Shown here: piece by piece, positions 1 to 64,000 of the stretch | Position numbering within the stretch: the first letter of the stretch is position 1 | Layout: each line of letters opens with the position of its first letter | DNA from: Dermabacteraceae bacterium TAE3-ERU27 | GTDB taxonomy: Bacteria > Actinomycetota > Actinomycetes > Actinomycetales > Dermabacteraceae | Reading direction: 5' to 3' | DNA length: 64,000 bases | NCBI GenBank assembly: GCA_019218415.1 | Contig: JAHUUL010000002.1 | Coordinates: 434,001-498,000, forward strand | Made by a program: the position numbers and the translations under genes | The notes under the pieces: model-generated | What the model was told of the DNA's origin: nothing | Database searches by the model: none | Seen by the model: only the letters and a program-made list of their open reading frames with translations

Positions 1-137
1 GGGGTCACCTTCCTGTGCACATCCCTTTCCCGCACCGCCGTCATTGCGCCGTAACGACGCGCGATGAGGCGCGCCGCCGGCGTCGTCAAAAACGTTACGG
101 TGGCGGTGAAGAGGATCAGGAATACGTAGACCCGCAC
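1..137 (-). CDS. wecA: WecA/Rfe-like polyprenyl-phosphate N-acetylglucosaminyl-1-phosphate transferase, N-terminal fragment
   Basis: Only the first 45 codons are in the window; the gene runs off the left edge. The protein begins at a GTG (137-135), nine bases after the stop of the sua5 gene, and reads VRVYVFLILFTATVTFL followed by TTPAARLIARRYGAM and then a basic stretch ending DVHRKVTP. That is one transmembrane helix followed by the loop typical of the MraY/WecA family, which moves a sugar-1-phosphate onto a polyprenyl phosphate at the membrane. Family assignment also rests on known order: in actinobacteria a wecA/rfe gene usually follows prfA-prmC-sua5. The catalytic Asp residues lie outside the window, so the substrate cannot be judged. 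Confidence 0.72.
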   Translation of the reverse strand, partial: MRVYVFLILFTATVTFLTTPAARLIARRYGAMTAVRERDVHRKVT

Positions 138-146
138 GGTATCCGG

Positions 147-1064
147 CTAGCGGTTTTCTTCATCCTGCGCGGGGTCGCCCTCCAGCGCCGCGAAGGCGCG
201 GCGGGCCGATTCCTCGGCTTCGCTGAGCGCGTCGTGACTCGGTTCCTCTGCGGCAGGGGCATCTACTACCGAGGCGGCTGAGTTTTCAGCCTCGGGAGCT
301 TCTGCTGCCTCAGCGTCATCTGCCGCTTTGTCGTCTGCCGCTTCCTCGGTTTCCACTACCTCGGCAGGCTCGTCTACCGAATCGTTTTCCCCGGCCTCTG
401 CAGAGGTTTCCTCTTCCTCCTGCGGCAGCGCGAAGATATCTCCCAGCGCGGCCACGATCTCTTCCTTGGAGAGAGCGCCCTGGCGCACAATCTCGGGCGG
501 CTCCACGGTGGCGTCAATGATGGTAGAAGCCTCACGAATAACGGTCTCGCCGCCGTCCAGGTAGACCTCTACCTCGTCCCCTAGCTGCGTCGCGGCCGCC
601 ACTACGGTGGTGGCGGCATCGCGTCCATGCCGGTTAGCACTAGATACGGCCAGCGGGCCGGTTTCGCGCAGCAGCTCGATCGCTACCTCATGATCGGGCA
701 TCCGCAGCGCCACGGTGCCGCGGGTCTCTCCGAGGTCCCAGCGCAGCGAGGGCTGAGAGCGCACGATGACGGTGAGCGGGCCCGGCCAGAATCGCTCCAC
801 CAGGTCTTCCACGCACTGCGGCACTTCGCTACCCAGCGCGTGCAGCACGGCGGTATCCCCTACCAGCACCGGCGGGGGAAGCTGGCGGTCGCGTCCCTTG
901 GCGTGCAAAAGATCCTGCACGGCATCGGCATTAAACGCGTCGGCCCCCACCCCGTAGACGGTGTCGGTGGGCAGGACGATCAGCTTTCCGTTGCGGATAG
1001 CCTCCGTGGCGGCGGCTATTCCCTCCACGCGGCCCTTTTCATCACGGCAGTCGTAAACACTCAC
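147..1064 (-). CDS. L-threonylcarbamoyladenylate synthase (Sua5/YrdC family) with acidic C-terminal tail
   Basis: Makes threonylcarbamoyl-AMP from threonine, bicarbonate and ATP, the first step of t6A37 modification of ANN-decoding tRNAs. The YrdC core is clear over residues 1-215: GKLIVLPTDTVYGVGADA near residue 30, KGRDRQLPPPVLVGD (the KxR motif) near 55-70 and PLAVSSANRHG near 137-147. The product is 305 residues; a bare YrdC protein is about 200. The extra 90 residues are not a Sua5 domain but a low-complexity Glu/Ala/Asp stretch. The partner enzyme TsaD is encoded at 10524-11576 in the same window. The gene lies in the order rho-rpmE-prfA-prmC-sua5-wecA and is probably cotranscribed with prmC, 23 bases upstream. 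Confidence 0.93.
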   Translation of the reverse strand: MSVYDCRDEKGRVEGIAAATEAIRNGKLIVLPTDTVYGVGADAFNADAVQDLLHAKGRDRQLPPPVLVGDTAVLHALGSEVPQCVEDLVERFWPGPLTVIVRSQPSLRWDLGETRGTVALRMPDHEVAIELLRETGPLAVSSANRHGRDAATTVVAAATQLGDEVEVYLDGGETVIREASTIIDATVEPPEIVRQGALSKEEIVAALGDIFALPQEEEETSAEAGENDSVDEPAEVVETEEAADDKAADDAEAAEAPEAENSAASVVDAPAAEEPSHDALSEAEESARRAFAALEGDPAQDEENR

Positions 1065-1087
1065 GGGTGTATTCTCCCACTCTTTTC

Positions 1088-1966
1088 CTAAAACTGTCCG
1101 TTAGCCGTACGGCGCGCCACCAAAAAACGTTCGCGTCCGGCCAGATCAAGCCTGGTTTTTATGTCGGTAAACGCCCCCGGAGCCTCTTCCGCCAGCATCT
1201 CTCGCGTAGCTTCTCCCTGCACGTCGGCGTGCTCCATCACAAAAAGGCCACCTTCGCGAAGCAGTTTAGCGGCAAGTCGCGCCACCTCGCGGGGGACGTC
1301 CAGGCCGTCCTCTCCCCCGCCGTAGAGGGCGCGTTCCGGATCCCAGCGCAGCACCTCTTCTTCGCGCGGCACCATGCCCGCGGGAATGTAGGGCGGATTG
1401 GCTACCACTACATCGCAGCTGGGGATCTGCTGCTCCAGCCGGGGATCGCTCACATCAGCCTGCAAAACCCGCCAAGCACTGCCGGGAGCGGTAAGTTCTA
1501 GATTTTCTCGCGCCAGGCTCACCGCATTCGCGTCCACCTCTACCGCATAGACGCTGGCCTGCGGAAACTCGTCCGCCAGGGCGCATGCCAGGGTGCCGGA
1601 GCCCGTACACAGATCGGCTGCAACCGAAACCTTTTCCCCGCTTGCGGCGAATTCGTGCACGACGTCGATCGCGATTTCGGTTTCGGGTCGCGGAATAAAC
1701 ACCCCGGGCTTCACGCGCAGGGTAAGCCGACGAAATCCCGTCTCCCCCAAAATCTGTTGCAGCGGCTCGCGCGCGCAACGGCGCTCCAACAGCGCGGCGA
1801 AAGTTTTTCGGAAAGATGCGGGCACCTCATCCACGAGCACCAGCGGCGCGCTCGTTTCCAGCGCGGAAACGAGCAAAACCCTGGCGTCGTGCGCGGGTGA
1901 GGGCACCCCGGCTTCGGTCAACCTGCGAGTCCCCTCCCGCAGCGCATCGCGCACCAGGGGGTGCAT
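1088..1966 (-). CDS. prmC: Peptide chain release factor N5-glutamine methyltransferase
   Basis: Methylates the Gln of the GGQ motif of release factors. Residues 1-85 form the helical release-factor-binding domain, and the rest is a Rossmann-like SAM methyltransferase. Visible motifs are the SAM loop DLCTGSGTLACALA near residue 118 and the diagnostic NPPY in VVANPPYIPAGM near 188, whose Asn-Pro-Pro-Tyr holds the target glutamine. The 292-residue length is normal. The start codon shares one base with the stop of prfA (TGATG), so translation is coupled to that of its own substrate protein. Confidence 0.95.
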   Translation of the reverse strand: MHPLVRDALREGTRRLTEAGVPSPAHDARVLLVSALETSAPLVLVDEVPASFRKTFAALLERRCAREPLQQILGETGFRRLTLRVKPGVFIPRPETEIAIDVVHEFAASGEKVSVAADLCTGSGTLACALADEFPQASVYAVEVDANAVSLARENLELTAPGSAWRVLQADVSDPRLEQQIPSCDVVVANPPYIPAGMVPREEEVLRWDPERALYGGGEDGLDVPREVARLAAKLLREGGLFVMEHADVQGEATREMLAEEAPGAFTDIKTRLDLAGRERFLVARRTANGQF

Positions 1967-3066
1967 CAGTCTGCTTTCGCGCCCGCCGCGGCGAGCATCG
2001 CCTCGCGGTCCTTTTCCATGGCCGAACGAATCACCGGGTCAAGGTCGCCCGCCAGCACCTGGTCGAGGTTGTTCGCCTTGTAACCGGTGCGGTGATCGGC
2101 GATCCGGTTTTCCGGGAAGTTATAGGTGCGGATGCGCTCGGAACGATCCACCGTGCGCACCTGGGAACGGCGCGTTTCCGCCGCCGCCGCGTCCTGTTCC
2201 TCGCGCATACGATCCAGCAGACGCGAACGCAGAATGCGCATCGCCTGTTCCTTGTTCTGGAGCTGGCTCTTTTCGTTCTGGCAGGAAACAACCACGCCGG
2301 TAGGCAGGTGGGTGATGCGCACGGCAGAGTCGGTGGTGTTCACGCTCTGTCCGCCGGGGCCAGAGGAACGGTAAACGTCGATGCGCAGGTTGTTGGCCGC
2401 CATGGCCTCCCCCAGCACCTCGTCTTCGTCTGTCTCGTCGGCTTCGGGAACCACCAGCACGCCAGCCGCAGAGGTGTGGATACGCCCCTGCGATTCCGTG
2501 ACGGGAACGCGCTGCACGCGATGCACGCCGCCCTCGTATTTAAGGTGCGCCCAGACTCCCTCCGCCGGGGTCGGATTTCCCTTGGCGCGGATGGACACAG
2601 CGGCGTCCTTGATCCCCCCGAGGTCGTTTTCGGTGGAGGTAATAACCTCCAGAGCCCACCCCTTACGCTCCGCGTAGGCACGGTACATTTTGAGCAGATC
2701 GCCCGCGAAGAGGGCCGACTCGTCGCCGCCCGCCCCGGCCTTCAGCTCCATGATGACGTCGCGCGCATCGTCGACATCGCGCGGGGCGAGGAGCTCTTCG
2801 AGCTTTTCCTGCAATTCCTCGCGCTGCGCGCCCATCTGCGTGACTTCGGCGACAAAAGAGGCGTCTTCCTCGGCCAGTTCCCGCGCGGCCTCGATGTCGT
2901 CTCCCAGCTGGAGCCAGCTGCGGTAAGCGTTCACTACCGGGGTCAGTTCGGCGTAGCGACGCCCGACCTTCCTAGCGCGCGCCGGATCGGCGTGCAGCGA
3001 TGGGTCGGACATCGTCTTTTCCAGCTCGACGTGTTCTGCTACCAGGTTGGAGACGTTCTCAAACAT
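1966..3066 (-). CDS. prfA: Peptide chain release factor 1
   Basis: Reads UAA and UAG stop codons and releases the peptide. The chosen ATG at 3066 gives [17 protein letters not shown] and a 366-residue protein, the normal RF1 length; the open frame runs further upstream but crosses the rpmE terminator and is not family-like. The universal GGQ sits in [17 protein letters not shown], followed by [12 protein letters not shown], both typical of class I release factors. There is no programmed frameshift, which separates it from RF2. It overlaps prmC by one base. Confidence 0.96.
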
Positions 3067-3103
3067 CAGTGTCCTTACGAAAAAGGTGCGGCTAAAAGAG
3101 GCG

Positions 3104-3142
3104 ATAGAAAGAGCGCCGATGCGCATACGCGCATCGACGCTC
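3104..3142 (-). terminator. Rho-independent terminator after rpmE
   Basis: A 14-bp stem with one mismatch (arms 3111-3124 and 3129-3142, loop ATAC) is followed on the minus strand by TTTCTATC and then CTCTTTT. It lies between rpmE and the prfA start, so it probably ends or attenuates the rho-rpmE transcript. Confidence 0.72.
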
Positions 3143-3152
3143 TTCAAGGAAG

Positions 3153-3371
3153 CTACTTGCTCGCGGCCTTCTTGCCGTAGCGGGCCTCGAAGCGGGCCAC
3201 GCGGCCGCCGGTGTCGAGGATCTTCTGCTTGCCGGTGTAGAACGGGTGGCAGGCAGAGCAAACCTCGGTATTGATCTTGCCGCTGGTCTGGGTTGACCGG
3301 GTGTTGAACGTGTTACCGCAGGTGCAGGTCACCGTGGTTTCCACGTATTCAGGATGGATATCCTTCTTCAC
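3153..3371 (-). CDS. rpmE: 50S ribosomal protein bL31, zinc-binding form
   Basis: A 72-residue protein starting [19 protein letters not shown]. It keeps the cysteines of the zinc-containing (C+) form, in VTCTCGNTF and [14 protein letters not shown], so it is the standard bL31 and not the zinc-independent paralogue made under zinc starvation. It sits directly downstream of rho and upstream of prfA, the usual bacterial order, and is followed by a strong hairpin. Confidence 0.96.
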
Positions 3372-3463
3372 GTCTTTTCTCCTTAGCTCGGGTCGCTGGG
3401 TCGGCAGACGCGGTTGCGCGCCGTGAACCAGAACCGTCGTTCAGTATCTCAGAAACTTAACCG

Positions 3464-5254
3464 TTAGTCATTACCCGCGCCGCGCGGCACCGGTGTGGTT
3501 TTTTGCACGGTCATCAAGAACTCGGTATTCGACTGGGTCTTCTTGATCCGCTCCAGCAGCAGCTCAAGCGCCTGCTGCTGTTCCAGGGAACTGAGCACGC
3601 GGCGCAGCTTCCACATGATCGCAAGCTCCTCCTTGCCCATCAGCGCCTCTTCGCGGCGGGTGCCGGAAGCGTTGACGTCGACGGCGGGGAAGATACGGCG
3701 GTCGGCCAGCTTGCGATCGAGCTTCAGCTCCATGTTGCCGGTGCCCTTGAACTCCTCGAAGATGACCTCGTCCATCTTGGAACCGGTCTCTACCAGCGCC
3801 GTGGCCAGGATCGTCAACGAACCGCCGTGTTCCACGTTACGGGCCGCACCGAAGAACCGCTTGGGCGGGTACAGCGCGGAGGAATCGACGCCACCGGAAA
3901 GGATGCGTCCGCTGGCGGGAGCCGCCAGGTTGTAGGCGCGCCCCAGGCGGGTGATCGAATCGAGCAGAACCACCACGTCCCGTCCCATTTCCACGAGGCG
4001 CTTAGCGCGTTCGATAGCGAGTTCCGCAACGGTCGTGTGGTCCTCTGCCGGGCGGTCAAAGGTGGAGGCGATAACCTCGCCCTTAACCGTGCGCTGCATG
4101 TCGGTCACCTCTTCGGGGCGCTCGTCAACCAGCACCACCATCAGGTGAACCTCGGGATTGTTCGTGGTGATCGAATCGGCGATCTGCTGCAGGATGATCG
4201 TCTTACCCGTCTTGGGCGGAGCCACGATCAGGCCGCGCTGGCCCTTACCGATCGGGGAAACCAGATCGATCACGCGGGGCGTAATGTTCGCCGGATTGGT
4301 TTCCAGGCGCAGGGTTTCGTCCGGGTAGAGCGGGGTCAGCTTGGAGAAGTCCTTACGCTGACGGGCCTGTTCCGGGGGCAGCCCGTTCACCGTATCTACC
4401 CGCACGAGGGCGGCAAACTTCTGGTGGTTGTTCTTGCCGCCGCGCCCCTGGGTGGGGATCTGGTTGTCGTCGTTGGCCGACTTCGGCGCCTTCACCTGAC
4501 CGGTGATGGCGTCACCCTTGCGCAGACCGTTGCGGCGTACCTGGTGCATGGAGACGTAGACGTCGCTCGCTCCCGGCAGGTAGCCGGTAGTGCGCACGAA
4601 AGCGTAGTTATCGCGGATGTCCAAAATGCCCGCGACCGCTACCAGCACGTCGTCTTCGTTTACGTCTTCTTCACCCTCGGGACCGTCGTACCCGGCGCGG
4701 CCGCGACGCTTGCGGTCACGGAAGCGGTTACGGCCACGGGTGTCTTCCCCACGCTGACGATCGTCGCGCTGACGATCCTCGCGGCGGTTACGGGAGCGTC
4801 CCCGCTCTGCGTCGGGGAGGTCGATTTCTTCTACCCGGCGCGGGCGATTGCGGCGTCCCTGCGGCAGTTCGATCTGAGGGGTTTCCCCGCCGCGCTCTTC
4901 GCGGCCCTGTTCGCGCTGGCGAGATTCGCCGCGCGACGTTTCCGCGTCCCGTTCGCGGCGTGCGGGGCGGTCCTGGCCTAGGTCCTCACGCCCGGCGGAC
5001 TCTTCGCGGCGCGGGGACTGCGCTTCGCGGGTGTTTACGCTCTTTTCGTCACGCTTTTCCTCGCGCGATCCGGCCCGCCCGGTATCGGCGGCGTCCTGCT
5101 TCTGCGAGCGTGCGCCTGCGGAGGCCTGCCCGATGGCGGAAATCAGCTCGCCTTTACGCAGCTTACGCACGCCCTTAATTCCCAGGGAGGAAGCTATGGC
5201 CTGCAGCTCCGGCAGCTTCTTCGCGCTGAGCGGGCTGGTGTTGGTGTCTGTCAC
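3464..5254 (-). CDS. rho: Transcription termination factor Rho with long Arg/Asp/Glu-rich insertion
   Basis: RNA-dependent hexameric ATPase that ends transcription. The N-terminal helical domain (residues 1-45, SAKKLPELQAIASSLGI) is separated from the RNA-binding OB fold (from about residue 200, LVAVAGILDIRDNYAFVRT) by some 150 residues rich in Arg, Asp, Glu and Gln. The ATPase domain carries Walker A VAPPKTGKT, Walker B VVVLLDSITRLGRAYN and the secondary-channel region GGVDSSALYPPKRFFGAAR. Length is 596 residues against about 420 in E. coli; such insertions are known in actinobacterial Rho. Translation starts at GTG 5254 behind AAAGGA. Confidence 0.96.
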   Translation of the reverse strand: MTDTNTSPLSAKKLPELQAIASSLGIKGVRKLRKGELISAIGQASAGARSQKQDAADTGRAGSREEKRDEKSVNTREAQSPRREESAGREDLGQDRPARRERDAETSRGESRQREQGREERGGETPQIELPQGRRNRPRRVEEIDLPDAERGRSRNRREDRQRDDRQRGEDTRGRNRFRDRKRRGRAGYDGPEGEEDVNEDDVLVAVAGILDIRDNYAFVRTTGYLPGASDVYVSMHQVRRNGLRKGDAITGQVKAPKSANDDNQIPTQGRGGKNNHQKFAALVRVDTVNGLPPEQARQRKDFSKLTPLYPDETLRLETNPANITPRVIDLVSPIGKGQRGLIVAPPKTGKTIILQQIADSITTNNPEVHLMVVLVDERPEEVTDMQRTVKGEVIASTFDRPAEDHTTVAELAIERAKRLVEMGRDVVVLLDSITRLGRAYNLAAPASGRILSGGVDSSALYPPKRFFGAARNVEHGGSLTILATALVETGSKMDEVIFEEFKGTGNMELKLDRKLADRRIFPAVDVNASGTRREEALMGKEELAIMWKLRRVLSSLEQQQALELLLERIKKTQSNTEFLMTVQKTTPVPRGAGND

Positions 5255-5436
5255 CTAGTTGTCCTTTCCCGTCGCTAGATACGCGGCGGTGACTTATGCA
5301 AAAGGCTGAGCGAGGAGAAAAAGTTACGTGTTTTCGCTGCCGCTACCTAAGCGGCGCTTCCACGCCCAATGACGGAAGGGATGCTTCGGCCGCGTGAATA
5401 GCGACTCCCCCTAATTAACCGTCCTGCCCCGTAATC
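5255..5436 (-). promoter_or_regulatory. Intergenic region upstream of rho
   Basis: This 182-bp gap lies between the thrB stop and the rho start and must hold the promoter and leader of the rho cluster. The AAAGGA ribosome site of rho is visible. I cannot point to a convincing -35/-10 pair. Rho is often autoregulated through its leader, but no specific element was recognised here. Confidence 0.4.
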
Positions 5437-6360
5437 CTAACACGGGATGAGACGCTGCAACGCTCCCTTGGCAGCAAGTCCGGGAGAAGCCACGCGCCAG
5501 CTCTGCGGGTCCGCGACTACGTTGCGTACCGTCTCACGCATTTCCTGGCCCGGCTGCGCAAACACGATCACGGTCGGCCCCGCACCGGAGATCGCAGCGG
5601 GATACCCCTGGCTACGCAGGACGCGCACCAGTTCTACGCTCTCCGGCATGCCGGGAGCGCGATACTCCTGATGCAAGACATCGACGGTCGCGTCGAAGAG
5701 GAGTTCCGGGGCGCTGGTAAGGGCGTACGAAAGCAGCGCCCCGCGCCCCGCCGCGAACGCCGCGTCAGCGTGGGGAACGCTCTCGGGCAAAAGGCCCCGC
5801 GCCGATTCGGTCGAAAGCCGATTCTCCGGCACCAGCACCGTAACGGGCCAGCTCACTCCCTCGCGCAATGCCAGGCGGGTAAAGCCCAGCCGATCCCCGT
5901 GTCCCCAGGCCAGGGTGACGCCGCCGAGCAGCGCCGGGGCGGCGTTATCCGGGTGCCCCTCGAACTCCGTGGCAAGCTGCAAAATCGCCCGTTCGTCGAG
6001 GACCTCCGGGTCCGAAATCAGGCCGCGCGCAAGCAGGATTCCCGCCAGGGTGGCGGCGGCAGAGGAGCCCAGGCCCCGCCCGTGCGGAATGCGATTCACA
6101 CAGGTCAGGTTCACGCCTATCTGCGGCGCCCCCACGGCGTCGAGGGTGCGGCGTAGCGCGCGCACCACCAGGTGGTTTTCGTCTCGCGGCAGTTCCTGTG
6201 CGCCCTCCCCCGAGATTTCGATGTTTACTCCCCCGGCCACGGCCTCCAGGGAAAGGTCATCGCACAGCTCCAGCGCCAACCCCGCACAGTCGAAAGCCGG
6301 GCCCAGGTTTGCGCTGGTGGCGGGAACGCTGACGCGCGCTTTCGCGTTTACTATCCTCAT
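5437..6360 (-). CDS. thrB: Homoserine kinase
   Basis: Phosphorylates L-homoserine to O-phosphohomoserine for threonine synthesis. It is a GHMP kinase: the ATP loop PHGRGLGSSAAATLAGILLA is near residues 91-110, the N-terminal strand VSVPATSANLGPAFD is typical of ThrB, and the C-terminal GHMP motif appears as AAISGAGPTVIVFA. The length of 307 residues is normal. It starts 13 bases after thrC and is the last gene of lysA-hom-thrC-thrB, so its substrate comes from Hom and its product is used by ThrC. Confidence 0.96.
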   Translation of the reverse strand: MRIVNAKARVSVPATSANLGPAFDCAGLALELCDDLSLEAVAGGVNIEISGEGAQELPRDENHLVVRALRRTLDAVGAPQIGVNLTCVNRIPHGRGLGSSAAATLAGILLARGLISDPEVLDERAILQLATEFEGHPDNAAPALLGGVTLAWGHGDRLGFTRLALREGVSWPVTVLVPENRLSTESARGLLPESVPHADAAFAAGRGALLSYALTSAPELLFDATVDVLHQEYRAPGMPESVELVRVLRSQGYPAAISGAGPTVIVFAQPGQEMRETVRNVVADPQSWRVASPGLAAKGALQRLIPC

Positions 6361-6373
6361 TTAGGCGCAGCCC

Positions 6374-7438
6374 TTACAGTCCCATCGCCCGCGCTGCGGC
6401 GTCGGTATCTACCGAGATTTCGGTTGCGGCCATCTCTCGTCCCGACAGGGCCGTGTCGATGTCCTTTAAGCCGTTGCCCGTCACGGTGATGACGAAGCGC
6501 TTTCCTTCGGGTACCTCGCCCAGCGCGGCCTTCTTGAGCAGGCCCGCGACTCCGGCCGCCGAGGCGGGCTCCACGAAGATCCCCACCTCGCTCGCCAGCT
6601 TCGCCTGCGCCGCCAGGATTTCCTCGTCCGTTACGGCGGTGAAAGCGCCGCCAGATTCGCGCTGCGCGGCCAGCGCCAGGTCCCAGGAGGCGGGTGCCCC
6701 GATGCGAATCGCGGTTGCCACCGTCTCCGGGTTCTTCACCGGCCCGCCCTGCAGGAACGGAGCCGCGCCTGCGGCCTGGAAGCCCCACATAATCGGCAGG
6801 TTAGCGGTCACTCCCGCCTCGCGGTATTCGCGATACCCCATCCAGTAGGCGGAAATGTTGCCGGCGTTACCAACCGGCAGCAGGTGGTAATCGGGGGCCG
6901 CACCGAGGGCGTCGCAGACCTCGAAAGCCGCCGTCTTTTGCCCCTGCAACCGGAACGGATTAACGGAGTTCACCAGCTCTACCGGGTAGTTGGCGTGCAG
7001 CTTGCGGGCGATGTTCAGGCAGTCGTCGAAGTTGCCATCCACCTGGATCAGTTCGGCCCCGTGCAGCACCGCCTGCGCCAGTTTCCCGGCGGCGATCTTT
7101 CCCTTGGGAAGCAGCACCACGCAGCGCAGCCCGGCCCTGGTCGCGTAGGCGGCGGCCGACGCGCTCGTGTTGCCGGTAGAGGCACAAACCACCACTTCGG
7201 CTCCCGCGCTCTTGGCCTTCGACATCGCGCTCACCATGCCACGATCCTTGAACGAGCCGGTCGGGTTAGCACCCTCAACCTTGATGTGTACCTCGCCCGC
7301 GACCAGGTCGGAAAGCAGCGGCGAATGCACCAGCGGCGTGCCTCCTTCGCCGAGGGTGAGCATGCATTCGTCATCGTTGAAGGGCAGGAAATCACGGTAT
7401 TCGGCGATCACGCCACGCCACTGGTGGGCCATTTTCAT
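6374..7438 (-). CDS. thrC: Threonine synthase
   Basis: PLP enzyme that converts O-phosphohomoserine to threonine. The cofactor lysine is in [18 protein letters not shown] (near residue 60), the substrate loop appears as [15 protein letters not shown], and a glycine-rich phosphate cup is in [15 protein letters not shown]. With 354 residues it is the short actinobacterial class. It overlaps the end of hom by four bases (ATGA). An in-frame second ATG two codons on (MKMAHQW) is an equally possible start. Confidence 0.96.
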
Positions 7439-8733
7439 TCTCCTTCTACGCGCAGCACGCTAAGCACTCGCGCCACTGATTCGCTATTTGCCAGTTGCGC
7501 CAGCGCGTCCTGCATCGCGGATTCGCTAGCCAGGTGGGTGACGGCTTCCAGGGCCGCGTATTCGTCTCCGTCACCGTCCCCGCAGGGCAGCGGTTCCTGG
7601 TGCACCGTGGCGATGGAGATACCGTTCTCGCTCAGCACCGACGCTACCGCGGCGAGCACGCCGGGGCGATCGTGCACCTGCAGCGAAACATAGAAACGGC
7701 TGCGCAGTTCGCTAAGCGGCACTATGGCCAGGTCTGCGTAGCGGGATTCGCGCGGGCCGTGCCCGGAAACGACCCGGTTGCGCGCGGCGGTGACCAGATC
7801 CCCCAGCACGGCGGAGGCAGTCGGTGCGCCGCCCGCCCCCTGCCCGTAAAACATGAGGCTGCCCGCAGCTTCCGCCTCCACAAAGACCGCGTTGTATGCG
7901 CCGCTCACGGAGGCCAGCGGGTGATTCTTGCGCAGCATAACCGGGTACACGCGCGCGGAAACGCCGTTTTCTAGGCGTTCCGCGATGCTGAGCAGCTTCA
8001 CCACCCGGCCTATGCGTTCGGCTGCGCGGATGTCGGCGCTGGAGATTTCCCTGATGCCCTCGGCGGTCACGTCGGCCAGGCCCACCCTGGTGTGGAACGC
8101 CAGCGATCCCAGGATCGCGGCCTTGGCCGCCGCGTCCAGCCCGTCCACGTCGGCCGTCGGGTCTGCCTCGGCGTAGCCGAGCTCCTGCGCCTTGGCGAGC
8201 GCCTGCGAGAACGACTGCCCGGTGCGGGTCATCGCGTCCAGGATGTAGTTCGTGGTGCCGTTTACGATCCCCAGCACACGGTTCACGCTGTCCCCCGCCA
8301 GGGATTCGCGGATCGGCCGCACCAGCGGAATGGCTCCCGCCACCGCCGCCTCGTAATAGATATCCACGCCGTTTTTATCCGCCGCTTCGTAAAGCTTGGC
8401 TCCCTGCTGCGCCAGCAGTGCCTTGTTGGCGGTGACCACGCTCGCGCCGGATGCGATGGCCTTCAGCAGCAGCGTCCCCGCCGGTTCGATTCCGCCCATG
8501 ACCTCGACGACGATGTCGGCATCGGCTACCAGGCTCTTAGCGTCATCGGTCAGCAGGTCGCGGGGAATATGCTCGCCCCTGTCCCGCGCTAGGTCGCGCA
8601 CGGCAACTCCGGTCACCCGATAGGGCGCGCCGATCCGGTGTTCGAGGTCGTCACGCTGCTCAGCAAGCAGGCGCATGACCTCCGCGCCCACGGTTCCGGC
8701 ACCGAGCACGGCGATACGCAGGGTAGGGGTCAT
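7435..8733 (-). CDS. hom: Homoserine dehydrogenase with ACT domain
   Basis: Reduces aspartate semialdehyde to homoserine, the branch point to threonine and methionine. The nucleotide-binding Rossmann loop is [16 protein letters not shown] at the N-terminus. The catalytic domain includes [24 protein letters not shown] and the region [19 protein letters not shown]. The last 80 residues ([20 protein letters not shown]) form an ACT domain, consistent with threonine feedback. Length 432 residues, as in corynebacteria. The ribosome site AAAGGAGAG lies just upstream and the gene is translationally coupled to thrC. Confidence 0.97.
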
Positions 8734-8775
8734 ATCTCTCTCCTTTGGGTTTCCCGGGCCAACGGCCCGGCGTGG

Positions 8776-10215
8776 CTAGCGTGGTTCCCGAACGGTTTCC
8801 GGCACCCCGGCATCGAGGGCGAGCAGATCGGCTTCGCTTTCGCGGCGCACCATGAGTCGGGATTCTCCCTGGCCGACCGAAACTACGGCCGGGCGCGGAA
8901 CGTGGTTGTAGTTGGAGGCGAGCGAGTAGCAGTAGGCCCCGGTGACGGGCACCGCCACGATGTCTCCGCGGTGGACGTCTGCGGGCAGGTATTCGTCCTT
9001 CACCACGATGTCGCCGCTCTCGCAGTGCTTACCGACGATGCGCACCACGGCAGGCTCTACCGAAGAGGTGCGCGAAGCCAGCAGGCAGGAATAGTCGGCA
9101 TCGTAGAGGGCGGTGCGAATATTGTCGCTCATGCCGCCGTCAACGGAAACGTAGAGGCGCTTATGCGCGCCGCTCACCTGTACGTTCTTTACCGTGCCGA
9201 CCGTGTAGAGGGTGGTTCCGGCGGGGCCGACGATAGCGCGCCCCGGTTCAAAGGAAAGGTGCGGGTAGGGGAAGTCGCCGCACTGCTCGCGAACGATCCC
9301 GGCCAGCAGCGGGGCCAGCTCCGCCGGGGTCTTTGGCGCGTGCTGGGTGTTGTACATGACGCCAAAGCCGCCGCCCAGGTCAAGCTCGGGCAGGGTTACG
9401 CCGTGTTCTTCGCGTACGCGCACCAGCAGGTCGATCACGCGGCGGGCCGCAATCTCAAAACCGCCCACGTCGAAGATCTGGGAGCCGATGTGGGAATGTA
9501 CGCCGAGCAGGTTCAGTTCGCTGCGCTTCAGCACCAGGCGCACGGCTTCGTCGGCCACTCCCCCGGTCAGGGAGAGGCCAAACTTCTGGTCTTCGTGGGC
9601 GGTCGCGATGAATTCGTGCGTGTGTGCTTCGACGCCCGCGGTGACGCGCAGCATCACCGGCGCACGCATTCCCAGTTCGGCAGCGATATCCGCGACGCGA
9701 TCGATCTCTTCTAAGGAGTCGATTACCAGCCTGCCAACCCCGTATTCCAGGGCGGCGCGGATCTCCTCTTCGGACTTGTTATTGCCGTGGAAAGCGATCT
9801 GTGCGCCCGGCATACCGGCGGCCTTAGCCACCGCCAGTTCGCCTCCGGTGCAGACGTCAAGATTTAGGCCCTCTTCGCGCACCCAGCGCACCACCGAGGT
9901 GCACAGGAAAGCCTTTCCCGCATAGAAAATACTGGCTCCGTTGAGGGGAGCGAAAGCCGCCGCGAATTCGTTCTTGAATTCGCGGGCACGCGAGCGGAAA
10001 TCCGCCTCGTCTACCACCAGCAGGGGGCTGCCGTGCTTCGCCAGCAGATCGCGCGCGGGCACCCCGCCGAAACTCATCTGCCCCGACTCTTCGCGGGCCG
10101 TCTGCCTGGACCAGAGTCCGGGAATTAGCGCGTTGACGTCATCCGGATAGGGCAGCCAGGTAGGGCTTGCATCATTACCGTGTAGGGCTCCGGCTTCGTG
10201 GGCGCGCACGCACAT
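8776..10215 (-). CDS. lysA: Diaminopimelate decarboxylase
   Basis: PLP-dependent enzyme for the last step of lysine synthesis, converting meso-diaminopimelate to lysine. The PLP lysine is in IFYAGKAFL near residue 100, the PLP phosphate loop is DLGGGFGVMY, and the second active-site region is HCESGDIVVKDEYLP. It is fold type III with a C-terminal beta domain, 479 residues. The ATG at 10215 directly abuts AAGGGG, too close for normal spacing, so the GTG two codons on (10209) is the better-spaced start. It is the first gene of lysA-hom-thrC-thrB. Confidence 0.95.
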   Translation of the reverse strand: MCVRAHEAGALHGNDASPTWLPYPDDVNALIPGLWSRQTAREESGQMSFGGVPARDLLAKHGSPLLVVDEADFRSRAREFKNEFAAAFAPLNGASIFYAGKAFLCTSVVRWVREEGLNLDVCTGGELAVAKAAGMPGAQIAFHGNNKSEEEIRAALEYGVGRLVIDSLEEIDRVADIAAELGMRAPVMLRVTAGVEAHTHEFIATAHEDQKFGLSLTGGVADEAVRLVLKRSELNLLGVHSHIGSQIFDVGGFEIAARRVIDLLVRVREEHGVTLPELDLGGGFGVMYNTQHAPKTPAELAPLLAGIVREQCGDFPYPHLSFEPGRAIVGPAGTTLYTVGTVKNVQVSGAHKRLYVSVDGGMSDNIRTALYDADYSCLLASRTSSVEPAVVRIVGKHCESGDIVVKDEYLPADVHRGDIVAVPVTGAYCYSLASNYNHVPRPAVVSVGQGESRLMVRRESEADLLALDAGVPETVREPR

Positions 10216-10335
10216 CCCCTTATGTAGAAGTTCTTTTAATCGACGGGACCTACGCGCCCCGTATTAGCAGTTAAAGCCTACCGGGAAGGTATAAGGATCC
10301 CCCTAGAACATGACATGAAAGGGTGCCACAATACG

Positions 10336-10364
10336 CAAAAGCCCGGGCGCATCGCACCCGGGCT
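10336..10364 (-). terminator. Terminator after tRNA-Arg(CCG)
   Basis: A GC-rich stem of about 11 bp (arms 10340-10350 and 10354-10364) is followed on the minus strand by TTTTG, seven bases beyond the tRNA 3' end. It would separate tRNA transcription from lysA. Confidence 0.75.
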
Positions 10365-10370
10365 GTTTCG

Positions 10371-10443
10371 TGCCCGCGACAGGATTCGAACCTACGACCT
10401 TCTGCTCCGGAGGCAGACGCTCTATCCACTGAGCTACGCGGGC
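10371..10443 (-). tRNA. tRNA-Arg (anticodon CCG)
   Basis: The minus strand folds into a full cloverleaf: acceptor GCCCGCG with CGCGGGC, D arm GCTC-AGTGGATA-GAGC, anticodon stem TCTGC/GCAGA with loop CTCCGGA (anticodon CCG), and T arm with loop TTCGAAT. The discriminator is A and CCA is not encoded. Length 73 nt. Confidence 0.96.
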
Positions 10444-10523
10444 GTGCAGGTTACATCTTAACAGCGGCCCAGCAGGGCGACGGGAACCGGCAAGTAGTTT
10501 GTGACACTACTTACCGCCACCTT

Positions 10524-11576
10524 TTACAGCTCTAGGGGCAGCTGCGCTCCGTGCAGCACGGCCGACGGGTCGGCTGAGATCGCCAGCCCGCTCGGCTCCG
10601 CCCCGGAGCGAACTAGCAGATCGCCGACGGCGGCTATCATCGCCCCGTTGTCGGTGCACAGCGAGGGACGCGGCACGCGCAGCTCGATGCCCGCCTCCGC
10701 GCAGCGCAGCGCAGCCACCTCGCGCAGCCGTGCGTTCGCCGCCACGCCGCCCACGATTACCAGGGTGTCGATGTTTTCGTCCCTGCAGGCGCGCAGCGCC
10801 TTGGCCACCAACACCTCGACCACGGCGTCCTGGAAAGAAGCCGCGATGTCGGCCACCGGCACGGCTTCGCCCTTTCGTTCCAGAGTTTCCACGGTGCGGG
10901 CAACTGAGGTTTTCAGGCCCGAGAAGCTGAACGTGTAACGGGGATCGCTCCCCTTCATCAGCGCACGCGGGAACGAGAACGCGCCGGGATCTCCCGTAGC
11001 CGCCGCGCGGGAAACGACGGGACCGCCGGGATAGCCCAGCCCCAGTAGCCGGGATACCTTATCGAAGGCTTCCCCGGCGGCGTCGTCCAAGGTGTCCCCC
11101 AGGTGCACAATCGGGTCACGCACGAGGTCCGTCACCTTCAGGATCGAGGTGTGCCCGCCGGAAACAATGAGCGTGATCGAGCGTTCGGGCAGCGGGCCGT
11201 GATCCAAGGTGTCTGCCGCCGCGTGCCCTGCGAGGTGGTGCACGCCGTAGAGCGGCACTCCCAGGCTCCAGGCGATCGCTTTGGCCGACGCCAGGCCGAC
11301 GTGTACGGCGGTCGCGAGGCCGGGTCCGGAGGTAGCGGCCACGTGGGTGATGTCGGAAAGCTCCACCCCGGCGTCAGCGAGCGCCAGGTGCAGCGTCGGC
11401 ACCGCCGCGTCCAGGTGCGCGCGGGCCGCTAGTTCGGGCACTACCCCGCCGAAGGCAGCGTGCTGGCTGGCGCTCGATGCGAGTCCCTGCCCGAGCAGCT
11501 TGCCCTCGCTGACTATGCCGAAACCGGTCTCGTCGCAGGATGACTCGACGCCGAATACGACAGGTTGGCGGGACAT
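10524..11576 (-). CDS. tsaD: tRNA N6-adenosine threonylcarbamoyltransferase
   Basis: Transfers the threonylcarbamoyl group onto A37 of ANN tRNAs, using the product of the sua5 gene at 147-1064. Family marks are GVESSCDETGFGIV at the N-terminus, the metal-binding HHLAGHAAA, ITLIVSGGHTSI and the C-terminal CTDNGAMIA. The ATG at 11576 was chosen because GGAGC lies 5-9 bases upstream and the family begins there; the frame stays open 24 codons further upstream. Length 350 residues is normal. No tsaB, tsaE or rimI lies next to it here. Confidence 0.96.
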   Translation of the reverse strand: MSRQPVVFGVESSCDETGFGIVSEGKLLGQGLASSASQHAAFGGVVPELAARAHLDAAVPTLHLALADAGVELSDITHVAATSGPGLATAVHVGLASAKAIAWSLGVPLYGVHHLAGHAAADTLDHGPLPERSITLIVSGGHTSILKVTDLVRDPIVHLGDTLDDAAGEAFDKVSRLLGLGYPGGPVVSRAAATGDPGAFSFPRALMKGSDPRYTFSFSGLKTSVARTVETLERKGEAVPVADIAASFQDAVVEVLVAKALRACRDENIDTLVIVGGVAANARLREVAALRCAEAGIELRVPRPSLCTDNGAMIAAVGDLLVRSGAEPSGLAISADPSAVLHGAQLPLEL

Positions 11577-11666
11577 GGAAGCTCCTTGTTCGTGGCACAC
11601 GATAAAAATGGCGACCCGCACGAGCGGGCCGCCACGTTGCCGCACCATAGTACGGCGAAAAAGTCT

Positions 11667-12464
11667 TTAGCGCAGGAGGCTGATCGGGTTCGAGTACTGT
11701 CCGTCCCGGTTCATCTTGGCGAAGTGCAGGTGGCAACCGGTGGAACGTCCGGTAGAACCGACGTTGCCGATCACCTGCCCCTGGCTCACCTGCTGGCCCG
11801 CGTGCACCTTGTAGGCGGAAAGGTGGAAGTAACCGGTGATGACGCCGTTGCCGTGATCAACCTTGATGCGGTTACCGCTGGCGCCGCTGTACTGCGCCTC
11901 GATTACCTTGCCGGCCGCAGCCGCACGCACGGGGGTGCCGCAGCTAGCGCCGAAGTCGATACCGTCATGCAGCTTGCGGTAACCCAGCGTGGGGTGCACA
12001 CGCCAACCGTAGCCGCTCGTAATGGGTGCATTCACCGGGTGGATGTAGCCGCTGGAGCTGGATTTAGGAGCGTCCTGACCTTCGGCCGGAGCGGGTGCTT
12101 CTTCCTTGGGCTTTTCGATGCTGACGTCGGGGAGAGCATCCTTTGTGAACTGCTTCTTGACATCGTCCTCGGAGGCTACCGGCAGTGCTGCGCGCTGCAG
12201 CGAACGGTTAGCGGTGGCGTCGTTTGCGCGCACAGCACCGGCTGCGGTGGCTTCCTGTCCCAGCGCCTGCGGCTCTGCGACGGTATCGCCCAGATTTCCG
12301 CCCGCAGCACTGGCAATCGGAACTGCGATAGTGGCGGTAGCCAGAACGCCCATCATGCCGACTCGGACACCGGTCGCGGTGGCGCTGCTTGCGCGACGAC
12401 GGCGGGCCTTCTGGGAACGCAGCGGCCGTACCTGGGCACGTCCTGCTGCACGATGAGTCGCCAC
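11667..12464 (-). CDS. M23 family (LytM-type) secreted peptidoglycan endopeptidase
   Basis: Likely cuts peptidoglycan cross-bridges. The C-terminal 130 residues form an M23 domain with the zinc ligands in HDGIDFGASCGTPV (H-x3-D) and the H-x-H in GCHLHFA. A basic N-terminus (QKARRRRASS) is followed by a hydrophobic helix MMGVLATATIAVPIASAA, then a Pro/Glu/Ala linker, which fits a secreted or membrane-anchored enzyme. The GTG at 12464 was chosen because TCTGGAGGATTTCTTC precedes it at ideal spacing; the open frame extends 24 codons further. The product is 265 residues. Single-domain M23 proteins of this layout are common in Actinomycetaceae; the substrate bond cannot be told from sequence. Confidence 0.88.
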   Translation of the reverse strand: MATHRAAGRAQVRPLRSQKARRRRASSATATGVRVGMMGVLATATIAVPIASAAGGNLGDTVAEPQALGQEATAAGAVRANDATANRSLQRAALPVASEDDVKKQFTKDALPDVSIEKPKEEAPAPAEGQDAPKSSSSGYIHPVNAPITSGYGWRVHPTLGYRKLHDGIDFGASCGTPVRAAAAGKVIEAQYSGASGNRIKVDHGNGVITGYFHLSAYKVHAGQQVSQGQVIGNVGSTGRSTGCHLHFAKMNRDGQYSNPISLLR

Positions 12465-12674
12465 GAAGAAATCCTCCAGAAGTAATTGGGTGCGGAGTAA
12501 AAGGCCCTGCGGGAAGCGGCCTGCCGTTCCGGGCAAGCAAGCGCTTTTACAACCTCGACCAATCTAGCAACCGGTAGCCGGGCTTTCGGAAACCTAAAGC
12601 GTTCATTACGAAGTCTTTACGAAAAGGGCTTAATTCCGTCGCTGAGCTGTGACTCTGTCAAGATAAGGCACCCC
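12465..12674 (-). promoter_or_regulatory. 5' leader region of the M23 peptidase gene
   Basis: A 210-bp leader with several GC-rich hairpin-forming stretches lies upstream of the peptidase, including a TTGACA (minus strand, near 12660) that could be a -35 element. Cell-wall hydrolase genes in actinobacteria are often preceded by a ydaO-type cyclic-di-AMP riboswitch. I looked for that consensus and did not find a convincing match, so only an unassigned regulatory leader is claimed. Confidence 0.3.
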
Positions 12675-13724
12675 TTACAGGGAGCGCTGCATCACATCTT
12701 TTACTTCGCCAACAAGTTCTTCCAGGATGTCTTCCAGGAAAACCGCGCCGATGCTGCGCGCATTCGCGCTGTCCACCCGCGCCATGTGGGCACCGTTGTA
12801 CTGCATCGCGCGCAGCACTTCCTCCACCGTATCGTCGGCGGTAACGGAGACGACCGCGCGCACGCTGCCGGGGTGGATCGGCGCGGTGTAGGCGGTGTCT
12901 TCGTCGCTGGTTTCCAGCAGGACGTCTTTCAGATGCAGGTAACCGACCAGGTCCCCCGCGTCGTTACGCACCCCGATGCGGCTAAACCCGGTACTCGCCA
13001 CTAGTTCCTCGAACTGCTGCGGCGTGATGTCGTAGGTGACAGTGACCAGATTTTCCATCGGGATCATGACGTCACGCGCGGTGTGGTCGGAAAACTCGAT
13101 CGCACCCGCGAGCAGGCCCTGTTCGTCGTCCAGCAGCCCCTCTTTGCGCGATTCATCCACGATGGCGGCGATATCGGCGGCAGTCAGATCGCTCTCTACC
13201 TCATCGCGCGGCTCCACCCCGAAAAGGCGCAGCACGGCGTTGGCGAAAGAGTTGAGCAGCCAAATGATCGGGTGACAGACCTTCGATACCGCGACCAGCG
13301 GGGGTGCAAGCAGCAGCGCCGCCCCCACGGGCAGGGCGATGGAAAGGTTTTTGGGCACCATTTCGCCAAACACAACGTGCAGGTAAGAGGCGATGGTGAG
13401 CGCGATTACGAAGGCGATGGGGTGCGTCAGCGCCGGGGAAAGCCCCACCTGCGTGAGCAGCGGTTCAATCCCGTGCGCGATGGCGGGTTCGGCTACCGCG
13501 CCCAGCGTCACCGAGCAGACCGTGACCCCGAACTGGGCGGTGGCCAGCATCATGGACAGGTTTTCCACCGCGTATAGGGCCGATACCGCGCCCGTGCGAC
13601 GCTCCGCTACCAGCGGTTCCAGTTGGCTGCGGCGCGCCGACATAACGGCGAATTCCGCCCCCACGAAGAAAGCGTTGCCAACCAGCATGAGCAGGCCGAT
13701 AAACAGTGCCAGTGAGTCCGACAT
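12675..13724 (-). CDS. CNNM/HlyC-CorC-type membrane protein with CBS pair (first paralogue)
   Basis: An integral membrane protein of 349 residues. Residues 1-190 form a CNNM (DUF21) domain with hydrophobic helices, including FIGLLMLVGNAFFVGAEFAV, and the conserved FGEMVPKNLSIA. Residues 205-345 hold two CBS modules, including FSDHTARDVMIPMENLV and YLHLKDVLLETS. The C-terminal CorC domain present in many relatives is missing. Family members are implicated in Mg or Co transport; the older hemolysin name is misleading. The start shares one base with the stop of the second paralogue upstream (TGATG), so the two are coupled and may act as a hetero-oligomer. Confidence 0.9.
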   Translation of the reverse strand: MSDSLALFIGLLMLVGNAFFVGAEFAVMSARRSQLEPLVAERRTGAVSALYAVENLSMMLATAQFGVTVCSVTLGAVAEPAIAHGIEPLLTQVGLSPALTHPIAFVIALTIASYLHVVFGEMVPKNLSIALPVGAALLLAPPLVAVSKVCHPIIWLLNSFANAVLRLFGVEPRDEVESDLTAADIAAIVDESRKEGLLDDEQGLLAGAIEFSDHTARDVMIPMENLVTVTYDITPQQFEELVASTGFSRIGVRNDAGDLVGYLHLKDVLLETSDEDTAYTAPIHPGSVRAVVSVTADDTVEEVLRAMQYNGAHMARVDSANARSIGAVFLEDILEELVGEVKDVMQRSL

Positions 13725-15049
13725 CAGTTTTCCTCCTCCTGCTTGCTAGCGTTTTTGCGGCAGAGGCGCACCTGATCTACGCGCCGCCCCTCCATGGCCA
13801 CGACCTCGATCTGCACGCCGTCTACCTCTACCAGGTCCCCAACCTTGGGGATCGCCCCCAGGCTGTCCATGACCAGGCCGCCCAGGGTGTCGTAATCGGT
13901 GGTTTCGGGTAGGCGTATGCCGATATCGCGCAGCACCTCGTCGGGCCGCATCAGCCCGGAGACCAGCCAGGAGCCATCTCCCGACATTCCCGGCACGTAA
14001 CGGTCGGTTTCGTCGCTGTCGTGTTCGTCGGAAACTTCGCCGACGATCTCCTCCACCACGTCCTCCAGGGTGACTACCCCGGCGGTGCCGCCGTATTCGT
14101 CCACCACCACGGCCATCTGGGTACCCAGTTCGCGCAGCTCTATCAGCAGGGAGCCGAGCTCGACCGTTTCCGGCACGCGGGGAATGTCTTTCATGAGGGC
14201 GCTGACGGGGGTGTGTGCCCGCTGCTCGCGCGGCACCGAGAAAGCCTGGCGCACCTGCACCACGCCCACCACGTCGTCCTCCGAAGAATCGATCACCGGG
14301 AAACGGGAGTGGCCACTTTCCCTGGTGCGCGCGAGGAGGTCGAGCGCGTTGTCGTCCTTGCGCAGGGAAATCATGGCGCCGCGATGCGTCATGACGTCGG
14401 CTGCGGTGCGTTCGGAAAGCTGCAGCGTGCGCGAAAGCAGCACCGCCGTGCCGGTATCGAGGGTGCCTGCGGCGGCGGAGCGGCGCACCAGGGCGTCCAG
14501 TTCCGACGCGGAGCGCGCGGCCGACAGTTCTTCCTGCGGTTCCACCCCGAACAGGCGCAGCACGCCGTTTGCGGTGCCGTTGAACATCACGATCAGGGGC
14601 TTAAAGAGCAGGGTAAAGAACGCCTGCAAGGGGGCCACGATACGGGCCGTTGCGAGGGGCGCGGAGATCGCCATATTTTTGGGGATCAGCTCGCCCACGA
14701 TCATGGAGAACGCGTAGGCCACCGCCAGGGCTACCGCTACGGCGGCCACGGAGATGACCTCCGGTGAAACCCCGGAGGAAGCCAGCAGGCTGGTGAAGAT
14801 TTGCGTGAGAGGTTCCTGCACCGCGAAGCCGAAAAGCAGGGTGGTGATCGTGATGCCGACCTGCGCGCCGGAAAGATGGGTGGAAAGCTGTCCCAGCGAG
14901 GCCAGCACCTTTTCGGCTCCCTTATCGCCTTCGTCCCGGGCCTTTTCTACCGTGTGCCGGTCAAGCGCTACCAGGGAGAATTCGGCGGCGACGAACACGC
15001 CGGTCCCGAGGGTGAGCAGGACGCCCACGAAGAGCATTAGCCAGATCAC
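13724..15049 (-). CDS. CNNM/HlyC-CorC-type membrane protein with CBS pair and CorC domain (second paralogue)
   Basis: The longer member of the pair, 441 residues from the GTG at 15049, chosen because GGAGGTG lies at good spacing. It has a CNNM domain (residues 1-185, with TGVFVAAEFSLVAL and GELIPKNMAIS), two CBS modules, and a C-terminal transporter-associated CorC domain (WLVSGLMRPDEVL, DTLGGLVMDSLGAIPKVGD). The CNNM-CBS-CorC order is that of bacterial Mg efflux proteins, so a divalent-cation role is likely but not shown by sequence. A paired arrangement with a shorter CNNM protein is common in actinobacteria. Confidence 0.92.
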   Translation of the reverse strand: MIWLMLFVGVLLTLGTGVFVAAEFSLVALDRHTVEKARDEGDKGAEKVLASLGQLSTHLSGAQVGITITTLLFGFAVQEPLTQIFTSLLASSGVSPEVISVAAVAVALAVAYAFSMIVGELIPKNMAISAPLATARIVAPLQAFFTLLFKPLIVMFNGTANGVLRLFGVEPQEELSAARSASELDALVRRSAAAGTLDTGTAVLLSRTLQLSERTAADVMTHRGAMISLRKDDNALDLLARTRESGHSRFPVIDSSEDDVVGVVQVRQAFSVPREQRAHTPVSALMKDIPRVPETVELGSLLIELRELGTQMAVVVDEYGGTAGVVTLEDVVEEIVGEVSDEHDSDETDRYVPGMSGDGSWLVSGLMRPDEVLRDIGIRLPETTDYDTLGGLVMDSLGAIPKVGDLVEVDGVQIEVVAMEGRRVDQVRLCRKNASKQEEEN

Positions 15050-15286
15050 CGGGCACCTCCCCGGCGAAAGGTGCGCGTCGCTTGCGCGCACGAAAAGAGA
15101 CGGGGGCCCGGCACTGCCGGGCTGGGACTCGGTAACGGGTCAGCATTCATTATGAAACGAGATTATATGCGAGGTGCGGGCAAAGCGGTTATTCCGCATG
15201 GGACGACTCACCCGCTGTACCCTATATAGGGAGATAACGCGCCCCGCAGAGGCGGCAAAATATTTAGGAAGCAGGCGAGCCACGTC

Positions 15287-18200
15287 GTGTCAGAGCATTC
15301 CCCCGCCATTCCCAGGGAATTCGGCCCCAATCAATGGCTGGTCGAACAGCTCTATAAGCAGTATCTAAGCGATCCAACCAGCGTGGATCCCTCTTGGGCC
15401 AGCTATTTCCGCCAGGCAGCACTCACACCGCAGGGCGAGCCCGTTAAACGCGAGCCGATTCCCCCGCAGGAAGTGAAGCTGCGCGGCCCGGCCGCCGCCG
15501 TGGTCAAGAATATGACCGCTTCCCTGGACATTCCCACGGCTACCTCCGTGCGCGACATCCCGGTGAAGCTGCTGTTCGATAACCGCATCATGATCAATAC
15601 CCACCTGTCCCGGCACCGCCGCGGCAAGGTTTCCTTCACACACCTGATCGCCTACGCGATGGTGGAGGCGCTGCAGGAGGTACCCGATCTAAACAACGGC
15701 TTTGCCGTCAGCGAGGACGGTAAGCCGCTACTGCTGCAGCGCAAAGAAATCAACTTTGGGCTGGCCATCGACATGCCCAAGCCTGACGGCACGCGCGGCC
15801 TGGTGGTACCTAATATTCGCGGCGCGCAGGAAATGGATTTCGTGGCTTTCTGGCAGACCTACGACGAAGTCGTGCGCCGCGCCCGCCAGGGCAAGCTGAC
15901 GATGAGCGATTTTGCCGACACCACGGTGACGCTGACCAACCCCGGCGGGATCGGCACCGTGCATTCCGTGCCCCGCCTGATGCCGGGGCAGGGCGTGATC
16001 GTCGGCGTGGGCGCCATCGAATACCCGGCGGCGTTCCAGGGGGCGAGCCAGGAAACCCTGAGCGAACTGGCCATCTCCAAAAAGACCACCCTCACCTCCA
16101 CCTACGATCACCGCGTTATCCAGGGCGCGGCGTCGGGCGAATTCCTGCGCTGCATCGGCAACAAGCTGCTGGGTCTGGACGGCTTCTACGACCGCATCTT
16201 CCACGCCCTGCGCATCCCCTACCAGCCGATCCGCTGGGTGCAGGACAACCCGTTGAAGAAGTCGGACACCGAACGCTATGCGCAGGTGATGGATCTGATC
16301 CACGCCTATCGCGTGCGCGGGCATCTCATGGCCGACACCGATCCCCTGCAGTACCGTCAGCGCACCCACCGGGATCTGGACGTGGAAACCTACGGCCTGA
16401 CCCTGTGGGATCTGGACCGCACGTTCGCCACCCGCGGCCTGGGCGGTAAGGAGACCGCCTCCCTGCGCGAGATACTGCTGCTGCTGCAGGACGCCTACTG
16501 CCGCAGCATCGGCGCGGAATACATGCACATTGCCGACGCCGACGAACGGCTCTGGCTGCAGCAGCAGTTCGAAAAGCCCGCGGAGCCTTTCAGCAAGCGC
16601 GAGACCAAGCACATCATGGACCGCCTGAACGCGGCGGAGGCTTTCGAGACTTTCCTGCAAACCAAGTTCGTGGGGCAGAAGCGTTTTTCGCTGGAGGGCG
16701 GCGAGTCCCTGATTCCCCTGCTGGACGCGGTGCTGGATCGCGCGAGCCACGACGACGTGCACGAGGTCTGCATCGGGATGGCGCATCGCGGCCGCCTCAA
16801 CGTGCTCGCTAACCTGGCCGGGAAGAACTACGCCCAGATTTTCCGGGAGTTCGACGACGGCGCTTCTTCCAACGTGGTCGGTTCCGGGGACGTGAAATAT
16901 CACCTGGGCACCACGGGGGTGTACACGGCCCCGGACGGCGCGACCACGAAGATTCATTTGGCGGCCAATCCTTCCCACCTGGAGGCGGTAAACCCCGTCC
17001 TGGAGGGCATCGTGCGCGCCAAGCAGGACCGCCTAAACCACGCGGGGACCGACTTCCCGGTGCTGCCCATCCTGCTGCACGGCGACGCCGCGTTCGCGGG
17101 TCAGGGTGTGGTCACGGAGACGCTGAACCTGTCGGAGCTGCGCGGCTTCCGCACCGGTGGCACCATCCACGTGGTGATCAACAACCAGATCGGTTTCACG
17201 ACGCTGCCGGATTCCTCGCGGTCCTCGTATTACGCCACCGACGTCGCGAAGGCCTCCCAGCTGCCGATCATGCACGTCAATAGCGACGATCCGGAGGCCT
17301 GCGTGCGCGCGGCGCGGATCGCTTTCGACTACCGGCAAAAGTTTGGCCGTGACGTCATTATCGACATGGTTTGCTACCGTCGGCGCGGCCACAACGAGGG
17401 TGACGACCCCTCGATGACCCAGCCGCAGATGTATCGCCTGATCGAACAAAAGCCCAGCGTGCGCAAGCTGTACGCGCAGCAGATCGTGACGCGCGGTGAC
17501 TTTACCGAGGCTGACATGCGGGAGATGACCGACGGTTTCCAGCAGCACCTGGAAGAGGTGCTGCAAAAGTCGCGTACCCCGCACTATGCCCCGCCTGTGC
17601 AGCAGGGCGAGCCGGAGGTCGTAAGCGCGCCCGTCACGGCCACCGACGCCGCCACGCTGGAGAGGATCGGGGACGCCCATCTGAGCATGCCCGAGGCTTT
17701 CAATACGCACCCGAAGCTGCATGCGCTGATGCGCCGCCGCCGCGACATGTCCCGTAACGGCGACGTGGATTGGGCTTTCGCAGAGCTGCTCGCGTTCGGC
17801 TCCCTGCTGTGCGAAGGGACTCCGGTGCGCCTCAGTGGACAGGATTCACGCCGGGGCACGTTCGCGCAGCGCCACAGCGTTTTGATTGATTCCCTGACCC
17901 AGGACACCTGGACTCCCCTGCTGCACCTGGGGTGCAAGCAGGCGAAGTTCTGGGTCTACGATTCCTCCCTGAGCGAGTACGCCGTGCTCGGCTACGAATA
18001 CGGGTATTCGGTGGAAACCCGGGATGCCCTGGTGCTCTGGGAGGCCCAGTTCGGTGATTTCGTTAACGGGGCGCAGACGGTGATCGATGAGTTCATCGCC
18101 AGCTCCGAACAAAAGTGGGGCCAGCATTCGGGCGTGGTCTTGCTGCTGCCGCACGGCTATGACGGCCAGGGGCCGGATCATTCGTCGGCCAGGCCCGAGA

Positions 18201-18775
18201 GGTTCTTGCAGCTGTGCGCGCAAAACAATATGCGCGTAGCCATGCCGTCCTCCCCCGCCAACTACTTCCACCTGCTGCGCGACCAGGCCAAGCGCAGGCC
18301 GCGCCGTCCGCTGATCGTCTTTACGCCGAAGTCGATGCTGCGCATGAAGAGCGCAACCAGTCCCCTGGGCGAGTTCACCGAGGGCGCTTTCCGGCCGGTC
18401 ATAGCGGACCCCACCGCCCCGGCGGACGCGAGCCTGGTGCTGCTGTGTTCTGGCCGTTTGGCGCACGATCTGCGGGCGCGGCGCGCGGCCCTCGGGCGCA
18501 ATGACGTGGCAATCGTTTGCGTGGAACAGTTCTATCCGTTCCCGGCGGCGGAGCTGGCGCAGGAGCTTTCCCGGTACCCGCAGGCGCGCGTGCGCTGGGT
18601 GCAGGAGGAACCGGAGAACCAGGGCGCGTGCACGTTCATGTTGACGCAGGCGGCGCGCGAGCTGGGGATGGCCTGGGAAAGCGTGGCGCGCCCGGCCTCG
18701 GCCTCCCCCGCGACCGGGTCCGTCACGGTGCACCGCAGGGAGCAGGAAGAGCTGCTGCACCGGGCTTTCGCGTAA
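15287..18775 (+). CDS. kgd: Multifunctional 2-oxoglutarate metabolism enzyme (E2o-E1o fusion)
   Basis: Actinobacterial fused 2-oxoglutarate dehydrogenase. The N-terminal 40 residues (FGPNQWLVEQLYKQYLSDP) match the segment that binds partner subunits. A short linker leads to a succinyltransferase-like E2 domain (about 75-310) with the active-site TYDHRVIQGAASGEFL, where the usual HxxxDG has Gln for Asp as in known Kgd proteins. The ThDP-dependent E1 domain follows, with MAHRGRLNVLANLAGKNY, HGDAAFAGQGVVTE and INNQIGFTT. Length 1162 is near the family's 1200-1250. There is no lipoyl domain, as expected, since Kgd borrows it from the pyruvate dehydrogenase E2. GTG start; the promoter must lie in 15092-15286. 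Confidence 0.95.
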   Translation: MSEHSPAIPREFGPNQWLVEQLYKQYLSDPTSVDPSWASYFRQAALTPQGEPVKREPIPPQEVKLRGPAAAVVKNMTASLDIPTATSVRDIPVKLLFDNRIMINTHLSRHRRGKVSFTHLIAYAMVEALQEVPDLNNGFAVSEDGKPLLLQRKEINFGLAIDMPKPDGTRGLVVPNIRGAQEMDFVAFWQTYDEVVRRARQGKLTMSDFADTTVTLTNPGGIGTVHSVPRLMPGQGVIVGVGAIEYPAAFQGASQETLSELAISKKTTLTSTYDHRVIQGAASGEFLRCIGNKLLGLDGFYDRIFHALRIPYQPIRWVQDNPLKKSDTERYAQVMDLIHAYRVRGHLMADTDPLQYRQRTHRDLDVETYGLTLWDLDRTFATRGLGGKETASLREILLLLQDAYCRSIGAEYMHIADADERLWLQQQFEKPAEPFSKRETKHIMDRLNAAEAFETFLQTKFVGQKRFSLEGGESLIPLLDAVLDRASHDDVHEVCIGMAHRGRLNVLANLAGKNYAQIFREFDDGASSNVVGSGDVKYHLGTTGVYTAPDGATTKIHLAANPSHLEAVNPVLEGIVRAKQDRLNHAGTDFPVLPILLHGDAAFAGQGVVTETLNLSELRGFRTGGTIHVVINNQIGFTTLPDSSRSSYYATDVAKASQLPIMHVNSDDPEACVRAARIAFDYRQKFGRDVIIDMVCYRRRGHNEGDDPSMTQPQMYRLIEQKPSVRKLYAQQIVTRGDFTEADMREMTDGFQQHLEEVLQKSRTPHYAPPVQQGEPEVVSAPVTATDAATLERIGDAHLSMPEAFNTHPKLHALMRRRRDMSRNGDVDWAFAELLAFGSLLCEGTPVRLSGQDSRRGTFAQRHSVLIDSLTQDTWTPLLHLGCKQAKFWVYDSSLSEYAVLGYEYGYSVETRDALVLWEAQFGDFVNGAQTVIDEFIASSEQKWGQHSGVVLLLPHGYDGQGPDHSSARPERFLQLCAQNNMRVAMPSSPANYFHLLRDQAKRRPRRPLIVFTPKSMLRMKSATSPLGEFTEGAFRPVIADPTAPADASLVLLCSGRLAHDLRARRAALGRNDVAIVCVEQFYPFPAAELAQELSRYPQARVRWVQEEPENQGACTFMLTQAARELGMAWESVARPASASPATGSVTVHRREQEELLHRAFA

Positions 18776-18845
18776 AGATTCACGCGCGGGGCTTACGCGG
18801 TCGCGTAGAGTTGTCGTTACTAGCCGTACTCTTCTGGAGGTTTCC

Positions 18846-19472
18846 TTGGCCGATAATTTCTCGCGTGTTCGCCTGATCGGGCTCGGGGACGAGCTGCTGG
18901 CTGGCGTCGGTGACCCGCGCGCCCTGGGCTGGCTGGGCCGCTGCGTCGCCAGCCAGGACGCGGCGATACCGGTGGAGCTTTTCGCTTGCGCCCTGCCGTG
19001 CGATAACTCCGCTTCGCTTTCGCACCGTTACGAATCGGAGGTGGAACTGCGCCTGGACCGGGATGGCCTGGCCGACGGCACGGTGGCCCACCGGGTCGTG
19101 ATCGGGATGGGTAACGAAGACATCAGCGCCGGCATTTCGCTGGCGCGTTCGCGCCTAAACCTTTCGCGGGTGCTGGATGGCCTGGACAAGATGCGTATTC
19201 CCGCGTTCGTGGTCGGTCCCCCGCCCTCCGCCGATCGGGGCATGACGCGCTCCCTGCTGGAGCTTTCGGAGATTTATGCCGACGTCTGTAATCGCCGTTC
19301 CGTGCCGTACGTGGACACGGTTTTGGCGCTGCACGATCACAGCCAGTTCAACGAGGACATCGCGCGTTCTTCCCGCGATCTGCCGGGGCAGACCGGCTAC
19401 GGTTTGATCGCCTGGCTGGTGCTGCACACCGGGTTTGGTGCCTGGCTGGGCACCGAAAACGTGAGGCGTTAG
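18846..19472 (+). CDS. SGNH/GDSL-like protein, probable esterase or lipase
   Basis: A 208-residue cytosolic protein from a TTG start preceded by GGAGG at good spacing. It follows the SGNH plan but with altered blocks: block I is LIGLGDELLAGVGDPR (GDE in place of GDS), the GxND block appears as IGMGNEDISAGIS, and the last block has no clear DxxH. The catalytic Ser and His may therefore be missing, and the protein may be inactive or use other residues. It sits alone between kgd and the bL37 gene. Function not known. Confidence 0.6.
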   Translation: MADNFSRVRLIGLGDELLAGVGDPRALGWLGRCVASQDAAIPVELFACALPCDNSASLSHRYESEVELRLDRDGLADGTVAHRVVIGMGNEDISAGISLARSRLNLSRVLDGLDKMRIPAFVVGPPPSADRGMTRSLLELSEIYADVCNRRSVPYVDTVLALHDHSQFNEDIARSSRDLPGQTGYGLIAWLVLHTGFGAWLGTENVRR

Positions 19473-19575
19473 GGCCGGGAGGGTCACACTAGTCCCCTCT
19501 GTCCCGTTTCATGTGGCAGACTAGACCGGTAGTTCTTCGCCTGCGGGCGAGGGTCGAAAACATAAGGAGATACCC

Positions 19576-19650
19576 ATGAGCAAGCGTGGACGTAAGCGTC
19601 GCGATCGCCGCCGCAATGGTGCAAACCACGGCAAGCGCCCCAACAGCTAA
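19576..19650 (+). CDS. Small basic ribosomal protein bL37
   Basis: A 24-codon gene too short for most gene finders. It starts MSKRGRKRRDRRRNG and ends NHGKRPNS, matching the tiny actinobacterial large-subunit protein bL37 first seen in mycobacterial ribosome structures. AAGGAG lies 8 bases upstream of the ATG and a perfect terminator follows the stop by a few bases, so it is a monocistronic, well-expressed unit. Eleven of 24 residues are Lys or Arg. Confidence 0.9.
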   Translation: MSKRGRKRRDRRRNGANHGKRPNS

Positions 19651-19657
19651 ATACTGT

Positions 19658-19699
19658 AAAAGTTTGGCCCCCGCTATTTTGCGGGGGCCAAACTTTTTT
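19658..19699. terminator. Bidirectional terminator between the bL37 gene and rsrA
   Basis: A perfect 16-bp stem (AAAGTTTGGCCCCCGC and its complement) closes a TATTTT loop. Runs of A on the left and T on the right give a U-tract on either strand, so it can end both the bL37 transcript and the convergent sigR-rsrA transcript. Confidence 0.93.
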
Positions 19700-19736
19700 G
19701 CAGGGAAGATTTTTGGCGCGAGGGGTGACGCGAAAT

Positions 19737-20018
19737 CTAGTCTTCTTCGTAGCGTTCGATCGTGATTTCGCGGTAGCTGAGCACGATTCTTTCGCGCAGG
19801 GCACGCGGCGCGGCTTCTGCGGCGTGCGCCCGCGCCACGGCCTCTTTGAGCGCTTTGGCGCGCAGACATTCGGTTTCGCACTTGGGGCAGTCCTCCAGGT
19901 GCTGGCGGATATTTTCCATCTCACATTCGGGACATTCGCTGTCCAGGTATTGCTGTAAACGCGCGTACGCTTCCCGCAGCCAGGCGTCTTCGCTGTCCGC
20001 ACAGTGTCCGGTGTTCAT
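19737..20018 (-). CDS. rsrA: Zinc-binding anti-sigma factor, RsrA type
   Basis: Redox-sensing anti-sigma factor that holds SigR inactive until disulfide stress releases zinc. The ZAS motif H-x3-C-x2-C is present as HLEDCPKC near residues 40-47, with an upstream cysteine pair in [10 protein letters not shown]. Length 93 residues, typical. The ATG overlaps the sigR stop by four bases (ATGA), giving one-to-one production of sigma and anti-sigma. In actinobacteria this pair controls thioredoxin and mycothiol genes. Confidence 0.92.
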
Positions 20019-20596
20019 TTAGCGGCCTCCTTCTGCTCGGCCCCGATCCCCAGGCTGGCGGCGTGGTCTTTCAGTTTTTCGCGCAGCAGGGCACGCCCGC
20101 GATAGAGGCGGGACATGACCGTGCCGACGGGGGTGTCCATGATTTCGGCGATCTCCCGGTAGCTGAACCCCTCTACGTCGGCCAGGTAGACGGCCATGCG
20201 GTTATCGTCCGGCAGGCTCGCCATGGCTTCTTTTACGGCGCTGGAGGGGAGCGCATCGAGCGCCTCCATCTCCGCCGATTTCAGTCCGTGGGAGCTGTGC
20301 GAGGCGGCGTCGGCCAGCTGCCAATCCTCCACCGTTTCGGTGTGGCTGCGCTGGGGTTCGCGCTGTTTTTTACGGTAGGAGGTGATGAACGTGTTGGTCA
20401 TGATCCGGTATAGCCAGGCGCGCAGGTTGGTGCCCGCGGTAAAGCTTTTCCGGGCCTGGAACGCTTTCAGGAAGGTTTCTTGCACCAGATCCTGCGCGTC
20501 TTGTTCGTTGCGGGTCATTCTGAGCGCGCCCGCGTAAAGAGCGTCGAGGTGGCTGAGGGCCTCCCGCTCGAATTCGCTGTCAGTTTCACTCATCAT
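20015..20596 (-). CDS. sigR: ECF sigma factor of the SigR/SigH redox type
   Basis: Group IV sigma factor. Region 2 holds [14 protein letters not shown] and [20 protein letters not shown]; region 4 holds [29 protein letters not shown]. The sequence closely fits the actinobacterial SigR/SigH subgroup that responds to thiol oxidation. Two adjacent ATGs (20596 and 20593) are the likely start; the frame stays open further up but that part is not sigma-like. It is coupled to rsrA and divergent from doxX, the normal arrangement near aroA-rsgA-hisN. Confidence 0.94.
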
Positions 20597-20691
20597 TAGC
20601 GAGGATACCGTGTCCGACGCGCTGCCGTTCGGCGCGGTTCGCGTTAGGGTTAGGGCATTGCTGTTTCGGTATCTCAAACCCGGAGGAAACA

Positions 20692-21222
20692 ATGTCCCTT
20701 ATCCGTCGCGTCGCTCGTCCCCTTATCGCCGCCCCGTTCGTTTTCGAGGGCGTGCGTTGCTTCAAGGACCCGCAGCGTTCCGTTGCTGCGGCCCCGAAAT
20801 CTTTTGCGCAGGTTGAGCAGTGGCTGAGCGACGCAGGGATTCCGCTCAACGCCGAGAACCTGGTGCGCGTTACCTCTGCGGTTTCCGTGGCTGCGGGCGC
20901 GCTCTACGCCACCAATCGGATGCCGCGCGTGGCGGCCCTCGGGCTGCTTGCCACCACCGGGGTTGGACTGGCGGGCCGCCGCAAGTGGAGCGAGCTGCGC
21001 GGTGAGGAGCGCACGCAGGAGATTCAGTCGCTGCTGACCGACCTGGGGCTGCTGGGTGCCGTGCTGCTGGCGACCGTGGATCGCGAGGGCTACCCGTCGC
21101 TCGGCTACCGGGTGAACAAGGCCGTGGAGCGCGGCCAGAAGGCTGCGGCGCGTAAGCAGCGCGAGCTGGAGAAGATGGCGAAGAACGGCCAGCGCGCGGT
21201 AGAGAAGAAGCTCGGCGCCTGA
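20692..21222 (+). CDS. DoxX family membrane protein
   Basis: A 176-residue protein with several hydrophobic helices ([53 protein letters not shown]) and a basic coiled tail rich in Lys and Arg. The layout fits the DoxX family, whose members in mycobacteria form redox complexes with SodA and SseA. The ATG has GGAGG at good spacing. It lies back to back with the sigR-rsrA pair, so a role in redox homeostasis or control by SigR is possible but only inferred. Confidence 0.8.
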
Positions 21223-21223
21223 G

Positions 21224-22543
21224 TTGTCGGGCGTGCAAACGCACTGGTCTGCTCCGAACGCACGCGGGCCGCTGACGGCCCGCGTGCGCGTTCCCGGCTC
21301 GAAGTCTCTCACCAACCGCTGGCTGTTGCTCGCGGCCTGCGCCGACTCCCCTAGCGTGCTGCGCGGCGCGCTGGACGCGCGCGACTGTCGGCTCATGCGC
21401 GCGGCCCTGGAAAGCCTGGGGGCAGGTTTTAGCGAGGACGGCGAGGCGCTGCGGGTTTCTCCCCTCCCCGCCGAGCTTGCCGGGGCCGATGCGGCCGCGC
21501 ACGATATCGATTGCGGCCTGGCCGGGACTGTGATGCGCTTTTTGCCGCCGCTGGTAGCCGCGTCGGGGCTGCGACGACGCCTGCGCGGGGATGCGGGGGC
21601 GTACGTGCGCCCGATGGCTCCCCTGCTGGGGGCGCTGGCAGACCTCGGGGTGTCTATCACCTACGAGGGTGAGCCGGGTTTCCTGCCCTGCGTGATCTCT
21701 TCTGCGCAGGGGCTGCCAGGCGGCAAGGTGACGCTGGATTCTTCGGCTTCCAGCCAGTTCGTTTCCGCCCTGCTGCTGGCCGCGCCGCGCGCCCGCGGCC
21801 CGCTCACCGTGCGTCACGCGGGCGGCAGGCTGCCGTCCCTGCCGCACATCGAAATGACGGTGCGCGCTTTGCAGGATTGCGGCGCGAAGATCGAGACTCT
21901 TCCCGCTAGTGCCGACGGTAGCGCGGCCTGGCGGATCGTGCCCGGCCCGCTCACGGTGGGCGAGGTAGAGATTGAGCCGGATCTTTCCAACGCCGGGGTT
22001 TTCCTGGCGGCGGCGATGATCGCGGGCGGCAGCGTCACCGTTCCGGGCTGGCCGGAAGAAACCACCCAGGCGGGCGATGCCTACCGCGAGCTCTTGCCCA
22101 ACATGGGGGCGTATCTTTCCCTGGGGACGGACGGCCTCACCTGTACCGGCGGCGGCAAGATAAGCGGCATTAACGCCGATCTTTCCCACGCCGGGGAACT
22201 GACCTGCACCATTGCGGCGCTGGCTGCCCTGGCCGATTCCCCCAGCCGGCTGTACGGTATCGGCCACCTGCGCGGGCACGAGACGGACCGTCTGGCGGCG
22301 CTGGTGAGCGAGATCAACCGGCTGGGCGGCGACGCCCGCGAACTGCCGGACGGCATAGAGATCAGGCCGCGCCCGCTGCACGGCGGGCTTTGGCGCAGTT
22401 ACAGTGACCACCGGATGGCTACCGCAGGGACGTTGATCGGGCTGGCCGTGCCGGGCATAGAAGTGGAGAACGTGGAAACTACGGACAAGACCCTGCCGGG
22501 CTTTACCGAGATGTGGCGGGAGATGCTGAATGGCGCGGCGTAG
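21224..22543 (+). CDS. aroA: 3-phosphoshikimate 1-carboxyvinyltransferase (EPSP synthase)
   Basis: Joins shikimate-3-phosphate and PEP in the shikimate pathway. Motifs are VPGSKSLTNRWLLLAACAD at the N-terminus, DCGLAGTVMRFLPPL, DSSASSQFVSALLLA and the C-terminal SYSDHRMATAGTLIGLAV. Length 439 residues. The only open start near the beginning is TTG at 21224, one base after the doxX stop; a GTG three codons on is also possible. The aroA-rsgA-hisN string beside sigR is conserved in actinobacteria. Confidence 0.95.
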   Translation: MSGVQTHWSAPNARGPLTARVRVPGSKSLTNRWLLLAACADSPSVLRGALDARDCRLMRAALESLGAGFSEDGEALRVSPLPAELAGADAAAHDIDCGLAGTVMRFLPPLVAASGLRRRLRGDAGAYVRPMAPLLGALADLGVSITYEGEPGFLPCVISSAQGLPGGKVTLDSSASSQFVSALLLAAPRARGPLTVRHAGGRLPSLPHIEMTVRALQDCGAKIETLPASADGSAAWRIVPGPLTVGEVEIEPDLSNAGVFLAAAMIAGGSVTVPGWPEETTQAGDAYRELLPNMGAYLSLGTDGLTCTGGGKISGINADLSHAGELTCTIAALAALADSPSRLYGIGHLRGHETDRLAALVSEINRLGGDARELPDGIEIRPRPLHGGLWRSYSDHRMATAGTLIGLAVPGIEVENVETTDKTLPGFTEMWREMLNGAA

Positions 22544-23570
22544 CGATAGCGGGCGGCGTTTCGACGAATCGGACGTGCGGATCCGCCCCGGCAGGCGCGG
22601 CTCACGCCCCCGCACGAAGGATCGCCCAAAGCACGACGACGCGGTGCCCGCGCTGGTGCTGGCCGTGGATAGGGGCCGCTGGCGCACCGTGGTGGCGCCG
22701 GGCACCGAAGAGGAACGCCACGTCACCGCCATGCGTGCGCGGGAGCTGGGCCGCACCGCCATCGTGCCGGGTGACCGGGTGGCGCTGACCGGCGATGTGA
22801 GCGGCCGCAAGGACACGCTGGCCCGGATCGTGCGGGTCGAGGAACGCAGCACGTTCCTACGCCGCAGCGCCGACGACGATACGACGACCGAGCGCGCTCT
22901 GGTGGCAAACGTGGACACCATGGTGATCGTCACGGCGCTGGCCGATCCGACGCCGCGCGGCCGCTTGATCGACCGCTGCCTGGTGGCGGCGTTCGACGCG
23001 GGGATCACGCCCCTGCTGTGCCTGACTAAGGCCGATCTTTGCGCGCCCGATGAGTTCCTGGCCAGTTACGCCCCGCTGGGGGTGGATTACGTGGTCACGC
23101 ACCTGCGCGAGGACGGCAGCATCGCGGGCCTGGAGGCCCTCAGCGACCGGCTGGCGAATCATTCCAGCGTGCTGGTGGGACACTCCGGGGTGGGTAAATC
23201 CACGCTGGTGAACGCGCTCGTACCGCAGGTGCACCGCGCCACCGGGCACGTCAATGACGTGACGGGGCGGGGCCGCCACACGTCCTCGTCGGCGCTGATG
23301 GCACCGTTTAGGGGCGGCTGGGTAATTGATACACCGGGCGTGCGTTCGTTCGGGCTGGGGCATATCGATCCCGACCATCTGATCGACGCTTTCGCGGACC
23401 TGGCCAGCCTGGCCGAGGAATGCCCGCGCGGCTGCACCCACCTGGAAGAAGAATGCGCGCTGGATCGGCAGGTGGATGAGGGCCTGGCGGGTAGCGCGGG
23501 CCGGGCCAGGCTGGAATCTTTCCGCCGTCTGCTAGCCACCTTGCGCGCCAACGATCCCTGGGATCTGTAG
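22530..23570 (+). CDS. rsgA: Ribosome small subunit-dependent GTPase A
   Basis: Circularly permuted GTPase for late 30S assembly. An N-terminal OB-type region is followed by the permuted motifs: G4 as CLTKADL, then Walker A GHSGVGKSTLVNAL, then G3 in VIDTPGVRSFGL. The C-terminal zinc knuckle appears as CPRGCTHLEEEC. A basic N-terminus (MARRSDSGRRFDES) of about 40 residues is typical of actinobacterial versions. It overlaps the end of aroA by 14 bases. Confidence 0.96.
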   Translation: MARRSDSGRRFDESDVRIRPGRRGSRPRTKDRPKHDDAVPALVLAVDRGRWRTVVAPGTEEERHVTAMRARELGRTAIVPGDRVALTGDVSGRKDTLARIVRVEERSTFLRRSADDDTTTERALVANVDTMVIVTALADPTPRGRLIDRCLVAAFDAGITPLLCLTKADLCAPDEFLASYAPLGVDYVVTHLREDGSIAGLEALSDRLANHSSVLVGHSGVGKSTLVNALVPQVHRATGHVNDVTGRGRHTSSSALMAPFRGGWVIDTPGVRSFGLGHIDPDHLIDAFADLASLAEECPRGCTHLEEECALDRQVDEGLAGSAGRARLESFRRLLATLRANDPWDL

Positions 23571-23645
23571 CCGGTTTTGGGCTTTTTCGCCGTGCGGCCC
23601 GGCGCGGGCATACCCGCGGCGGTCCGGGCAACGTAGAGTTGCAGC

Positions 23646-24431
23646 ATGTCTTACGCGGAAGATATCAGGCTCGCTCACGTGCTGGCCGATTCGGTGGACC
23701 AGATGACCATGCAGCGTTTCCAGGCGCAGGATTTGCGGGTGGAAACGAAGCCCGATCTGACACCGGTGACGGACGCCGATCAGAGCGTGGAGCGCGCGGT
23801 GCGCGGCCAGCTTTCGCGGCTGCGCCCGCGCGATCAGGTGATCGGGGAAGAATACGGTTCCAGCGGCGATTCCGCCCGCCAGTGGGTGATTGATCCGATC
23901 GACGGCACCAAGAATTTCGTGCGCGGCGTTCCCGTCTGGGCTACCCTGATTGGTTTGATTGAGGACGGCGAGGTGGTGACCGGCCTGGTGTCGGCCCCCG
24001 CGCTCGGCAGGCGCTGGTGGGCCGGGAAAGGCCTGGGAGCCTGGACGGGGCCGCGCCTTTCTTCCACTAAGCAGCTGCGCGTCTCCCAGGTGGATAGCCT
24101 GGCCGACGCTTCGTTTTCGTATTCTTCGCTGAGCGGTTGGGCGGATTCCGGGCGGCTGCCGCAGCTGCTCAATCTGATGCAGGGCTGCTGGCGCACCCGC
24201 GCGTACGGCGATTTTTGGTCTTACATGCTGGTGGCGGAGGGCGCCGTAGACTTCGCGGCGGAACCGGAACTGGCTTTGCACGACATGGTGGCGCTGGCCC
24301 CCATCGTGACGGAGGCCGGGGGCCGCTTCACCTCCCTGGAGGGGGCCGACGGCCCGTTCGGGGAGAACGCGGTGGCGTCCAATTCCCTGCTGCACGACGA
24401 GGTTTTGGCGGCTCTCGCGCCGCGTGAGTGA
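23646..24431 (+). CDS. hisN: Histidinol-phosphatase of the inositol monophosphatase family
   Basis: Metal-dependent phosphatase, 261 residues. The metal-binding DPIDGT motif is in WVIDPIDGTKNFVRGVPVW near residue 80 and the second metal site in AEPELALHDMVALAPIV. Its position directly after aroA-rsgA matches HisN of actinobacteria, which dephosphorylates histidinol phosphate in place of HisB. The inositol phosphatase function of paralogues cannot be excluded by sequence alone. Confidence 0.86.
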   Translation: MSYAEDIRLAHVLADSVDQMTMQRFQAQDLRVETKPDLTPVTDADQSVERAVRGQLSRLRPRDQVIGEEYGSSGDSARQWVIDPIDGTKNFVRGVPVWATLIGLIEDGEVVTGLVSAPALGRRWWAGKGLGAWTGPRLSSTKQLRVSQVDSLADASFSYSSLSGWADSGRLPQLLNLMQGCWRTRAYGDFWSYMLVAEGAVDFAAEPELALHDMVALAPIVTEAGGRFTSLEGADGPFGENAVASNSLLHDEVLAALAPRE

Positions 24432-24525
24432 GCCACGGCATGTCTACGGGGACGCACCGGGACTCTGCCCCTTGGCGGGGACTAAACTGGGCCTTGCCCG
24501 TCATCCTCTTATGGAAGGATTTTTC

Positions 24526-25746
24526 ATGACTGTTCGCCGCGTTGCCCTGCTTACCGCGGGCGGCTACGCCCCGTGCCTCTCCTCCGCCGTTGGCGGCCTG
24601 ATCGAGCGCTACAACGAGCTGGTGCCGGACGTAGAGATCATCGCCTACAAGCACGGCTACTGGGGCCTGCTGTCGGGTGAGAAGATCGTCGTGGACGCCA
24701 AGGTGCGTAAGAACGCCCACGTGCTGCACAACTACGGTGGCTCCCCGATCGGTAACTCCCGCGTGAAGCTGACCAACACCGCCGATCTGGTCAAGCGCGG
24801 CCTGATCCAGGAGGGCGAGAACGCCCTCGAGGTAGCGGCCAACAAGCTGAAGGAAGACGGCGTTGACGTGCTGCACACCATCGGTGGCGACGACACGAAC
24901 ACCACCGCCGCCGACCTGGCGAAGTACCTGCACGACAACGGCTACGACCTGCAGGTGGTGGGTCTGCCCAAGACGATCGACAACGACATCGTGCCGATCC
25001 GCCAGTCGCTGGGCGCGATGACCGCCGCCGAACAGACCAGCGAATTCGCGCAGAACGTGATCGCCGAGAACGGCTCGAACCCGCGCATGCTGATTATCCA
25101 CGAGATTATGGGCCGCGCCTGCGGTTACCTGACCGCGCAGGCCGCCGAGTACTACCAGCAGTGGCACGCACAGCAGCAGTGGCTGCCCAGCATCGGCCAC
25201 ACCCCGGAGCGTTGGGACGTGCACGCCGTGTTCCTACCGGAGATGAAGCTGGACATCGAGGGCGAGGCCGAGCGCCTGAAGAAGGTCATGGACGAGGTTG
25301 GCTGCGTCAACATCTTCCTGTCCGAGGGCGCGGGCATCCCCGAGATCATCGCCGAGATGGAATCGCGCGGCGAAACCGTTGAGCGCGACCCGTTCGGCCA
25401 CGTGAAGCTGGACAAGATCAACCCCGGCCAGTGGTTCGCGAAGCAGTTCTCCGCGAAGCTGGACGCCGAGAAGGTCATGGTGCAGAAGTCGGGTTACTTC
25501 GCACGTTCCGCGAAGGCTAACGCCGACGATCTGCGCCTGATCAAGTCGATGACCGACCTGGCCGTGCAGACCGCCCTGGCGGGCGGCACCGGCGTGATCG
25601 GTCACGACGAAGAGAAGGGCTGCGTGCTGCGCGCCATTGAGTTTGAGCGCATCGCCGGCCACAAGGCGTTCGACATCAACCAGGAATGGTTCCAGAACGT
25701 CATGAAGCGCGTCGGCCAGAAGGTAGAGGCTGCCGAGCAGCACTGA
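24526..25746 (+). CDS. pfp: Pyrophosphate-dependent 6-phosphofructokinase
   Basis: Interconverts fructose-6-phosphate and fructose-1,6-bisphosphate using PPi. The motif TIGGDDTNTTAADLA has Asp where ATP-dependent enzymes have Gly (GGDDT), and PKTIDNDIVPI has the Lys specific for PPi. The substrate loop MGRACGYLTAQAAEYY is also clear. The ATG at 24526 was chosen for GGAAGGA just upstream and for matching the family start (MTVRRVALLTAGGYAP). The gene stands alone and is followed by a strong terminator. Codons are strongly biased to C- and G-ending forms, as for a highly expressed gene. Confidence 0.93.
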   Translation: MTVRRVALLTAGGYAPCLSSAVGGLIERYNELVPDVEIIAYKHGYWGLLSGEKIVVDAKVRKNAHVLHNYGGSPIGNSRVKLTNTADLVKRGLIQEGENALEVAANKLKEDGVDVLHTIGGDDTNTTAADLAKYLHDNGYDLQVVGLPKTIDNDIVPIRQSLGAMTAAEQTSEFAQNVIAENGSNPRMLIIHEIMGRACGYLTAQAAEYYQQWHAQQQWLPSIGHTPERWDVHAVFLPEMKLDIEGEAERLKKVMDEVGCVNIFLSEGAGIPEIIAEMESRGETVERDPFGHVKLDKINPGQWFAKQFSAKLDAEKVMVQKSGYFARSAKANADDLRLIKSMTDLAVQTALAGGTGVIGHDEEKGCVLRAIEFERIAGHKAFDINQEWFQNVMKRVGQKVEAAEQH

Positions 25747-25774
25747 TCCGGCTAGCTGCCAGGCTCTAAAAGGT

Positions 25775-25810
25775 AGGGGCGCTCCCGTACGGGAGCGCCC
25801 CTTACTTTTA
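25775..25810 (+). terminator. Terminator after pfp
   Basis: A perfect 12-bp stem (AGGGGCGCTCCC and its complement) closes a GTAC loop and is followed by TACTTTTA. Confidence 0.88.
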
Positions 25811-26107
25811 CCTGTTTGCTCTACAAATATGGGGCGGAGATGGACGGGGCTCTCTAGCGCCACGCCAGCTCACAGGGATAACAGCCTGGGGGCACCGATG
25901 ACGCCTAGATTCCCCGATAACGGCTGGGTGCACTTTTGGTTGGCGGTTACATTCGCGTGCACTTAATGCTGCCAAAACCCCCTTTAACCTGCACTTAGTG
26001 CACCCAAATGTTAGCGGGCGCAGAAAACAGCACTTAGTGCACCCAGATGTTAAAAACGCAGGGCAAGTGAAAAGGAAACAGGCAGGGGAAAACCCATGCG
26101 GAGGGGG
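25803..26107. repeat. Gene-free spacer with a cluster of TGCACCCA repeats
   Basis: About 300 bp without a gene. A 23-bp direct repeat starting GCACTTAGTGCACCCA occurs at 25991-26013 and 26030-26052, differing at one position. Related cores occur inverted at 25924-25933 (TGGGTGCACT) and as GTGCACTTAATG at 25957-25968. The core is itself close to palindromic (GCACTTAGTGC). It could be a regulator array upstream of nothing obvious, a small repeat family, or part of a non-coding RNA. Confidence 0.6.
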
Positions 26108-26743
26108 TTAGTCCTCTTCGGCGTAGGTAACTTCTTCGCGGGCCTCAAGCCAGGCGTCGGCCAGCAGCTTATGACCGGCAGCGGTCGGGTGCACGCCGTC
26201 GCTCGCCAGGCTGTCGGGGGTATGCCCGGCCTCCTGCGCCTTCTCCATCACCTCGGGCAGTTCGATCAGCGTGTGCCCGAACTCCTTGGCCAGTTCCCGC
26301 ACGACCTCCTGTTTGCCCGCCAGATCGGGCCCGAAACGCGCGGTCTCGTCGTTCACCACGGTCACGAACGGCACCACCATGATTACGGGGCGGGCGGGCC
26401 AGCGGGCCGAAAGCTGATCGAGCAGGAAGCGGTAGTCAGCCTCGAACTGTTCCGGCGTGGTTTCCTCGCCGTCACGCACCGCGTACCAGGTGTCGTTCAC
26501 GCCCACGTAGATGGTGACCAAATCGGGATCGTGCGCGATGCAGTCATCGTTGAAGCGGGCACGCAGATCGCGCACGCGATCACCGTTCGTGCCGCGGTTG
26601 ATAACGGTGCTGCCCGGTTCGTGGGCCGCGAAATGCTCGGCGACAAGCCGCACATACCCGTAGCCGATCTGCTCCGGATCCTGACGCCATTCGCAGTCGG
26701 TAATCGAATCGCCAATAAACAGGTGGGTGCGGTTTTCGCTCAT
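26108..26743 (-). CDS. SGNH/GDSL hydrolase
   Basis: A complete SGNH esterase of 211 residues with all four blocks: FIGDSITDCEW (Ser), NRGTNGDRV (Gly), YVGVNDTWY (Asn) and DGVHPTAAGH (Asp and His). No signal peptide, so it acts in the cytoplasm. Related proteins deacetylate sugars or hydrolyse short esters; the substrate is unknown. It is a single gene between the repeat-bearing spacer and the ABC-F gene. Confidence 0.88.
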   Translation of the reverse strand: MSENRTHLFIGDSITDCEWRQDPEQIGYGYVRLVAEHFAAHEPGSTVINRGTNGDRVRDLRARFNDDCIAHDPDLVTIYVGVNDTWYAVRDGEETTPEQFEADYRFLLDQLSARWPARPVIMVVPFVTVVNDETARFGPDLAGKQEVVRELAKEFGHTLIELPEVMEKAQEAGHTPDSLASDGVHPTAAGHKLLADAWLEAREEVTYAEED

Positions 26744-26811
26744 GCCCCCATTCTGTCACCGACCGGCCGGTAGCGGGTAGGGCGTACCGCAGTAAAAGCG
26801 ACGCTGTTTTG

Positions 26812-28461
26812 CTACTTTTTCGGCTGCTGCGCCACAAGCTCTAGCAGCACCCGCTCCCCTACCCAGTCGGGGCGGGCCGTACCATTCCCCAACCACTTGC
26901 CGATCAACCACTCGTCGTGGCTGGTAACAATCAACGTTCCTTGCCAGGACGCGAGCGCTGCCTCAAGCGCTTCGATGGTGTCCAGGTCCAGATAGTTGGT
27001 CGGCTCGTCTATCAGCAGCACACACGGAGACAGCGACGCGGCCGCCGCGAACTGGGCGCGACGGCGGTTGCCGTCCGATAGTTGTCCGACGGGCACTTGC
27101 CAAAAGCGAGGGTCAAGGAAACCCTTACCGGCATCCCCCATTCCGCTTTGCCAAGCGCTATCCGGGATCAGGCCGTCACCCGGAACCGGCAGGGTCTGCG
27201 GAATCAGCACACTACCGGGAAATACGGTTAATTCACCTTTTACCGGGGCGGATATATCCTCCCCCTGCAGCAGGCGCAGCAGCGTGCTTTTACCGGCCCC
27301 GTTCGGGCCAACGACCAGCGCGTGCTGGCCCGCGCTCACCTGACAGGTGACCGGGGCAAGCCGCCCAGGAACGGAAACTCCACGCGCTGCTACCACCACT
27401 CCAGCGGGTGCCTTAGCTGGCTGCGGTAGGCGTATTTCTAGGCTCGCGTAGCGTGGCTTACGCACCTCACTGCGGGACAGTTCCTCCAGGCGGCGGGAGT
27501 CGTTGTTAATCCTGCGGGTGGAGGCTTTCTGGGTCCTGTCGGCATAGAACTTTTGCGCCGCCCCGCCCTCGGCGCGGGGCTTAAAGTTCTTATGACCAAC
27601 CACTTCGGACTCTTTCCGGTGGCGCTCGATTCCCTGCTTTTCTTCCCGCTGGCTACCGTGAGCCGCGCGGTGGCGCTCCCGCACCAAACGCTTCTGCGCC
27701 AGATAGTGCGAATAGTTGCCCCGGCACAGGTGAGCACCGTTATCCCAGGGCAAACCGTTCAGAGTGGCGGAGGCTTCCCAGGGTGCAGTGTCTAGATCGA
27801 GCAGCCCGGTAGCCGTGTTTTCGATGAAGGAACGGTCGTGGCTGGCGTAAAGCACCGGCCCCTCCCATTCCCGCACCAGACAGATCAAATATTCTTTCGT
27901 GCTGCTATCCAAGTGGTTTGTCGGCTCATCCAAAACCAGCGCCTGCGGGGAGGCCACCAAAGTCGCGGCCAGCCGCAAACGTCCCTGTTGCCCCGGCGAG
28001 AGGGCGGCTAGAGGGCGCTGCCAGTCCAGGTCCCCCAGATCCAGGCCGGAGAGCACCCGCTCGATGTTGGTTTCCATTTCCCAAACACCCTTGGCGTCCA
28101 TCTGCGCAAGCAGCGCGGCGTAGCGTTCCAACAGGGAGGTTTCTTGGCTGTTTTCCAGGAGACGCGTGACTTCCTCGAAATCGTCGCGGATAGCAACCAG
28201 TTCACGCAGGCCAGCGTTTACCGCGTCAGCCACCGTAGCCGATCCGGGCAGGGCCGGGCGGGGTACGATTTTGGGTGCCGACACGGTACCGCTGAGCGGC
28301 TCCAGTTCTCCCCTGGCCAGGCGCAGCAGGGTGGTTTTCCCGGCCCCGTTCGGCCCGACCAGACAGATACGGTCCTGGCCGCCGCAGGTAAAAGAGACGT
28401 TCTCTAGAACGTCACGGGTGGGGTAGGCGAAAGAAACACGGGTGAAAGAAATAGTGGGCAT
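26812..28461 (-). CDS. ABC-F family ATPase, probable ribosome-protection antibiotic resistance type
   Basis: Two fused ABC nucleotide-binding domains and no membrane segments, 549 residues. Domain 1: Walker A LVGPNGAGKTTLLRLA, signature LSPGQQGRLRLA, Walker B ALVLDEPTNHLDS. Domain 2: Walker A VVGPNGAGKSTLLRLL, signature QLSDGNRRRAQFAAA, Walker B VLLIDEPTNYLDL. The linker between them is long and basic (HKNFKPRAEGGAAQKFYAD and on), as in the actinobacterial macrolide, lincosamide and streptogramin protection proteins such as TlrC, which reach into the peptidyl transferase centre. Divergent from a GNAT gene of AAC(2') look. The drug class cannot be told from sequence, and a housekeeping ABC-F is not excluded. 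Confidence 0.85.
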   Translation of the reverse strand: MPTISFTRVSFAYPTRDVLENVSFTCGGQDRICLVGPNGAGKTTLLRLARGELEPLSGTVSAPKIVPRPALPGSATVADAVNAGLRELVAIRDDFEEVTRLLENSQETSLLERYAALLAQMDAKGVWEMETNIERVLSGLDLGDLDWQRPLAALSPGQQGRLRLAATLVASPQALVLDEPTNHLDSSTKEYLICLVREWEGPVLYASHDRSFIENTATGLLDLDTAPWEASATLNGLPWDNGAHLCRGNYSHYLAQKRLVRERHRAAHGSQREEKQGIERHRKESEVVGHKNFKPRAEGGAAQKFYADRTQKASTRRINNDSRRLEELSRSEVRKPRYASLEIRLPQPAKAPAGVVVAARGVSVPGRLAPVTCQVSAGQHALVVGPNGAGKSTLLRLLQGEDISAPVKGELTVFPGSVLIPQTLPVPGDGLIPDSAWQSGMGDAGKGFLDPRFWQVPVGQLSDGNRRRAQFAAAASLSPCVLLIDEPTNYLDLDTIEALEAALASWQGTLIVTSHDEWLIGKWLGNGTARPDWVGERVLLELVAQQPKK

Positions 28462-28505
28462 AGTGAACCTATCTGCACGGGTTGATCGGGCTTCCGGGAG
28501 CAGGT

Positions 28506-28550
28506 TCAGTGCTTCATGGCGTATACGTTAACACGGCTGAATGCGAACAT
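28506..28550 (-). promoter_or_regulatory. Candidate 14-codon leader peptide upstream of the ABC-F gene
   Basis: In front of the ABC-F gene the minus strand has a short complete frame ATG to TGA encoding MFAFSRVNVYAMKH, ending 44 bases before the ABC-F start. Just after its stop, ACCTGC can pair with GCAG/AGGT next to the ABC-F ribosome site. Drug-inducible ABC-F and Erm genes often use such stalling leaders. No ribosome site precedes the leader, and a possible -10 (TATACG) lies inside it, so the call is tentative. Confidence 0.3.
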
Positions 28551-28625
28551 GGCTGGCCGCGGCGCTGCGGATACGAGAGGGCCGAATGATGGGCTGGGAT
28601 GCTGCACCGTGCGAAGATAGCGGTG

Positions 28626-29192
28626 ATGTCTGTGAACCTGAACGTGAACCTAACCGTTAACCAGCACTCCCTGCTTAGCGGTATCGCCCTGGCAGAGATG
28701 CGACGGCTTTTCGACGCCGAATACCGGGCCGACTTCGGGGACTGGGACCCGGACGGGCCGTACGGGTACGCGCCCGCCGACTGGCACGTACTGGCCTGGC
28801 TTGGGAGGCGACTCGTGGGGCACGTCGGCTTCCAGCGGCGAGTCATCGAGGTGGGCGGCGTAGAGGTGGCCGTGGCGGGTACGGGCGGCATGCTCGTCGC
28901 CCCGGAAGCCAGGGGCTGCGGAGTGGGGAAACGGCTACTGTTTCGGGCCCAGCGGAGCATGATCAAGGACGCGAAGCTGGACTTCGGCTACCTGGGCTGT
29001 CGCCCGGCCGTTGTGGGTTTCTACGAGTCGGCCGGGTGGGTGCGCATCCGGGCGCAGGAAAGCCACACCGACCGGCTAGACCCCGCCCTGACGGTGGTGA
29101 ACGATTCCTCCCCCATCCTGATTTGTCCGGCTCTGCGGCCGGTTACGGAGTGGCCGAATGGGGACGTCGATCTGCGCGGCGGGGCGTGGTGA
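28626..29192 (+). CDS. GNAT acetyltransferase resembling aminoglycoside 2'-N-acetyltransferase
   Basis: A 188-residue GNAT protein from ATG 28626 (an earlier in-frame ATG at 28599 is possible; neither has a good ribosome site). The fold order fits AAC(2')-I and NodA-like acetyltransferases: MRRLFDAEYRADFGDWD, HVLAWLGRRLVGHVGFQRR, the acetyl-CoA loop VAPEARGCGVGKRLLF, and the last strand VGFYESAGWVRIR. The acceptor is not known. The gene is divergent from the ABC-F gene, which suggests an antibiotic-related pair. Its 3' end is duplicated after the next gene. Confidence 0.7.
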   Translation: MSVNLNVNLTVNQHSLLSGIALAEMRRLFDAEYRADFGDWDPDGPYGYAPADWHVLAWLGRRLVGHVGFQRRVIEVGGVEVAVAGTGGMLVAPEARGCGVGKRLLFRAQRSMIKDAKLDFGYLGCRPAVVGFYESAGWVRIRAQESHTDRLDPALTVVNDSSPILICPALRPVTEWPNGDVDLRGGAW

Positions 29193-29246
29193 TGAAGCAG
29201 GCCCGCTAGGCCGTGACCTCGACATAAAGCTTGAACAGGTGGGCGA
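29070..29246. repeat. Direct repeat, copy A (GNAT 3' end plus R-M gene 3' end)
   Basis: About 177 bp that match 30157-30336 with scattered substitutions. It covers the last 40 codons of the GNAT gene and, on the minus strand, a remnant of the C-terminus of the MmeI-like gene (HLFKLYVEVTA then stop). Copy A and copy B bracket the methyltransferase gene. Confidence 0.85.
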
Positions 29247-29297
29247 GTGAATGCGCTTGCCAGTTGAAGACTTACGGGTCCGACCTAAACTAGAACC

Positions 29298-30134
29298 ATG
29301 GTTGATAACGATTCTCAACAGTTGGGTTTGTCTGGGGTTGCACACACGATGTTGACCACGATGGCGGTACGCGCCAAAGAAACTGCTTCTGCTCGGGCGC
29401 TAATTAGTGACCCATTAGCAGTGGAGATAATCCAGCGATTAGAACGTGAGCAGCCAGAACTCTTACCTGAACCGAACGAAGCGACCTTCCGTGGTGTCGT
29501 GGCACGAACCTTAGTGATTGATGAGGAGATCGCGACGTTCCTTGCAGCTCATCCACAGGGGCGGGTCATTAATCTTGGCGCGGGGCTGGACACCCGTCCG
29601 TGGAGACTGGGCACCCCACAGACCGCGTGGGTTAATGCTGATCTACCGCCGGTAATCAACGCTCGACGCCGCCTCCTACCAGCTAGCCAGCGGGTTACCG
29701 ATATAGCAGTGGACTTGTGCAAACCACAGTGGGCAGATCAGATTCCGCTATCGGATGCTCCGACGCTAATCTTGCTCGAGGGGCTACTCATTTTCCTGCC
29801 AGAAGAATGTGTCAATCAGCTCTGGCAAACCATTGCCGCACGTTTCCCTGGAGCGACGGTGGTAGCGGATCTACTCTCGGATTTAGCGGTCGGGAAAAGC
29901 CAGTTTGCTGCCAGCGTCCATAAACAAGGCGTGCAATTTACCTGGGGTGTCGCTACCGGCAAGAACGTCAGCGAGCTTCACCCTGAGTTCATTTGGCTGC
30001 ATGAGACGAACCTGGCCGACAAGTTCCACCTCATAGCCCCGCCCCATCTGCTCGAGGACCTCCCGGGGCTGCGGCGCATGAGTAACAATGTCGCTACCTT
30101 CACGATCACCAGCAGTAGCGCCCTTGCGGGATGA
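29298..30134 (+). CDS. Class I SAM methyltransferase of the LCMT/PPM (Tcmp-like) family
   Basis: A 278-residue methyltransferase. Marks of the leucine-carboxyl-methyltransferase-like family are the N-terminal TMAVRAKETASARALISDP, the SAM loop VINLGAGLDTRPWRL with the following VNADLPPVI, and the acidic TLILLEGLLIFLPEE. Bacterial members methylate carboxyl or hydroxyl groups of small molecules, often polyketides; the substrate is unknown. Base composition is plainly lower in GC than its neighbours, and it stands between two 180-bp direct repeats, so it was probably brought in by recombination. The ATG at 29298 has no strong ribosome site. Confidence 0.82.
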   Translation: MVDNDSQQLGLSGVAHTMLTTMAVRAKETASARALISDPLAVEIIQRLEREQPELLPEPNEATFRGVVARTLVIDEEIATFLAAHPQGRVINLGAGLDTRPWRLGTPQTAWVNADLPPVINARRRLLPASQRVTDIAVDLCKPQWADQIPLSDAPTLILLEGLLIFLPEECVNQLWQTIAARFPGATVVADLLSDLAVGKSQFAASVHKQGVQFTWGVATGKNVSELHPEFIWLHETNLADKFHLIAPPHLLEDLPGLRRMSNNVATFTITSSSALAG

Positions 30135-30149
30135 CGCCATCAATAAACG

Positions 30150-30253
30150 TCCCCTGGACCGGCTATCCCCCGCCCGGACGGTGGTAAACGACTCCTCCCC
30201 CATCCTGATTTGCCCGGCGCTGCGGCCAGTCACGGAGTGGCGGGCGGGGATAT
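30150..30253 (+). pseudogene. Remnant of the GNAT gene 3' end
   Basis: After the methyltransferase the plus strand again reads LDRLSPARTVVNDSSPILIC followed by PALRPVTEW and then a stop, the same protein end as the GNAT gene at 29070-29192. It has no start and is a leftover of the duplication or strain-to-strain exchange that placed the methyltransferase here. Confidence 0.8.
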
Positions 30254-30336
30254 AGACCTACCTACGCGGCGGGGCGTGGTGATGAAGCAGGCCCGCTAGG
30301 CCGTGGCCTCGGCGTAGAGCCTGAACAGGTGGGCGA
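30157..30336. repeat. Direct repeat, copy B
   Basis: The second copy of the repeat at 29070-29246. Copy B contains the GNAT remnant and the true 3' end of the MmeI-like gene (its frame-corrected stop TAG at 30296-30298). The copies have diverged at many sites, including two short indels, so this is not a fresh tandem duplication. Confidence 0.85.
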
Positions 30337-30480
30337 CTATCTTTTGTTCGTCACCGTCGAAGTCCACCCCGTAGGCGTCCTCCACAGCCTCATCCAGCGC
30401 GCGGTGCGCGGCACTTAAGCGCGGATAGAGGAAATCGTTATCCGGATCGTAGAGGTCGGCAAGACTAGCCTGCGGCCGGG
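30296..30480 (-). pseudogene. Out-of-frame C-terminal segment of the MmeI-like enzyme
   Basis: In the frame one base off from the main open frame, the minus strand reads SLADLYDPDNDFLYPRLSAA, then HRALDEAVEDAYG, and ends HLFRLYAEATA. That is the conserved C-terminal helical domain of MmeI-type enzymes (LYDP, AH-x2-LD-x-AVD). The main frame instead ends in unrelated residues at 30415. A one-base loss near a run of five C/G at about 30478-30484 explains the break. Confidence 0.85.
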
Positions 30481-33186
30481 GGCGCCGACGTCTGCCGCCT
30501 GCTCCGAGGTAGGCTCACCCTCCGGCCACATGTAGTGACTGCGCGCCGCCACCACCTCGCGAGCGCACTCCTCGATCCGGGCGCGCTGCCTATCGCTCGG
30601 CTCGGGCCAGACAAAATTGTTATAGACGATCGTGTTCGAGTAGTTGTAATCAGACTTTAAACGCCCCACGATGGCGCGCATCCAAGCATTATGGAAACGA
30701 GACATGAACACCCCGAACACGTACAGGCTGTCGCTTGGAATGAAATAAAGCTTATTTCCTGGGATCATGCCATTAGTAACGAAACCGGCAGGAATGTAGG
30801 TGCGGCGTTCAGAGCTAACAGAGGGAACCCCGATATAGGTTTTCCCCGGGTCTCTTACCTCATCAAACAGCCAGGGCGTCTCAGCCTTTTTACGCGTAGC
30901 CGCCTTGCTGGAGGACAGCCTGTATTCCCTCACCGCCTTCACACGCTCGCGTATCGGTTCCATGCGAGCTATCTGAGCTGGCGGGCAGTCAACAAGCCAC
31001 AGACAGTAGCGGGGCTTTCCGCTGATGAATTCTTGCCCCATGGAAAAAGGTCGAATCCATTGTGCCCCTTCAGGGCATTGTTTTAAGAATTGCTCTTTTT
31101 CTTCTTCCCAAAACAGAAGGTTCTGTCCCTCAACAGGTTTCCCACCAGCTTTAACTTCTGGCACGTCGCAGAGCGGCTTGCTGCGCCGCTCCACGAAAAC
31201 ATCCGGAGCATCGGCCAGGTAGCCATTAATGTTTCCCGCCACCGTCATCCCGAGAGCACGGCCGCGCGAGTCGTAGCTGTAGATTCTCTTAGGGCCGGGC
31301 GTCTCCCCCTGGCTGAAACCTACGATCACGACGTGCACGTGCGCCTGCCGGTTTGATTCGTTGCCCCACACGAACGATCGGTGCGCGAAATCGATAGAAA
31401 ATCCCCGCGCGAACAGGGGCCGCCAGAGCGGGGCTACCTGCTGGCCCTGGCAGATCGAGTTGGTAGACACGAACGCGCAGCGGGCCTGCCGCCTGCGCGC
31501 CCGGCGCGTCCCGGCGCCGCCGGCTTCGCCGTCAGGCGGCGAGAGGTAGTTCGCTGCCGCCGCGTACCAGCAGGCGACGTAATCCAGGAGTCCCCCCCCC
31601 CCCGCTAGTTTCCGCGAAGAGCGCGGCCCTGTCGGCCTCTGCTCCGCGGTCAGGTTCGAGTAGCCGATGAACGGCGGGTTCCCCATCACGTAGTCACATT
31701 CGGCGGCGGGCAGCACCAGGTTCCAGTCGGTGCGCAGCGCATTGCCGACCACGATCCGGGCGCTGTCGCGCAGCGGCAGGTCTTCCAGGCTGCGCAGCAC
31801 GATCTGCTCGGAGGCGATGTTGGCCTGCAGCTCCGCGATCCAGAGGGCGGTGCGGGCAACTTCTGCGGCAAAATCGTTAATTTCGATGCCGTAGAACTGC
31901 TTGAGGCTCACCTTGATCGGAGAACCGCCAACCTCCTCGAAATCAATGGAAATCTGGTCCCCAAGTTCCGACAGCACGCGATCCTCCAACCGGCGCAGGC
32001 TGAGGAACGTTTCAGTTAGGAAGTTACCTGAGCCGCAGGCAGGGTCGAAAAACTTTAGCGAAGCCAGCTTGTCCTGGAAGGCACGCAGCGCATTTATGCG
32101 CTTGCGCTCCCCCAGGGTTTTGTTTTCTAACAGCTCTTTCAGTTCCCGCGTCAGGCCATCTAGGAACAGGGGGCCGATCACCCGGTGGATGTTCTCGGGA
32201 CTGGTGTAGTGCATGCCGCCCGCGCGCCTGGTCTCAGGGTTGAGGGTCGACTCGAATACGCCGCCGAAAATGGTAGGTGAGATCTGCGACCAGTCCGTGT
32301 TGGCTGCCACGTGCTCCAGCAGCAGGGTGCGCAGCTCCTCGGTGAAGTGGGGAATCTCGGCGCGCTGCGCGAACAGGCCACCGTTGACGTACGGGAAGGA
32401 GGCCAGGGAATCCTCCAGGTACGGATCGCGAGCCTCGACGGGCTGCGCCAGCACGTCAAACAGGTCGAGCAGCGCGCGCCGCATCTGGCTGGCCGGGAAC
32501 TGGCTCAGGTAGCTGACGAACGAGTCGCGGCGGAACAATCCAGCGTCCTCCGCAAACAAGCAAAACACTAACCGCACGCAAAGCATGTTTAGGGCGTGCT
32601 GGTCCTCGGGAGAGTCCGGGTTCAGGTACTGGCGGTGCAGGCCGTCGTAGAGCGCACCGATCAGCTCCCCTGCTTGCATAGAAACAAGGCGCTGGCGTTC
32701 GCTGCGCGAATGCGCCGGGTCGACCAGAAAATCGAGCAGGTGCAGCTGCTCGGGCAGCTCAGCGAGCGTGAATTCCGTGTATTCCTGGGCCGGATTCACC
32801 CGATTCAAGGAGTGGATACGAAAAGTCTCAAAGTTGCAGACAACAATCCAGTCGGGACGCTCCTGATTAGGCAGCGAGTCGGCGTAGCGTTTCGCCTGTT
32901 CAAACGGGGTTACTCGCACGCCCTGGCGCAGCTCCGCGTGGTCTAGATCGACTCCGAAAGACTTCTGCTCCACGATCGTTTTCGCGTCGGGAATGCTTAC
33001 GTCTATCCGCCCGCCCACAAACGTGCGCTGCTCGAACAGGCACTTCGAGCTGGCGTCGGCCATTCCGAACACGTCACGCAGCAGGTCAAGCCAGAACGCG
33101 TGGCTCTCCCCCATCTCGTAGCCGTGTCCGCTCCAGCGGGCCACAAACTCGCGCGCCGCGTTCTTCCGCTCAGCCGTCGTACCCAT
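30415..33186 (-). CDS. MmeI-like (Type IIL) single-chain restriction-modification enzyme, candidate phase-variable
   Basis: One polypeptide that both cuts and methylates DNA. Residues 1-160 carry a nuclease fold with D62, E73 and K75 in GGRIDVSIPDAKTIVEQKSF, a PD-(D/E)xK arrangement. A helical spacer follows, then a gamma-type adenine methyltransferase domain with motif I KFFDPACGSGNFLTE (about 377-391) and motif IV NPPFIGYSN (about 501). The target-recognition region follows (about 620-860). Codons 528-531 are four glycines inside a run of twelve G (31592-31603). The frame ends early at 30415 through a second frameshift, so 923 residues are seen and about 40 proper C-terminal residues lie out of frame. 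No partner subunit lies nearby, as expected for MmeI-like enzymes. Confidence 0.9.
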   Translation of the reverse strand: MGTTAERKNAAREFVARWSGHGYEMGESHAFWLDLLRDVFGMADASSKCLFEQRTFVGGRIDVSIPDAKTIVEQKSFGVDLDHAELRQGVRVTPFEQAKRYADSLPNQERPDWIVVCNFETFRIHSLNRVNPAQEYTEFTLAELPEQLHLLDFLVDPAHSRSERQRLVSMQAGELIGALYDGLHRQYLNPDSPEDQHALNMLCVRLVFCLFAEDAGLFRRDSFVSYLSQFPASQMRRALLDLFDVLAQPVEARDPYLEDSLASFPYVNGGLFAQRAEIPHFTEELRTLLLEHVAANTDWSQISPTIFGGVFESTLNPETRRAGGMHYTSPENIHRVIGPLFLDGLTRELKELLENKTLGERKRINALRAFQDKLASLKFFDPACGSGNFLTETFLSLRRLEDRVLSELGDQISIDFEEVGGSPIKVSLKQFYGIEINDFAAEVARTALWIAELQANIASEQIVLRSLEDLPLRDSARIVVGNALRTDWNLVLPAAECDYVMGNPPFIGYSNLTAEQRPTGPRSSRKLAGGGGLLDYVACWYAAAANYLSPPDGEAGGAGTRRARRRQARCAFVSTNSICQGQQVAPLWRPLFARGFSIDFAHRSFVWGNESNRQAHVHVVIVGFSQGETPGPKRIYSYDSRGRALGMTVAGNINGYLADAPDVFVERRSKPLCDVPEVKAGGKPVEGQNLLFWEEEKEQFLKQCPEGAQWIRPFSMGQEFISGKPRYCLWLVDCPPAQIARMEPIRERVKAVREYRLSSSKAATRKKAETPWLFDEVRDPGKTYIGVPSVSSERRTYIPAGFVTNGMIPGNKLYFIPSDSLYVFGVFMSRFHNAWMRAIVGRLKSDYNYSNTIVYNNFVWPEPSDRQRARIEECAREVVAARSHYMWPEGEPTSEQAADVGAPGRRLVLPTSTIRITISSIRA
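31592..31603. repeat. Twelve-base C/G homopolymer inside the MmeI-like gene
   Basis: Twelve C on the plus strand (twelve G in the coding strand) lie between methyltransferase motif IV and the target-recognition domain. The run is in frame now (Ala then four Gly, then LLDYV). Gain or loss of one base would truncate the enzyme. Confidence 0.97.
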
Positions 33187-33657
33187 ACGCCCCGCCCCTA
33201 AAAGGATCCCAGTGTCTACGGGAAACAGGATATCGGAGCGCCCCTGCGGGCTACGGCCAAGTTACGCGGGTGCACCAAGCCGCCGCTTCGGCGTATAGCC
33301 AATTAAGCGGACGCACTCCCGCTGCCTGACAACAGGTTTGCGGGCATATCGCCGTACCGGACCGGTTCAGCTATACCTTGCACGAGCAGTAGGTTCTTTT
33401 CCAGGATCAGCTCAACCAGTCTTTCGGCATCGGCGCCTCCGTAATAAAGAAAGGCCCCGGCCATTTGTGCATTCCACAAAGGAAGAGGCCTGACCGGGGA
33501 TCTATCGCAAACCACTCTACGACAACGGTTGCATCTGATGCAATGAAGTCTCTGACAGGTATCTCCGGACGGGACACAAAAGCGCACCGATGAGTACGCG
33601 GGAACCTACCCAGGTAGGATCGAGGGCGTTAAAAGAACTTAATCCCCAGGAGCAGCC
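33187..33657 (-). other. Gene-poor spacer with possible decayed coding remnant
   Basis: About 470 bp with no convincing gene. On the minus strand two overlapping frames look protein-like in sequence: one from a GTG near 33578 reading VRDFIASDATVVVEWFAID and ending KDWLS, and another frame, ending near 33303, with AERLVELILEKNLLLVQGIA. Together they may be a single frameshifted gene. I do not recognise it. A hairpin of complementary GGCC-rich stretches lies around 33453-33502. Confidence 0.3.
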
Positions 33658-33906
33658 GTGCCTATCGCTTTCGTTATCGCCACACTCGTCCAGATTGCGC
33701 TCGTAGTCGCCGTGGCGTTCGCTGCCGTGGCACACGAGCCGCGCCGTCGGCTCGCCACCTGGCTGGGTGCGTTCTTCTTTTTCGCCACGGTCTATGCGGG
33801 CGGGGTCCCCGGGGTTACTTTCAGCAACCGTTTGATCGCGCTGGTGCTGATCGTCGCCTGCGGCGGCGCTGCCTACCTGTACCGCTACAACCAGACCCAC
33901 GGCTAA
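33658..33906 (+). CDS. Small membrane protein of unknown function
   Basis: An 82-residue protein from a GTG with CAGGAG upstream. Three hydrophobic segments are visible: FVIATLVQIALVVAVAFAAV, LGAFFFFATVYAGGVPG and LIALVLIVACGGAAYLY, separated by a basic loop HEPRRRLATW. It is a single gene between the spacer and tRNA-Met. Similar short proteins occur in actinobacteria, but I cannot assign a role. Confidence 0.65.
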   Translation: MPIAFVIATLVQIALVVAVAFAAVAHEPRRRLATWLGAFFFFATVYAGGVPGVTFSNRLIALVLIVACGGAAYLYRYNQTHG

Positions 33907-33996
33907 ATCCGCCCCGCCCCGTGCGCCTTATCCGGGCCTATCTACGCGCCCTGGACTATCTAGGGGCATGGTTTCTCTCTTCGCTCCCCAGGCATA

Positions 33997-34037
33997 GAAG
34001 AAACCCGCCACCGGCTAGGCCGTGTGACGGGTTTTCT
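33997..34037 (-). terminator. Terminator after initiator tRNA-Met
   Basis: On the minus strand AAACCCG and CGGGTTT pair across a CCGGTGG-type inner stem, followed by CTTC. It lies 8 bases beyond the tRNA 3' end. Confidence 0.75.
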
Positions 34038-34044
34038 TATCTCG

Positions 34045-34118
34045 TAGCGGGGACAGGATTTGAACCTGCGACCTCCGGGTTATGAGCCCGGCGAGCTACC
34101 GAACTGCTCCACCCCGCG
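34045..34118 (-). tRNA. Initiator tRNA-Met (anticodon CAT)
   Basis: The minus strand folds as CGCGGGG acceptor, D arm, anticodon stem CCGGG/CCCGG with loop CTCATAA, variable loop and T arm with TTCAAAT. The initiator marks are present: no Watson-Crick pair at 1-72 (C opposite U) and three consecutive G:C pairs next to the anticodon loop. Length 74 nt, CCA not encoded. Confidence 0.95.
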
Positions 34119-34177
34119 TCGGTGATTACTACTTTACGCACCGCCCCTACCCCAGTCCAGTTCAGGGGGCCTTTTCG

Positions 34178-35197
34178 TTAGTCATGCCACTTTCGCGCCG
34201 TCGCTTCGCAGGGCAGCGCCATCTCTATCAGGCAGCCGCTGCCCGCGTTGTGCGCCTGCACGCTGCCGCCGTGCGCCTCGATCACGGTGCGCACTATCGG
34301 CAGCCCCAGCCCGGAGCCGGTTGCCGCGCCCGGCGTGCGTGCAGCATCGCCGCGCCACCCGGCCTCGAACATGCGCTTTAGGTCTTCCTCGCTCAGCCCC
34401 GCGCATTCATCGCTCACCGTTACGCGCAGCCAGCCGTCACGGTGCATCATCTGCACCTCGACAGCGCTACCGGGCGCGGTGTACTGGATGGCGTTCACGA
34501 TCGCGTTTTGCAGCGCCCGGGCCAGCAGGCCCGCGTCCCCCATCACTTCGGCCTGGCCGCCGTCAGTCGCGCCGCGCAGAGTCACCCCGCGTTCGGCGGC
34601 GAGGGGCTGGAGCTGACCGATCAGATCGGAGGTAAGGTCGGCCACGCTCACCGGCTCCAGCCGCATTCCCGACGCGCCGCTGCGCAGGCTGGCCAGGGAC
34701 ATCAGATCGTTCACCATGCCGGTGGTGCGGTCGGCCTGCGCCACGATACGGCGATAATAAAGCGCGGGATCGGACGCGACGCCGTCCTCCAACGCCTCCC
34801 CCATCGCCCGGATGCCGGCCAGCGGCGTGCGCAGATCGTGCGATAGCCAGCTGATAAGTTCTCGCCGCCCCTCCTCTACCTCGCAGCGGCGCCGCTCCGC
34901 CTCCAGCGCACTCGCGGCGCGCGTGATCGCTTCGCGGTTTTTCATGGAGATAAACATGCCGCTCAGCAGCGCCGCGGGGAGCACGGAAAGCAGCAGGAGC
35001 AGCAGCACCCCGGTTTCCTCGAAAAGCATCAGTTCCGCCCCGACCAGCAGCCCGGCGGCGAGCGCCAGCACCACCACGCACGGGCCGAGCAACGAGGCCA
35101 GGCGCAGCGAATAGCGGGCGCTCCAGAGCGTTAGCACGGACCCGGCTACGCCCGTGGCGAGCGCCGCGGCCCCGGCCAGCAGCAGATGCTCAGTCAT
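34178..35197 (-). CDS. Two-component sensor histidine kinase
   Basis: A 339-residue membrane kinase. Residues 1-85 hold three hydrophobic helices ([60 protein letters not shown]) with almost no extracellular loop, so the signal is probably sensed in or at the membrane. HisKA has the phospho-acceptor in [18 protein letters not shown] (H near 118). The HATPase domain has N boxes ([12 protein letters not shown]) and [10 protein letters not shown]. It overlaps the response regulator gene by eight bases. Confidence 0.92.
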
Positions 35198-35929
35198 CGC
35201 AACCGCCTGTGCGCGGTTCCCAGCGGTAGCCGCGTCCCCAGACTGTTACCAGCCGGGCCGGTGCGGAAGGGTCGGTTTCGATCTTGCCGCGTACGCGCCG
35301 CACATGCACCGTGACCGTGGATTGATCGCCGTAGCCGCTCCCCCAGACCGCCGCCATTAGGTCCTCGCGCGAAAACACCTTGTTCGGGTGTTTGACCAGG
35401 TATTCGAGTAGTTCGTATTCGCGGGAGGTGAGGGCGAGTTCTTTCCCGCCGCGCGTGGCACTACCTGCGGTGGTATCTAGCGTGAGATCGCCGTCCGTCA
35501 ATATTTCGCGCGGCTTCTCCTGCGCTGCGGCAGGGGTTTGGGCCGACGCTCTACGCAGCACGGCCCGTACGCGCAGCACGAGTTCGCGGGGGCTGAACGG
35601 CTTTGCCAGGTAATCGTCGGCCCCGAGCTCCAGGCCTGCGATCCTATCGCTTTCTTCGCCGAGGGCGGTCAGCATGATAAAACGCTGCTGTCCACGCCTA
35701 CCGCACGCAGCCTGCTAAAGATTTCCCTGCCGTCGATGCCGGGCAACATCAGGTCCAGCACGATCGCGTCGTAGTTGCCCGTTAAGGCTTCCTGCAACGC
35801 GGCGTTGCCGTCACCGATTTGGGTAACGGCTATTTCCGCTGCGCGGAGGTAGTCGGCGACGACGCCCCTTACGGTTGCGTCGTCGTCGACCACCAGCACG
35901 CGCGGTTTATCACCCGAAGGTGAAGGCAT
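35190..35929 (-). pseudogene. OmpR-type response regulator interrupted by a frameshift
   Basis: The first part (35929-35669) encodes a receiver with VLVVDDDATVRGVVADYL and the phospho-acceptor Asp in DAIVLDLMLPGIDG. It then stops after VGVDSSVLSC. One frame over, from about 35680, the protein resumes as IMLTALGEESDRIAGLE, GADDYLAKPFSPREL (the conserved Lys), and a winged-helix output domain (LTSREYELLEYLVKHPNKV, STVTVHVRRVRGKIE). Adding one T to a run of four T at 35681-35684 restores one frame. It may be a decayed gene, a slippage switch or a sequencing error. Everything else looks functional, and the kinase gene is intact. Confidence 0.85.
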
Positions 35930-37607
35930 TGGCGCTCACGCCCTTATCGAACGTAATGGTGACCAGGGTGCCGACCTCAGGTTCGGGCAGACGCACGAGG
36001 CGGTAGAGGCGGTGGCTGTCTATCTGCACCGTCCCATCGTGCACGTCGTCTCCCCCGGCGTTATCCTTGCCCTCTACGCTGACGCGCACCTTGGGATCGG
36101 CTCCCGCCTCAGCCTCCGGGCCGAGCACCAGGAAGAGCTGTTTACCGTTGAAGCGGTAGCTCAGGGTGGCGCCGTCTTGCAACGCCGTCACCTTTTCTTC
36201 GTCTACCTGCCAATCCCCGCTGAGGCTCCAGCCGTTAACCGGCAGAGAATCTGCCTGTTTAAAAGTGTGCTTGCCGTCCGTCAGAGCGGGCTGGGACTGG
36301 AACTGGGAGGGGTCGGACCGCTTGGTGCCCAGGTAGGTTTCGGGAGACTGGCCGGGGGTGGCCTGTTCTACCTGCTTAGGCTTAGCGAGCTGGCTGCCCT
36401 TATCACCGAGCAGATCCTTGATCTTCTGCTCCATTTCGCTGTAGCCCCCCTCGCCGAAGTGGGCAAAGCGCACGTTTCCGTTCTTGTCGATCAGGTATTT
36501 CGCGGGCCAGTACTGGTTGCGGTAGGCGCGCCAAGTTTCGAAGTCGTTATCGAGCGCCACCGGGTACTTGATGTTTTCTTCTTTCACCGCGCGCTGCACG
36601 TTAGCGGGCACCTTTTCGAAGGCGAATTCGGGGGCGTGTACGCCGATGATGACCAAGCCCTTGTCGTGGTAGGCGTCGTACCAGGAGTTCAGGTAGGGCT
36701 GGGTGCGGATGCAGTTGATGCAGGAGTAGGTCCAGAAATCAATCAGCACCACCTTGCCGCGCAGTTCCTCCAGAGTCAGCGGCTTGCTGTTGATCCAGTC
36801 CGTGAGTCCGACCAGTTCCGGTGCGGGAACGGAGAAGTCGTTCGGATCGGCAGAGGCAGCGTCCGAGGTGCCCGAAGCCGGGCTGCCGACGGGCAGCAGG
36901 GTCTGTTCGATCTGATACAGGCCGGGGAAGGTATCGACTATCTTCGCTTCGATCTTCTTGTCGGTCCCCGTGAACACGATCAGGCCGACGATGATGAACA
37001 GCACCGCGAGGGCGCGCTGGAACCAGCCCGACGGGTTCGCCGCCCAACCGAGTTTGGTGACCAGAGCGCGCCCCAGCAGGGACACCGCGAGCAGCACGCT
37101 GACCAGGCCGATGCAGTACATGACCAGGTAGAACAGGCCAACGGCGGGTTTCGCGGGCAGCACCGTGGCGATCACCCAGGCGTAGGTGGGACTGCAGCTG
37201 CTAAATACGGGGCCGAGCGCCGCACCGGTAAGGATCGCGGAAAGCGTGCCGCCGTTTTCTTTCTGCGCGTTATGCAGCAGTTCGTGCGATTTGTTCCCGA
37301 GCCGGGTGCGTTCCATCAGGCCCGCCCAGAGCCCGGGAATCAGCATCATGACGCCGAGGATGATCACCAGGCCACCGGACAGGTACCCCCACACACGCGG
37401 GTCGATGTGGATCAGCAGCGTGGTGGCTTTGAGCAGCAGGGTGAAAGCGAACAGAGACGCGATCAAAGATCCTGCCACCAGGAACGGCCTGGTCCTGCTG
37501 CCTCCCTTGAGGCTGCCGCCCACGATCACGGGCAGGAAGGGAAGCACGCAGGGAGCCAGTACCGTGAGGGCACCTGCTACCAGCGAAAGCAGCGCGATAA
37601 CTAGCAT
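35910..37607 (-). CDS. dipZ: DipZ-like fused CcdA and thioredoxin-domain membrane protein
   Basis: Moves reducing power across the membrane and delivers it outside. Residues 1-220 form the CcdA/DsbD transmembrane part (LVAGALTVLAPCVLPFLPVI and SSCSPTYAWVIATVLPAKP, with membrane cysteines). A linker leads to a TlpA-type thioredoxin domain with VVLIDFWTYSCINCIRTQPY (CxxC as CINC) and the cis-Pro region. The C-terminal 140 residues form a beta-rich domain (WSLSGDWQVDEEKVTALQDG) as in mycobacterial DipZ. Length 565 residues. It overlaps the response regulator gene by 20 bases. Confidence 0.88.
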   Translation of the reverse strand: MLVIALLSLVAGALTVLAPCVLPFLPVIVGGSLKGGSRTRPFLVAGSLIASLFAFTLLLKATTLLIHIDPRVWGYLSGGLVIILGVMMLIPGLWAGLMERTRLGNKSHELLHNAQKENGGTLSAILTGAALGPVFSSCSPTYAWVIATVLPAKPAVGLFYLVMYCIGLVSVLLAVSLLGRALVTKLGWAANPSGWFQRALAVLFIIVGLIVFTGTDKKIEAKIVDTFPGLYQIEQTLLPVGSPASGTSDAASADPNDFSVPAPELVGLTDWINSKPLTLEELRGKVVLIDFWTYSCINCIRTQPYLNSWYDAYHDKGLVIIGVHAPEFAFEKVPANVQRAVKEENIKYPVALDNDFETWRAYRNQYWPAKYLIDKNGNVRFAHFGEGGYSEMEQKIKDLLGDKGSQLAKPKQVEQATPGQSPETYLGTKRSDPSQFQSQPALTDGKHTFKQADSLPVNGWSLSGDWQVDEEKVTALQDGATLSYRFNGKQLFLVLGPEAEAGADPKVRVSVEGKDNAGGDDVHDGTVQIDSHRLYRLVRLPEPEVGTLVTITFDKGVSANAFTFG

Positions 37608-37614
37608 TTAGGGG

Positions 37615-38070
37615 TTACCTCTGCACCTCTCCGGCGAGTCCGGCCGCGCCGGCTCCCTGCCAGGTCTTTACCGCGTTACCGTCGGCGTCGATCTGCACAA
37701 AGGTGTGCTGCATGGTGACGCCGTACTTTTGCCGCAGCTGCGTGCTGGAATCAAAATCTACCTTCACCAGGGTGACGTCTTCCGGCACGAAAGAGGGGTT
37801 TTCCTTTAACTCTTTGTCGGTGTACTGGCACTGGGGGCACCAGTCGGCGCTGAAGTAGAGCACCGTCTTGGTGTTCGCGTAAGCCGCAGGGTCCTTGGCG
37901 TATTCGTCGTAATCGACGTATTTTCCGGCCGCAGCGGAATTGCCCTGCTGTGTTTGCTGGCTATTCGTAGCAGTGGCGGGCTTAGTTTCTGCGTCGCTGC
38001 CGCAGGCGGCAAGGCCCAGGGCGCAGGTTGCTGCAAGCACTACGGCGGCGGCGTTCCTTTTGATACTCAT
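37615..38070 (-). CDS. Thioredoxin-like lipoprotein
   Basis: A 151-residue extracytoplasmic thioredoxin-like protein. MSIKRNAAAVVLAATC is followed by the lipobox LAAC, so it is anchored by a lipidated cysteine. The active site is CPQC in LYFSADWCPQCQYTD, and the cis-Pro position reads MQHTFVQID, with Thr instead of Pro, which would change its redox reactivity. ATG 38070 was chosen for GGAGGG upstream and the signal peptide. It lies seven bases upstream of dipZ and is likely a partner reduced by it. Confidence 0.88.
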   Translation of the reverse strand: MSIKRNAAAVVLAATCALGLAACGSDAETKPATATNSQQTQQGNSAAAGKYVDYDEYAKDPAAYANTKTVLYFSADWCPQCQYTDKELKENPSFVPEDVTLVKVDFDSSTQLRQKYGVTMQHTFVQIDADGNAVKTWQGAGAAGLAGEVQR

Positions 38071-38137
38071 GCCCTCCAGTATCGCCCGCGGCCGGAGCAA
38101 TCTGGCCGGTGAAGTTATTAAAAGTCTGTGAACAGAT

Positions 38138-38173
38138 GCGGGGCCTCACCGGTAGATTCCGGTGAGGCCCCGC
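38138..38173 (-). terminator. Terminator after the UPF0182 gene
   Basis: A perfect 15-bp GC stem (GCGGGGCCTCACCGG and its complement) with a six-base loop lies between the UPF0182 stop and the lipoprotein gene. No long U-tract follows, as is frequent in actinobacteria. Confidence 0.8.
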
Positions 38174-38206
38174 CTCGATTAGGGAATTATCCCTACGGTT
38201 TTGCGT

Positions 38207-41197
38207 TTACCCGCCGATTTCTTTCTTTGCGGCGAGCGCACGCTCCAGCGCATCGCGAAGTTTCTTTTCCGCGTTGCCGTAGGCCGCCCAGTCACCGGCC
38301 TGGCGCGCCTTATCGGCTTCCGCCATGGCTTCCTGCATCTGTTTCAGCGAAGCGTCCAGGCGTTCCTGAGCGGTGCCGGGGGCCGGGGCGGGTTTAGCCC
38401 CTCCCTCCTTCGGCTTCGCCGCCGGTTGTTTGGTGTCATTACCGTTGGCTACGGCGGAGCCGCCTTCTATGTCCACCACAGTTTTGGCTTCTCCGCCCAC
38501 CACTTCGTCACCCAGGTTCGCGCCGGAGTCGCCGCCGAACACCTGGTCGAGCGCGCCGTCTAGCGTGGTGGCGAAGCCGATCTTGTCGCCGAAGGAGGCC
38601 AGCACCATCTGCAGCAGCGGATAGGAGCCGGAACCGTTCGACTGCACGTAGACGGGCTGCACATACAGCAGGCCACCGCCTACGGGCACGGTCAGCAGGT
38701 TGCCTTGGATCACGGTCGTGTCTCCCTGGCGTAGCAGGTTGAGCACCTTGCCTACCTCCGGGTCGGCGTCAAAGGTGTTTTGCACCTGGCCCGGCCCGTT
38801 CACCGTATTACCGGAGGGTAACTGCAGCAGGGTGAGTTTGCCGTAGGAGTCGGCCACCTTGCCCTTATCCGCGCCGGTTTCCGAATCGGCCACCAGGAAG
38901 CCGGACAGCACTCCCTGCCCGTCGCGCGGAATGTAGCTGGAGGAAAGCGAGAAGCGCGGCGATTCCTGCCCCGGTACCTGCATGGTCAGGTAGTAGGGGG
39001 ACTGTAGCGCCAGGCCTGCGCCGGCCTCCGCTGCTTTCTTCTTTTTGTTCTTGATCGGGTCCGCCGGGGTCTGCCAGAAGTCCTGGCCGACGAAGAACTC
39101 TTCCGGATCGGTCACGTGGTAGGCACCGAGCACGGCCCGCTGCACCCGGAACATGTCCTCCGGATAGCGCAGATGGCTCATCAGCTCCCCGTCGATCTCG
39201 CTTACAGGCCGTAGGGCCCCCGGGAACACTTTCTGCCAGGAGGCGAGGATCGGATCCTTTGTGTCCCAGGCGTACAGCTTCACCGAACCGTCGTAAGCGT
39301 CAACGGTGGCCTTGACCGAGTTGCGGATGTAGTTGATATCCCCACCCTCACGTGAGCGCAACACGCTATCGCGGCTTTCGCTCACTACGCCTTCCAGGTT
39401 GGAGGGCTGCGAGTACGGGTATTTGTCGCTCGTGGTGTAGGCATCCACGATCCATACGATCCGGCCGTTCACGACGCTCGGATACGCCCCGGAATCAATG
39501 CTCAGGTAGGGCGCTACCTCTTTCACGCGCTTTTGCGGGTCGCGGTTGTAAAGAATCTGGGAAGATTCGTTCACGTAACCGGAGATGAGGATGTTTATAT
39601 CGCGCATCTTGATCGCATAGGCGATCCGGTTGAACAGGTTACCCAGCGAGGGACCGCCGTTGCCGCTATAGGTGTTGTTCACCTGCTTAGCGTTATCCCC
39701 CGTGCTCGACTGGTAATCGAATTCCTGCGGGGCGCTCCCCTCCGGAGCGCCTACGATCGAGTACTTGGTGGAGCGCTTACCGAAGTAAATGCGCTCTTCG
39801 TATTCGCCTAGCTTGCCGTTGCTGGGCACGCCCGACTCGAAGAACGCGGGCTCGCCGTCGGGGTTGCGTTTGTTGCCGTAGGCCGCTGCGACGCCGAAAC
39901 CATGCGTATAGATGATGTGCCGGTTTAGCCAGCTGTCCTTGTCTAGCTGCAGCCTGTCGGGGCGTAGTTCGCGCACTCCGATCACGGTGTCGTGCACCTG
40001 CCCGTCAAAACGGTACCTATCTACCGACAGGGTCTGTTCGAAGCCCCAGTAGCGGCGATTGGCTTCGCGCTGATCGAAGGTCGGCGAAACCACGTTCGGG
40101 TCCAGCAGACGCAGGGAGGCGGTAGTTTGCGCATCGCTGCGCAGTGCCCCCGGCTTAGCGTCGGTCTGCGCGGCATACGGCTTCACCTCTACCTTGTCCA
40201 GACCGTAGGCGGCGCGGGTTGCCTCGATATTGCGCGCAATATAGGGCTTTTCGTAGTTACGCTCGTTCGGCTTCACCTGGAAGTTCTGCACCAGGTACGG
40301 GTAGGCAACGCCCGCAGCTAGTGCCGACACGACCATGATTCCTACGCCGGTGACAGGCAGCCTGATGTCGTCTTTCACGATCCAGGCCACGAACAGCACA
40401 GCCACCACCAGCGCACCGAAGGCAAGGATCGTATATGCCGGCAGGAGGGCGTTGATGTCGGTGTAGTCCGCCCCGGCGAAACGCTGGTGGCGTGTGTTCA
40501 GCAGCGCGTAGCGGTCCAGCCAGTAGCTTGCCGCCTGCAGGAGCACGAATACGGTAGCCAGGATTCCCAGCTGCACCCGCGCTGCCTTGGTGAAAGTCAG
40601 TTTCGTGTTGCGGTATGCAATGGCGCCATTAAAGAAATGGCTGATGCCGTTGGCCACGAAAGCGAAGATGCACAGGGTGCGCAGGCTCAAAGTGATAATT
40701 TCCAGCACCGGCAGCGTGAACACGTAGAAAGAGACATCGCGCCCAAACACGGGATCGGTGACCCCGAAAGCAGTCTGGTTAATCAGCAGCTGCACCTGCT
40801 GCCAGGCCCCCGCCAAACCGATTCCGGAAATGATGGCCACTACCAGGGGAACCACGACCGTTACGGTCTTACGCATCGGCTCCACGTTCGCGCGGAACTG
40901 CGCCAGCAAAATATCTTCCCTGGTTAGAGGGGGATAGATCGGCCGGTAGCGGTGCGCTAGAGAGATTGCCGCGTATAAAGCGGCCCCGAACACCAACGCC
41001 CCCACGAGGAAGAGCACGGCGGAAGTGCCCCACCTGGTAAGCAGAACGTCGCGGTAACCGAGCTGGTCAAACCAGAGGTATTCGGTAAAGAACTCTGAGG
41101 AACGGTAAAGGGCGAAAGCGAGCAGTGAGAGCACCACCAACGTCACGCGCAGGGGCGTTACGCGGCGGGGCTTCCCGGACGGAGGGGCTGATGTCAC
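38207..41197 (-). CDS. UPF0182 family membrane protein
   Basis: A 996-residue protein with about seven hydrophobic helices in the first 300 residues (TLVVLSLLAFALY, AVLFLVGALVFGAALYAAIS, VTVVVPLVVAIISGIGLAGA and more) and a large C-terminal part rich in beta strands, likely outside the cell. Conserved features include SEFFTEYLWFDQLGYRDVL, RNIEATRAAYGL and YPEDMFRVQRAVLGAYHV. The last 90 residues (from about 900) are Ala/Lys/Pro-rich and end in a charged helix. The family is widespread in actinobacteria and of unknown function. It ends in a strong hairpin. Confidence 0.93.
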   Translation of the reverse strand: MTSAPPSGKPRRVTPLRVTLVVLSLLAFALYRSSEFFTEYLWFDQLGYRDVLLTRWGTSAVLFLVGALVFGAALYAAISLAHRYRPIYPPLTREDILLAQFRANVEPMRKTVTVVVPLVVAIISGIGLAGAWQQVQLLINQTAFGVTDPVFGRDVSFYVFTLPVLEIITLSLRTLCIFAFVANGISHFFNGAIAYRNTKLTFTKAARVQLGILATVFVLLQAASYWLDRYALLNTRHQRFAGADYTDINALLPAYTILAFGALVVAVLFVAWIVKDDIRLPVTGVGIMVVSALAAGVAYPYLVQNFQVKPNERNYEKPYIARNIEATRAAYGLDKVEVKPYAAQTDAKPGALRSDAQTTASLRLLDPNVVSPTFDQREANRRYWGFEQTLSVDRYRFDGQVHDTVIGVRELRPDRLQLDKDSWLNRHIIYTHGFGVAAAYGNKRNPDGEPAFFESGVPSNGKLGEYEERIYFGKRSTKYSIVGAPEGSAPQEFDYQSSTGDNAKQVNNTYSGNGGPSLGNLFNRIAYAIKMRDINILISGYVNESSQILYNRDPQKRVKEVAPYLSIDSGAYPSVVNGRIVWIVDAYTTSDKYPYSQPSNLEGVVSESRDSVLRSREGGDINYIRNSVKATVDAYDGSVKLYAWDTKDPILASWQKVFPGALRPVSEIDGELMSHLRYPEDMFRVQRAVLGAYHVTDPEEFFVGQDFWQTPADPIKNKKKKAAEAGAGLALQSPYYLTMQVPGQESPRFSLSSSYIPRDGQGVLSGFLVADSETGADKGKVADSYGKLTLLQLPSGNTVNGPGQVQNTFDADPEVGKVLNLLRQGDTTVIQGNLLTVPVGGGLLYVQPVYVQSNGSGSYPLLQMVLASFGDKIGFATTLDGALDQVFGGDSGANLGDEVVGGEAKTVVDIEGGSAVANGNDTKQPAAKPKEGGAKPAPAPGTAQERLDASLKQMQEAMAEADKARQAGDWAAYGNAEKKLRDALERALAAKKEIGG

Positions 41198-41278
41198 GGA
41201 GACAACCTCGTTTCCTGGTGTGGGATGACTCGGGCTTCGTCCTATTGTGGCAGCATGACGTGCGTGAATGAAAACGAT

Positions 41279-41725
41279 ATGAGTGAAGAAAAGGCCGCGT
41301 TAGCGGCAGCTTGCCTGGAAGTTTTGCAGGGCGGGAGCGAGGGGTCTCTGTGCGCCCTGCTGCCGACGCAGGAGGCGCTGACGGCTTTCCCCGCCCTCGC
41401 GTCCCTCCTGGACAGCCCGGCGGAAGCCGACTCCCACCACCTAACCCCACTCGAATTGGCGTCGTTCCCGGCAGACGGCGACGTGACGCCCATTCTTTCC
41501 GGTGCCGTCTGGCCGGGGATAGAGGTGGGCGCGGCCCTACGGGTGCGGCGCGAAGTGCGCTTAAGCGACAGCGAGGAAACCGTTTCTGCGCTGGTTGCCG
41601 CCGCGGTGAGCGCAAAGGGAGAGGTCTGGAACGCGGTAGACGTGCCGGGGCGCAAGGGACTAGCGCTCGGAGACGATCTGTTGCCTGACCTGAACCGCCT
41701 CTTGGGGGCGCTTTTCACAGATTAG
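41279..41725 (+). CDS. PPA1309 family protein
   Basis: A 148-residue cytosolic protein whose order of blocks matches the PPA1309 family of actinobacteria: CALLPTQEALTAFPALASLL, LTPLELASFP, GAVWPGIEVGAALRVRR and GLALGDDLLPDLNRLLGALF. The role is unknown. It is divergent from the UPF0182 gene, a pairing also seen in other actinobacteria. The start is uncertain: ATG 41279 leaves room for promoters, while ATG 41255 and 41225 are in frame and upstream. None has a good ribosome site. Confidence 0.72.
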   Translation: MSEEKAALAAACLEVLQGGSEGSLCALLPTQEALTAFPALASLLDSPAEADSHHLTPLELASFPADGDVTPILSGAVWPGIEVGAALRVRREVRLSDSEETVSALVAAAVSAKGEVWNAVDVPGRKGLALGDDLLPDLNRLLGALFTD

Positions 41726-41844
41726 GTTGCTCGCGTTTCCGTAACCCGGATGCGCACAAAAGGCACCTGGGAACCGGAGTGAGAGCCGCCCCTTCTTTAC
41801 GCCGCATGCAGCGGTGACCGTAACGAGGGGCGGTTCTCCCCTCC

Positions 41845-42345
41845 CTAAAACGGAGCATCTCCCGCTGCGGCCCCGCTGAACTGCGCTTCTTTGCCGCTCT
41901 CTAGCTCTGCTTCTCCCCCTGATTTGTCACCCTCCGATTCACAGGCAAAAGCAGAAGCTACGGCCTCCGGCGGCGGCAGCTGAACGACTTTTTCGCGCCG
42001 CAGGTAGCTGCTCGTACCAAACCGCAGATCATGCCCTAACGCGTCGGCGTAAAGCGCGAGCGTGAAGTGTTCCCCGCCCCGCTCGTCCTGCCACTGCACG
42101 CCGCTTAGTCTGCCGCTAACGATCACCCGCTCCCCCTTTTTCAGCGACTCTGCCGCATTCTTGGCCAGTTCTCGTCGGGCATAAACGGAAAGAAACTGCG
42201 CCGGGCGTTCCTGCCAGGTCACGCCGTCGAAGTATGAGTTGTCCACCGCGATGCGGAAGGTGACGGACTCTTTTCCCGCTTCCTTAGACAGGTAACTAAC
42301 GTCCTTGGCAACATTTCCCACTACCGTGGTGACAAGCGAGCGCAT
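41845..42345 (-). CDS. ssb: Single-stranded DNA-binding protein, divergent paralogue
   Basis: OB-fold SSB of 166 residues: VVGNVAKDVSYLSKEAGKES, TFRIAVDNSYFDGVTW, FLSVYARRELAKNAAESLKK and ERVIVSGRLSGVQWQDERG. The C-terminus is GDAPF, a shortened version of the acidic DDDIPF partner-binding tip. It is not next to rpsF and rpsR, so it is probably the second, DNA-uptake or repair type SSB found in many actinobacteria and not the main one. Strong ribosome site AGGAGGAG. Confidence 0.87.
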   Translation of the reverse strand: MRSLVTTVVGNVAKDVSYLSKEAGKESVTFRIAVDNSYFDGVTWQERPAQFLSVYARRELAKNAAESLKKGERVIVSGRLSGVQWQDERGGEHFTLALYADALGHDLRFGTSSYLRREKVVQLPPPEAVASAFACESEGDKSGGEAELESGKEAQFSGAAAGDAPF

Positions 42346-42537
42346 GATGCTCCTCCTACAGTTTTAGCGTCCGCGCCCTGTGCACGGTACGGTTGTGGGG
42401 CAAGACTGCACCGAACGCAGAGCAGCTATTTTCCTCTGTTGATAACAACGCTTTTTCCTTGCACTATCGCTGCCCGAACTCGGAGTGTGCGCAACGTTCC
42501 CGTAGTCAGCCTCGCCGAATGCGAAAGGAAACCACCC

Positions 42538-42843
42538 GTGACGCGAAAAGTGGAAAATTGCTCCTTTGCCTGCCAGGTGTGCGGGGCACAGGTTCGTCCC
42601 ATCGCACGCGGCACAATTCGCGATCATTGCACCAAATGCCTACATTCTCTGCACGTAGATGTAATGCCCGGAGATAGGGCCAGCGACTGCGGAGGAGTTT
42701 TAGTTCCGACGGGAACCGATTACAAAGTCAAAAAGGGAATCATTATCATTTATCGCTGCAAAGAATGCGGCGAAACCCGACGCAATCGCGCCGCCACCGA
42801 CGACGACCTTTCGGCAATCATGGAACTGCAGGCCCCTCGCTAG
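42538..42843 (+). CDS. RNHCP-domain zinc-ribbon protein
   Basis: A 101-residue protein from GTG 42538, with AAAGGAAA upstream. The RNHCP family core is visible with small changes: FACQVCGAQVRPI, RDHCTKCLHSLHVDV (RNHCP becomes RDHCT), PGDRASDCGGVLVP, and a second zinc pair YRCKECGETRRNR. Function of the family is unknown; some members neighbour tRNA or ribosomal genes. Located alone between ssb and adh. Confidence 0.82.
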   Translation: MTRKVENCSFACQVCGAQVRPIARGTIRDHCTKCLHSLHVDVMPGDRASDCGGVLVPTGTDYKVKKGIIIIYRCKECGETRRNRAATDDDLSAIMELQAPR

Positions 42844-42989
42844 GCGAACGACAACAGGTCCGGCGCCCCCACCTTTAACGCGCAAAGCCGCAGGTGGTGC
42901 CCGAGTAGACCCCTCCCCTGAGTCCGATCGCCCTACCCGACGAGGAGTGCCCGAACGCACAGCCTACGCCGACCACGCAACCCGAGCTT

Positions 42990-43112
42990 CTAAAAAATAT
43001 TTGCCTACCCCCTCTTTACATTCTCAGAATTTTCATTAAGCTCACCACGAGGCTTGTCACAAAATGGCACAAGCAAATCAATTGAGAAACATTCTTAAAG
43101 AGGAGAAATGTC
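42990..43112 (+). promoter_or_regulatory. Promoter region of the alcohol dehydrogenase with possible Rex-like operator
   Basis: An AT-rich stretch unlike the rest of the genome. TTTACA at 43015-43020 could be a -35. At 43053-43073 lies CTTGTCACAAAATGGCACAAG, whose outer arms CTTGT and ACAAG are inverted repeats spaced as in Rex operators (TTGTGA and TCACAA), though the inner pair does not match. A ribosome site AGAGGAG precedes the ATG at 43113. Confidence 0.4.
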
Positions 43113-44165
43113 ATGAAGGCACTCGTCTACCACGGCCCCGGAAACAAGGCTTGGGAAGAGGTTCCGGATCCCGAGATTCTCGAGCCCACGGACGTCATTT
43201 GCAAGATCGACACCACCACCATTTGCGGCACCGACCTTCACATTCTGAAGGGTGACGTTCCGGCCGTAACCGACGGACGCATCCTCGGCCACGAGGCCGT
43301 CGGCACCATCACCGAGGTAGGCGACGCAGTCACCGAACTCAAGGTTGGCGACCGCGTCATCATCCCCGCCGTCACCTCCTGCGGTAAGTGCAGCTTCTGC
43401 AAGGTCGGCCACTACTCGCACTGCCAGACCGTCGGCGGCATCGGCTGGATCTTCGGCCACCTCATCGACGGCACCCAGGCCGAGTTCTGCCGCGTCCCCT
43501 ACGCAGAGACCTCCCTCTACAAGGTCCCCGAGGGCCTTTCCGACGAGGAAGTTCTGTTCCTGACCGACGCCCTCCCTACCGGCTTCGAGATCGGCGTGCT
43601 TAACGGTCGCACCAAGCCGGGCGACACCGTCGCCGTCGTCGGCGCTGGCGCGGTCGGCCTGTCGGCAGTCATGACCGCGAGCCTCGCCGGTGCGGGTCGC
43701 GTCATCACCGTGGACATGGACGAGAACCGCATGAACACCGCCCTCGAGTTCGGTGCCACCGACAAGGTGAACGCGGGCGATCCCGACGCGGTCGAGAAGA
43801 TCAAGGCCCTCTCCCACGACGGCATGGGCGTCGACGTAGCCATCGAGGCCGTCGGCATTCCGCAGACCTTCAAGACCTGTCTCGACGTCGTTCGCCCCCA
43901 CGGCAACGTGGCAAACGTTGGCGTGCACGGTAAGCCGGTTGACCTGCCGATTGAGGACCTCTGGATTAGCAACATCAACATTTCCATGGGCCTGATCGAC
44001 GGCTACTCGATCGACTCGCTGCTGCGCATGGTCGCTTCCGGCAAGCTCCCCGCGAAGAAGATGGCAACCCACTACTTCAAGATGAGCGAGTTCATGGAGG
44101 CTTACGATCTGTTCGCTAACGCCGCCGAGCACAACGCCGTCAAGGTAGTTATCTCCGCCGACTGA
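43113..44165 (+). CDS. Zinc-dependent alcohol dehydrogenase
   Basis: Medium-chain dehydrogenase of 350 residues. Catalytic zinc ligands are Cys in TICGTDLHILKG and His-Glu in ILGHEAVGTI; the structural zinc lobe is CGKCSFCKVGHYSHC. The NAD-binding loop is VVGAGAVGLSAV near residue 175. An Asp in VDMDENRM suggests NAD preference. Codon use is strongly C-ending and the ribosome site is excellent, which suggests high expression. The substrate range (ethanol, 2,3-butanediol, secondary alcohols) cannot be told from sequence. A terminator follows. Confidence 0.92.
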   Translation: MKALVYHGPGNKAWEEVPDPEILEPTDVICKIDTTTICGTDLHILKGDVPAVTDGRILGHEAVGTITEVGDAVTELKVGDRVIIPAVTSCGKCSFCKVGHYSHCQTVGGIGWIFGHLIDGTQAEFCRVPYAETSLYKVPEGLSDEEVLFLTDALPTGFEIGVLNGRTKPGDTVAVVGAGAVGLSAVMTASLAGAGRVITVDMDENRMNTALEFGATDKVNAGDPDAVEKIKALSHDGMGVDVAIEAVGIPQTFKTCLDVVRPHGNVANVGVHGKPVDLPIEDLWISNINISMGLIDGYSIDSLLRMVASGKLPAKKMATHYFKMSEFMEAYDLFANAAEHNAVKVVISAD

Positions 44166-44182
44166 TAAAGCAGCGGTAAGAA

Positions 44183-44219
44183 CAGGATGCCGCCACCCGG
44201 TCAGGGTGGCGGCATCCTG
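44183..44219 (+). terminator. Terminator after alcohol dehydrogenase
   Basis: A perfect 16-bp stem with a five-base loop (GGTCA). No U-run follows; strong GC hairpins of this kind still terminate in many actinobacteria. Confidence 0.75.
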
Positions 44220-44278
44220 CGCGTCCGGCAAGAATCGACTGCCGCCGACGGTGCGGGTAAACTACTAGCGCAACATCA

Positions 44279-44351
<73 letters not shown>

Positions 44352-44398
44352 CTCCTGACCAGCATAAACGCTGAAAAAATAGGGCTTATGCCCCGCAG

Positions 44399-44423
44399 GT
44401 GCACCCATTGGTGCACCCATTGG
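44399..44423. repeat. Tandem 12-bp repeat at the prophage end
   Basis: GTGCACCCATTG is present twice head to tail, 48 bases after tRNA-Arg. It could be an arm-type integrase site of the prophage; this is inference. Confidence 0.5.
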
Positions 44424-44481
44424 AAAAATATTTCTTCCCCACTCCCCCACCCGGGCGTGTCTCGATCAGTGTTTTGGGCAC

Positions 44482-44539
44482 AAAAAAGAAGCGGGCTCCC
44501 ACCCATCCCCCACACAAAGGGGAACAAGCAGAAGCCCGC
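44482..44539 (-). terminator. Terminator of the prophage late operon
   Basis: The minus strand pairs GCGGGCT (44539-44533) with AGCCCGC (44497-44491), with an inner CCCC...GGGG hairpin, followed by TTCTTTTTT. It protects tRNA-Arg from phage late transcription. Confidence 0.8.
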
Positions 44540-44545
44540 ACACAC

Positions 44546-45250
44546 TCAATCCTCAATCGGCACCCATTCCGCCGGGATCTTCAACCAACCCTTAACCGTC
44601 GGCCAGTTGTCGTAATCCTTTGGCCTAGAGGTGTCGTATTCAGCAATGCCGACAAGCAGGTGAGCCCTATCCTCGGTCATCTGAATCTCCACGCCAGGCG
44701 CGAAGCCGTACAACGAATCATCAGTGGGCTTGCCGGAATACGCTGCCAACACCGCATGGGGCTTTGTCCTATCGGCCTTGATACGTCGCACACTTGCACT
44801 TTCGACGCGGGGAATCATGTCGAACAACTGCGGGTACATCTGCAACAGGTTGCGCAAGAGATACGCCGGGTTAACCTCCATGACCTCCTCCCCGCGATGT
44901 TCCGACACGTCGGATATGTCTGCTTCACTGTCTGCGTTCAACTTGAAGTTAGTCGGCAAGGTATAGTCCGACGACTCGTCAAGCCAACCCATCAACTCGT
45001 ACATGCCCCGGGTCATTACCTGTAGGCCGTCGACGTATCCACTGTCGTCGTTCAGCAAGACCGCTGCGAGGGCCTGTGCGGTTTTCTCGTCTATCTTGAC
45101 CTTCCCGCCCTCCGCAGCCTCCTGCACAAGACGAGTCGCCTCCCCCACCAAACCTTCCACATGCTTAGCTGAAATACGCTCCACATGCTCGATAGTGCCC
45201 GGCGTCTGAATGTTGCCAACCTCGTCAGTGATAACCGTGTGTCGTCTCAT
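44546..45250 (-). CDS. Phage protein of unknown function, last gene of the late operon
   Basis: A 234-residue protein from ATG 45250, overlapping the preceding gene by ATGA. The N-terminal half (KVKIDEKTAQALAAVLLND) looks helical, and the rest is mixed and acidic, with WPTVKGWLKIPAEWVPIED at the end. No membrane segment and no motif I recognise. Position after the putative receptor-binding protein suggests a tail-fibre or baseplate accessory, or a lysogenic-conversion cargo gene. Confidence 0.6.
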   Translation of the reverse strand: MRRHTVITDEVGNIQTPGTIEHVERISAKHVEGLVGEATRLVQEAAEGGKVKIDEKTAQALAAVLLNDDSGYVDGLQVMTRGMYELMGWLDESSDYTLPTNFKLNADSEADISDVSEHRGEEVMEVNPAYLLRNLLQMYPQLFDMIPRVESASVRRIKADRTKPHAVLAAYSGKPTDDSLYGFAPGVEIQMTEDRAHLLVGIAEYDTSRPKDYDNWPTVKGWLKIPAEWVPIED

Positions 45251-46581
45251 TGCGTGTCCTTCCATCTCGTGATGACTCCATCGCTACCACCGGAATAGCG
45301 GTAGCCCTCCACCAGCAAAGGGCCGGTGTATTCGTTGCGGATATGCGTTCCCGGCTTAGCCTCGATGTGCGTGCCGTCCGGCAAAAAACCACGCTCCGGG
45401 TACTCCGGGCGGCTCCTGCTGCAATGCACCCAAACACGGCCGTCCTCGTACACCATTTCGTAGTAGCGGCCCCGATCCGTGGTCGGCTTCCCGCGTTCCG
45501 GCTCGATAAACACCCTGCGCCAGCCAGAAGCGCCCGTGAACTGGTTAGCCTCCCTGTCCCAGCCGTATTCCCCCTGATCGTCATAACCGGGCGCATCGAC
45601 CGCACTGTTGGGTCTAAACCAAAGGCACGGCCCGCTACCCGGTCGCGGGTGATACAGGCTGCTGCCGCACATCCACAGCCCGTCCGGTGTCGATAGGGCC
45701 GCGAAGGTGTGCTCGTTACCTCCCGGCAGCCGTACGTCATGCCAGATGCCGCCCTCGTCGGTCGCATACCCGCCACCACGCCAATAGTTGCCGTTGTAGT
45801 CAATGTGCGGGGCATACAGCCAGTCACCATGCCGCACCACCGGGCCGATTGCTTCCGTGGCTAACCGGTCAGAGATAACGGTCGCGGTGCCGGTATCCAG
45901 ATCGTGCTTGACGATAGCGATAAAGTCACCGTTCGCGCTCCAGTCACCAAACCCGGAATAGATCGCGCGGGTGCGTTCGTCGTAGGACAGTTCGTTGATT
46001 GCGCGATGCTGGCGGGAGGCTAGGAAGTTCACCGACCAGATGTTTTTGTTGCTGGCCGCTTCCAGTTCTGGTGTCCAGACTGTGAGGACGTTACGTGCAG
46101 GCTCGACCTCGATAGCGGGGCCTTCCATGCACAGGGTGATGTAGTCGGTTTCGTATGCCTTAACGCCTGCGTATCCAGCGTGCAGGGACTCCAGCCACTG
46201 TGTGCGGGTGCCCTGGTAGCCGTCGCTGACAGCAACCTCGTACGCGGACAAGCCGCGCGCGTAATCGACCCCTTCGACCTCGACCGTGGGCGCGTAGGAA
46301 GCCAGATCAACTCTGAGTGTGTCGGGGGTGATTTCTAGCTTGAACCGCCAACAGCGGGCCTTATCGGGACGAACCTCAACCTGCCAGAGGCCGGGAGCCA
46401 ACTCCACCGGTGCCATAACGCCAGCCGTCACGGAGGTCGTTACCGTGCCCGGTGCACGCAAAGCCCCGTCATGAGTGCCGGGGGCGGCCAGGCGGAAATG
46501 CACCCGGCCGTCCCCATCGAACAGGAACCCGTCCTCACCGTGGGGTAGTTTCAGGCGGCCCTCAACCCTCGTCAGCATCAC
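45247..46581 (-). CDS. Putative phage receptor-binding or tail-tip protein
   Basis: A 444-residue protein. Residues 1-100 are beta-rich and resemble a baseplate-attachment domain (APGLWQVEVRPDKA). The motif AYEVAVSDGYQGTRTQWL near residue 115 is the short (A/Y)-x-G-x-GT-x-x-W-L segment that often joins the base of tail fibres to their distal part. The rest is rich in Trp, Tyr and Gly with repeated short strands (YSGFGDWSANGDF, DYNGNYWRGGGYATDEGG), like a beta-propeller or lectin. Probably binds the host surface. It overlaps the holin gene by 20 bases. Confidence 0.62.
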   Translation of the reverse strand: MMLTRVEGRLKLPHGEDGFLFDGDGRVHFRLAAPGTHDGALRAPGTVTTSVTAGVMAPVELAPGLWQVEVRPDKARCWRFKLEITPDTLRVDLASYAPTVEVEGVDYARGLSAYEVAVSDGYQGTRTQWLESLHAGYAGVKAYETDYITLCMEGPAIEVEPARNVLTVWTPELEAASNKNIWSVNFLASRQHRAINELSYDERTRAIYSGFGDWSANGDFIAIVKHDLDTGTATVISDRLATEAIGPVVRHGDWLYAPHIDYNGNYWRGGGYATDEGGIWHDVRLPGGNEHTFAALSTPDGLWMCGSSLYHPRPGSGPCLWFRPNSAVDAPGYDDQGEYGWDREANQFTGASGWRRVFIEPERGKPTTDRGRYYEMVYEDGRVWVHCSRSRPEYPERGFLPDGTHIEAKPGTHIRNEYTGPLLVEGYRYSGGSDGVITRWKDTQ

Positions 46582-47005
46582 TTGCCTCTTCCCGGCGCGC
46601 GTGACGGCCCCGCGGAGCCTCCGCGTCAGGCGTGCCCAAAACAGTCGTCAAAACAGACATGGCCGCCGCTGTACCAGCAACCAGTAGGGCCTGCTGCCAA
46701 TCAACATCAAGCAGGCCCGCCGCGCCCGTGCCAACCACTGCCAGCAGTGACTGCGCGAACGTTTTCAGGGAGCGCTCCAGCACAGACACCCATAGGGTTT
46801 TGCTGGCTTGAATGTTCGTTGAGGTCAGTGACGTGAGCACCGAGATCAGTGCCGCCATGCCCGCTACCGAGAGGGCCTGATCCCAGCCCGCGTCAAGCAG
46901 CACCAGGCCGCCCGCGCCGACTAGGCCGACGAGGGACTGCGCGAACGTGTTAGCCGCGCGTTTGGCTACCTCGATCCAGAACGTTTTCTCCATGTAGACA
47001 CTCAT
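46562..47005 (-). CDS. Phage holin with internally duplicated domain
   Basis: A 147-residue membrane protein made of two similar halves: FWIEVAKRAANTFAQSLVGL then WDQALSVAGMAALISVLTSL, and LWVSVLERSLKTFAQSLLAV then WQQALLVAGTAAAMSVLTTV. Each half fits the r1t-type phage holin: two helices with an amphipathic N-terminal segment. The C-terminal tail is charged, as holins require. It lies close behind the endolysin in the lysis cassette. A single r1t holin is normally about 70 residues. Confidence 0.85.
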   Translation of the reverse strand: MSVYMEKTFWIEVAKRAANTFAQSLVGLVGAGGLVLLDAGWDQALSVAGMAALISVLTSLTSTNIQASKTLWVSVLERSLKTFAQSLLAVVGTGAAGLLDVDWQQALLVAGTAAAMSVLTTVLGTPDAEAPRGRHARREEASDADEG

Positions 47006-47376
47006 GTGTGTTCCTTTCTCTGTGTGTGGCGAACCGCCAACTGCAAAAGCGCTTCCAGATCCTCCGGGGGTGGCGGGGGTGCGCCCCGCTCAAACCAGCC
47101 CAAATAAGCTGCCAGGCGCTGCACCAGGTCACGCAGGGTGCCGTTCCAGCCCGCTAACTCGTTGATCCGGGCGTCCTGGTCGTCGATGCGTTTCTCCGCC
47201 TTCTCCAGGCGTTGCTCCAGACGCGCCGCGTACGTATTCCAGCTCTCCGAAACCCGTGCGTCAGTCTCTGTCTGTCGTGCTTGCTTTTCTGTTTTGGGCA
47301 GCACCTTTTTGGACACGAACGCCACGACTACAGTCGCTACGGCTGTAACCACAGCCGATAAAGGATCGGACAACAT
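47002..47376 (-). CDS. Phage membrane-anchored coiled-coil protein, lysis accessory
   Basis: A 124-residue protein with one N-terminal helix (LSAVVTAVATVVVAFVSKKV) and a charged coiled coil (AARLEQRLEKAEKRIDDQDA), then a Pro run. Small proteins of this type are common between endolysin and holin in actinobacteriophages; they may be spanin-like, antiholin or scaffold for the holin. Function not established. It overlaps the holin start. Confidence 0.6.
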   Translation of the reverse strand: MLSDPLSAVVTAVATVVVAFVSKKVLPKTEKQARQTETDARVSESWNTYAARLEQRLEKAEKRIDDQDARINELAGWNGTLRDLVQRLAAYLGWFERGAPPPPPEDLEALLQLAVRHTQRKEHT

Positions 47377-47799
47377 TCACCGCTCCTTCCCCGGGAATCG
47401 GGCAGTTATGCTCGCGCTCGCGAAGAACCCGAAATACGACACAGCCGACGTCAGCCCATGCTTCGCTCCGCCCTCCACTAACGGGGTGAGGTACAGCAGC
47501 CAAGCAATGAAGAAATAGCTGGCCAGTGTCAACGCAACGAACTGGAGGCCGAAAAACCCCGCCATGTAGAGCCGGTGCGAATCGGTAGTGGCGGTGGTGG
47601 CCGCGACAGTGCCCGCGACAATCCATGCGCCGCCCACCATTTGCGGGGTGAGGGCTGGTATCCAGTCGATGCCTTCGATGCGGCCCACGGACGGGATCAG
47701 CACCCATGTGAAACCAACAAGGACATAGACCAGGCCCATTACGGCTAGGTAGGCGGCTTGTGGTGCGGCGTCGATTCGTTGCGCTAGACGTGTCCTCAT
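47377..47799 (-). CDS. Phage four-helix membrane protein in the lysis cassette
   Basis: A 140-residue protein from ATG 47799, overlapping the endolysin stop by ATGA. Four hydrophobic helices are visible: YLAVMGLVYVLVGFTWVLIP, VGGAWIVAGTVAATTAT, AGFFGLQFVALTLASYFFIA and TSAVSYFGFFASASI. It is the first of three membrane proteins after the endolysin and may be a second holin or an antiholin. No known motif. Confidence 0.62.
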   Translation of the reverse strand: MRTRLAQRIDAAPQAAYLAVMGLVYVLVGFTWVLIPSVGRIEGIDWIPALTPQMVGGAWIVAGTVAATTATTDSHRLYMAGFFGLQFVALTLASYFFIAWLLYLTPLVEGGAKHGLTSAVSYFGFFASASITARFPGKER

Positions 47800-48635
47800 T
47801 TGACGGGTTCCGTCCATACGGCGGCCCATGTGGCGGGGCCGATCTTGCCGTCCACCACCAGGTGCTTGTTGCGCTGGAACTGGCGCACCACCCGCTCGGT
47901 TTCCGGCCCGTACAGACCATCCGGGGTGATCTTCCAGCCGCGCGCCTTCATGCGCTCCTGCCACAGCTTGAGGCCCTTGGAGTACCAGGCGTTCCAGCGG
48001 CTAATGACCACATCACTCGGAACGCGGGTGTTGCGTACATGGCCGGATACGGACTGTGCGGGGCCTCGGCGGGGGCCGTAGTAGAACCCGGAAGGCAGCG
48101 GGAACGCCGGAGCGGTAAGGTTCGGGGCGGGCTTGCTTGCAGCCGTTGCCGCAGCCACCGAGCGGGCCGCGCGCGCAACCCTCCCGCGCGCCATGCGATC
48201 CAGCTCGTCCAACCGGTTAGTGAACAGGCCGGGACAGTCCGTGTTGTACCAGTGCTTGTGCGGGTACAGGGGCAGGTCGCCGTGGCGGGCGCGGATCTCC
48301 GCGATCAGCTGCGCGCAAGTAACGAGAGTCGCGTCAGCTCGTGCCGGGTCAGGGCACAGTTCGATGGTGATTGATTCCTGGTTGGCGGTGCGGTTGCCGT
48401 TCGCCCATGCCGTATCGGCCTCGCTAACGATCTGCGAGACCTTGCCGGGGGAAACCACGTAGTGGGCTGAGGTGCGGCCCCTAAGACGCCACTTAGAGAG
48501 CCATTCAACGATGCCTTCGTGTGACTGGCCGACCCAGGTGCCCCAGTAGTGGATCGTGATGTGGCGGATACGGTGCCCGCCGCGTCCGCGCGCGTAGTTG
48601 CGGGAACGGATGGATGTGTCGATGGACAGTGCCAT
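47796..48635 (-). CDS. Phage endolysin: N-acetylmuramoyl-L-alanine amidase with peptidoglycan-binding domain
   Basis: A 279-residue amidase. The N-terminal Amidase_2/PGRP fold has the zinc ligands in HITIHYWGTW and HKHWYNTDCPG, and a substrate segment in SITIELCPDP. A flexible Ala-rich linker leads to a C-terminal helical binding domain with DGLYGPETERVVRQFQRN and DGKIGPATWAAVW, the PG_binding_1 repeat. No signal peptide, so it depends on the holin. It cuts between MurNAc and the stem peptide. Confidence 0.93.
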   Translation of the reverse strand: MALSIDTSIRSRNYARGRGGHRIRHITIHYWGTWVGQSHEGIVEWLSKWRLRGRTSAHYVVSPGKVSQIVSEADTAWANGNRTANQESITIELCPDPARADATLVTCAQLIAEIRARHGDLPLYPHKHWYNTDCPGLFTNRLDELDRMARGRVARAARSVAAATAASKPAPNLTAPAFPLPSGFYYGPRRGPAQSVSGHVRNTRVPSDVVISRWNAWYSKGLKLWQERMKARGWKITPDGLYGPETERVVRQFQRNKHLVVDGKIGPATWAAVWTEPVK

Positions 48636-48663
48636 GTGTGCCTCCTTGGCGTTTTTGGGTAAA

Positions 48664-48691
48664 GAAAAACCCCGGCGTAAAACACCAGGGG
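48664..48691 (-). terminator. Terminator between tail genes and lysis cassette
   Basis: A stem of about nine pairs (CCCCTGGTG and CGCCGGGG on the minus strand) is followed by TTTTTCTTT. It partly separates the tail genes from the endolysin. Confidence 0.75.
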
Positions 48692-48715
48692 AAAGAAGAA
48701 ATGAAGGGACGGGGG

Positions 48716-48940
48716 CTAAACCTGCCTAGCGCCCAACACGACCGCGCGGCGATCAACAACCACCACGAACAACCGTTCACCGTCCCGCAAAGCAGACAAC
48801 GGTAAAAGCGAGTCCACGCCCTCCGGCAACGCCTCCGCATCACCATCCAGACGCACCCGGCCCGCCTCTAACGTGCCCCAACGAAACACAGGGCCCGAAC
48901 CGTCAGTGCTACGCGGCAGCAACAGGTCGAAATGATTCAC
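48716..48940 (-). CDS. Small phage tail-tip accessory protein
   Basis: A 74-residue protein starting at GTG 48940, preceded by GGAGGTGG and overlapping the tail protein stop by GTGA. It reads VNHFDLLLPRSTDGSGPVFR, then a WGTLEAGRVRLDGD strand pattern and RRAVVLGARQV at the end, a small beta barrel. Proteins of this kind follow the distal tail gene in many actinobacteriophages. Exact role unknown. Confidence 0.6.
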   Translation of the reverse strand: MNHFDLLLPRSTDGSGPVFRWGTLEAGRVRLDGDAEALPEGVDSLLPLSALRDGERLFVVVVDRRAVVLGARQV

Positions 48941-49965
48941 GCCGCCACCTCCCTCCACGTAGCCGACACGAGCGCTCCCGGATGCGTCTGCAACGAAAAC
49001 TTCTCAACCACCGCAGACCGGTCACGAAACCGCACCACATCGTTCAACCCGACCGGCACCACCGCATGCTGCACATCCAATGTTGCGGACGGTGACGACG
49101 CGGCCAACAGGCGACGCTCAGCCAACGCCGTGATCGTGGCTTGGTCGGCAGCCTCCACGCCGCTCTCATGCAACGTGATCCAACGCCCCCGCGCCTCAAA
49201 CGAAAACGGCGACGCCACATCATGGTTTTCTGCGACACCGACAAGGGCGGGTTCTTCCCCGCCGCCCTGCGACACCAGCACGGCACGGTTAGGCACCGCC
49301 GCAATATCCCGATCCACGCCCCACTGCGGGGAATGAATCGACGCCGCCCCCGGCTGGAAGTCCCACGCGATAGACCGCTGCGCCGGGGGCCGGTACGGGG
49401 CCGCCTTAAACACGCCATACCCGTCAACGTCCAGCGAGAAATAGTTGATCGACGCCAACAGGTCATTCACGATGTTCAGCAGGGACGTTCCGGCCTCCCA
49501 CACCATCACGTTGCTAGTACGCAAAGGCGACGGCGTGATCTCGAGGCTATAGACACCGCCCGCGTTCAACGCCTGCGTAATCACATCAGTCACGAGCACA
49601 TCCTTCGGGGCCGTGAACGTGTAAGGCAGGTTGTTGCCGTCCACTACAGCGAGTTTGCCCAGCAACTCCACCTCATATTTCACGGCCCCGTCCTGATGTG
49701 TCTCCTTCGGGGAAGCGAACACGAACACACCCAAAGGCCACTCCTGGCCGTTCACGCTCACCCACGGCTGCACCCTGTGATCCATCCACGGCAGTTCCTC
49801 CGCGACAGTGAGCGATCCGCCCGCACGCAGGCGCGTGTTCGTGTTCAGCTCGACCTGGCCCGCCTCGACCCGGTCTAGTTCCCGCACCAGGTTGTCGTCA
49901 CGATCCAGCAGCAGCCACCGGTACGCCTCAACACGATGCCCGGTAAACAGTGTCCTATCGGCCAT
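48937..49965 (-). CDS. Phage distal tail protein (Gp37-like / tail-associated baseplate protein)
   Basis: A 342-residue protein with the layout of actinobacterial and ReqiPepy6 Gp37-like tail proteins: an N-terminal LNTNTRLRAGGSLTVAEE strand block, WPLGVFVFASPKET, TDVITQALNAGGVYSLE, LLNIVNDLLASINYFSLDVD and a C-terminal LNDVVRFRD. This resembles the N-terminal domains of phage tail hub proteins. It is preceded by an FN3-rich tail protein and overlaps it by 11 bases. Confidence 0.78.
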   Translation of the reverse strand: MADRTLFTGHRVEAYRWLLLDRDDNLVRELDRVEAGQVELNTNTRLRAGGSLTVAEELPWMDHRVQPWVSVNGQEWPLGVFVFASPKETHQDGAVKYEVELLGKLAVVDGNNLPYTFTAPKDVLVTDVITQALNAGGVYSLEITPSPLRTSNVMVWEAGTSLLNIVNDLLASINYFSLDVDGYGVFKAAPYRPPAQRSIAWDFQPGAASIHSPQWGVDRDIAAVPNRAVLVSQGGGEEPALVGVAENHDVASPFSFEARGRWITLHESGVEAADQATITALAERRLLAASSPSATLDVQHAVVPVGLNDVVRFRDRSAVVEKFSLQTHPGALVSATWREVAA

Positions 49966-52117
49966 AATCGACCTCCGTCAGCTTGAACGAGACAGTGCCC
50001 TTACCGCCCGGATCGCGCGACCAAGAAAGCCCCGGCACACTGCAATAGATACGCCTGCCGTCCGGGTCGCGGTACAGGAACGGGCCCGGCAGAAGCGCGA
50101 ACGCATCCACCTGTTCACGAGTCACCAAAGAATCGTGACGATCCGGCAGCAGCACCGCCGACACATCCATTTCCCTAGTGACCGCAGTCCCCGTGGTTTC
50201 GACCGGTAACGCGCGGCCCTCGAACCGGTTCAAGACACGCTCCCTGGACACGTTCGCAGACACTTGCGGGTTGAACGTGAACCGTAGGAACTGTGTGAAC
50301 CCCGGCCCGCCGTTCAACCAGACGCAAGCCTCCCGGCCCTGCTTCACCTCAACCTCCCGGCGGGTTACGGCTTCCGAAGGCAGACGCGACACTGCCGCGA
50401 CACGGTAAACCACCGTGCCGCCCGCCGGGGCCTCATAGTCAGTGAACGACGAATCAGGCTCCAGCCGGTCAATCACGACCTGCCAAATGCCGTCCTCCAA
50501 TCGTTCCACCTGGTTATATACGGCCTCCACGTCACCGGGCGGGTTAATGACCTCCACGCGGACACCACCCACCTCGTTATCCCATTCGGCAGTAACCTCC
50601 GGGGCGGCCGGGCGCGCATACTCCACAGTGAACGACGACTCCACCCATTCAGACCACAGGCCGGATGCTTCACGCACCCGCACCCGCACCCGATAGGTTT
50701 CGCCGTCCTGCACAACCGTGCTGAACGTAGCCGCGTTGCTTGTGCCGTTACCGCGCAGAGTCTCCGCATAGTCCGGGCCGGACAAAGCAATCTCCCAGCC
50801 GGTTTGAGGCGAAGCGGCAGCATGGAAATAATTCCACTCCACCGTTAGCCGGGAAGCCTCCCACACACTGCCAGGAGTTGGAGACTGGATCATCACCGTG
50901 GGCCTAGTCGTGACCGGTGTTGTTTTCACCGCCGACCAGGGCGACGGGGAAGCGTGATCGCCCCACGTGCGCACCTGCCACTCGATCACGCCATCACGCG
51001 GCAGGCCGGTCAGTTCATGCCAGGACTCGACGTAATGCTTCACGCCCACGTTCGTCCACGACGGGGTGCCACGGTACCGCCACTGCAATTCGTAGGCAGT
51101 CTGCTTCGTGGTGTCTACCGGGACGTGCCGCCACGATAAACGGACAGCGCTCTCTCGATCCTGTCCCGTGGACGGGGCGAGCATGTCCGGGGCGTGCGGG
51201 GCCGCAAGCAGTTGCACCGTGTTCGACGGGGCCGAAAACGGTGAAAACTTGCCCTCCGCCTGCACCCGCACCTTGTAGGTGTGAGTGCTCGCCGCGTCCG
51301 GGCTAGAGATCCGCGCCTGCGTCCCGGAAGTCCCAGTGACAATGCGAGTGTCGTCTTCCCACACTTCCCATGCCGTGACGATGCGGGCCTCGTTACGCCA
51401 CGACACCAGAATGTCCAGGCCGTCCTTAACCGCCTCCACATTCGTCGGGGCAGCCGGAGTCGTAACCACCGGCGCAGCCTCCACCGGGGCTGATTCGCCC
51501 GCCTCGTTCACCGCAGAGAACGCATACCGGTAACGGTTATTGCCCGTTGCTGAATCATCCGTCCACGACGTCACGTTATAGCGCGGCGTCGCCACCAGCA
51601 CCCAGCGGGCCCCCGCCAGATCCAGCCTCGAGATACGCACATGCGACCACGGCTGCGGGCCGCCCGGCCCGTCCAGATCAGATTGCCAAGACAGCACGAT
51701 CCGGTTATCCGACTCGACGCGCGCCACCGGGTTCTTCGGCGGGCGTGGTTTCTGGTACGGGCGCGGCCCCACCCTGACCTCACGAGAGACAGAAGGGGCC
51801 GCACCGTTGAACGCGCCAGTCACGCGGGCCGCGAGCGTGACCGGCACCGTATCCCCGTAAGGGGCAGTGACGGTCACGCTGCGAGAGGCGACCTGTTTAC
51901 GGACAGTCTGGCCACGCCCGGAATCGAGCCGGTAAGGCACCGATCCCGTGATGTTGCCAGACAGCACCAGAGTCTGGTTATCCCTGAACCCGTACCTTTG
52001 GGTTTCCACCCAGTAGGTAGCGGTGACAGTGACCCGCCCATCCGAAGCGGGCGGGCTGCTCGACACGTCGATACCGACCCGCAGATGCCCGTTAACCGGG
52101 CCCCAAACGATAGCCAT
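49955..52117 (-). CDS. Phage minor tail protein with fibronectin type III repeats
   Basis: A 720-residue tail protein. The N-terminal 120 residues are beta-rich (VNGHLRVGIDVSSSPPASDG). At least four fibronectin type III modules follow from about residue 130 to 600, marked by PKNPVARVESDNRIVLSW, PTNVEAVKDGLDILVSW and PAAPEVTAEWDNEVGGVRV. The C-terminal 110 residues include TFNPQVSANVSRERVLNRF and LPGPFLYRDPDGRRIYC, a domain found at the end of many phage tail proteins. The FN3 modules may bind cell-surface polysaccharide. Starts one base into the tape-measure stop. Confidence 0.85.
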   Translation of the reverse strand: MAIVWGPVNGHLRVGIDVSSSPPASDGRVTVTATYWVETQRYGFRDNQTLVLSGNITGSVPYRLDSGRGQTVRKQVASRSVTVTAPYGDTVPVTLAARVTGAFNGAAPSVSREVRVGPRPYQKPRPPKNPVARVESDNRIVLSWQSDLDGPGGPQPWSHVRISRLDLAGARWVLVATPRYNVTSWTDDSATGNNRYRYAFSAVNEAGESAPVEAAPVVTTPAAPTNVEAVKDGLDILVSWRNEARIVTAWEVWEDDTRIVTGTSGTQARISSPDAASTHTYKVRVQAEGKFSPFSAPSNTVQLLAAPHAPDMLAPSTGQDRESAVRLSWRHVPVDTTKQTAYELQWRYRGTPSWTNVGVKHYVESWHELTGLPRDGVIEWQVRTWGDHASPSPWSAVKTTPVTTRPTVMIQSPTPGSVWEASRLTVEWNYFHAAASPQTGWEIALSGPDYAETLRGNGTSNAATFSTVVQDGETYRVRVRVREASGLWSEWVESSFTVEYARPAAPEVTAEWDNEVGGVRVEVINPPGDVEAVYNQVERLEDGIWQVVIDRLEPDSSFTDYEAPAGGTVVYRVAAVSRLPSEAVTRREVEVKQGREACVWLNGGPGFTQFLRFTFNPQVSANVSRERVLNRFEGRALPVETTGTAVTREMDVSAVLLPDRHDSLVTREQVDAFALLPGPFLYRDPDGRRIYCSVPGLSWSRDPGGKGTVSFKLTEVDYGR

Positions 52118-55100
52118 TAGACTGTCACTCCTCCCTGCATGCGGGCATGTACCCGCAGCATGCGCATGAACGCTTCCAGGTCGGCCAGGTTCTTCAGATC
52201 ATCCAGAGACAGGTTGATGTTGAGAGTGCCGATACCGGCCTGCCCGTCGCCCTGTTCCCCGATAGCGTCCGCGAACTCACGGATCAGTTCCCACTGGTCG
52301 TGAGTAAGCACGGCCTCGTCCTTGCCGGTGTGGTTAAACACTGGCGTGTAGCCGGGCCGTAGAACGCCGCCCCGGTCGTACAGGCGGGGCGGGTTGAACA
52401 CGCCGCCCTTAGCGAAACCACCGACATGCACGTGGTTGTAGTGCATGCGTTCGGTGATCGCGGGGAAGTGTGCTCGCGGTTTACCGCCGCGCGAGAGCTG
52501 CGCCCCACCCATCGGGGTGTGAATCAGTTCGGACACGCGGTAGTTGTTGCGGACGAACGTGAAGAACCTCTTCATCGCGGCGGGCGGGCCAGCGAAGTCC
52601 ACGGCCTTACCCAGGGAGTGAAGGGACACCACGCCCGACGCTGCGGTGCGTGCACCGCGTCGCACCGTGGAGGTGATCTGCAATCCGGGGTGAGGAATCG
52701 CGGCTATCTGCTGCCAGCTACGCAGCACAGGCCCGTTTCCTGGCGGTGGACTCAAGTGATCGCCCCCGCTAAACAGGGATGTGAACTTATTACCGATCGC
52801 TTGGACGATCTTGCGAGGCAAGTTCCGAAGGCCGTCCACGAAAGGCCCCACACCGGGAAGTCCAGGCAGTAGCGAGTTCACTAGAGAAGTGAGAGCGCCG
52901 ACCGGGTTAGTGACTACAGAAATCGTCGACTTAGCCTTCTTTTTCAGCCAGTCGTACGTATCCCCTGCAATCCCCTTCGCTCCGTCAAAAACACCTCCGG
53001 ACTTGAACGCGAACGCTTTCTTAACGCCGCTTACGCCGCGTGTCCTAGCGATCTCGTTGATCTTGTGGATCGTGCCGTGACCGAGTGCGCGTCCGACCTC
53101 CGGGCGCATGATCGGTTCCCCACCAGACAACCCAAGCCGTACACCGCGCACCGGGTCGATGAAGTCATACACGTCCCGGCCCGGGGTGTACCCAGGCATC
53201 ACGCCACCAGTAGCGAACTCAACCTTCTTGAAGTTGAGCTTCTTCATGCCGAGCACATCCGCCACGGAGTCGAAGGACTGCGCGAGTGGATAAATGACAC
53301 TGTTGACCACGAACTTAACCGGCGTAGCTGCGATAGAGCGAATCTTGCTCCACCACTTTTCGATGCCTTCCTTCGCGGCCTTGAAGCCGTTCGGGATGCT
53401 CGTCGTCGTGAAGTGATACAACGCATCAAAGGCAGGCTTAATGCCCTTCTCCCACACGCCACCAATCACAGACTTGATGCCATTCCACACGGTAGCCGTC
53501 GTGCCCTTCAGCACCGAGAACGCGCCACCGATAGCACGAGCAGCCACCCGGATAAGCGGCATAGCCGTGCCGTTGAACCAGTCCACCACCACACGGATCG
53601 CGGCCTGGATACCAGCCCAAGCAGGCGCAAACACATTCCGCCACAGCCAAGACACCACCGGTGCAAGCACCGACCGCCAGAAAGCAACCATCGTGCTCAA
53701 TGCAGAGACAGCACCATCAACAGCAGCCTTAACCGCCGCCTTGATCCCATCCCACACAGGAGCGAACACGCTGCGCCACAACCACATGACAGCCGGAGCC
53801 ACAGTGCTGTTCCAGAACACCACCAGAGAACGCCCCACGGACATCACCGCAGAAACAGCCGCAGCAACAGCAGCCTTCACGCCTTCCCATGCCGGAACCA
53901 TCACGTCCCGCCACAGCGACATAACCGCCGGAGCGAGAGTGTTAGCCCAGAAGTCAGACAGCGACCGGCCAGCCGACGAAATGAAATCAACCGCGCCCGC
54001 GATCAGGGAAGAAATACCCTCCCAGGCAGGTTTCATGATGTTCTGCCACAGCCACATCACGACCGGGGCAAACACATTCCGGTAAACCAGCACGACGTAG
54101 CCGATGTAGAGCTTCGCCAGAATCACGAACACGTTCATGACTGCTGCGATGCCGTTCCACACCGGGATCATCACGTTCTGCCACAGCCACGTTGCGGCCG
54201 CCGCTAGGGCATCGAATGCGCCCTTCGCGACACCAACAACAGCGTCAAAGACAGCCCGAACTCCCGCACCGAAAGCGACAAACCCATCGAGCTGGCCGTC
54301 GAACTCGGCACGAGTCTCCGAGTCCATCGTCAGGCCCGCCCACAGCAGACTCGCGGCCTCAGCAATCCAGGAAGCCGCGCCCGCGATAGCGTCACGGATG
54401 CCTGCAAAGAAACCCGTCACAGCCTCGTATGCAGCGAAGAAGCCTTCGGAAAGAGAGCTGAACAAGCCGCTTACAGCGTCCACGACAGCCGGTACAGCCG
54501 TGTTAGCGATCCACCCGAATGCAGTGCTGATAAGGTCTACCAGGCCCGCGAATATCTTTTGACCGATTTCCGTTTGCGTGAAGAACCACGTCAGCGCCCC
54601 CACCAAGGCTGCGATAGCGACCGGGATAGAGAACACTGCCGCCGCTACAGCAGCCAGAGCGCCCGCGAGCGTCGTGCCTATCGCGATAGCGGCAGTGATA
54701 AGCGCCGACCCGGCCAGGGTTGCAACGAAACCGGCAAGGAACGCCATAATCGGCTTGCCGTTCTCCGCCACCCACTTCGCTACCGGTTCAAGGAAGTCAT
54801 TCCAGACCGCGATAGCGGCCTTGCGCAGGTCGAACAGGAACGTGATGAACGCGTCGTCCTCGTGCAGGCCGAAGATGCCGCCGGTGAAGTCGCCCTTGTA
54901 GAGGATGTCCCAGACACCCGAAACGGCATCCTTCATGGCTTCCATCGCTGGAATGCCCGTGTCGAGCAGCCACATGCCAATCGTGTTGAGCACCGGCATG
55001 ATTTTTTGGCCGGCTTCCGCGCGCATGTTCTTGAGCTTCGCGGTGAGCTTTTGCAGCGTGTTTGCTGCGGTGCCCGCTTCTTCCCCGAACCGGCCTACAG

Positions 55101-56535
55101 AAGAGCTAGTCTGATAGTCGAGTTCAGCGAATAGCGCGGCGGTTTCGTCTTGCTGAGAGAAAGAACCCCCCACCTTCTTGAAGCCCATTTTCGAGGCCCT
55201 AGCGGCGATGTCTTTCTTCTGAAGCCTGACGCCGTATCTCTCGATCGGGTTACTTTCACCCTTCATCAAGGATGAAATCGCTTCGGCAGCCTCTTTCGTG
55301 GTGCCGCCGTATAGTGCCGACAGGTCAGCGGCACGACGAATCAATTCGTCTGTTTTTTCGGCGTAGTTCTTTACCCCGGAGTTTTTGAGCTGAGTGCCCA
55401 TCAACGTGGCTAGTTCGTTGTACTCGTTCCGGGAAATACCCAGGTCAAGCGCGGCATTGTTGGACTTCTTTAGAAGCCCGCCAGACTTATTGCCGAACAC
55501 GGTTTCCACCGCGCCGACGGACTGCTCAAGATCAGCACCGTCAAGGAACGACTGCCATGTTTGCTGCGCCCCAACCAGGGCACCGAGGCTGCCAGCGAGC
55601 ACACCTAGACGGCCCTTAACCAGCGAACCGAACGAGCCCGAGAACGCTTCCCCAGCCTTCTGACCCGCAGACTTAAAGCCTCGCGGCAGCGTCTTAGCCG
55701 TCCTAGCGACATCAGACCGGATGCGGGTTAGGGCGCCCTTGAACTGTCCAGGGATCGCTCGAGCAGTACGGCCAAACGCTGCCGGGATACCCGCAGCCGC
55801 GCGCGGAATGCTCTTAGCGGCCTCCCGTGCGGCACGAGATGCCCCCTCCAGGCTTTCCTTCACCTTCGAGCGGGTAACGCCCGCCAGGCGCTCCCGTAGT
55901 CGCGCGAACGCGCCCCCGGCCCGATCCGCCCCGGTAGCCGCATCAGTAGCCGCCGCGCGCGCGGCGCGCAGCTTCTCGTTCGCCTGCTCCTGCTCCTTGC
56001 GGTATGCGGAGATCTGCTGAATGCCGCGTCGGGAAGTGTCGATGTACTTCTGCCGGGCAAGCGTCAGTCGATCCTCTGCCGCCAGGTCGGCAGCAGTCGG
56101 TTTAACCGCGTCACGGGCCCTCGCAAGAACCTGCTCAGCCTTAGCAACCTTTACCGGGTCACCGTCCTTGCGGGCCCGCGCCAGGGCCCGCTCAGCCTCC
56201 CGAACCTTCCGATCCGTAGAGATCGAACGCTCCCGCGTCTCGATTACCTTCTGCTCCGCAATCTCAACCTTGCGGGCAAGATCAGCACGAGTCCGAGACA
56301 ACGCCTTCGCAGACGCCGCCACCTTGTCAGCAGCCGTTTTCGCTTTCGCTTCCAGGCGGGAAAAGTCCGGCCCGCTCTTGTCGAACTCCTGGGCCATTTT
56401 CTTGCCCATGCTTTTGCCGGAGTCCGACGCGATACGGTCGCTCTGCTTAAACGTTTCCTTGATGGATCGCTTAATCTGCGAGGACTCCACCGCCAGAGTC
56501 ACGTAAGCGGTAGCGAGTTCATAAGCAGCAGCCAC
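52117..56535 (-). CDS. Phage tape measure protein with 45-residue repeats and M15-like peptidase domain
   Basis: A 1472-residue protein that sets tail length. Residues 1-330 are coiled coil, rich in Lys, Arg and Ala. Residues about 340-560 match PhageMin-tail (SVGAVETVFGNKSGGLLKK, YGGTTKEAAEAISSLMKGE). Hydrophobic helices follow, then about five tandem repeats of 45 residues (780-975) with the pattern LW-x-PAW-x-GI. Residues 1270-1375 carry a peptidase-like domain with H-x6-D (SLHSLGKAVDFAG) and HYNHVHVGG, typical of M15 zinc D-Ala-D-Ala carboxypeptidases. Length predicts a tail of roughly 200 nm if about 1.5 angstrom per residue holds. Confidence 0.93.
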   Translation of the reverse strand: MAAAYELATAYVTLAVESSQIKRSIKETFKQSDRIASDSGKSMGKKMAQEFDKSGPDFSRLEAKAKTAADKVAASAKALSRTRADLARKVEIAEQKVIETRERSISTDRKVREAERALARARKDGDPVKVAKAEQVLARARDAVKPTAADLAAEDRLTLARQKYIDTSRRGIQQISAYRKEQEQANEKLRAARAAATDAATGADRAGGAFARLRERLAGVTRSKVKESLEGASRAAREAAKSIPRAAAGIPAAFGRTARAIPGQFKGALTRIRSDVARTAKTLPRGFKSAGQKAGEAFSGSFGSLVKGRLGVLAGSLGALVGAQQTWQSFLDGADLEQSVGAVETVFGNKSGGLLKKSNNAALDLGISRNEYNELATLMGTQLKNSGVKNYAEKTDELIRRAADLSALYGGTTKEAAEAISSLMKGESNPIERYGVRLQKKDIAARASKMGFKKVGGSFSQQDETAALFAELDYQTSSSVGRFGEEAGTAANTLQKLTAKLKNMRAEAGQKIMPVLNTIGMWLLDTGIPAMEAMKDAVSGVWDILYKGDFTGGIFGLHEDDAFITFLFDLRKAAIAVWNDFLEPVAKWVAENGKPIMAFLAGFVATLAGSALITAAIAIGTTLAGALAAVAAAVFSIPVAIAALVGALTWFFTQTEIGQKIFAGLVDLISTAFGWIANTAVPAVVDAVSGLFSSLSEGFFAAYEAVTGFFAGIRDAIAGAASWIAEAASLLWAGLTMDSETRAEFDGQLDGFVAFGAGVRAVFDAVVGVAKGAFDALAAAATWLWQNVMIPVWNGIAAVMNVFVILAKLYIGYVVLVYRNVFAPVVMWLWQNIMKPAWEGISSLIAGAVDFISSAGRSLSDFWANTLAPAVMSLWRDVMVPAWEGVKAAVAAAVSAVMSVGRSLVVFWNSTVAPAVMWLWRSVFAPVWDGIKAAVKAAVDGAVSALSTMVAFWRSVLAPVVSWLWRNVFAPAWAGIQAAIRVVVDWFNGTAMPLIRVAARAIGGAFSVLKGTTATVWNGIKSVIGGVWEKGIKPAFDALYHFTTTSIPNGFKAAKEGIEKWWSKIRSIAATPVKFVVNSVIYPLAQSFDSVADVLGMKKLNFKKVEFATGGVMPGYTPGRDVYDFIDPVRGVRLGLSGGEPIMRPEVGRALGHGTIHKINEIARTRGVSGVKKAFAFKSGGVFDGAKGIAGDTYDWLKKKAKSTISVVTNPVGALTSLVNSLLPGLPGVGPFVDGLRNLPRKIVQAIGNKFTSLFSGGDHLSPPPGNGPVLRSWQQIAAIPHPGLQITSTVRRGARTAASGVVSLHSLGKAVDFAGPPAAMKRFFTFVRNNYRVSELIHTPMGGAQLSRGGKPRAHFPAITERMHYNHVHVGGFAKGGVFNPPRLYDRGGVLRPGYTPVFNHTGKDEAVLTHDQWELIREFADAIGEQGDGQAGIGTLNINLSLDDLKNLADLEAFMRMLRVHARMQGGVTV
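53640..54200 (-). repeat. Tandem repeats inside the tape measure gene
   Basis: Four to five copies of a 135-bp unit lie in frame, each encoding LW-x(5)-PAW-x-GI-x(3)-V and FW-x(4)-AP. Copies start near 53640, 53775, 53910, 54045 and 54180. Confidence 0.8.
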
Positions 56536-56537
56536 GA

Positions 56538-57250
56538 CTACACCTCCTTGGGTGAAGCGGTTTTGACTTCAACGAAGTCCTGAGACAGCCAGGCCTCCAT
56601 GTCGGCCAGGGGCAAAGCGTCACCGAGCTTCGTGCGCTCGCCGGGACGCGGGATACGCAGCACGTCCTGTTGGCGTGCTTTCGTTTTGTTCGGAGTACGC
56701 AGGCTGATCGAATGCAGCACTTCCGCGATCAAAGCGGTCAGTTCGTAGAACGGGTTGCCCCACTGCCAATCCGGCTGTTTGCGAGCCAGTGGCGAGTCCC
56801 AGGCGCAGGAAGAAATGACCGCGAGAATGTCTGTCCATGCATCAGCACGGCGGGCCGGTGACGGGTGCTCAACATCCCGCCACCGCAGCCCCGCCTGAAT
56901 GAGCGTCGCCTCGAATGCTTCGGGGTACTGCTCGTGCTGTTGGATCAGTCCGAAGATTTTCCCGCCGGGATCGCCCCGGCGTCCCCCCACGCATCGAGGA
57001 AACCTTCCATTTCCTCCAGTGCTAGGTCATTGATTGCTTCAATGGTTTCGGCATCCACGCCGCAATCCGGGAGAGCGGCCATTAGTGCATCCGTGTTCCC
57101 GGCATCCAGACCCTTAACGGAACGCAGCGGCAGGGAATAAAACTTGGGCAGCTCGAATACGGCGTCGCCGTAGATCTCAGGCAGGGTGAACCGCACCATC
57201 GGGCGCTTCGCCTGGCGAGCAAACTTCTTGCCGAACTTCTTCTTTGCCAT
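56538..57250 (-). CDS. Phage tail assembly chaperone GT fusion made by -1 frameshift
   Basis: The second tail chaperone frame (56990-56538) has no ribosome site of its own and lies -1 to the first. The two are joined at the coding-strand heptamer GGGAAAA (plus strand 56958-56964), which in the first frame reads G GGA AAA and after slippage GGG AAA A. The fusion is AIPAGK followed by IFGLIQQHEQYPEAFEATLI. This is the lambda G/GT arrangement, in the usual place between the major tail protein and tape measure. The T part (about 140 residues) has WQWGNPFYELTALIAEVLHS. Confidence 0.88.
56945..57250 (-). CDS. Phage tail assembly chaperone G (unshifted product)
   Basis: A 101-residue acidic-ended protein, MAKKKFGKKFARQAKRPMVR at the start and FLDAWGDAGAIPAGKSSD at the end. 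It is the normal product of the gene; a fraction of ribosomes slip near the end and continue into the T part. Together the two forms coat the tape measure during tail assembly. Confidence 0.87.
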   Translation of the reverse strand: MAKKKFGKKFARQAKRPMVRFTLPEIYGDAVFELPKFYSLPLRSVKGLDAGNTDALMAALPDCGVDAETIEAINDLALEEMEGFLDAWGDAGAIPAGKSSD

Positions 57251-57287
57251 TTAGGGGCTCCTTAAATAGAGAAAACTTTGGGGTGTA

Positions 57288-57359
57288 GAAAAGCCCCGGC
57301 ACAGCACGGTGAATGGGCTATGCCGGGGCATGAAAAAAGCCCGCTCAGTTAGCGGGCTT
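57288..57359 (-). terminator. Two tandem hairpins after the major tail protein
   Basis: The first hairpin (AAGCCCGCT with AGCGGGCTT, 57337-57359) overlaps the stop codon of the major tail protein and is followed by TTTTTTC. The second (GCCCCGGCA with TGCCGGGGC, 57293-57329) is followed by TTTTCT. They should reduce transcription into the tail chaperones, so more major tail protein is made. Confidence 0.82.
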
Positions 57360-57896
57360 GCTGATGTACTGGATCGCCTTGACGCCGTTCTCGTCGGGGA
57401 ACGCCTCAATCTCGACTTCGTACTTGATGATGTTCGAGTGGACGTACTGCACATCACCAGACATCGACAGCTGGCCGTCCTGGACGGCCTCGCGAATCTT
57501 GAACTCGCCGTCCTTCATGTCGAACACGAACGCGCGACGCGGCACCTGGTCACTCTTAACCTTGACCGTGATGTCCTGGCCAGACACCTCCACGTTGTCC
57601 TTACCGAACAGCAGCTTGAGCGTGTCCGCGTTCGCAGACTCAAGGAACACGAGTTTGTAAACCACGGAATGCTCCGAACGAACAACACGGATAGTGTCGC
57701 CGCCCCAAGCCTTGATCTTTTCGTCCTGCGCGTTGATGGAACGCGTCAGGCCGTCCTCGCCGACAAAGCCGCCCTTAACGAACGCGCCGTCAAGAGCAGC
57801 CTTCGCGTCAGTGGGCATAGTCGATCCGAGCGGTGCATGCATAACACCGCCCGTAGCCTTAATAGGCGCACCGATAAGAACATCGGTTTTAGCCAT
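57345..57896 (-). CDS. Phage major tail protein
   Basis: A 183-residue tube protein of the lambda V-like fold. It starts MAKTDVLIGAPIKATGGVMH and has the typical strand pattern VYKLVFLESANADTLKLLFG and IIKYEVEIEAFPDENGVKAI. It is the most abundant tail component. Flanked by terminators on both sides, as expected for a gene that needs separate expression. C-rich codon use indicates high expression. Confidence 0.9.
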   Translation of the reverse strand: MAKTDVLIGAPIKATGGVMHAPLGSTMPTDAKAALDGAFVKGGFVGEDGLTRSINAQDEKIKAWGGDTIRVVRSEHSVVYKLVFLESANADTLKLLFGKDNVEVSGQDITVKVKSDQVPRRAFVFDMKDGEFKIREAVQDGQLSMSGDVQYVHSNIIKYEVEIEAFPDENGVKAIQYISKPAN

Positions 57897-57941
57897 GATG
57901 ATTCCTTCCCTGGGCCTACCGGCCCCGTGTTTTTGGGCAAT

Positions 57942-57971
57942 AAAAAAGCCCCCGGCAAATCGCCGAGGGGG
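57942..57971 (-). terminator. Terminator upstream of the major tail protein
   Basis: A stem CCCCCTCGGC with GCCGGGGGC around ATTT, followed by TTTTTTAT on the minus strand, lies between the tail terminator gene and the major tail protein gene. Confidence 0.85.
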
Positions 57972-57980
57972 TTAAACCAG

Positions 57981-58379
57981 CTAAGCCGCTGGGGGTGGAG
58001 TAACTTCCTCACCGAGGAAGCGCACCACATGTGTTGATGTGTAGGCCGGGCATCGCATGTCCGGGTCAGGATCAAACCGGGAACGAGAAAGCTCCGCCTG
58101 CCACAAGGCCCGGCCCGTATTCCAAGCCCGCAGTAGGGAGTCGACACGGCGGCTCGCGAGAGACGCGGCCGCAGAGTCCTCGTGAGAGCACTCCACCGTC
58201 AACCGGGCCCGCATCGTCACCGTGTCCTCAATACCCGGCCCGCCCGCATCCAACAGGTACACGTACAGGCCAACATGATCGTCGGGGCGCGGCTGCATCG
58301 CGATGCTTTCACCCGCAAACCAGCCAGACCCCAACAGATAGGCACGCAGCTCCGCTACAGGATCAGGAAACAAGATCAT
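57981..58379 (-). CDS. Phage tail terminator / tail completion protein
   Basis: A 132-residue protein with the position and shape of lambda gpU-like tail terminators: PVAELRAYLLGSGWFAG, VGLYVYLLDAGGPG, RARLTVECSHEDSAAAS and RCPAYTSTHVVRFLG. It closes the tail tube end that meets the head. Overlaps the HK97 gp10-like gene by four bases. Confidence 0.75.
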   Translation of the reverse strand: MILFPDPVAELRAYLLGSGWFAGESIAMQPRPDDHVGLYVYLLDAGGPGIEDTVTMRARLTVECSHEDSAAASLASRRVDSLLRAWNTGRALWQAELSRSRFDPDPDMRCPAYTSTHVVRFLGEEVTPPPAA

Positions 58380-58630
58380 GCCCGCCCCGCATCCAACGCT
58401 CGCACTAGCGAATTACGTTTGCGGTTACTGCGGGCCGCATGCCCCGTCGCCATGATCGACACAGCCGCGCGCGGCTCTTCCAGGACAAGATCAGTAATCA
58501 CGTACCCTTCGACCCGCCCGTTATCCGACGCGTCCTGCTTGATTGCTTCCGCGCGCCGCAGCAAGTCAGCACGAAACGCTGGATCGCTACGCAACGCCCG
58601 CATGCCCTTCCGGTTCATCTTCACCTTCAC
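58376..58630 (-). CDS. Phage HK97 gp10-like head-tail joining protein
   Basis: An 84-residue basic protein: MKVKMNRKGMRALRSDPAFR, then DLLRRAEAIKQDASDNG and VSIMATGHAARSNRKRNSLV. It matches the short HK97 gp10 family, which helps join tail to head. Overlaps both neighbours. Confidence 0.78.
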   Translation of the reverse strand: MKVKMNRKGMRALRSDPAFRADLLRRAEAIKQDASDNGRVEGYVITDLVLEEPRAAVSIMATGHAARSNRKRNSLVRALDAGRA

Positions 58631-58974
58631 CGCGTCACCCGCCTCACCAAAACCTCAGTGCGAAACACTGTTGCCGTGAACATGTTCGGTAACGGTTCCC
58701 CGGCCTGCTCAACCTGGCAGCGGTGGCCGCGAACCGTCACCCGGTCACGGTCACCAACCGTCGTGCCGGGAGGGAAATATAGGTGGTAGTCGAAACGCAC
58801 GTTCCGGGTAACCCCGTCGCGCGGCTCCGACACATCCGGTATATCCACCCCGACGCCCTGTATCTCTACAGGGGCCGCCCAGCGAGGCGACTTGATGCCG
58901 TGTTCGTTGGTTTCCTCCGACTCGAAACGCTCCAGGGAAACCGTTTCGCCACCCAGCAGCATCACGGCCCCCAA
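58627..58974 (-). CDS. Phage head-closure / stopper protein
   Basis: A 115-residue beta-rich protein, GGETVSLERFESEETNEHG and YHLYFPPGTTVGDRDRVTV, with the layout of head closure proteins that plug the portal after packaging. A second ATG four codons in (MLLGGETV) is also possible. It overlaps the adaptor gene upstream by 13 bases. Confidence 0.7.
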   Translation of the reverse strand: MGAVMLLGGETVSLERFESEETNEHGIKSPRWAAPVEIQGVGVDIPDVSEPRDGVTRNVRFDYHLYFPPGTTVGDRDRVTVRGHRCQVEQAGEPLPNMFTATVFRTEVLVRRVTR

Positions 58975-59462
58975 TTCAGTCGGTACGGGGCAAGAATCTC
59001 CCGCTCCTTAGCCATGAGGCCCAGGCCGCCGCCCCCGCTACCAAACGACACATACTGTGTCCCGGCGCGCTGCGAGGAAACAGCACCGGAAGTGTCCATG
59101 CGGACACGTGCCGCGTACGCCTCGACGATCCCGGCAACCTCCACCGCGTCCTCGAAACCATGCCGCAGCGTGACCTCGAGACAGCGGAAACGTTCCGGCC
59201 ATACACCGCCGATCCGGCGCAGCATGCCAGCGGCAGACCACTCGTAACAGTCCGCCGATAATGCTTGCCCGTTGACGGTGACAGTGTGGATGTCGCATAC
59301 CTGGCGGGACGGCAACAGAATCGTGTCTGTGCCGTTCCCGTCCAGGGTGAGGGTTTCGGTTAGAACCGGGGCGACATGCCAGCCACAGTAGGCGCGGATC
59401 GCGGCAGCAGCGGCTTCTTCGGGAGTCCCGTTGTCGAACTCGAAAATGCCGCCCCGGCTCAT
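58962..59462 (-). CDS. Phage head-tail adaptor (connector) protein
   Basis: A 166-residue protein with the Gp6/gp15-like adaptor pattern: TPEEAAAAAIRAYCGWHVAP near residue 13, RQVCDIHTVTVNG and FRCLEVTLRHGFEDAVEVAG. The adaptor docks under the portal. Good match in position between the small head protein and the stopper. Confidence 0.78.
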   Translation of the reverse strand: MSRGGIFEFDNGTPEEAAAAAIRAYCGWHVAPVLTETLTLDGNGTDTILLPSRQVCDIHTVTVNGQALSADCYEWSAAGMLRRIGGVWPERFRCLEVTLRHGFEDAVEVAGIVEAYAARVRMDTSGAVSSQRAGTQYVSFGSGGGGLGLMAKEREILAPYRLNWGP

Positions 59463-59653
59463 TACTTCTTGCCTCCGCGTGCGGGCTTAGCCGGTTCCGG
59501 CTTAGCTTCCGGTTCTGCTTCGGGCTCCGGTTCTGCAACAACCACCGGGGCGGACTCCGCGACCGGGACAGCCCCCAGCCGCTCCGCGTCCTTCTCGTCC
59601 AGAAGCATCGTTAAAGGAGTCCGGTTAATCTCGACCGTGTACTCCTTCATCAC
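59462..59653 (-). CDS. Small acidic phage head protein
   Basis: A 63-residue protein, MMKEYTVEINRTPLTMLLDE then a run of Pro/Glu/Ala/Lys repeats and a basic end ARGGKK. Small proteins of this kind follow the major capsid gene in many actinobacteriophages; role unknown. Its stop and the adaptor start share one base. Confidence 0.65.
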   Translation of the reverse strand: MMKEYTVEINRTPLTMLLDEKDAERLGAVPVAESAPVVVAEPEPEAEPEAKPEPAKPARGGKK

Positions 59654-60879
59654 GCCCCCAGAGTGATCTTCGCGAAACCAGCCGGGCGACGCACCGCGAG
59701 CAGCTCACGCATCTCAGCAAGGATCGTGAAGCGGTTATGAGTGAAGTCCTCACCATCCACGTTCGATGCCTCCACACGGATGCCGCCCTTGCGGTACAGC
59801 GTCGCCGCGACCTTGCCAGCACCAACCAGGGCAGTGCCCTCCGCGATAGCGGTGGTGATGATCGGCGCAAGACCCCACGGAGCCGGATCGGACGGCACCA
59901 GGCCGTTGCCGTACTGGCCGACGAACGGGCCGCCCGCGTAGTACTGGCCGTTGCCGTCCTTCGACAGGCGCAGCTTCTCGTAGTCGACCGGGTTGATTAC
60001 CAGGCCGTCAGCGCGTAGACCGGTCGCGGTCTGAATCTTCGTCATGGCCTTGTGGATCGCGTCCAGGTTCTCCGAAGCGCTCGCCGCAGTCTCCGTGAGA
60101 ATGCCGGAACGCTGAAGAATACCCTTGATGCCGCTGCCGGAATCACCGTCGCCGTTCAGCAGGGCGTCCTCCTCGAACAGGGCGACCTGAAGCAGCAGGC
60201 GGCTGTTGATCTCCGAGGCGATGAACGGCGCGTCGTCCGCCATTTCGTCCGAAATCTTGATCCAGGCCGCGATCTTCTTCAGCGTCTCGGTGACCTTCTC
60301 GTAATCCGGGAAAGTCAGGCCCGGCTTCTTCGCGTTCTCCGCGACATAACCGACCTTGCCGTGAGTACCGGACTCGTACGCCTTCTCCACGAAGTACGTG
60401 ATCGCGTTCGAGTTGAGCTGACCCGCACCCAGCCACGAAGCAATCGTGGGCCGCTGCACAAACTGGTGAACAATGTTCTTGTCGATCTGCGGCTCGACCA
60501 TGCCCGCGCCCTCAACCTTTAGGGTGTGAGCGTCCCCGGCAGCCTTCGCTCCCAGCGGGTACTCTGCGGTGTCGACCTGGGTGCGGCGGCCATCCTTAAT
60601 GGCTGCAAGGCCAGCACCCAGGGACTTCGCTGCGTACTCGCCCAGCGCGCGAGGCTCAGTACCCGGGCCGTCCGGGGTCGGCGCGTTCTCGCCACCGAAG
60701 ATAGTCAGAACCTCCGCCGCCTTCTGCTGCTTAACAATCAGGCCGTCCAGACGCTTCAGTTCCGCATCCAGGTCAAGAACCTTCTCCACCTCCTCAGCGG
60801 TCAGTTCACGGCCCTTCGCGCCGCTCTTGATGCCACTAATTGCGCGCGCGGCATCGTCTCGTTCCTTCATCAGATTCAT
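59650..60879 (-). CDS. Phage major capsid protein, HK97 fold
   Basis: A 409-residue capsid protein. The N-terminal 105 residues are a helical delta domain (MKERDDAARAISGIKSGAKG and ELKRLDGLIVKQQKAAEVL) that acts as scaffold and is removed by the prohead protease. The mature part has ITYFVEKAYESGTHGKVGYV, WIKISDEMADDAPFIASEI, LLNGDGDSGSGIKGILQ and FTHNRFTILAEMRELLAVRR, the HK97 capsid landmarks. Follows the protease gene with a four-base overlap. Confidence 0.95.
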   Translation of the reverse strand: MNLMKERDDAARAISGIKSGAKGRELTAEEVEKVLDLDAELKRLDGLIVKQQKAAEVLTIFGGENAPTPDGPGTEPRALGEYAAKSLGAGLAAIKDGRRTQVDTAEYPLGAKAAGDAHTLKVEGAGMVEPQIDKNIVHQFVQRPTIASWLGAGQLNSNAITYFVEKAYESGTHGKVGYVAENAKKPGLTFPDYEKVTETLKKIAAWIKISDEMADDAPFIASEINSRLLLQVALFEEDALLNGDGDSGSGIKGILQRSGILTETAASASENLDAIHKAMTKIQTATGLRADGLVINPVDYEKLRLSKDGNGQYYAGGPFVGQYGNGLVPSDPAPWGLAPIITTAIAEGTALVGAGKVAATLYRKGGIRVEASNVDGEDFTHNRFTILAEMRELLAVRRPAGFAKITLGA

Positions 60880-61964
60880 TTGCTTTCCTCCTCCGGAAAG
60901 TTCTCGATTAGTGCCTTTGCGCGTGCCGCTTTCTCGGCATCAACGCACCCATCCGCGCTCTTTGCGGGGACAGGCTGCGGAGCATCATCAGGACGCGCCG
61001 CGATAACGGCGCAGAGAGACTTCACTGCGCTCGTTAGTTCCTTGATTGCTTCGTTGTCCGACTTGCCGGACTTAACGGAGCCGATGCTGGTTTCCTGGTT
61101 CGCGCCGATCTGCACCACCGAAACCTCGTGCAGGTCAAGCTCCCGCAGTTCCTCGTAGTGCTCGTCCTCAGCCTCAACCCAGGCGCTTTTCTTCACGTGG
61201 TACGCGAAACTCATTTGCTTCACGCGGCCCTTCTTCAACAGCCGGTAAGCCTGCGCCGCCAGTGGGTTATCCAGGTCGAGCGCAACCTTCACATACAGGC
61301 CGTGCTCGTCCTCCTTCGCTTCCACGGTTTCCCCGATGCACTTCATCGGGTCGCCGACGTCATGGTTCCAGTAGCACGGGATACCCGCGCCGCCCGGCTG
61401 GAACTTCTGTAGAGACTTCTCGAACGCGCCAGGAACAACCTTGTCGCCGTACAGGTCAACGTTGCCGAACACGGAGGCGTAGCCCGTGAACTCGCCCTTG
61501 TCCTCCCCGACACTCTTAACGGCGAAGTCCACACGCTTCGTCTTCATCGTCATGCCTTTCTCGCCACCCGGTAAGGTCGGCGGGTCAGCGAACCAGCGTT
61601 CAATCTGGCCCGCAGTTTCAGCGGGCCGGGCATCTTCCGCGCAACGCAAAAGACACACCTCCAAAGGTGTGTCCATAACGTGGAAAACGGCCCCGGCAGC
61701 CGCGTATCTCTCTAAAACATCGGGCGGTGCCCACTGCTGTATCAGCCACACATCAGCCTCAACGCCCTCGAACGCGCGCGCGATAGCGCCCCGGCGGGCA
61801 GCCCAAGCCACCTGCCGTATCGGCTCCGGCGCGTCATGCTTCTCAACCGCACCGAACGCGTGCGCGATCTCGTCGAAATCAATCACCACGTCACCCGGTG
61901 CGCGGGACTGCTGCACGAACGTGGACTTACCCGAACAAGGCGGGCCCATCACGACACGGATCAT
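60876..61964 (-). CDS. Fusion of a P-loop kinase-like domain with HK97 prohead protease
   Basis: A 362-residue protein. Residues 1-135 form a P-loop NTPase with Walker A MGPPCSGKSTFV and a lid-like C-terminal helix, similar to small kinases of the zeta/AAA_33 kind. Residues 138-315 form a U35 prohead protease, with VKQMSFAYHV (Ser) and CYWNHDVGDPMKC (His). It matures the capsid by cutting the delta domain. An internal ATG pair (61553 and 61547) preceded by GAGAAAGG could also give the protease alone. The C-terminal 50 residues are helical and charged. Confidence 0.87.
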   Translation of the reverse strand: MIRVVMGPPCSGKSTFVQQSRAPGDVVIDFDEIAHAFGAVEKHDAPEPIRQVAWAARRGAIARAFEGVEADVWLIQQWAPPDVLERYAAAGAVFHVMDTPLEVCLLRCAEDARPAETAGQIERWFADPPTLPGGEKGMTMKTKRVDFAVKSVGEDKGEFTGYASVFGNVDLYGDKVVPGAFEKSLQKFQPGGAGIPCYWNHDVGDPMKCIGETVEAKEDEHGLYVKVALDLDNPLAAQAYRLLKKGRVKQMSFAYHVKKSAWVEAEDEHYEELRELDLHEVSVVQIGANQETSIGSVKSGKSDNEAIKELTSAVKSLCAVIAARPDDAPQPVPAKSADGCVDAEKAARAKALIENFPEEESK

Positions 61965-63247
61965 TCCGGCGGCCTCCCATCCCCACCGTCACGCGGAGAC
62001 GCCTGTCCACCCTCGACCACGTTCAACGGCACGATCAGTTCATCGCCTCCGTCAATCGGGGGAATGTCCTGGAGGGCACGGCCCTCGTTGCGAGTCATCC
62101 ACGGGCCGCCGATAGCCGACGACATGACCTTCGCTTGCTCCTCGAACGAGCCGCGCAGGTCAGCCTCAACGTTCAGCTTCACGACAAGGTTTTCTTCCGC
62201 GCTCAACGCGGGGAGAACGAAATGCGTTAACCGGTTCTCAATCAACACGATCTCCGGCCCAAGCGAGCTCTTGTAGAGCGCCCGGGAATACTCGCGCATG
62301 TTGGAGAACGTCACGCCGTCCGAGCCGCCGATCATTGCCGGGGCTATCTGGTACGTCTGCGCAACCACCTCGAGTGAGAGTTTCGCGGACTCCAGCCACT
62401 GCTCGTCAGCCGACGAGAACGTGGAACGTTTGAGATCCATGCCGTCCTCGAGTAGCGGCATACCGCCTGCGCGCGGGCCCTTATCGCCCGTGAACGCCTC
62501 CAGCATCGCCGCGAACCTACGACGCGCCGTATCATCCCACGGAGGCGCATCCGCTGGGCGAGTCACATACCCACCGATACGCCCGTTGCGCTTCCACAGT
62601 TGCGTGCGATGCTTACGGGCACTGGCCTGCTCCTGCAAAATACCGCGCAGCGCATCCAGCGGGGCCGACGCCTTCGCGCCCGGCGATGCCTTCCACGTCG
62701 GGAAAGCGATCAGCATGTCCGCGTCAACCTCGATAGTTTTCGACGTGAACGGCGGCGCGATCCGATACCGAGGCTTATCCGCCCACCCCTTTTGCGGGAG
62801 CAGTGACACCCAACGCGGCGGCACCGGGTGAATACTCACGCCGTTCTCACCGCCCGGCATGATCAGCCAGAACGCTTCGCCATACAGGGCGCGGCAAGCC
62901 ACCAGATCATAGATCAGTTCCGTGCCCGTCATGTACGGGTTCGGGCGCGCCAAAACCCGCTCAACCGGGCCGCGTTCACGTTCACGCTGATCCCCGTTCT
63001 TACGGATCACCTGCACACCAAGGCGCGCGATATTCCCAGCCTTGAAATCAACCACCGTTCGCAGGTGCGGCTGAGTGCGCCACACCTCCTCCGGCGGCAT
63101 CGACGCAATCCCATCCTGGCCGCCCGGGCGCAGGTCGTGCATCGACACCTCGACAGGTATCCCCTCGAACTCCGACACGGCGGTGGCAGAAGCACCAACC
63201 GACAGCATGCCCGCAATCAGATCACCAGCGAGACTCACTCCCACCAC
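61961..63247 (-). CDS. Phage portal protein, HK97 family
   Basis: A 428-residue portal. Conserved stretches: VWRTQPHLRTVVDFKAGNIA, LYGEAFWLIMPGGENGV, IQ-type core LSLEVVAQTYQIAPAMIGG and DGVTFSNMREYSRALYKSSL with the long helix after it. The portal is the ring through which DNA enters the head. Overlaps the terminase end by 13 bases. Confidence 0.93.
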   Translation of the reverse strand: MVGVSLAGDLIAGMLSVGASATAVSEFEGIPVEVSMHDLRPGGQDGIASMPPEEVWRTQPHLRTVVDFKAGNIARLGVQVIRKNGDQRERERGPVERVLARPNPYMTGTELIYDLVACRALYGEAFWLIMPGGENGVSIHPVPPRWVSLLPQKGWADKPRYRIAPPFTSKTIEVDADMLIAFPTWKASPGAKASAPLDALRGILQEQASARKHRTQLWKRNGRIGGYVTRPADAPPWDDTARRRFAAMLEAFTGDKGPRAGGMPLLEDGMDLKRSTFSSADEQWLESAKLSLEVVAQTYQIAPAMIGGSDGVTFSNMREYSRALYKSSLGPEIVLIENRLTHFVLPALSAEENLVVKLNVEADLRGSFEEQAKVMSSAIGGPWMTRNEGRALQDIPPIDGGDELIVPLNVVEGGQASPRDGGDGRPPE

Positions 63248-64000
63248 CCCCTATCCGTATCGTTTTCCGGCACCGGCTCAGCCGCGCCGTCGTACCATTC
63301 GCCGTAGTTATCCCCGTAAGCCGAATCAGGCTTCTTAGCGGGCTCCAGATCAAGGTTCATCAGCCCCCACAGGGCCATAACCACCGCGCACAGTGGTGAA
63401 ATATCGACCGGCGAATTAGACCGGTCAAGCAACGCCACCTCACCGGTAGGACGCCGTGCCCCGTTAGACATCGCGCGCTCCAAAGCGCCCTGCGGTCTAA
63501 ACCTGACAGTTCCCTCCGCCAGCGCATCATCAAACTGAGACAGGGAGTTCGTTAGCTCCGTGCCCTCGCAGCGGCGAATATCGTGCTCCTTCTTCGCAAG
63601 CCAAGTAATCAGCGAAGAAGCCGGGGCACCACGCCCCTGAATCACTACCGGGCCCGGCGTCACCAGAGCAGACAGAAAATCATCCACCCAATGCACTCCC
63701 GGACGCCGCGTAATCACCTCGACATGCGCGCGCTCGTCCTCCCGGAACGTTGCTGCCGCAATCCATGCCGTGCTGCGGTCGTGCGAAACATCCACCGCGT
63801 ACACCACCGGAGCGCCCTCGACACCCGCAGAACCCTCGTCCGTGCACGCCTCCACCTGCTCCGGCGGGAACGGTGGATCAGCCTCAACCGTGACGTGCTG
63901 ACACATGTTCTCCGTACGGAACTTGTGCTCAGGGATACCATCCGGCCCGTTCGTTCCAACCAGGTCTGCCTTGTCCAACAGCATCTGCGACGTCAAGAAC
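63235..64000 (-). CDS. Phage terminase large subunit, C-terminal part
   Basis: The last 255 residues or so, running off the right edge. It holds the nuclease domain: first metal Asp in VVYAVDVSHDRSTAWI, the middle strand GPVVIQGRGAPAS, and the third acidic site in HDIRRCEGTELTNSLSQFDD, with an RNase H-like layout. The ATPase domain is outside the window. It cuts concatemeric phage DNA during packaging. Overlaps the portal start. Confidence 0.87.
   Translation of the reverse strand, partial: FLTSQMLLDKADLVGTNGPDGIPEHKFRTENMCQHVTVEADPPFPPEQVEACTDEGSAGVEGAPVVYAVDVSHDRSTAWIAAATFREDERAHVEVITRRPGVHWVDDFLSALVTPGPVVIQGRGAPASSLITWLAKKEHDIRRCEGTELTNSLSQFDDALAEGTVRFRPQGALERAMSNGARRPTGEVALLDRSNSPVDISPLCAVVMALWGLMNLDLEPAKKPDSAYGDNYGEWYDGAAEPVPENDTDRGWWE

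Follow-up and report, generated by a model that had tools for sequence, protein, structure and literature searches.

Single-chain Type IIG restriction-modification (R-M) enzymes that switch through phase variation are already known, and so are G-tract switches in actinobacteria. For instance, Cj0031 of Campylobacter jejuni is ON with nine Gs in its tract and OFF with ten, and its switching alters both methylation and phage plating (PMC4889913). Similarly, JHP1272 and HP1353-HP1354 of Helicobacter pylori are phase-variable Type IIG enzymes with an MmeI-like recognition region (PMC3936762). Among actinobacteria, G tracts have been found in Cutibacterium acnes (PMC4746626), Gardnerella (PMC11287997) and Bifidobacterium breve (PMC9187656), and in B. 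breve slippage has been measured, cultures containing G11 at 37% and G12 at 60% (PMC9187656). Two statements in the initial annotation of the locus described here, that such tracts are uncommon in actinobacteria and that a switch in a single-chain Type IIL enzyme there would be new, therefore do not stand as worded. What our analysis contributes are further members and the recurrence of such tracts among MmeI-family genes, a point that the initial annotation did not make; a search of the open-access literature found no description of MmeI-family enzymes of Actinomycetota switching through poly-G.

The window, by which we mean the whole 64-kb stretch of DNA analysed, contains on its minus strand an open reading frame (30415-33186; 923 amino acids as encoded) that Pfam, a PDB match and PADLOC identify as an MmeI-family (Type IIL) R-M gene. 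It matches MmeI (PDB 5hr4) over nearly its whole length with E=3e-163, and PADLOC labels it a Type IIG enzyme. Four Pfam domains follow one another in a single chain: the MmeI_N nuclease domain with its D...EQK signature (residues 10-186; 32629-33159), the MmeI_hel helical spacer (residues 197-272; 32371-32598), the MmeI_Mtase gamma-class N6-adenine methyltransferase (residues 362-636; 31279-32103), which is split by the tract discussed below, and the MmeI_TRD target recognition domain (TRD; residues 659-862; 30601-31212). This order, together with the 5hr4 match, bears out the original reading of the locus as a single-chain MmeI-family gene. The diagnostic motifs are all encoded, namely FDPACGSGNF (motif I, FDPACGxG), NPPF (motif IV) and the nuclease D...EQK (D...ExK); the catalytic residues of MmeI are D70...E80-K82, and the motif definitions come from the same source (PMC4833311). 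The C-terminal helical domain MmeI_C (30299-30499, minus strand; PF20467, E=3.8e-10) lies in a frame different from that of the ORF and is not joined to the TRD in the window allele, whereas in a sister species it lies in the TRD frame.

The plus strand reads exactly twelve C at 31592-31603, which corresponds to G12 in the coding strand (codons 528-532, with GGGG from residue 529). The tract follows NPPF and precedes the TRD, precisely as first described, and represents a homopolymer of at least eight G/C within a reading frame, one of the marks of phase-variable genes. The next longest homopolymer of any base in the whole window is 6. Under a first-order Markov model, 0.027 G/C runs of at least 12 and about four of at least 8 would be expected in the window; besides the 12-mer, none exceeds 6. 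The lack of runs of 7-11, despite several being expected, suggests that long runs are otherwise avoided in the window, and makes the 12-mer more exceptional than the Markov figure implies. The possibility that four glycines form a fixed loop of the family, offered at the outset as a refutation, does not survive comparison, as GGG occurs in 0 of 28 homologous loops.

We also considered whether coding genes with G-tract switches are spread through the genomes of this genus and found no support for it: the other inspected tracts of at least eight in the genomes G000 and G001 appear intergenic or located at or near contig ends, and some are artefact-like. Both Dermabacteraceae assemblies have G/C runs of 10-20 that lie at contig ends or close to them (L060, L061, L063, L070, L071), some adjoining low-complexity sequence; these are probably sequencing or assembly artefacts. 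On contig C23 of G000, a G12 that appears to be intergenic (L058, 3986-3997) lies between an arginyl-tRNA synthetase-like gene and an ABC transporter-like gene of the same strand, and could affect expression.

The tract was initially described as in frame, which is correct for ORF 30415-33186 but not for the frame of the family, since the 12 codons preceding it are misread when compared with the sister species and MmeI. The ORF passes the tract open only by compensation: a 1-nt deletion at about 31637 puts the 12 codons before the tract out of frame, and G12 sets the reading right again. Codons 517-528 (31603-31638, minus strand), bounded by this deletion and the tract, consequently encode RPTGPRSSRKLA instead of KADRAALFAETS. 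The segment between NPPF and LDYV follows a conserved pattern, Q-x-x-D/E ... aliphatic-aromatic, in 28 of 28 representative homologues, and the adjacent frame of the window DNA before the tract reads ADRAALFAETS. At the ~31637 site the sister species is one base longer and encodes the conserved segment, from which we infer that the window carries the deletion and that G12 restores its frame.

In the family frame, tract lengths of 8, 11 or 14 are open. Given the sequence that the window has upstream of the tract, the computed products are 550 and 551 amino acids long for tracts of 10 and 13, and 583 and 584 for tracts of 11 and 14, the TRD being absent from all of them; the proposal that a one-base change truncates the protein before the TRD is thus upheld, with a product of 550 or 583 residues. 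The view of the window allele as a clean ON state has to be abandoned, given that G12 compensates an upstream deletion and that a second deletion of 1 nt (30477-30478, minus strand), evident against the sister species and also in alignment to an intact homologue, leaves the C-terminus out of frame and replaces the C-terminal domain. As the segment next to its catalytic motif is replaced and MmeI_C is out of frame, the enzyme of the window is, judging from its sequence, probably impaired at present by these two deletions, which come in addition to the tract.

The sister species, Dermabacteraceae bacterium TAE3-ERU5 (G001/L036), has an orthologue at the same locus that is ~95.7% identical outside the TRD. 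The tract occupies the same codon in both, with G12 in the window and G10, which is out of frame, in the sister species; tract length, whose comparison had been proposed as a check, therefore differs between related genomes, here across two sister species. The sister allele additionally carries a +2 nt insertion (FPYVNGG) that is absent from the window (32391-32394, minus strand). Because both alleles have frameshifts outside the tract, a change in the tract alone yields a normal enzyme from neither, and this counts against reading the tract as a switch. Part of the TRD (30821-31159, minus strand) has diverged between the two species and forms a gap between alignment blocks that are ~95% identical on both sides, a pattern that points to a probable exchange of the recognition domain and is expected where specificity is swapped.

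These lesions raise the question of whether a costly R-M enzyme was recently knocked out in both species, with the tract acting as a mutational hot spot or a bystander and not as a reversible switch kept by selection. Uncompensated intragenic frame-breaking indels fall at four sites in the 2.8-kb R-M gene versus one in the rest of ~44 kb of synteny, the neighbouring Abi_2 gene is reduced by 826 bp in the window, and one R-M system of C. acnes is reported to have been inactivated five times independently (PMC4746626), all of which would fit such a loss. Measured in the family frame against the sister species, however, the R-M gene has a Ka/Ks of 0.099 over 817 codons with 0 nonsense codons, the stretches after each frameshift included; in six genes nearby the ratio lies between 0.02 and 0.26. 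These values exclude long decay, and with it an ordinary long-dead pseudogene, and indicate that the frame lesions are recent and that the gene was under selection for function through most of the divergence. A bystander role is made unlikely by the occurrence of runs of 12 and 10 at a single codon with no other coding runs >6 nearby, and MmeI genes elsewhere are broken at their tracts only. On balance, we regard recent gene loss as rather unlikely, although it retains some weight.

The broken Abi_2 gene adjoining the R-M gene also counts against the switch. In the sister species the R-M gene has this abortive-infection-like gene (L036 3785-4885) directly upstream. Only the two ends of it are left in the window, the junction of the 826-bp loss that removed most of it lying at 33408-33409 (minus strand). 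Taken together, the R-M lesions and the loss of Abi_2 give the impression of a small defence island in recent turnover. In the same neighbourhood, a response regulator near 35680 (ORF 35190-35675 plus the frame above), beside a histidine kinase at 34178-35197, is split by +2 nt relative to the sister species; it holds the one uncompensated frame-breaking indel counted outside the R-M gene.

Part of this pattern might be technical: if sequencing or assembly errors accounted for a portion of the indels, the precise length of the tract among them, the true gene could be intact. G tracts are difficult to sequence and assemble (PMC9187656), and several contigs in both assemblies terminate at or near poly-G runs. 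We nevertheless hold such an error to be improbable, in view of the clustering of frame-breaking indels in the R-M gene, some of which are +2 or single-base and do not fall in long runs, and of the position of the tract inside a 583-kb contig, where both flanks agree with an independent assembly. The concentration of these indels in the R-M gene likewise leaves a generally poor assembly unsupported.

RNA polymerase also slips on long G runs. Slippage of the polymerase or of the ribosome on the tract could supply some in-frame product, making it a means of setting dosage and not a heritable switch, and this would be compatible with purifying selection on nominally frameshifted genes. We consider this account very improbable, because the other frameshifts lie outside long runs and would not be mended by slippage, and because DNA slippage is documented in Bifidobacterium at tracts of equal length (PMC9187656).

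Outside the window, G/C tracts of 8-11 occur in at least seven further MmeI-family genes, at differing positions (given here as codon numbers in the open frame of each gene). The frame changes at the tract in G040, from the same family (L084/L153; G8 near codon 136), G065 (L103/L146; C10 at 625), G236 (L104/L150; G11 at 277) and G793, a one-contig genome from another class of the phylum (L173; G11 at 629). Alignment to intact homologues places the change exactly at the tract in these four, with both flanking frames otherwise open, so that a change in tract length would suffice to switch these seemingly whole genes. The tract is in frame in G248 (L112; G9 at 493), G490 (L159; G10 at 657) and a Gastranaerophilales MAG (L028; G10). 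A second MmeI-like fragment with G10, degraded in appearance, is present in G346 (L151). The two MmeI homologues on viral contigs, both located on one contig, are tract-free.

Tract-bearing MmeI-family proteins share 35-68% mutual identity and carry their tracts at different codons, which argues that the tracts arose independently. A tract position common to the genus of G065 was considered and rejected, as its C10 site is not shared and the relative G490 has its G10 elsewhere in the gene. In a survey of 52 genomes at the level of the order, seven tracts of at least 8 were seen in MmeI genes versus 1.3 predicted (P ~4e-4; P 2e-3 when the two sister species are counted once), and five of at least 10 versus 0.38 (P ~5e-5); the predictions derive from genome-wide tract densities and are conservative, since intergenic DNA is included in the background. 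Among the fetched loci, 296 kb of gene sequence contained eight tracts of at least 8 and six of at least 10, against one and none, respectively, in 513 kb of flanking sequence, a comparison in which G490, found through a search prompted by G065, deserves lower weight. In the genome of G065, the C10 of the MmeI gene is the sole G/C tract of at least 10.

Considering this evidence as a whole, we think it reasonably probable that the tract in the window is a hypermutable poly-G switch within a one-chain MmeI-family enzyme that both cuts and methylates. Under the proposed mechanism, replication slippage would add or remove a G; lengths of 8, 11 or 14 in the family frame would join both halves of the gene, and other lengths would stop the protein before the TRD, leaving neither methylation nor cutting. 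The OFF state would be safe because the nuclease and the methylase reside in one chain and vanish together. The repair background favours this reading: NucS is present in the window and sister genomes, MutS is not detectable in either of the two Dermabacteraceae genomes, and mycobacterial NucS leaves indels of 1-2 nt unrepaired (PMC11551767). Slippage may take place in living populations here and would then alter phage resistance. Homopolymer variation in C. acnes tracks clades, which suggests slow change and counts against a switch (PMC4746626).

For the locus itself, sequence comparison makes it likely that it once switched phage defence ON and OFF in this lineage and that the switch is ancestral. 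Recurrent poly-G switching among MmeI-type enzymes is well supported by the genes compared. The broader proposition, to which we assign an even balance of belief and doubt, is that MmeI-type enzymes have repeatedly and independently evolved poly-G on/off switches at many codons, in Actinomycetota and beyond, owing to the joint loss of nuclease and methylase and to slipped homopolymers left unrepaired without MutS, and that they constitute a recurrent contingency defence mistaken for pseudogenes. If true, phase-variable one-chain restriction would reach actinobacteria, beyond pathogens such as Campylobacter and Helicobacter, and cells of one clone would differ in methylome and phage resistance. 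It would also explain the marks of purifying selection on seemingly broken MmeI-type genes, many of which would be called pseudogenes and missed by annotation pipelines.

In domain order and fold family, the window gene corresponds to MmeI (Type IIL, PDB 5hr4) along the whole chain and retains its motifs NPPF, FDPACGSGNF, MHYTS and D...EQK (PMC4833311); it differs in that the MmeI loop, SVFGNLKSASDLDLV, has no G tract and in its own out-of-frame C-terminal domain. Among its closest counterparts as a switch is Cj0031, which, by description, likewise combines restriction and modification in a single chain with a poly-G tract in the reading frame, although Campylobacter belongs to a different organism group and, of the two, switching has been demonstrated for Cj0031 only (PMC4889913). 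In JHP1272 and HP1353-HP1354 a second homopolymer changes specificity, whereas one tract was found in the window gene and its second frameshift lies outside any long run (PMC3936762). C. acnes is an actinobacterium with variable G/C tracts and an R-M system that was independently inactivated several times, but its tract variation follows clades and the published account does not present the R-M lesions as switching by tract length (PMC4746626). The sortase-pilus switch of B. breve offers an actinobacterial parallel in which the length of an intragenic G10/G11 tract decides the fusion of two ORFs, governing pili, unlike the R-M enzyme of the window (PMC9187656).
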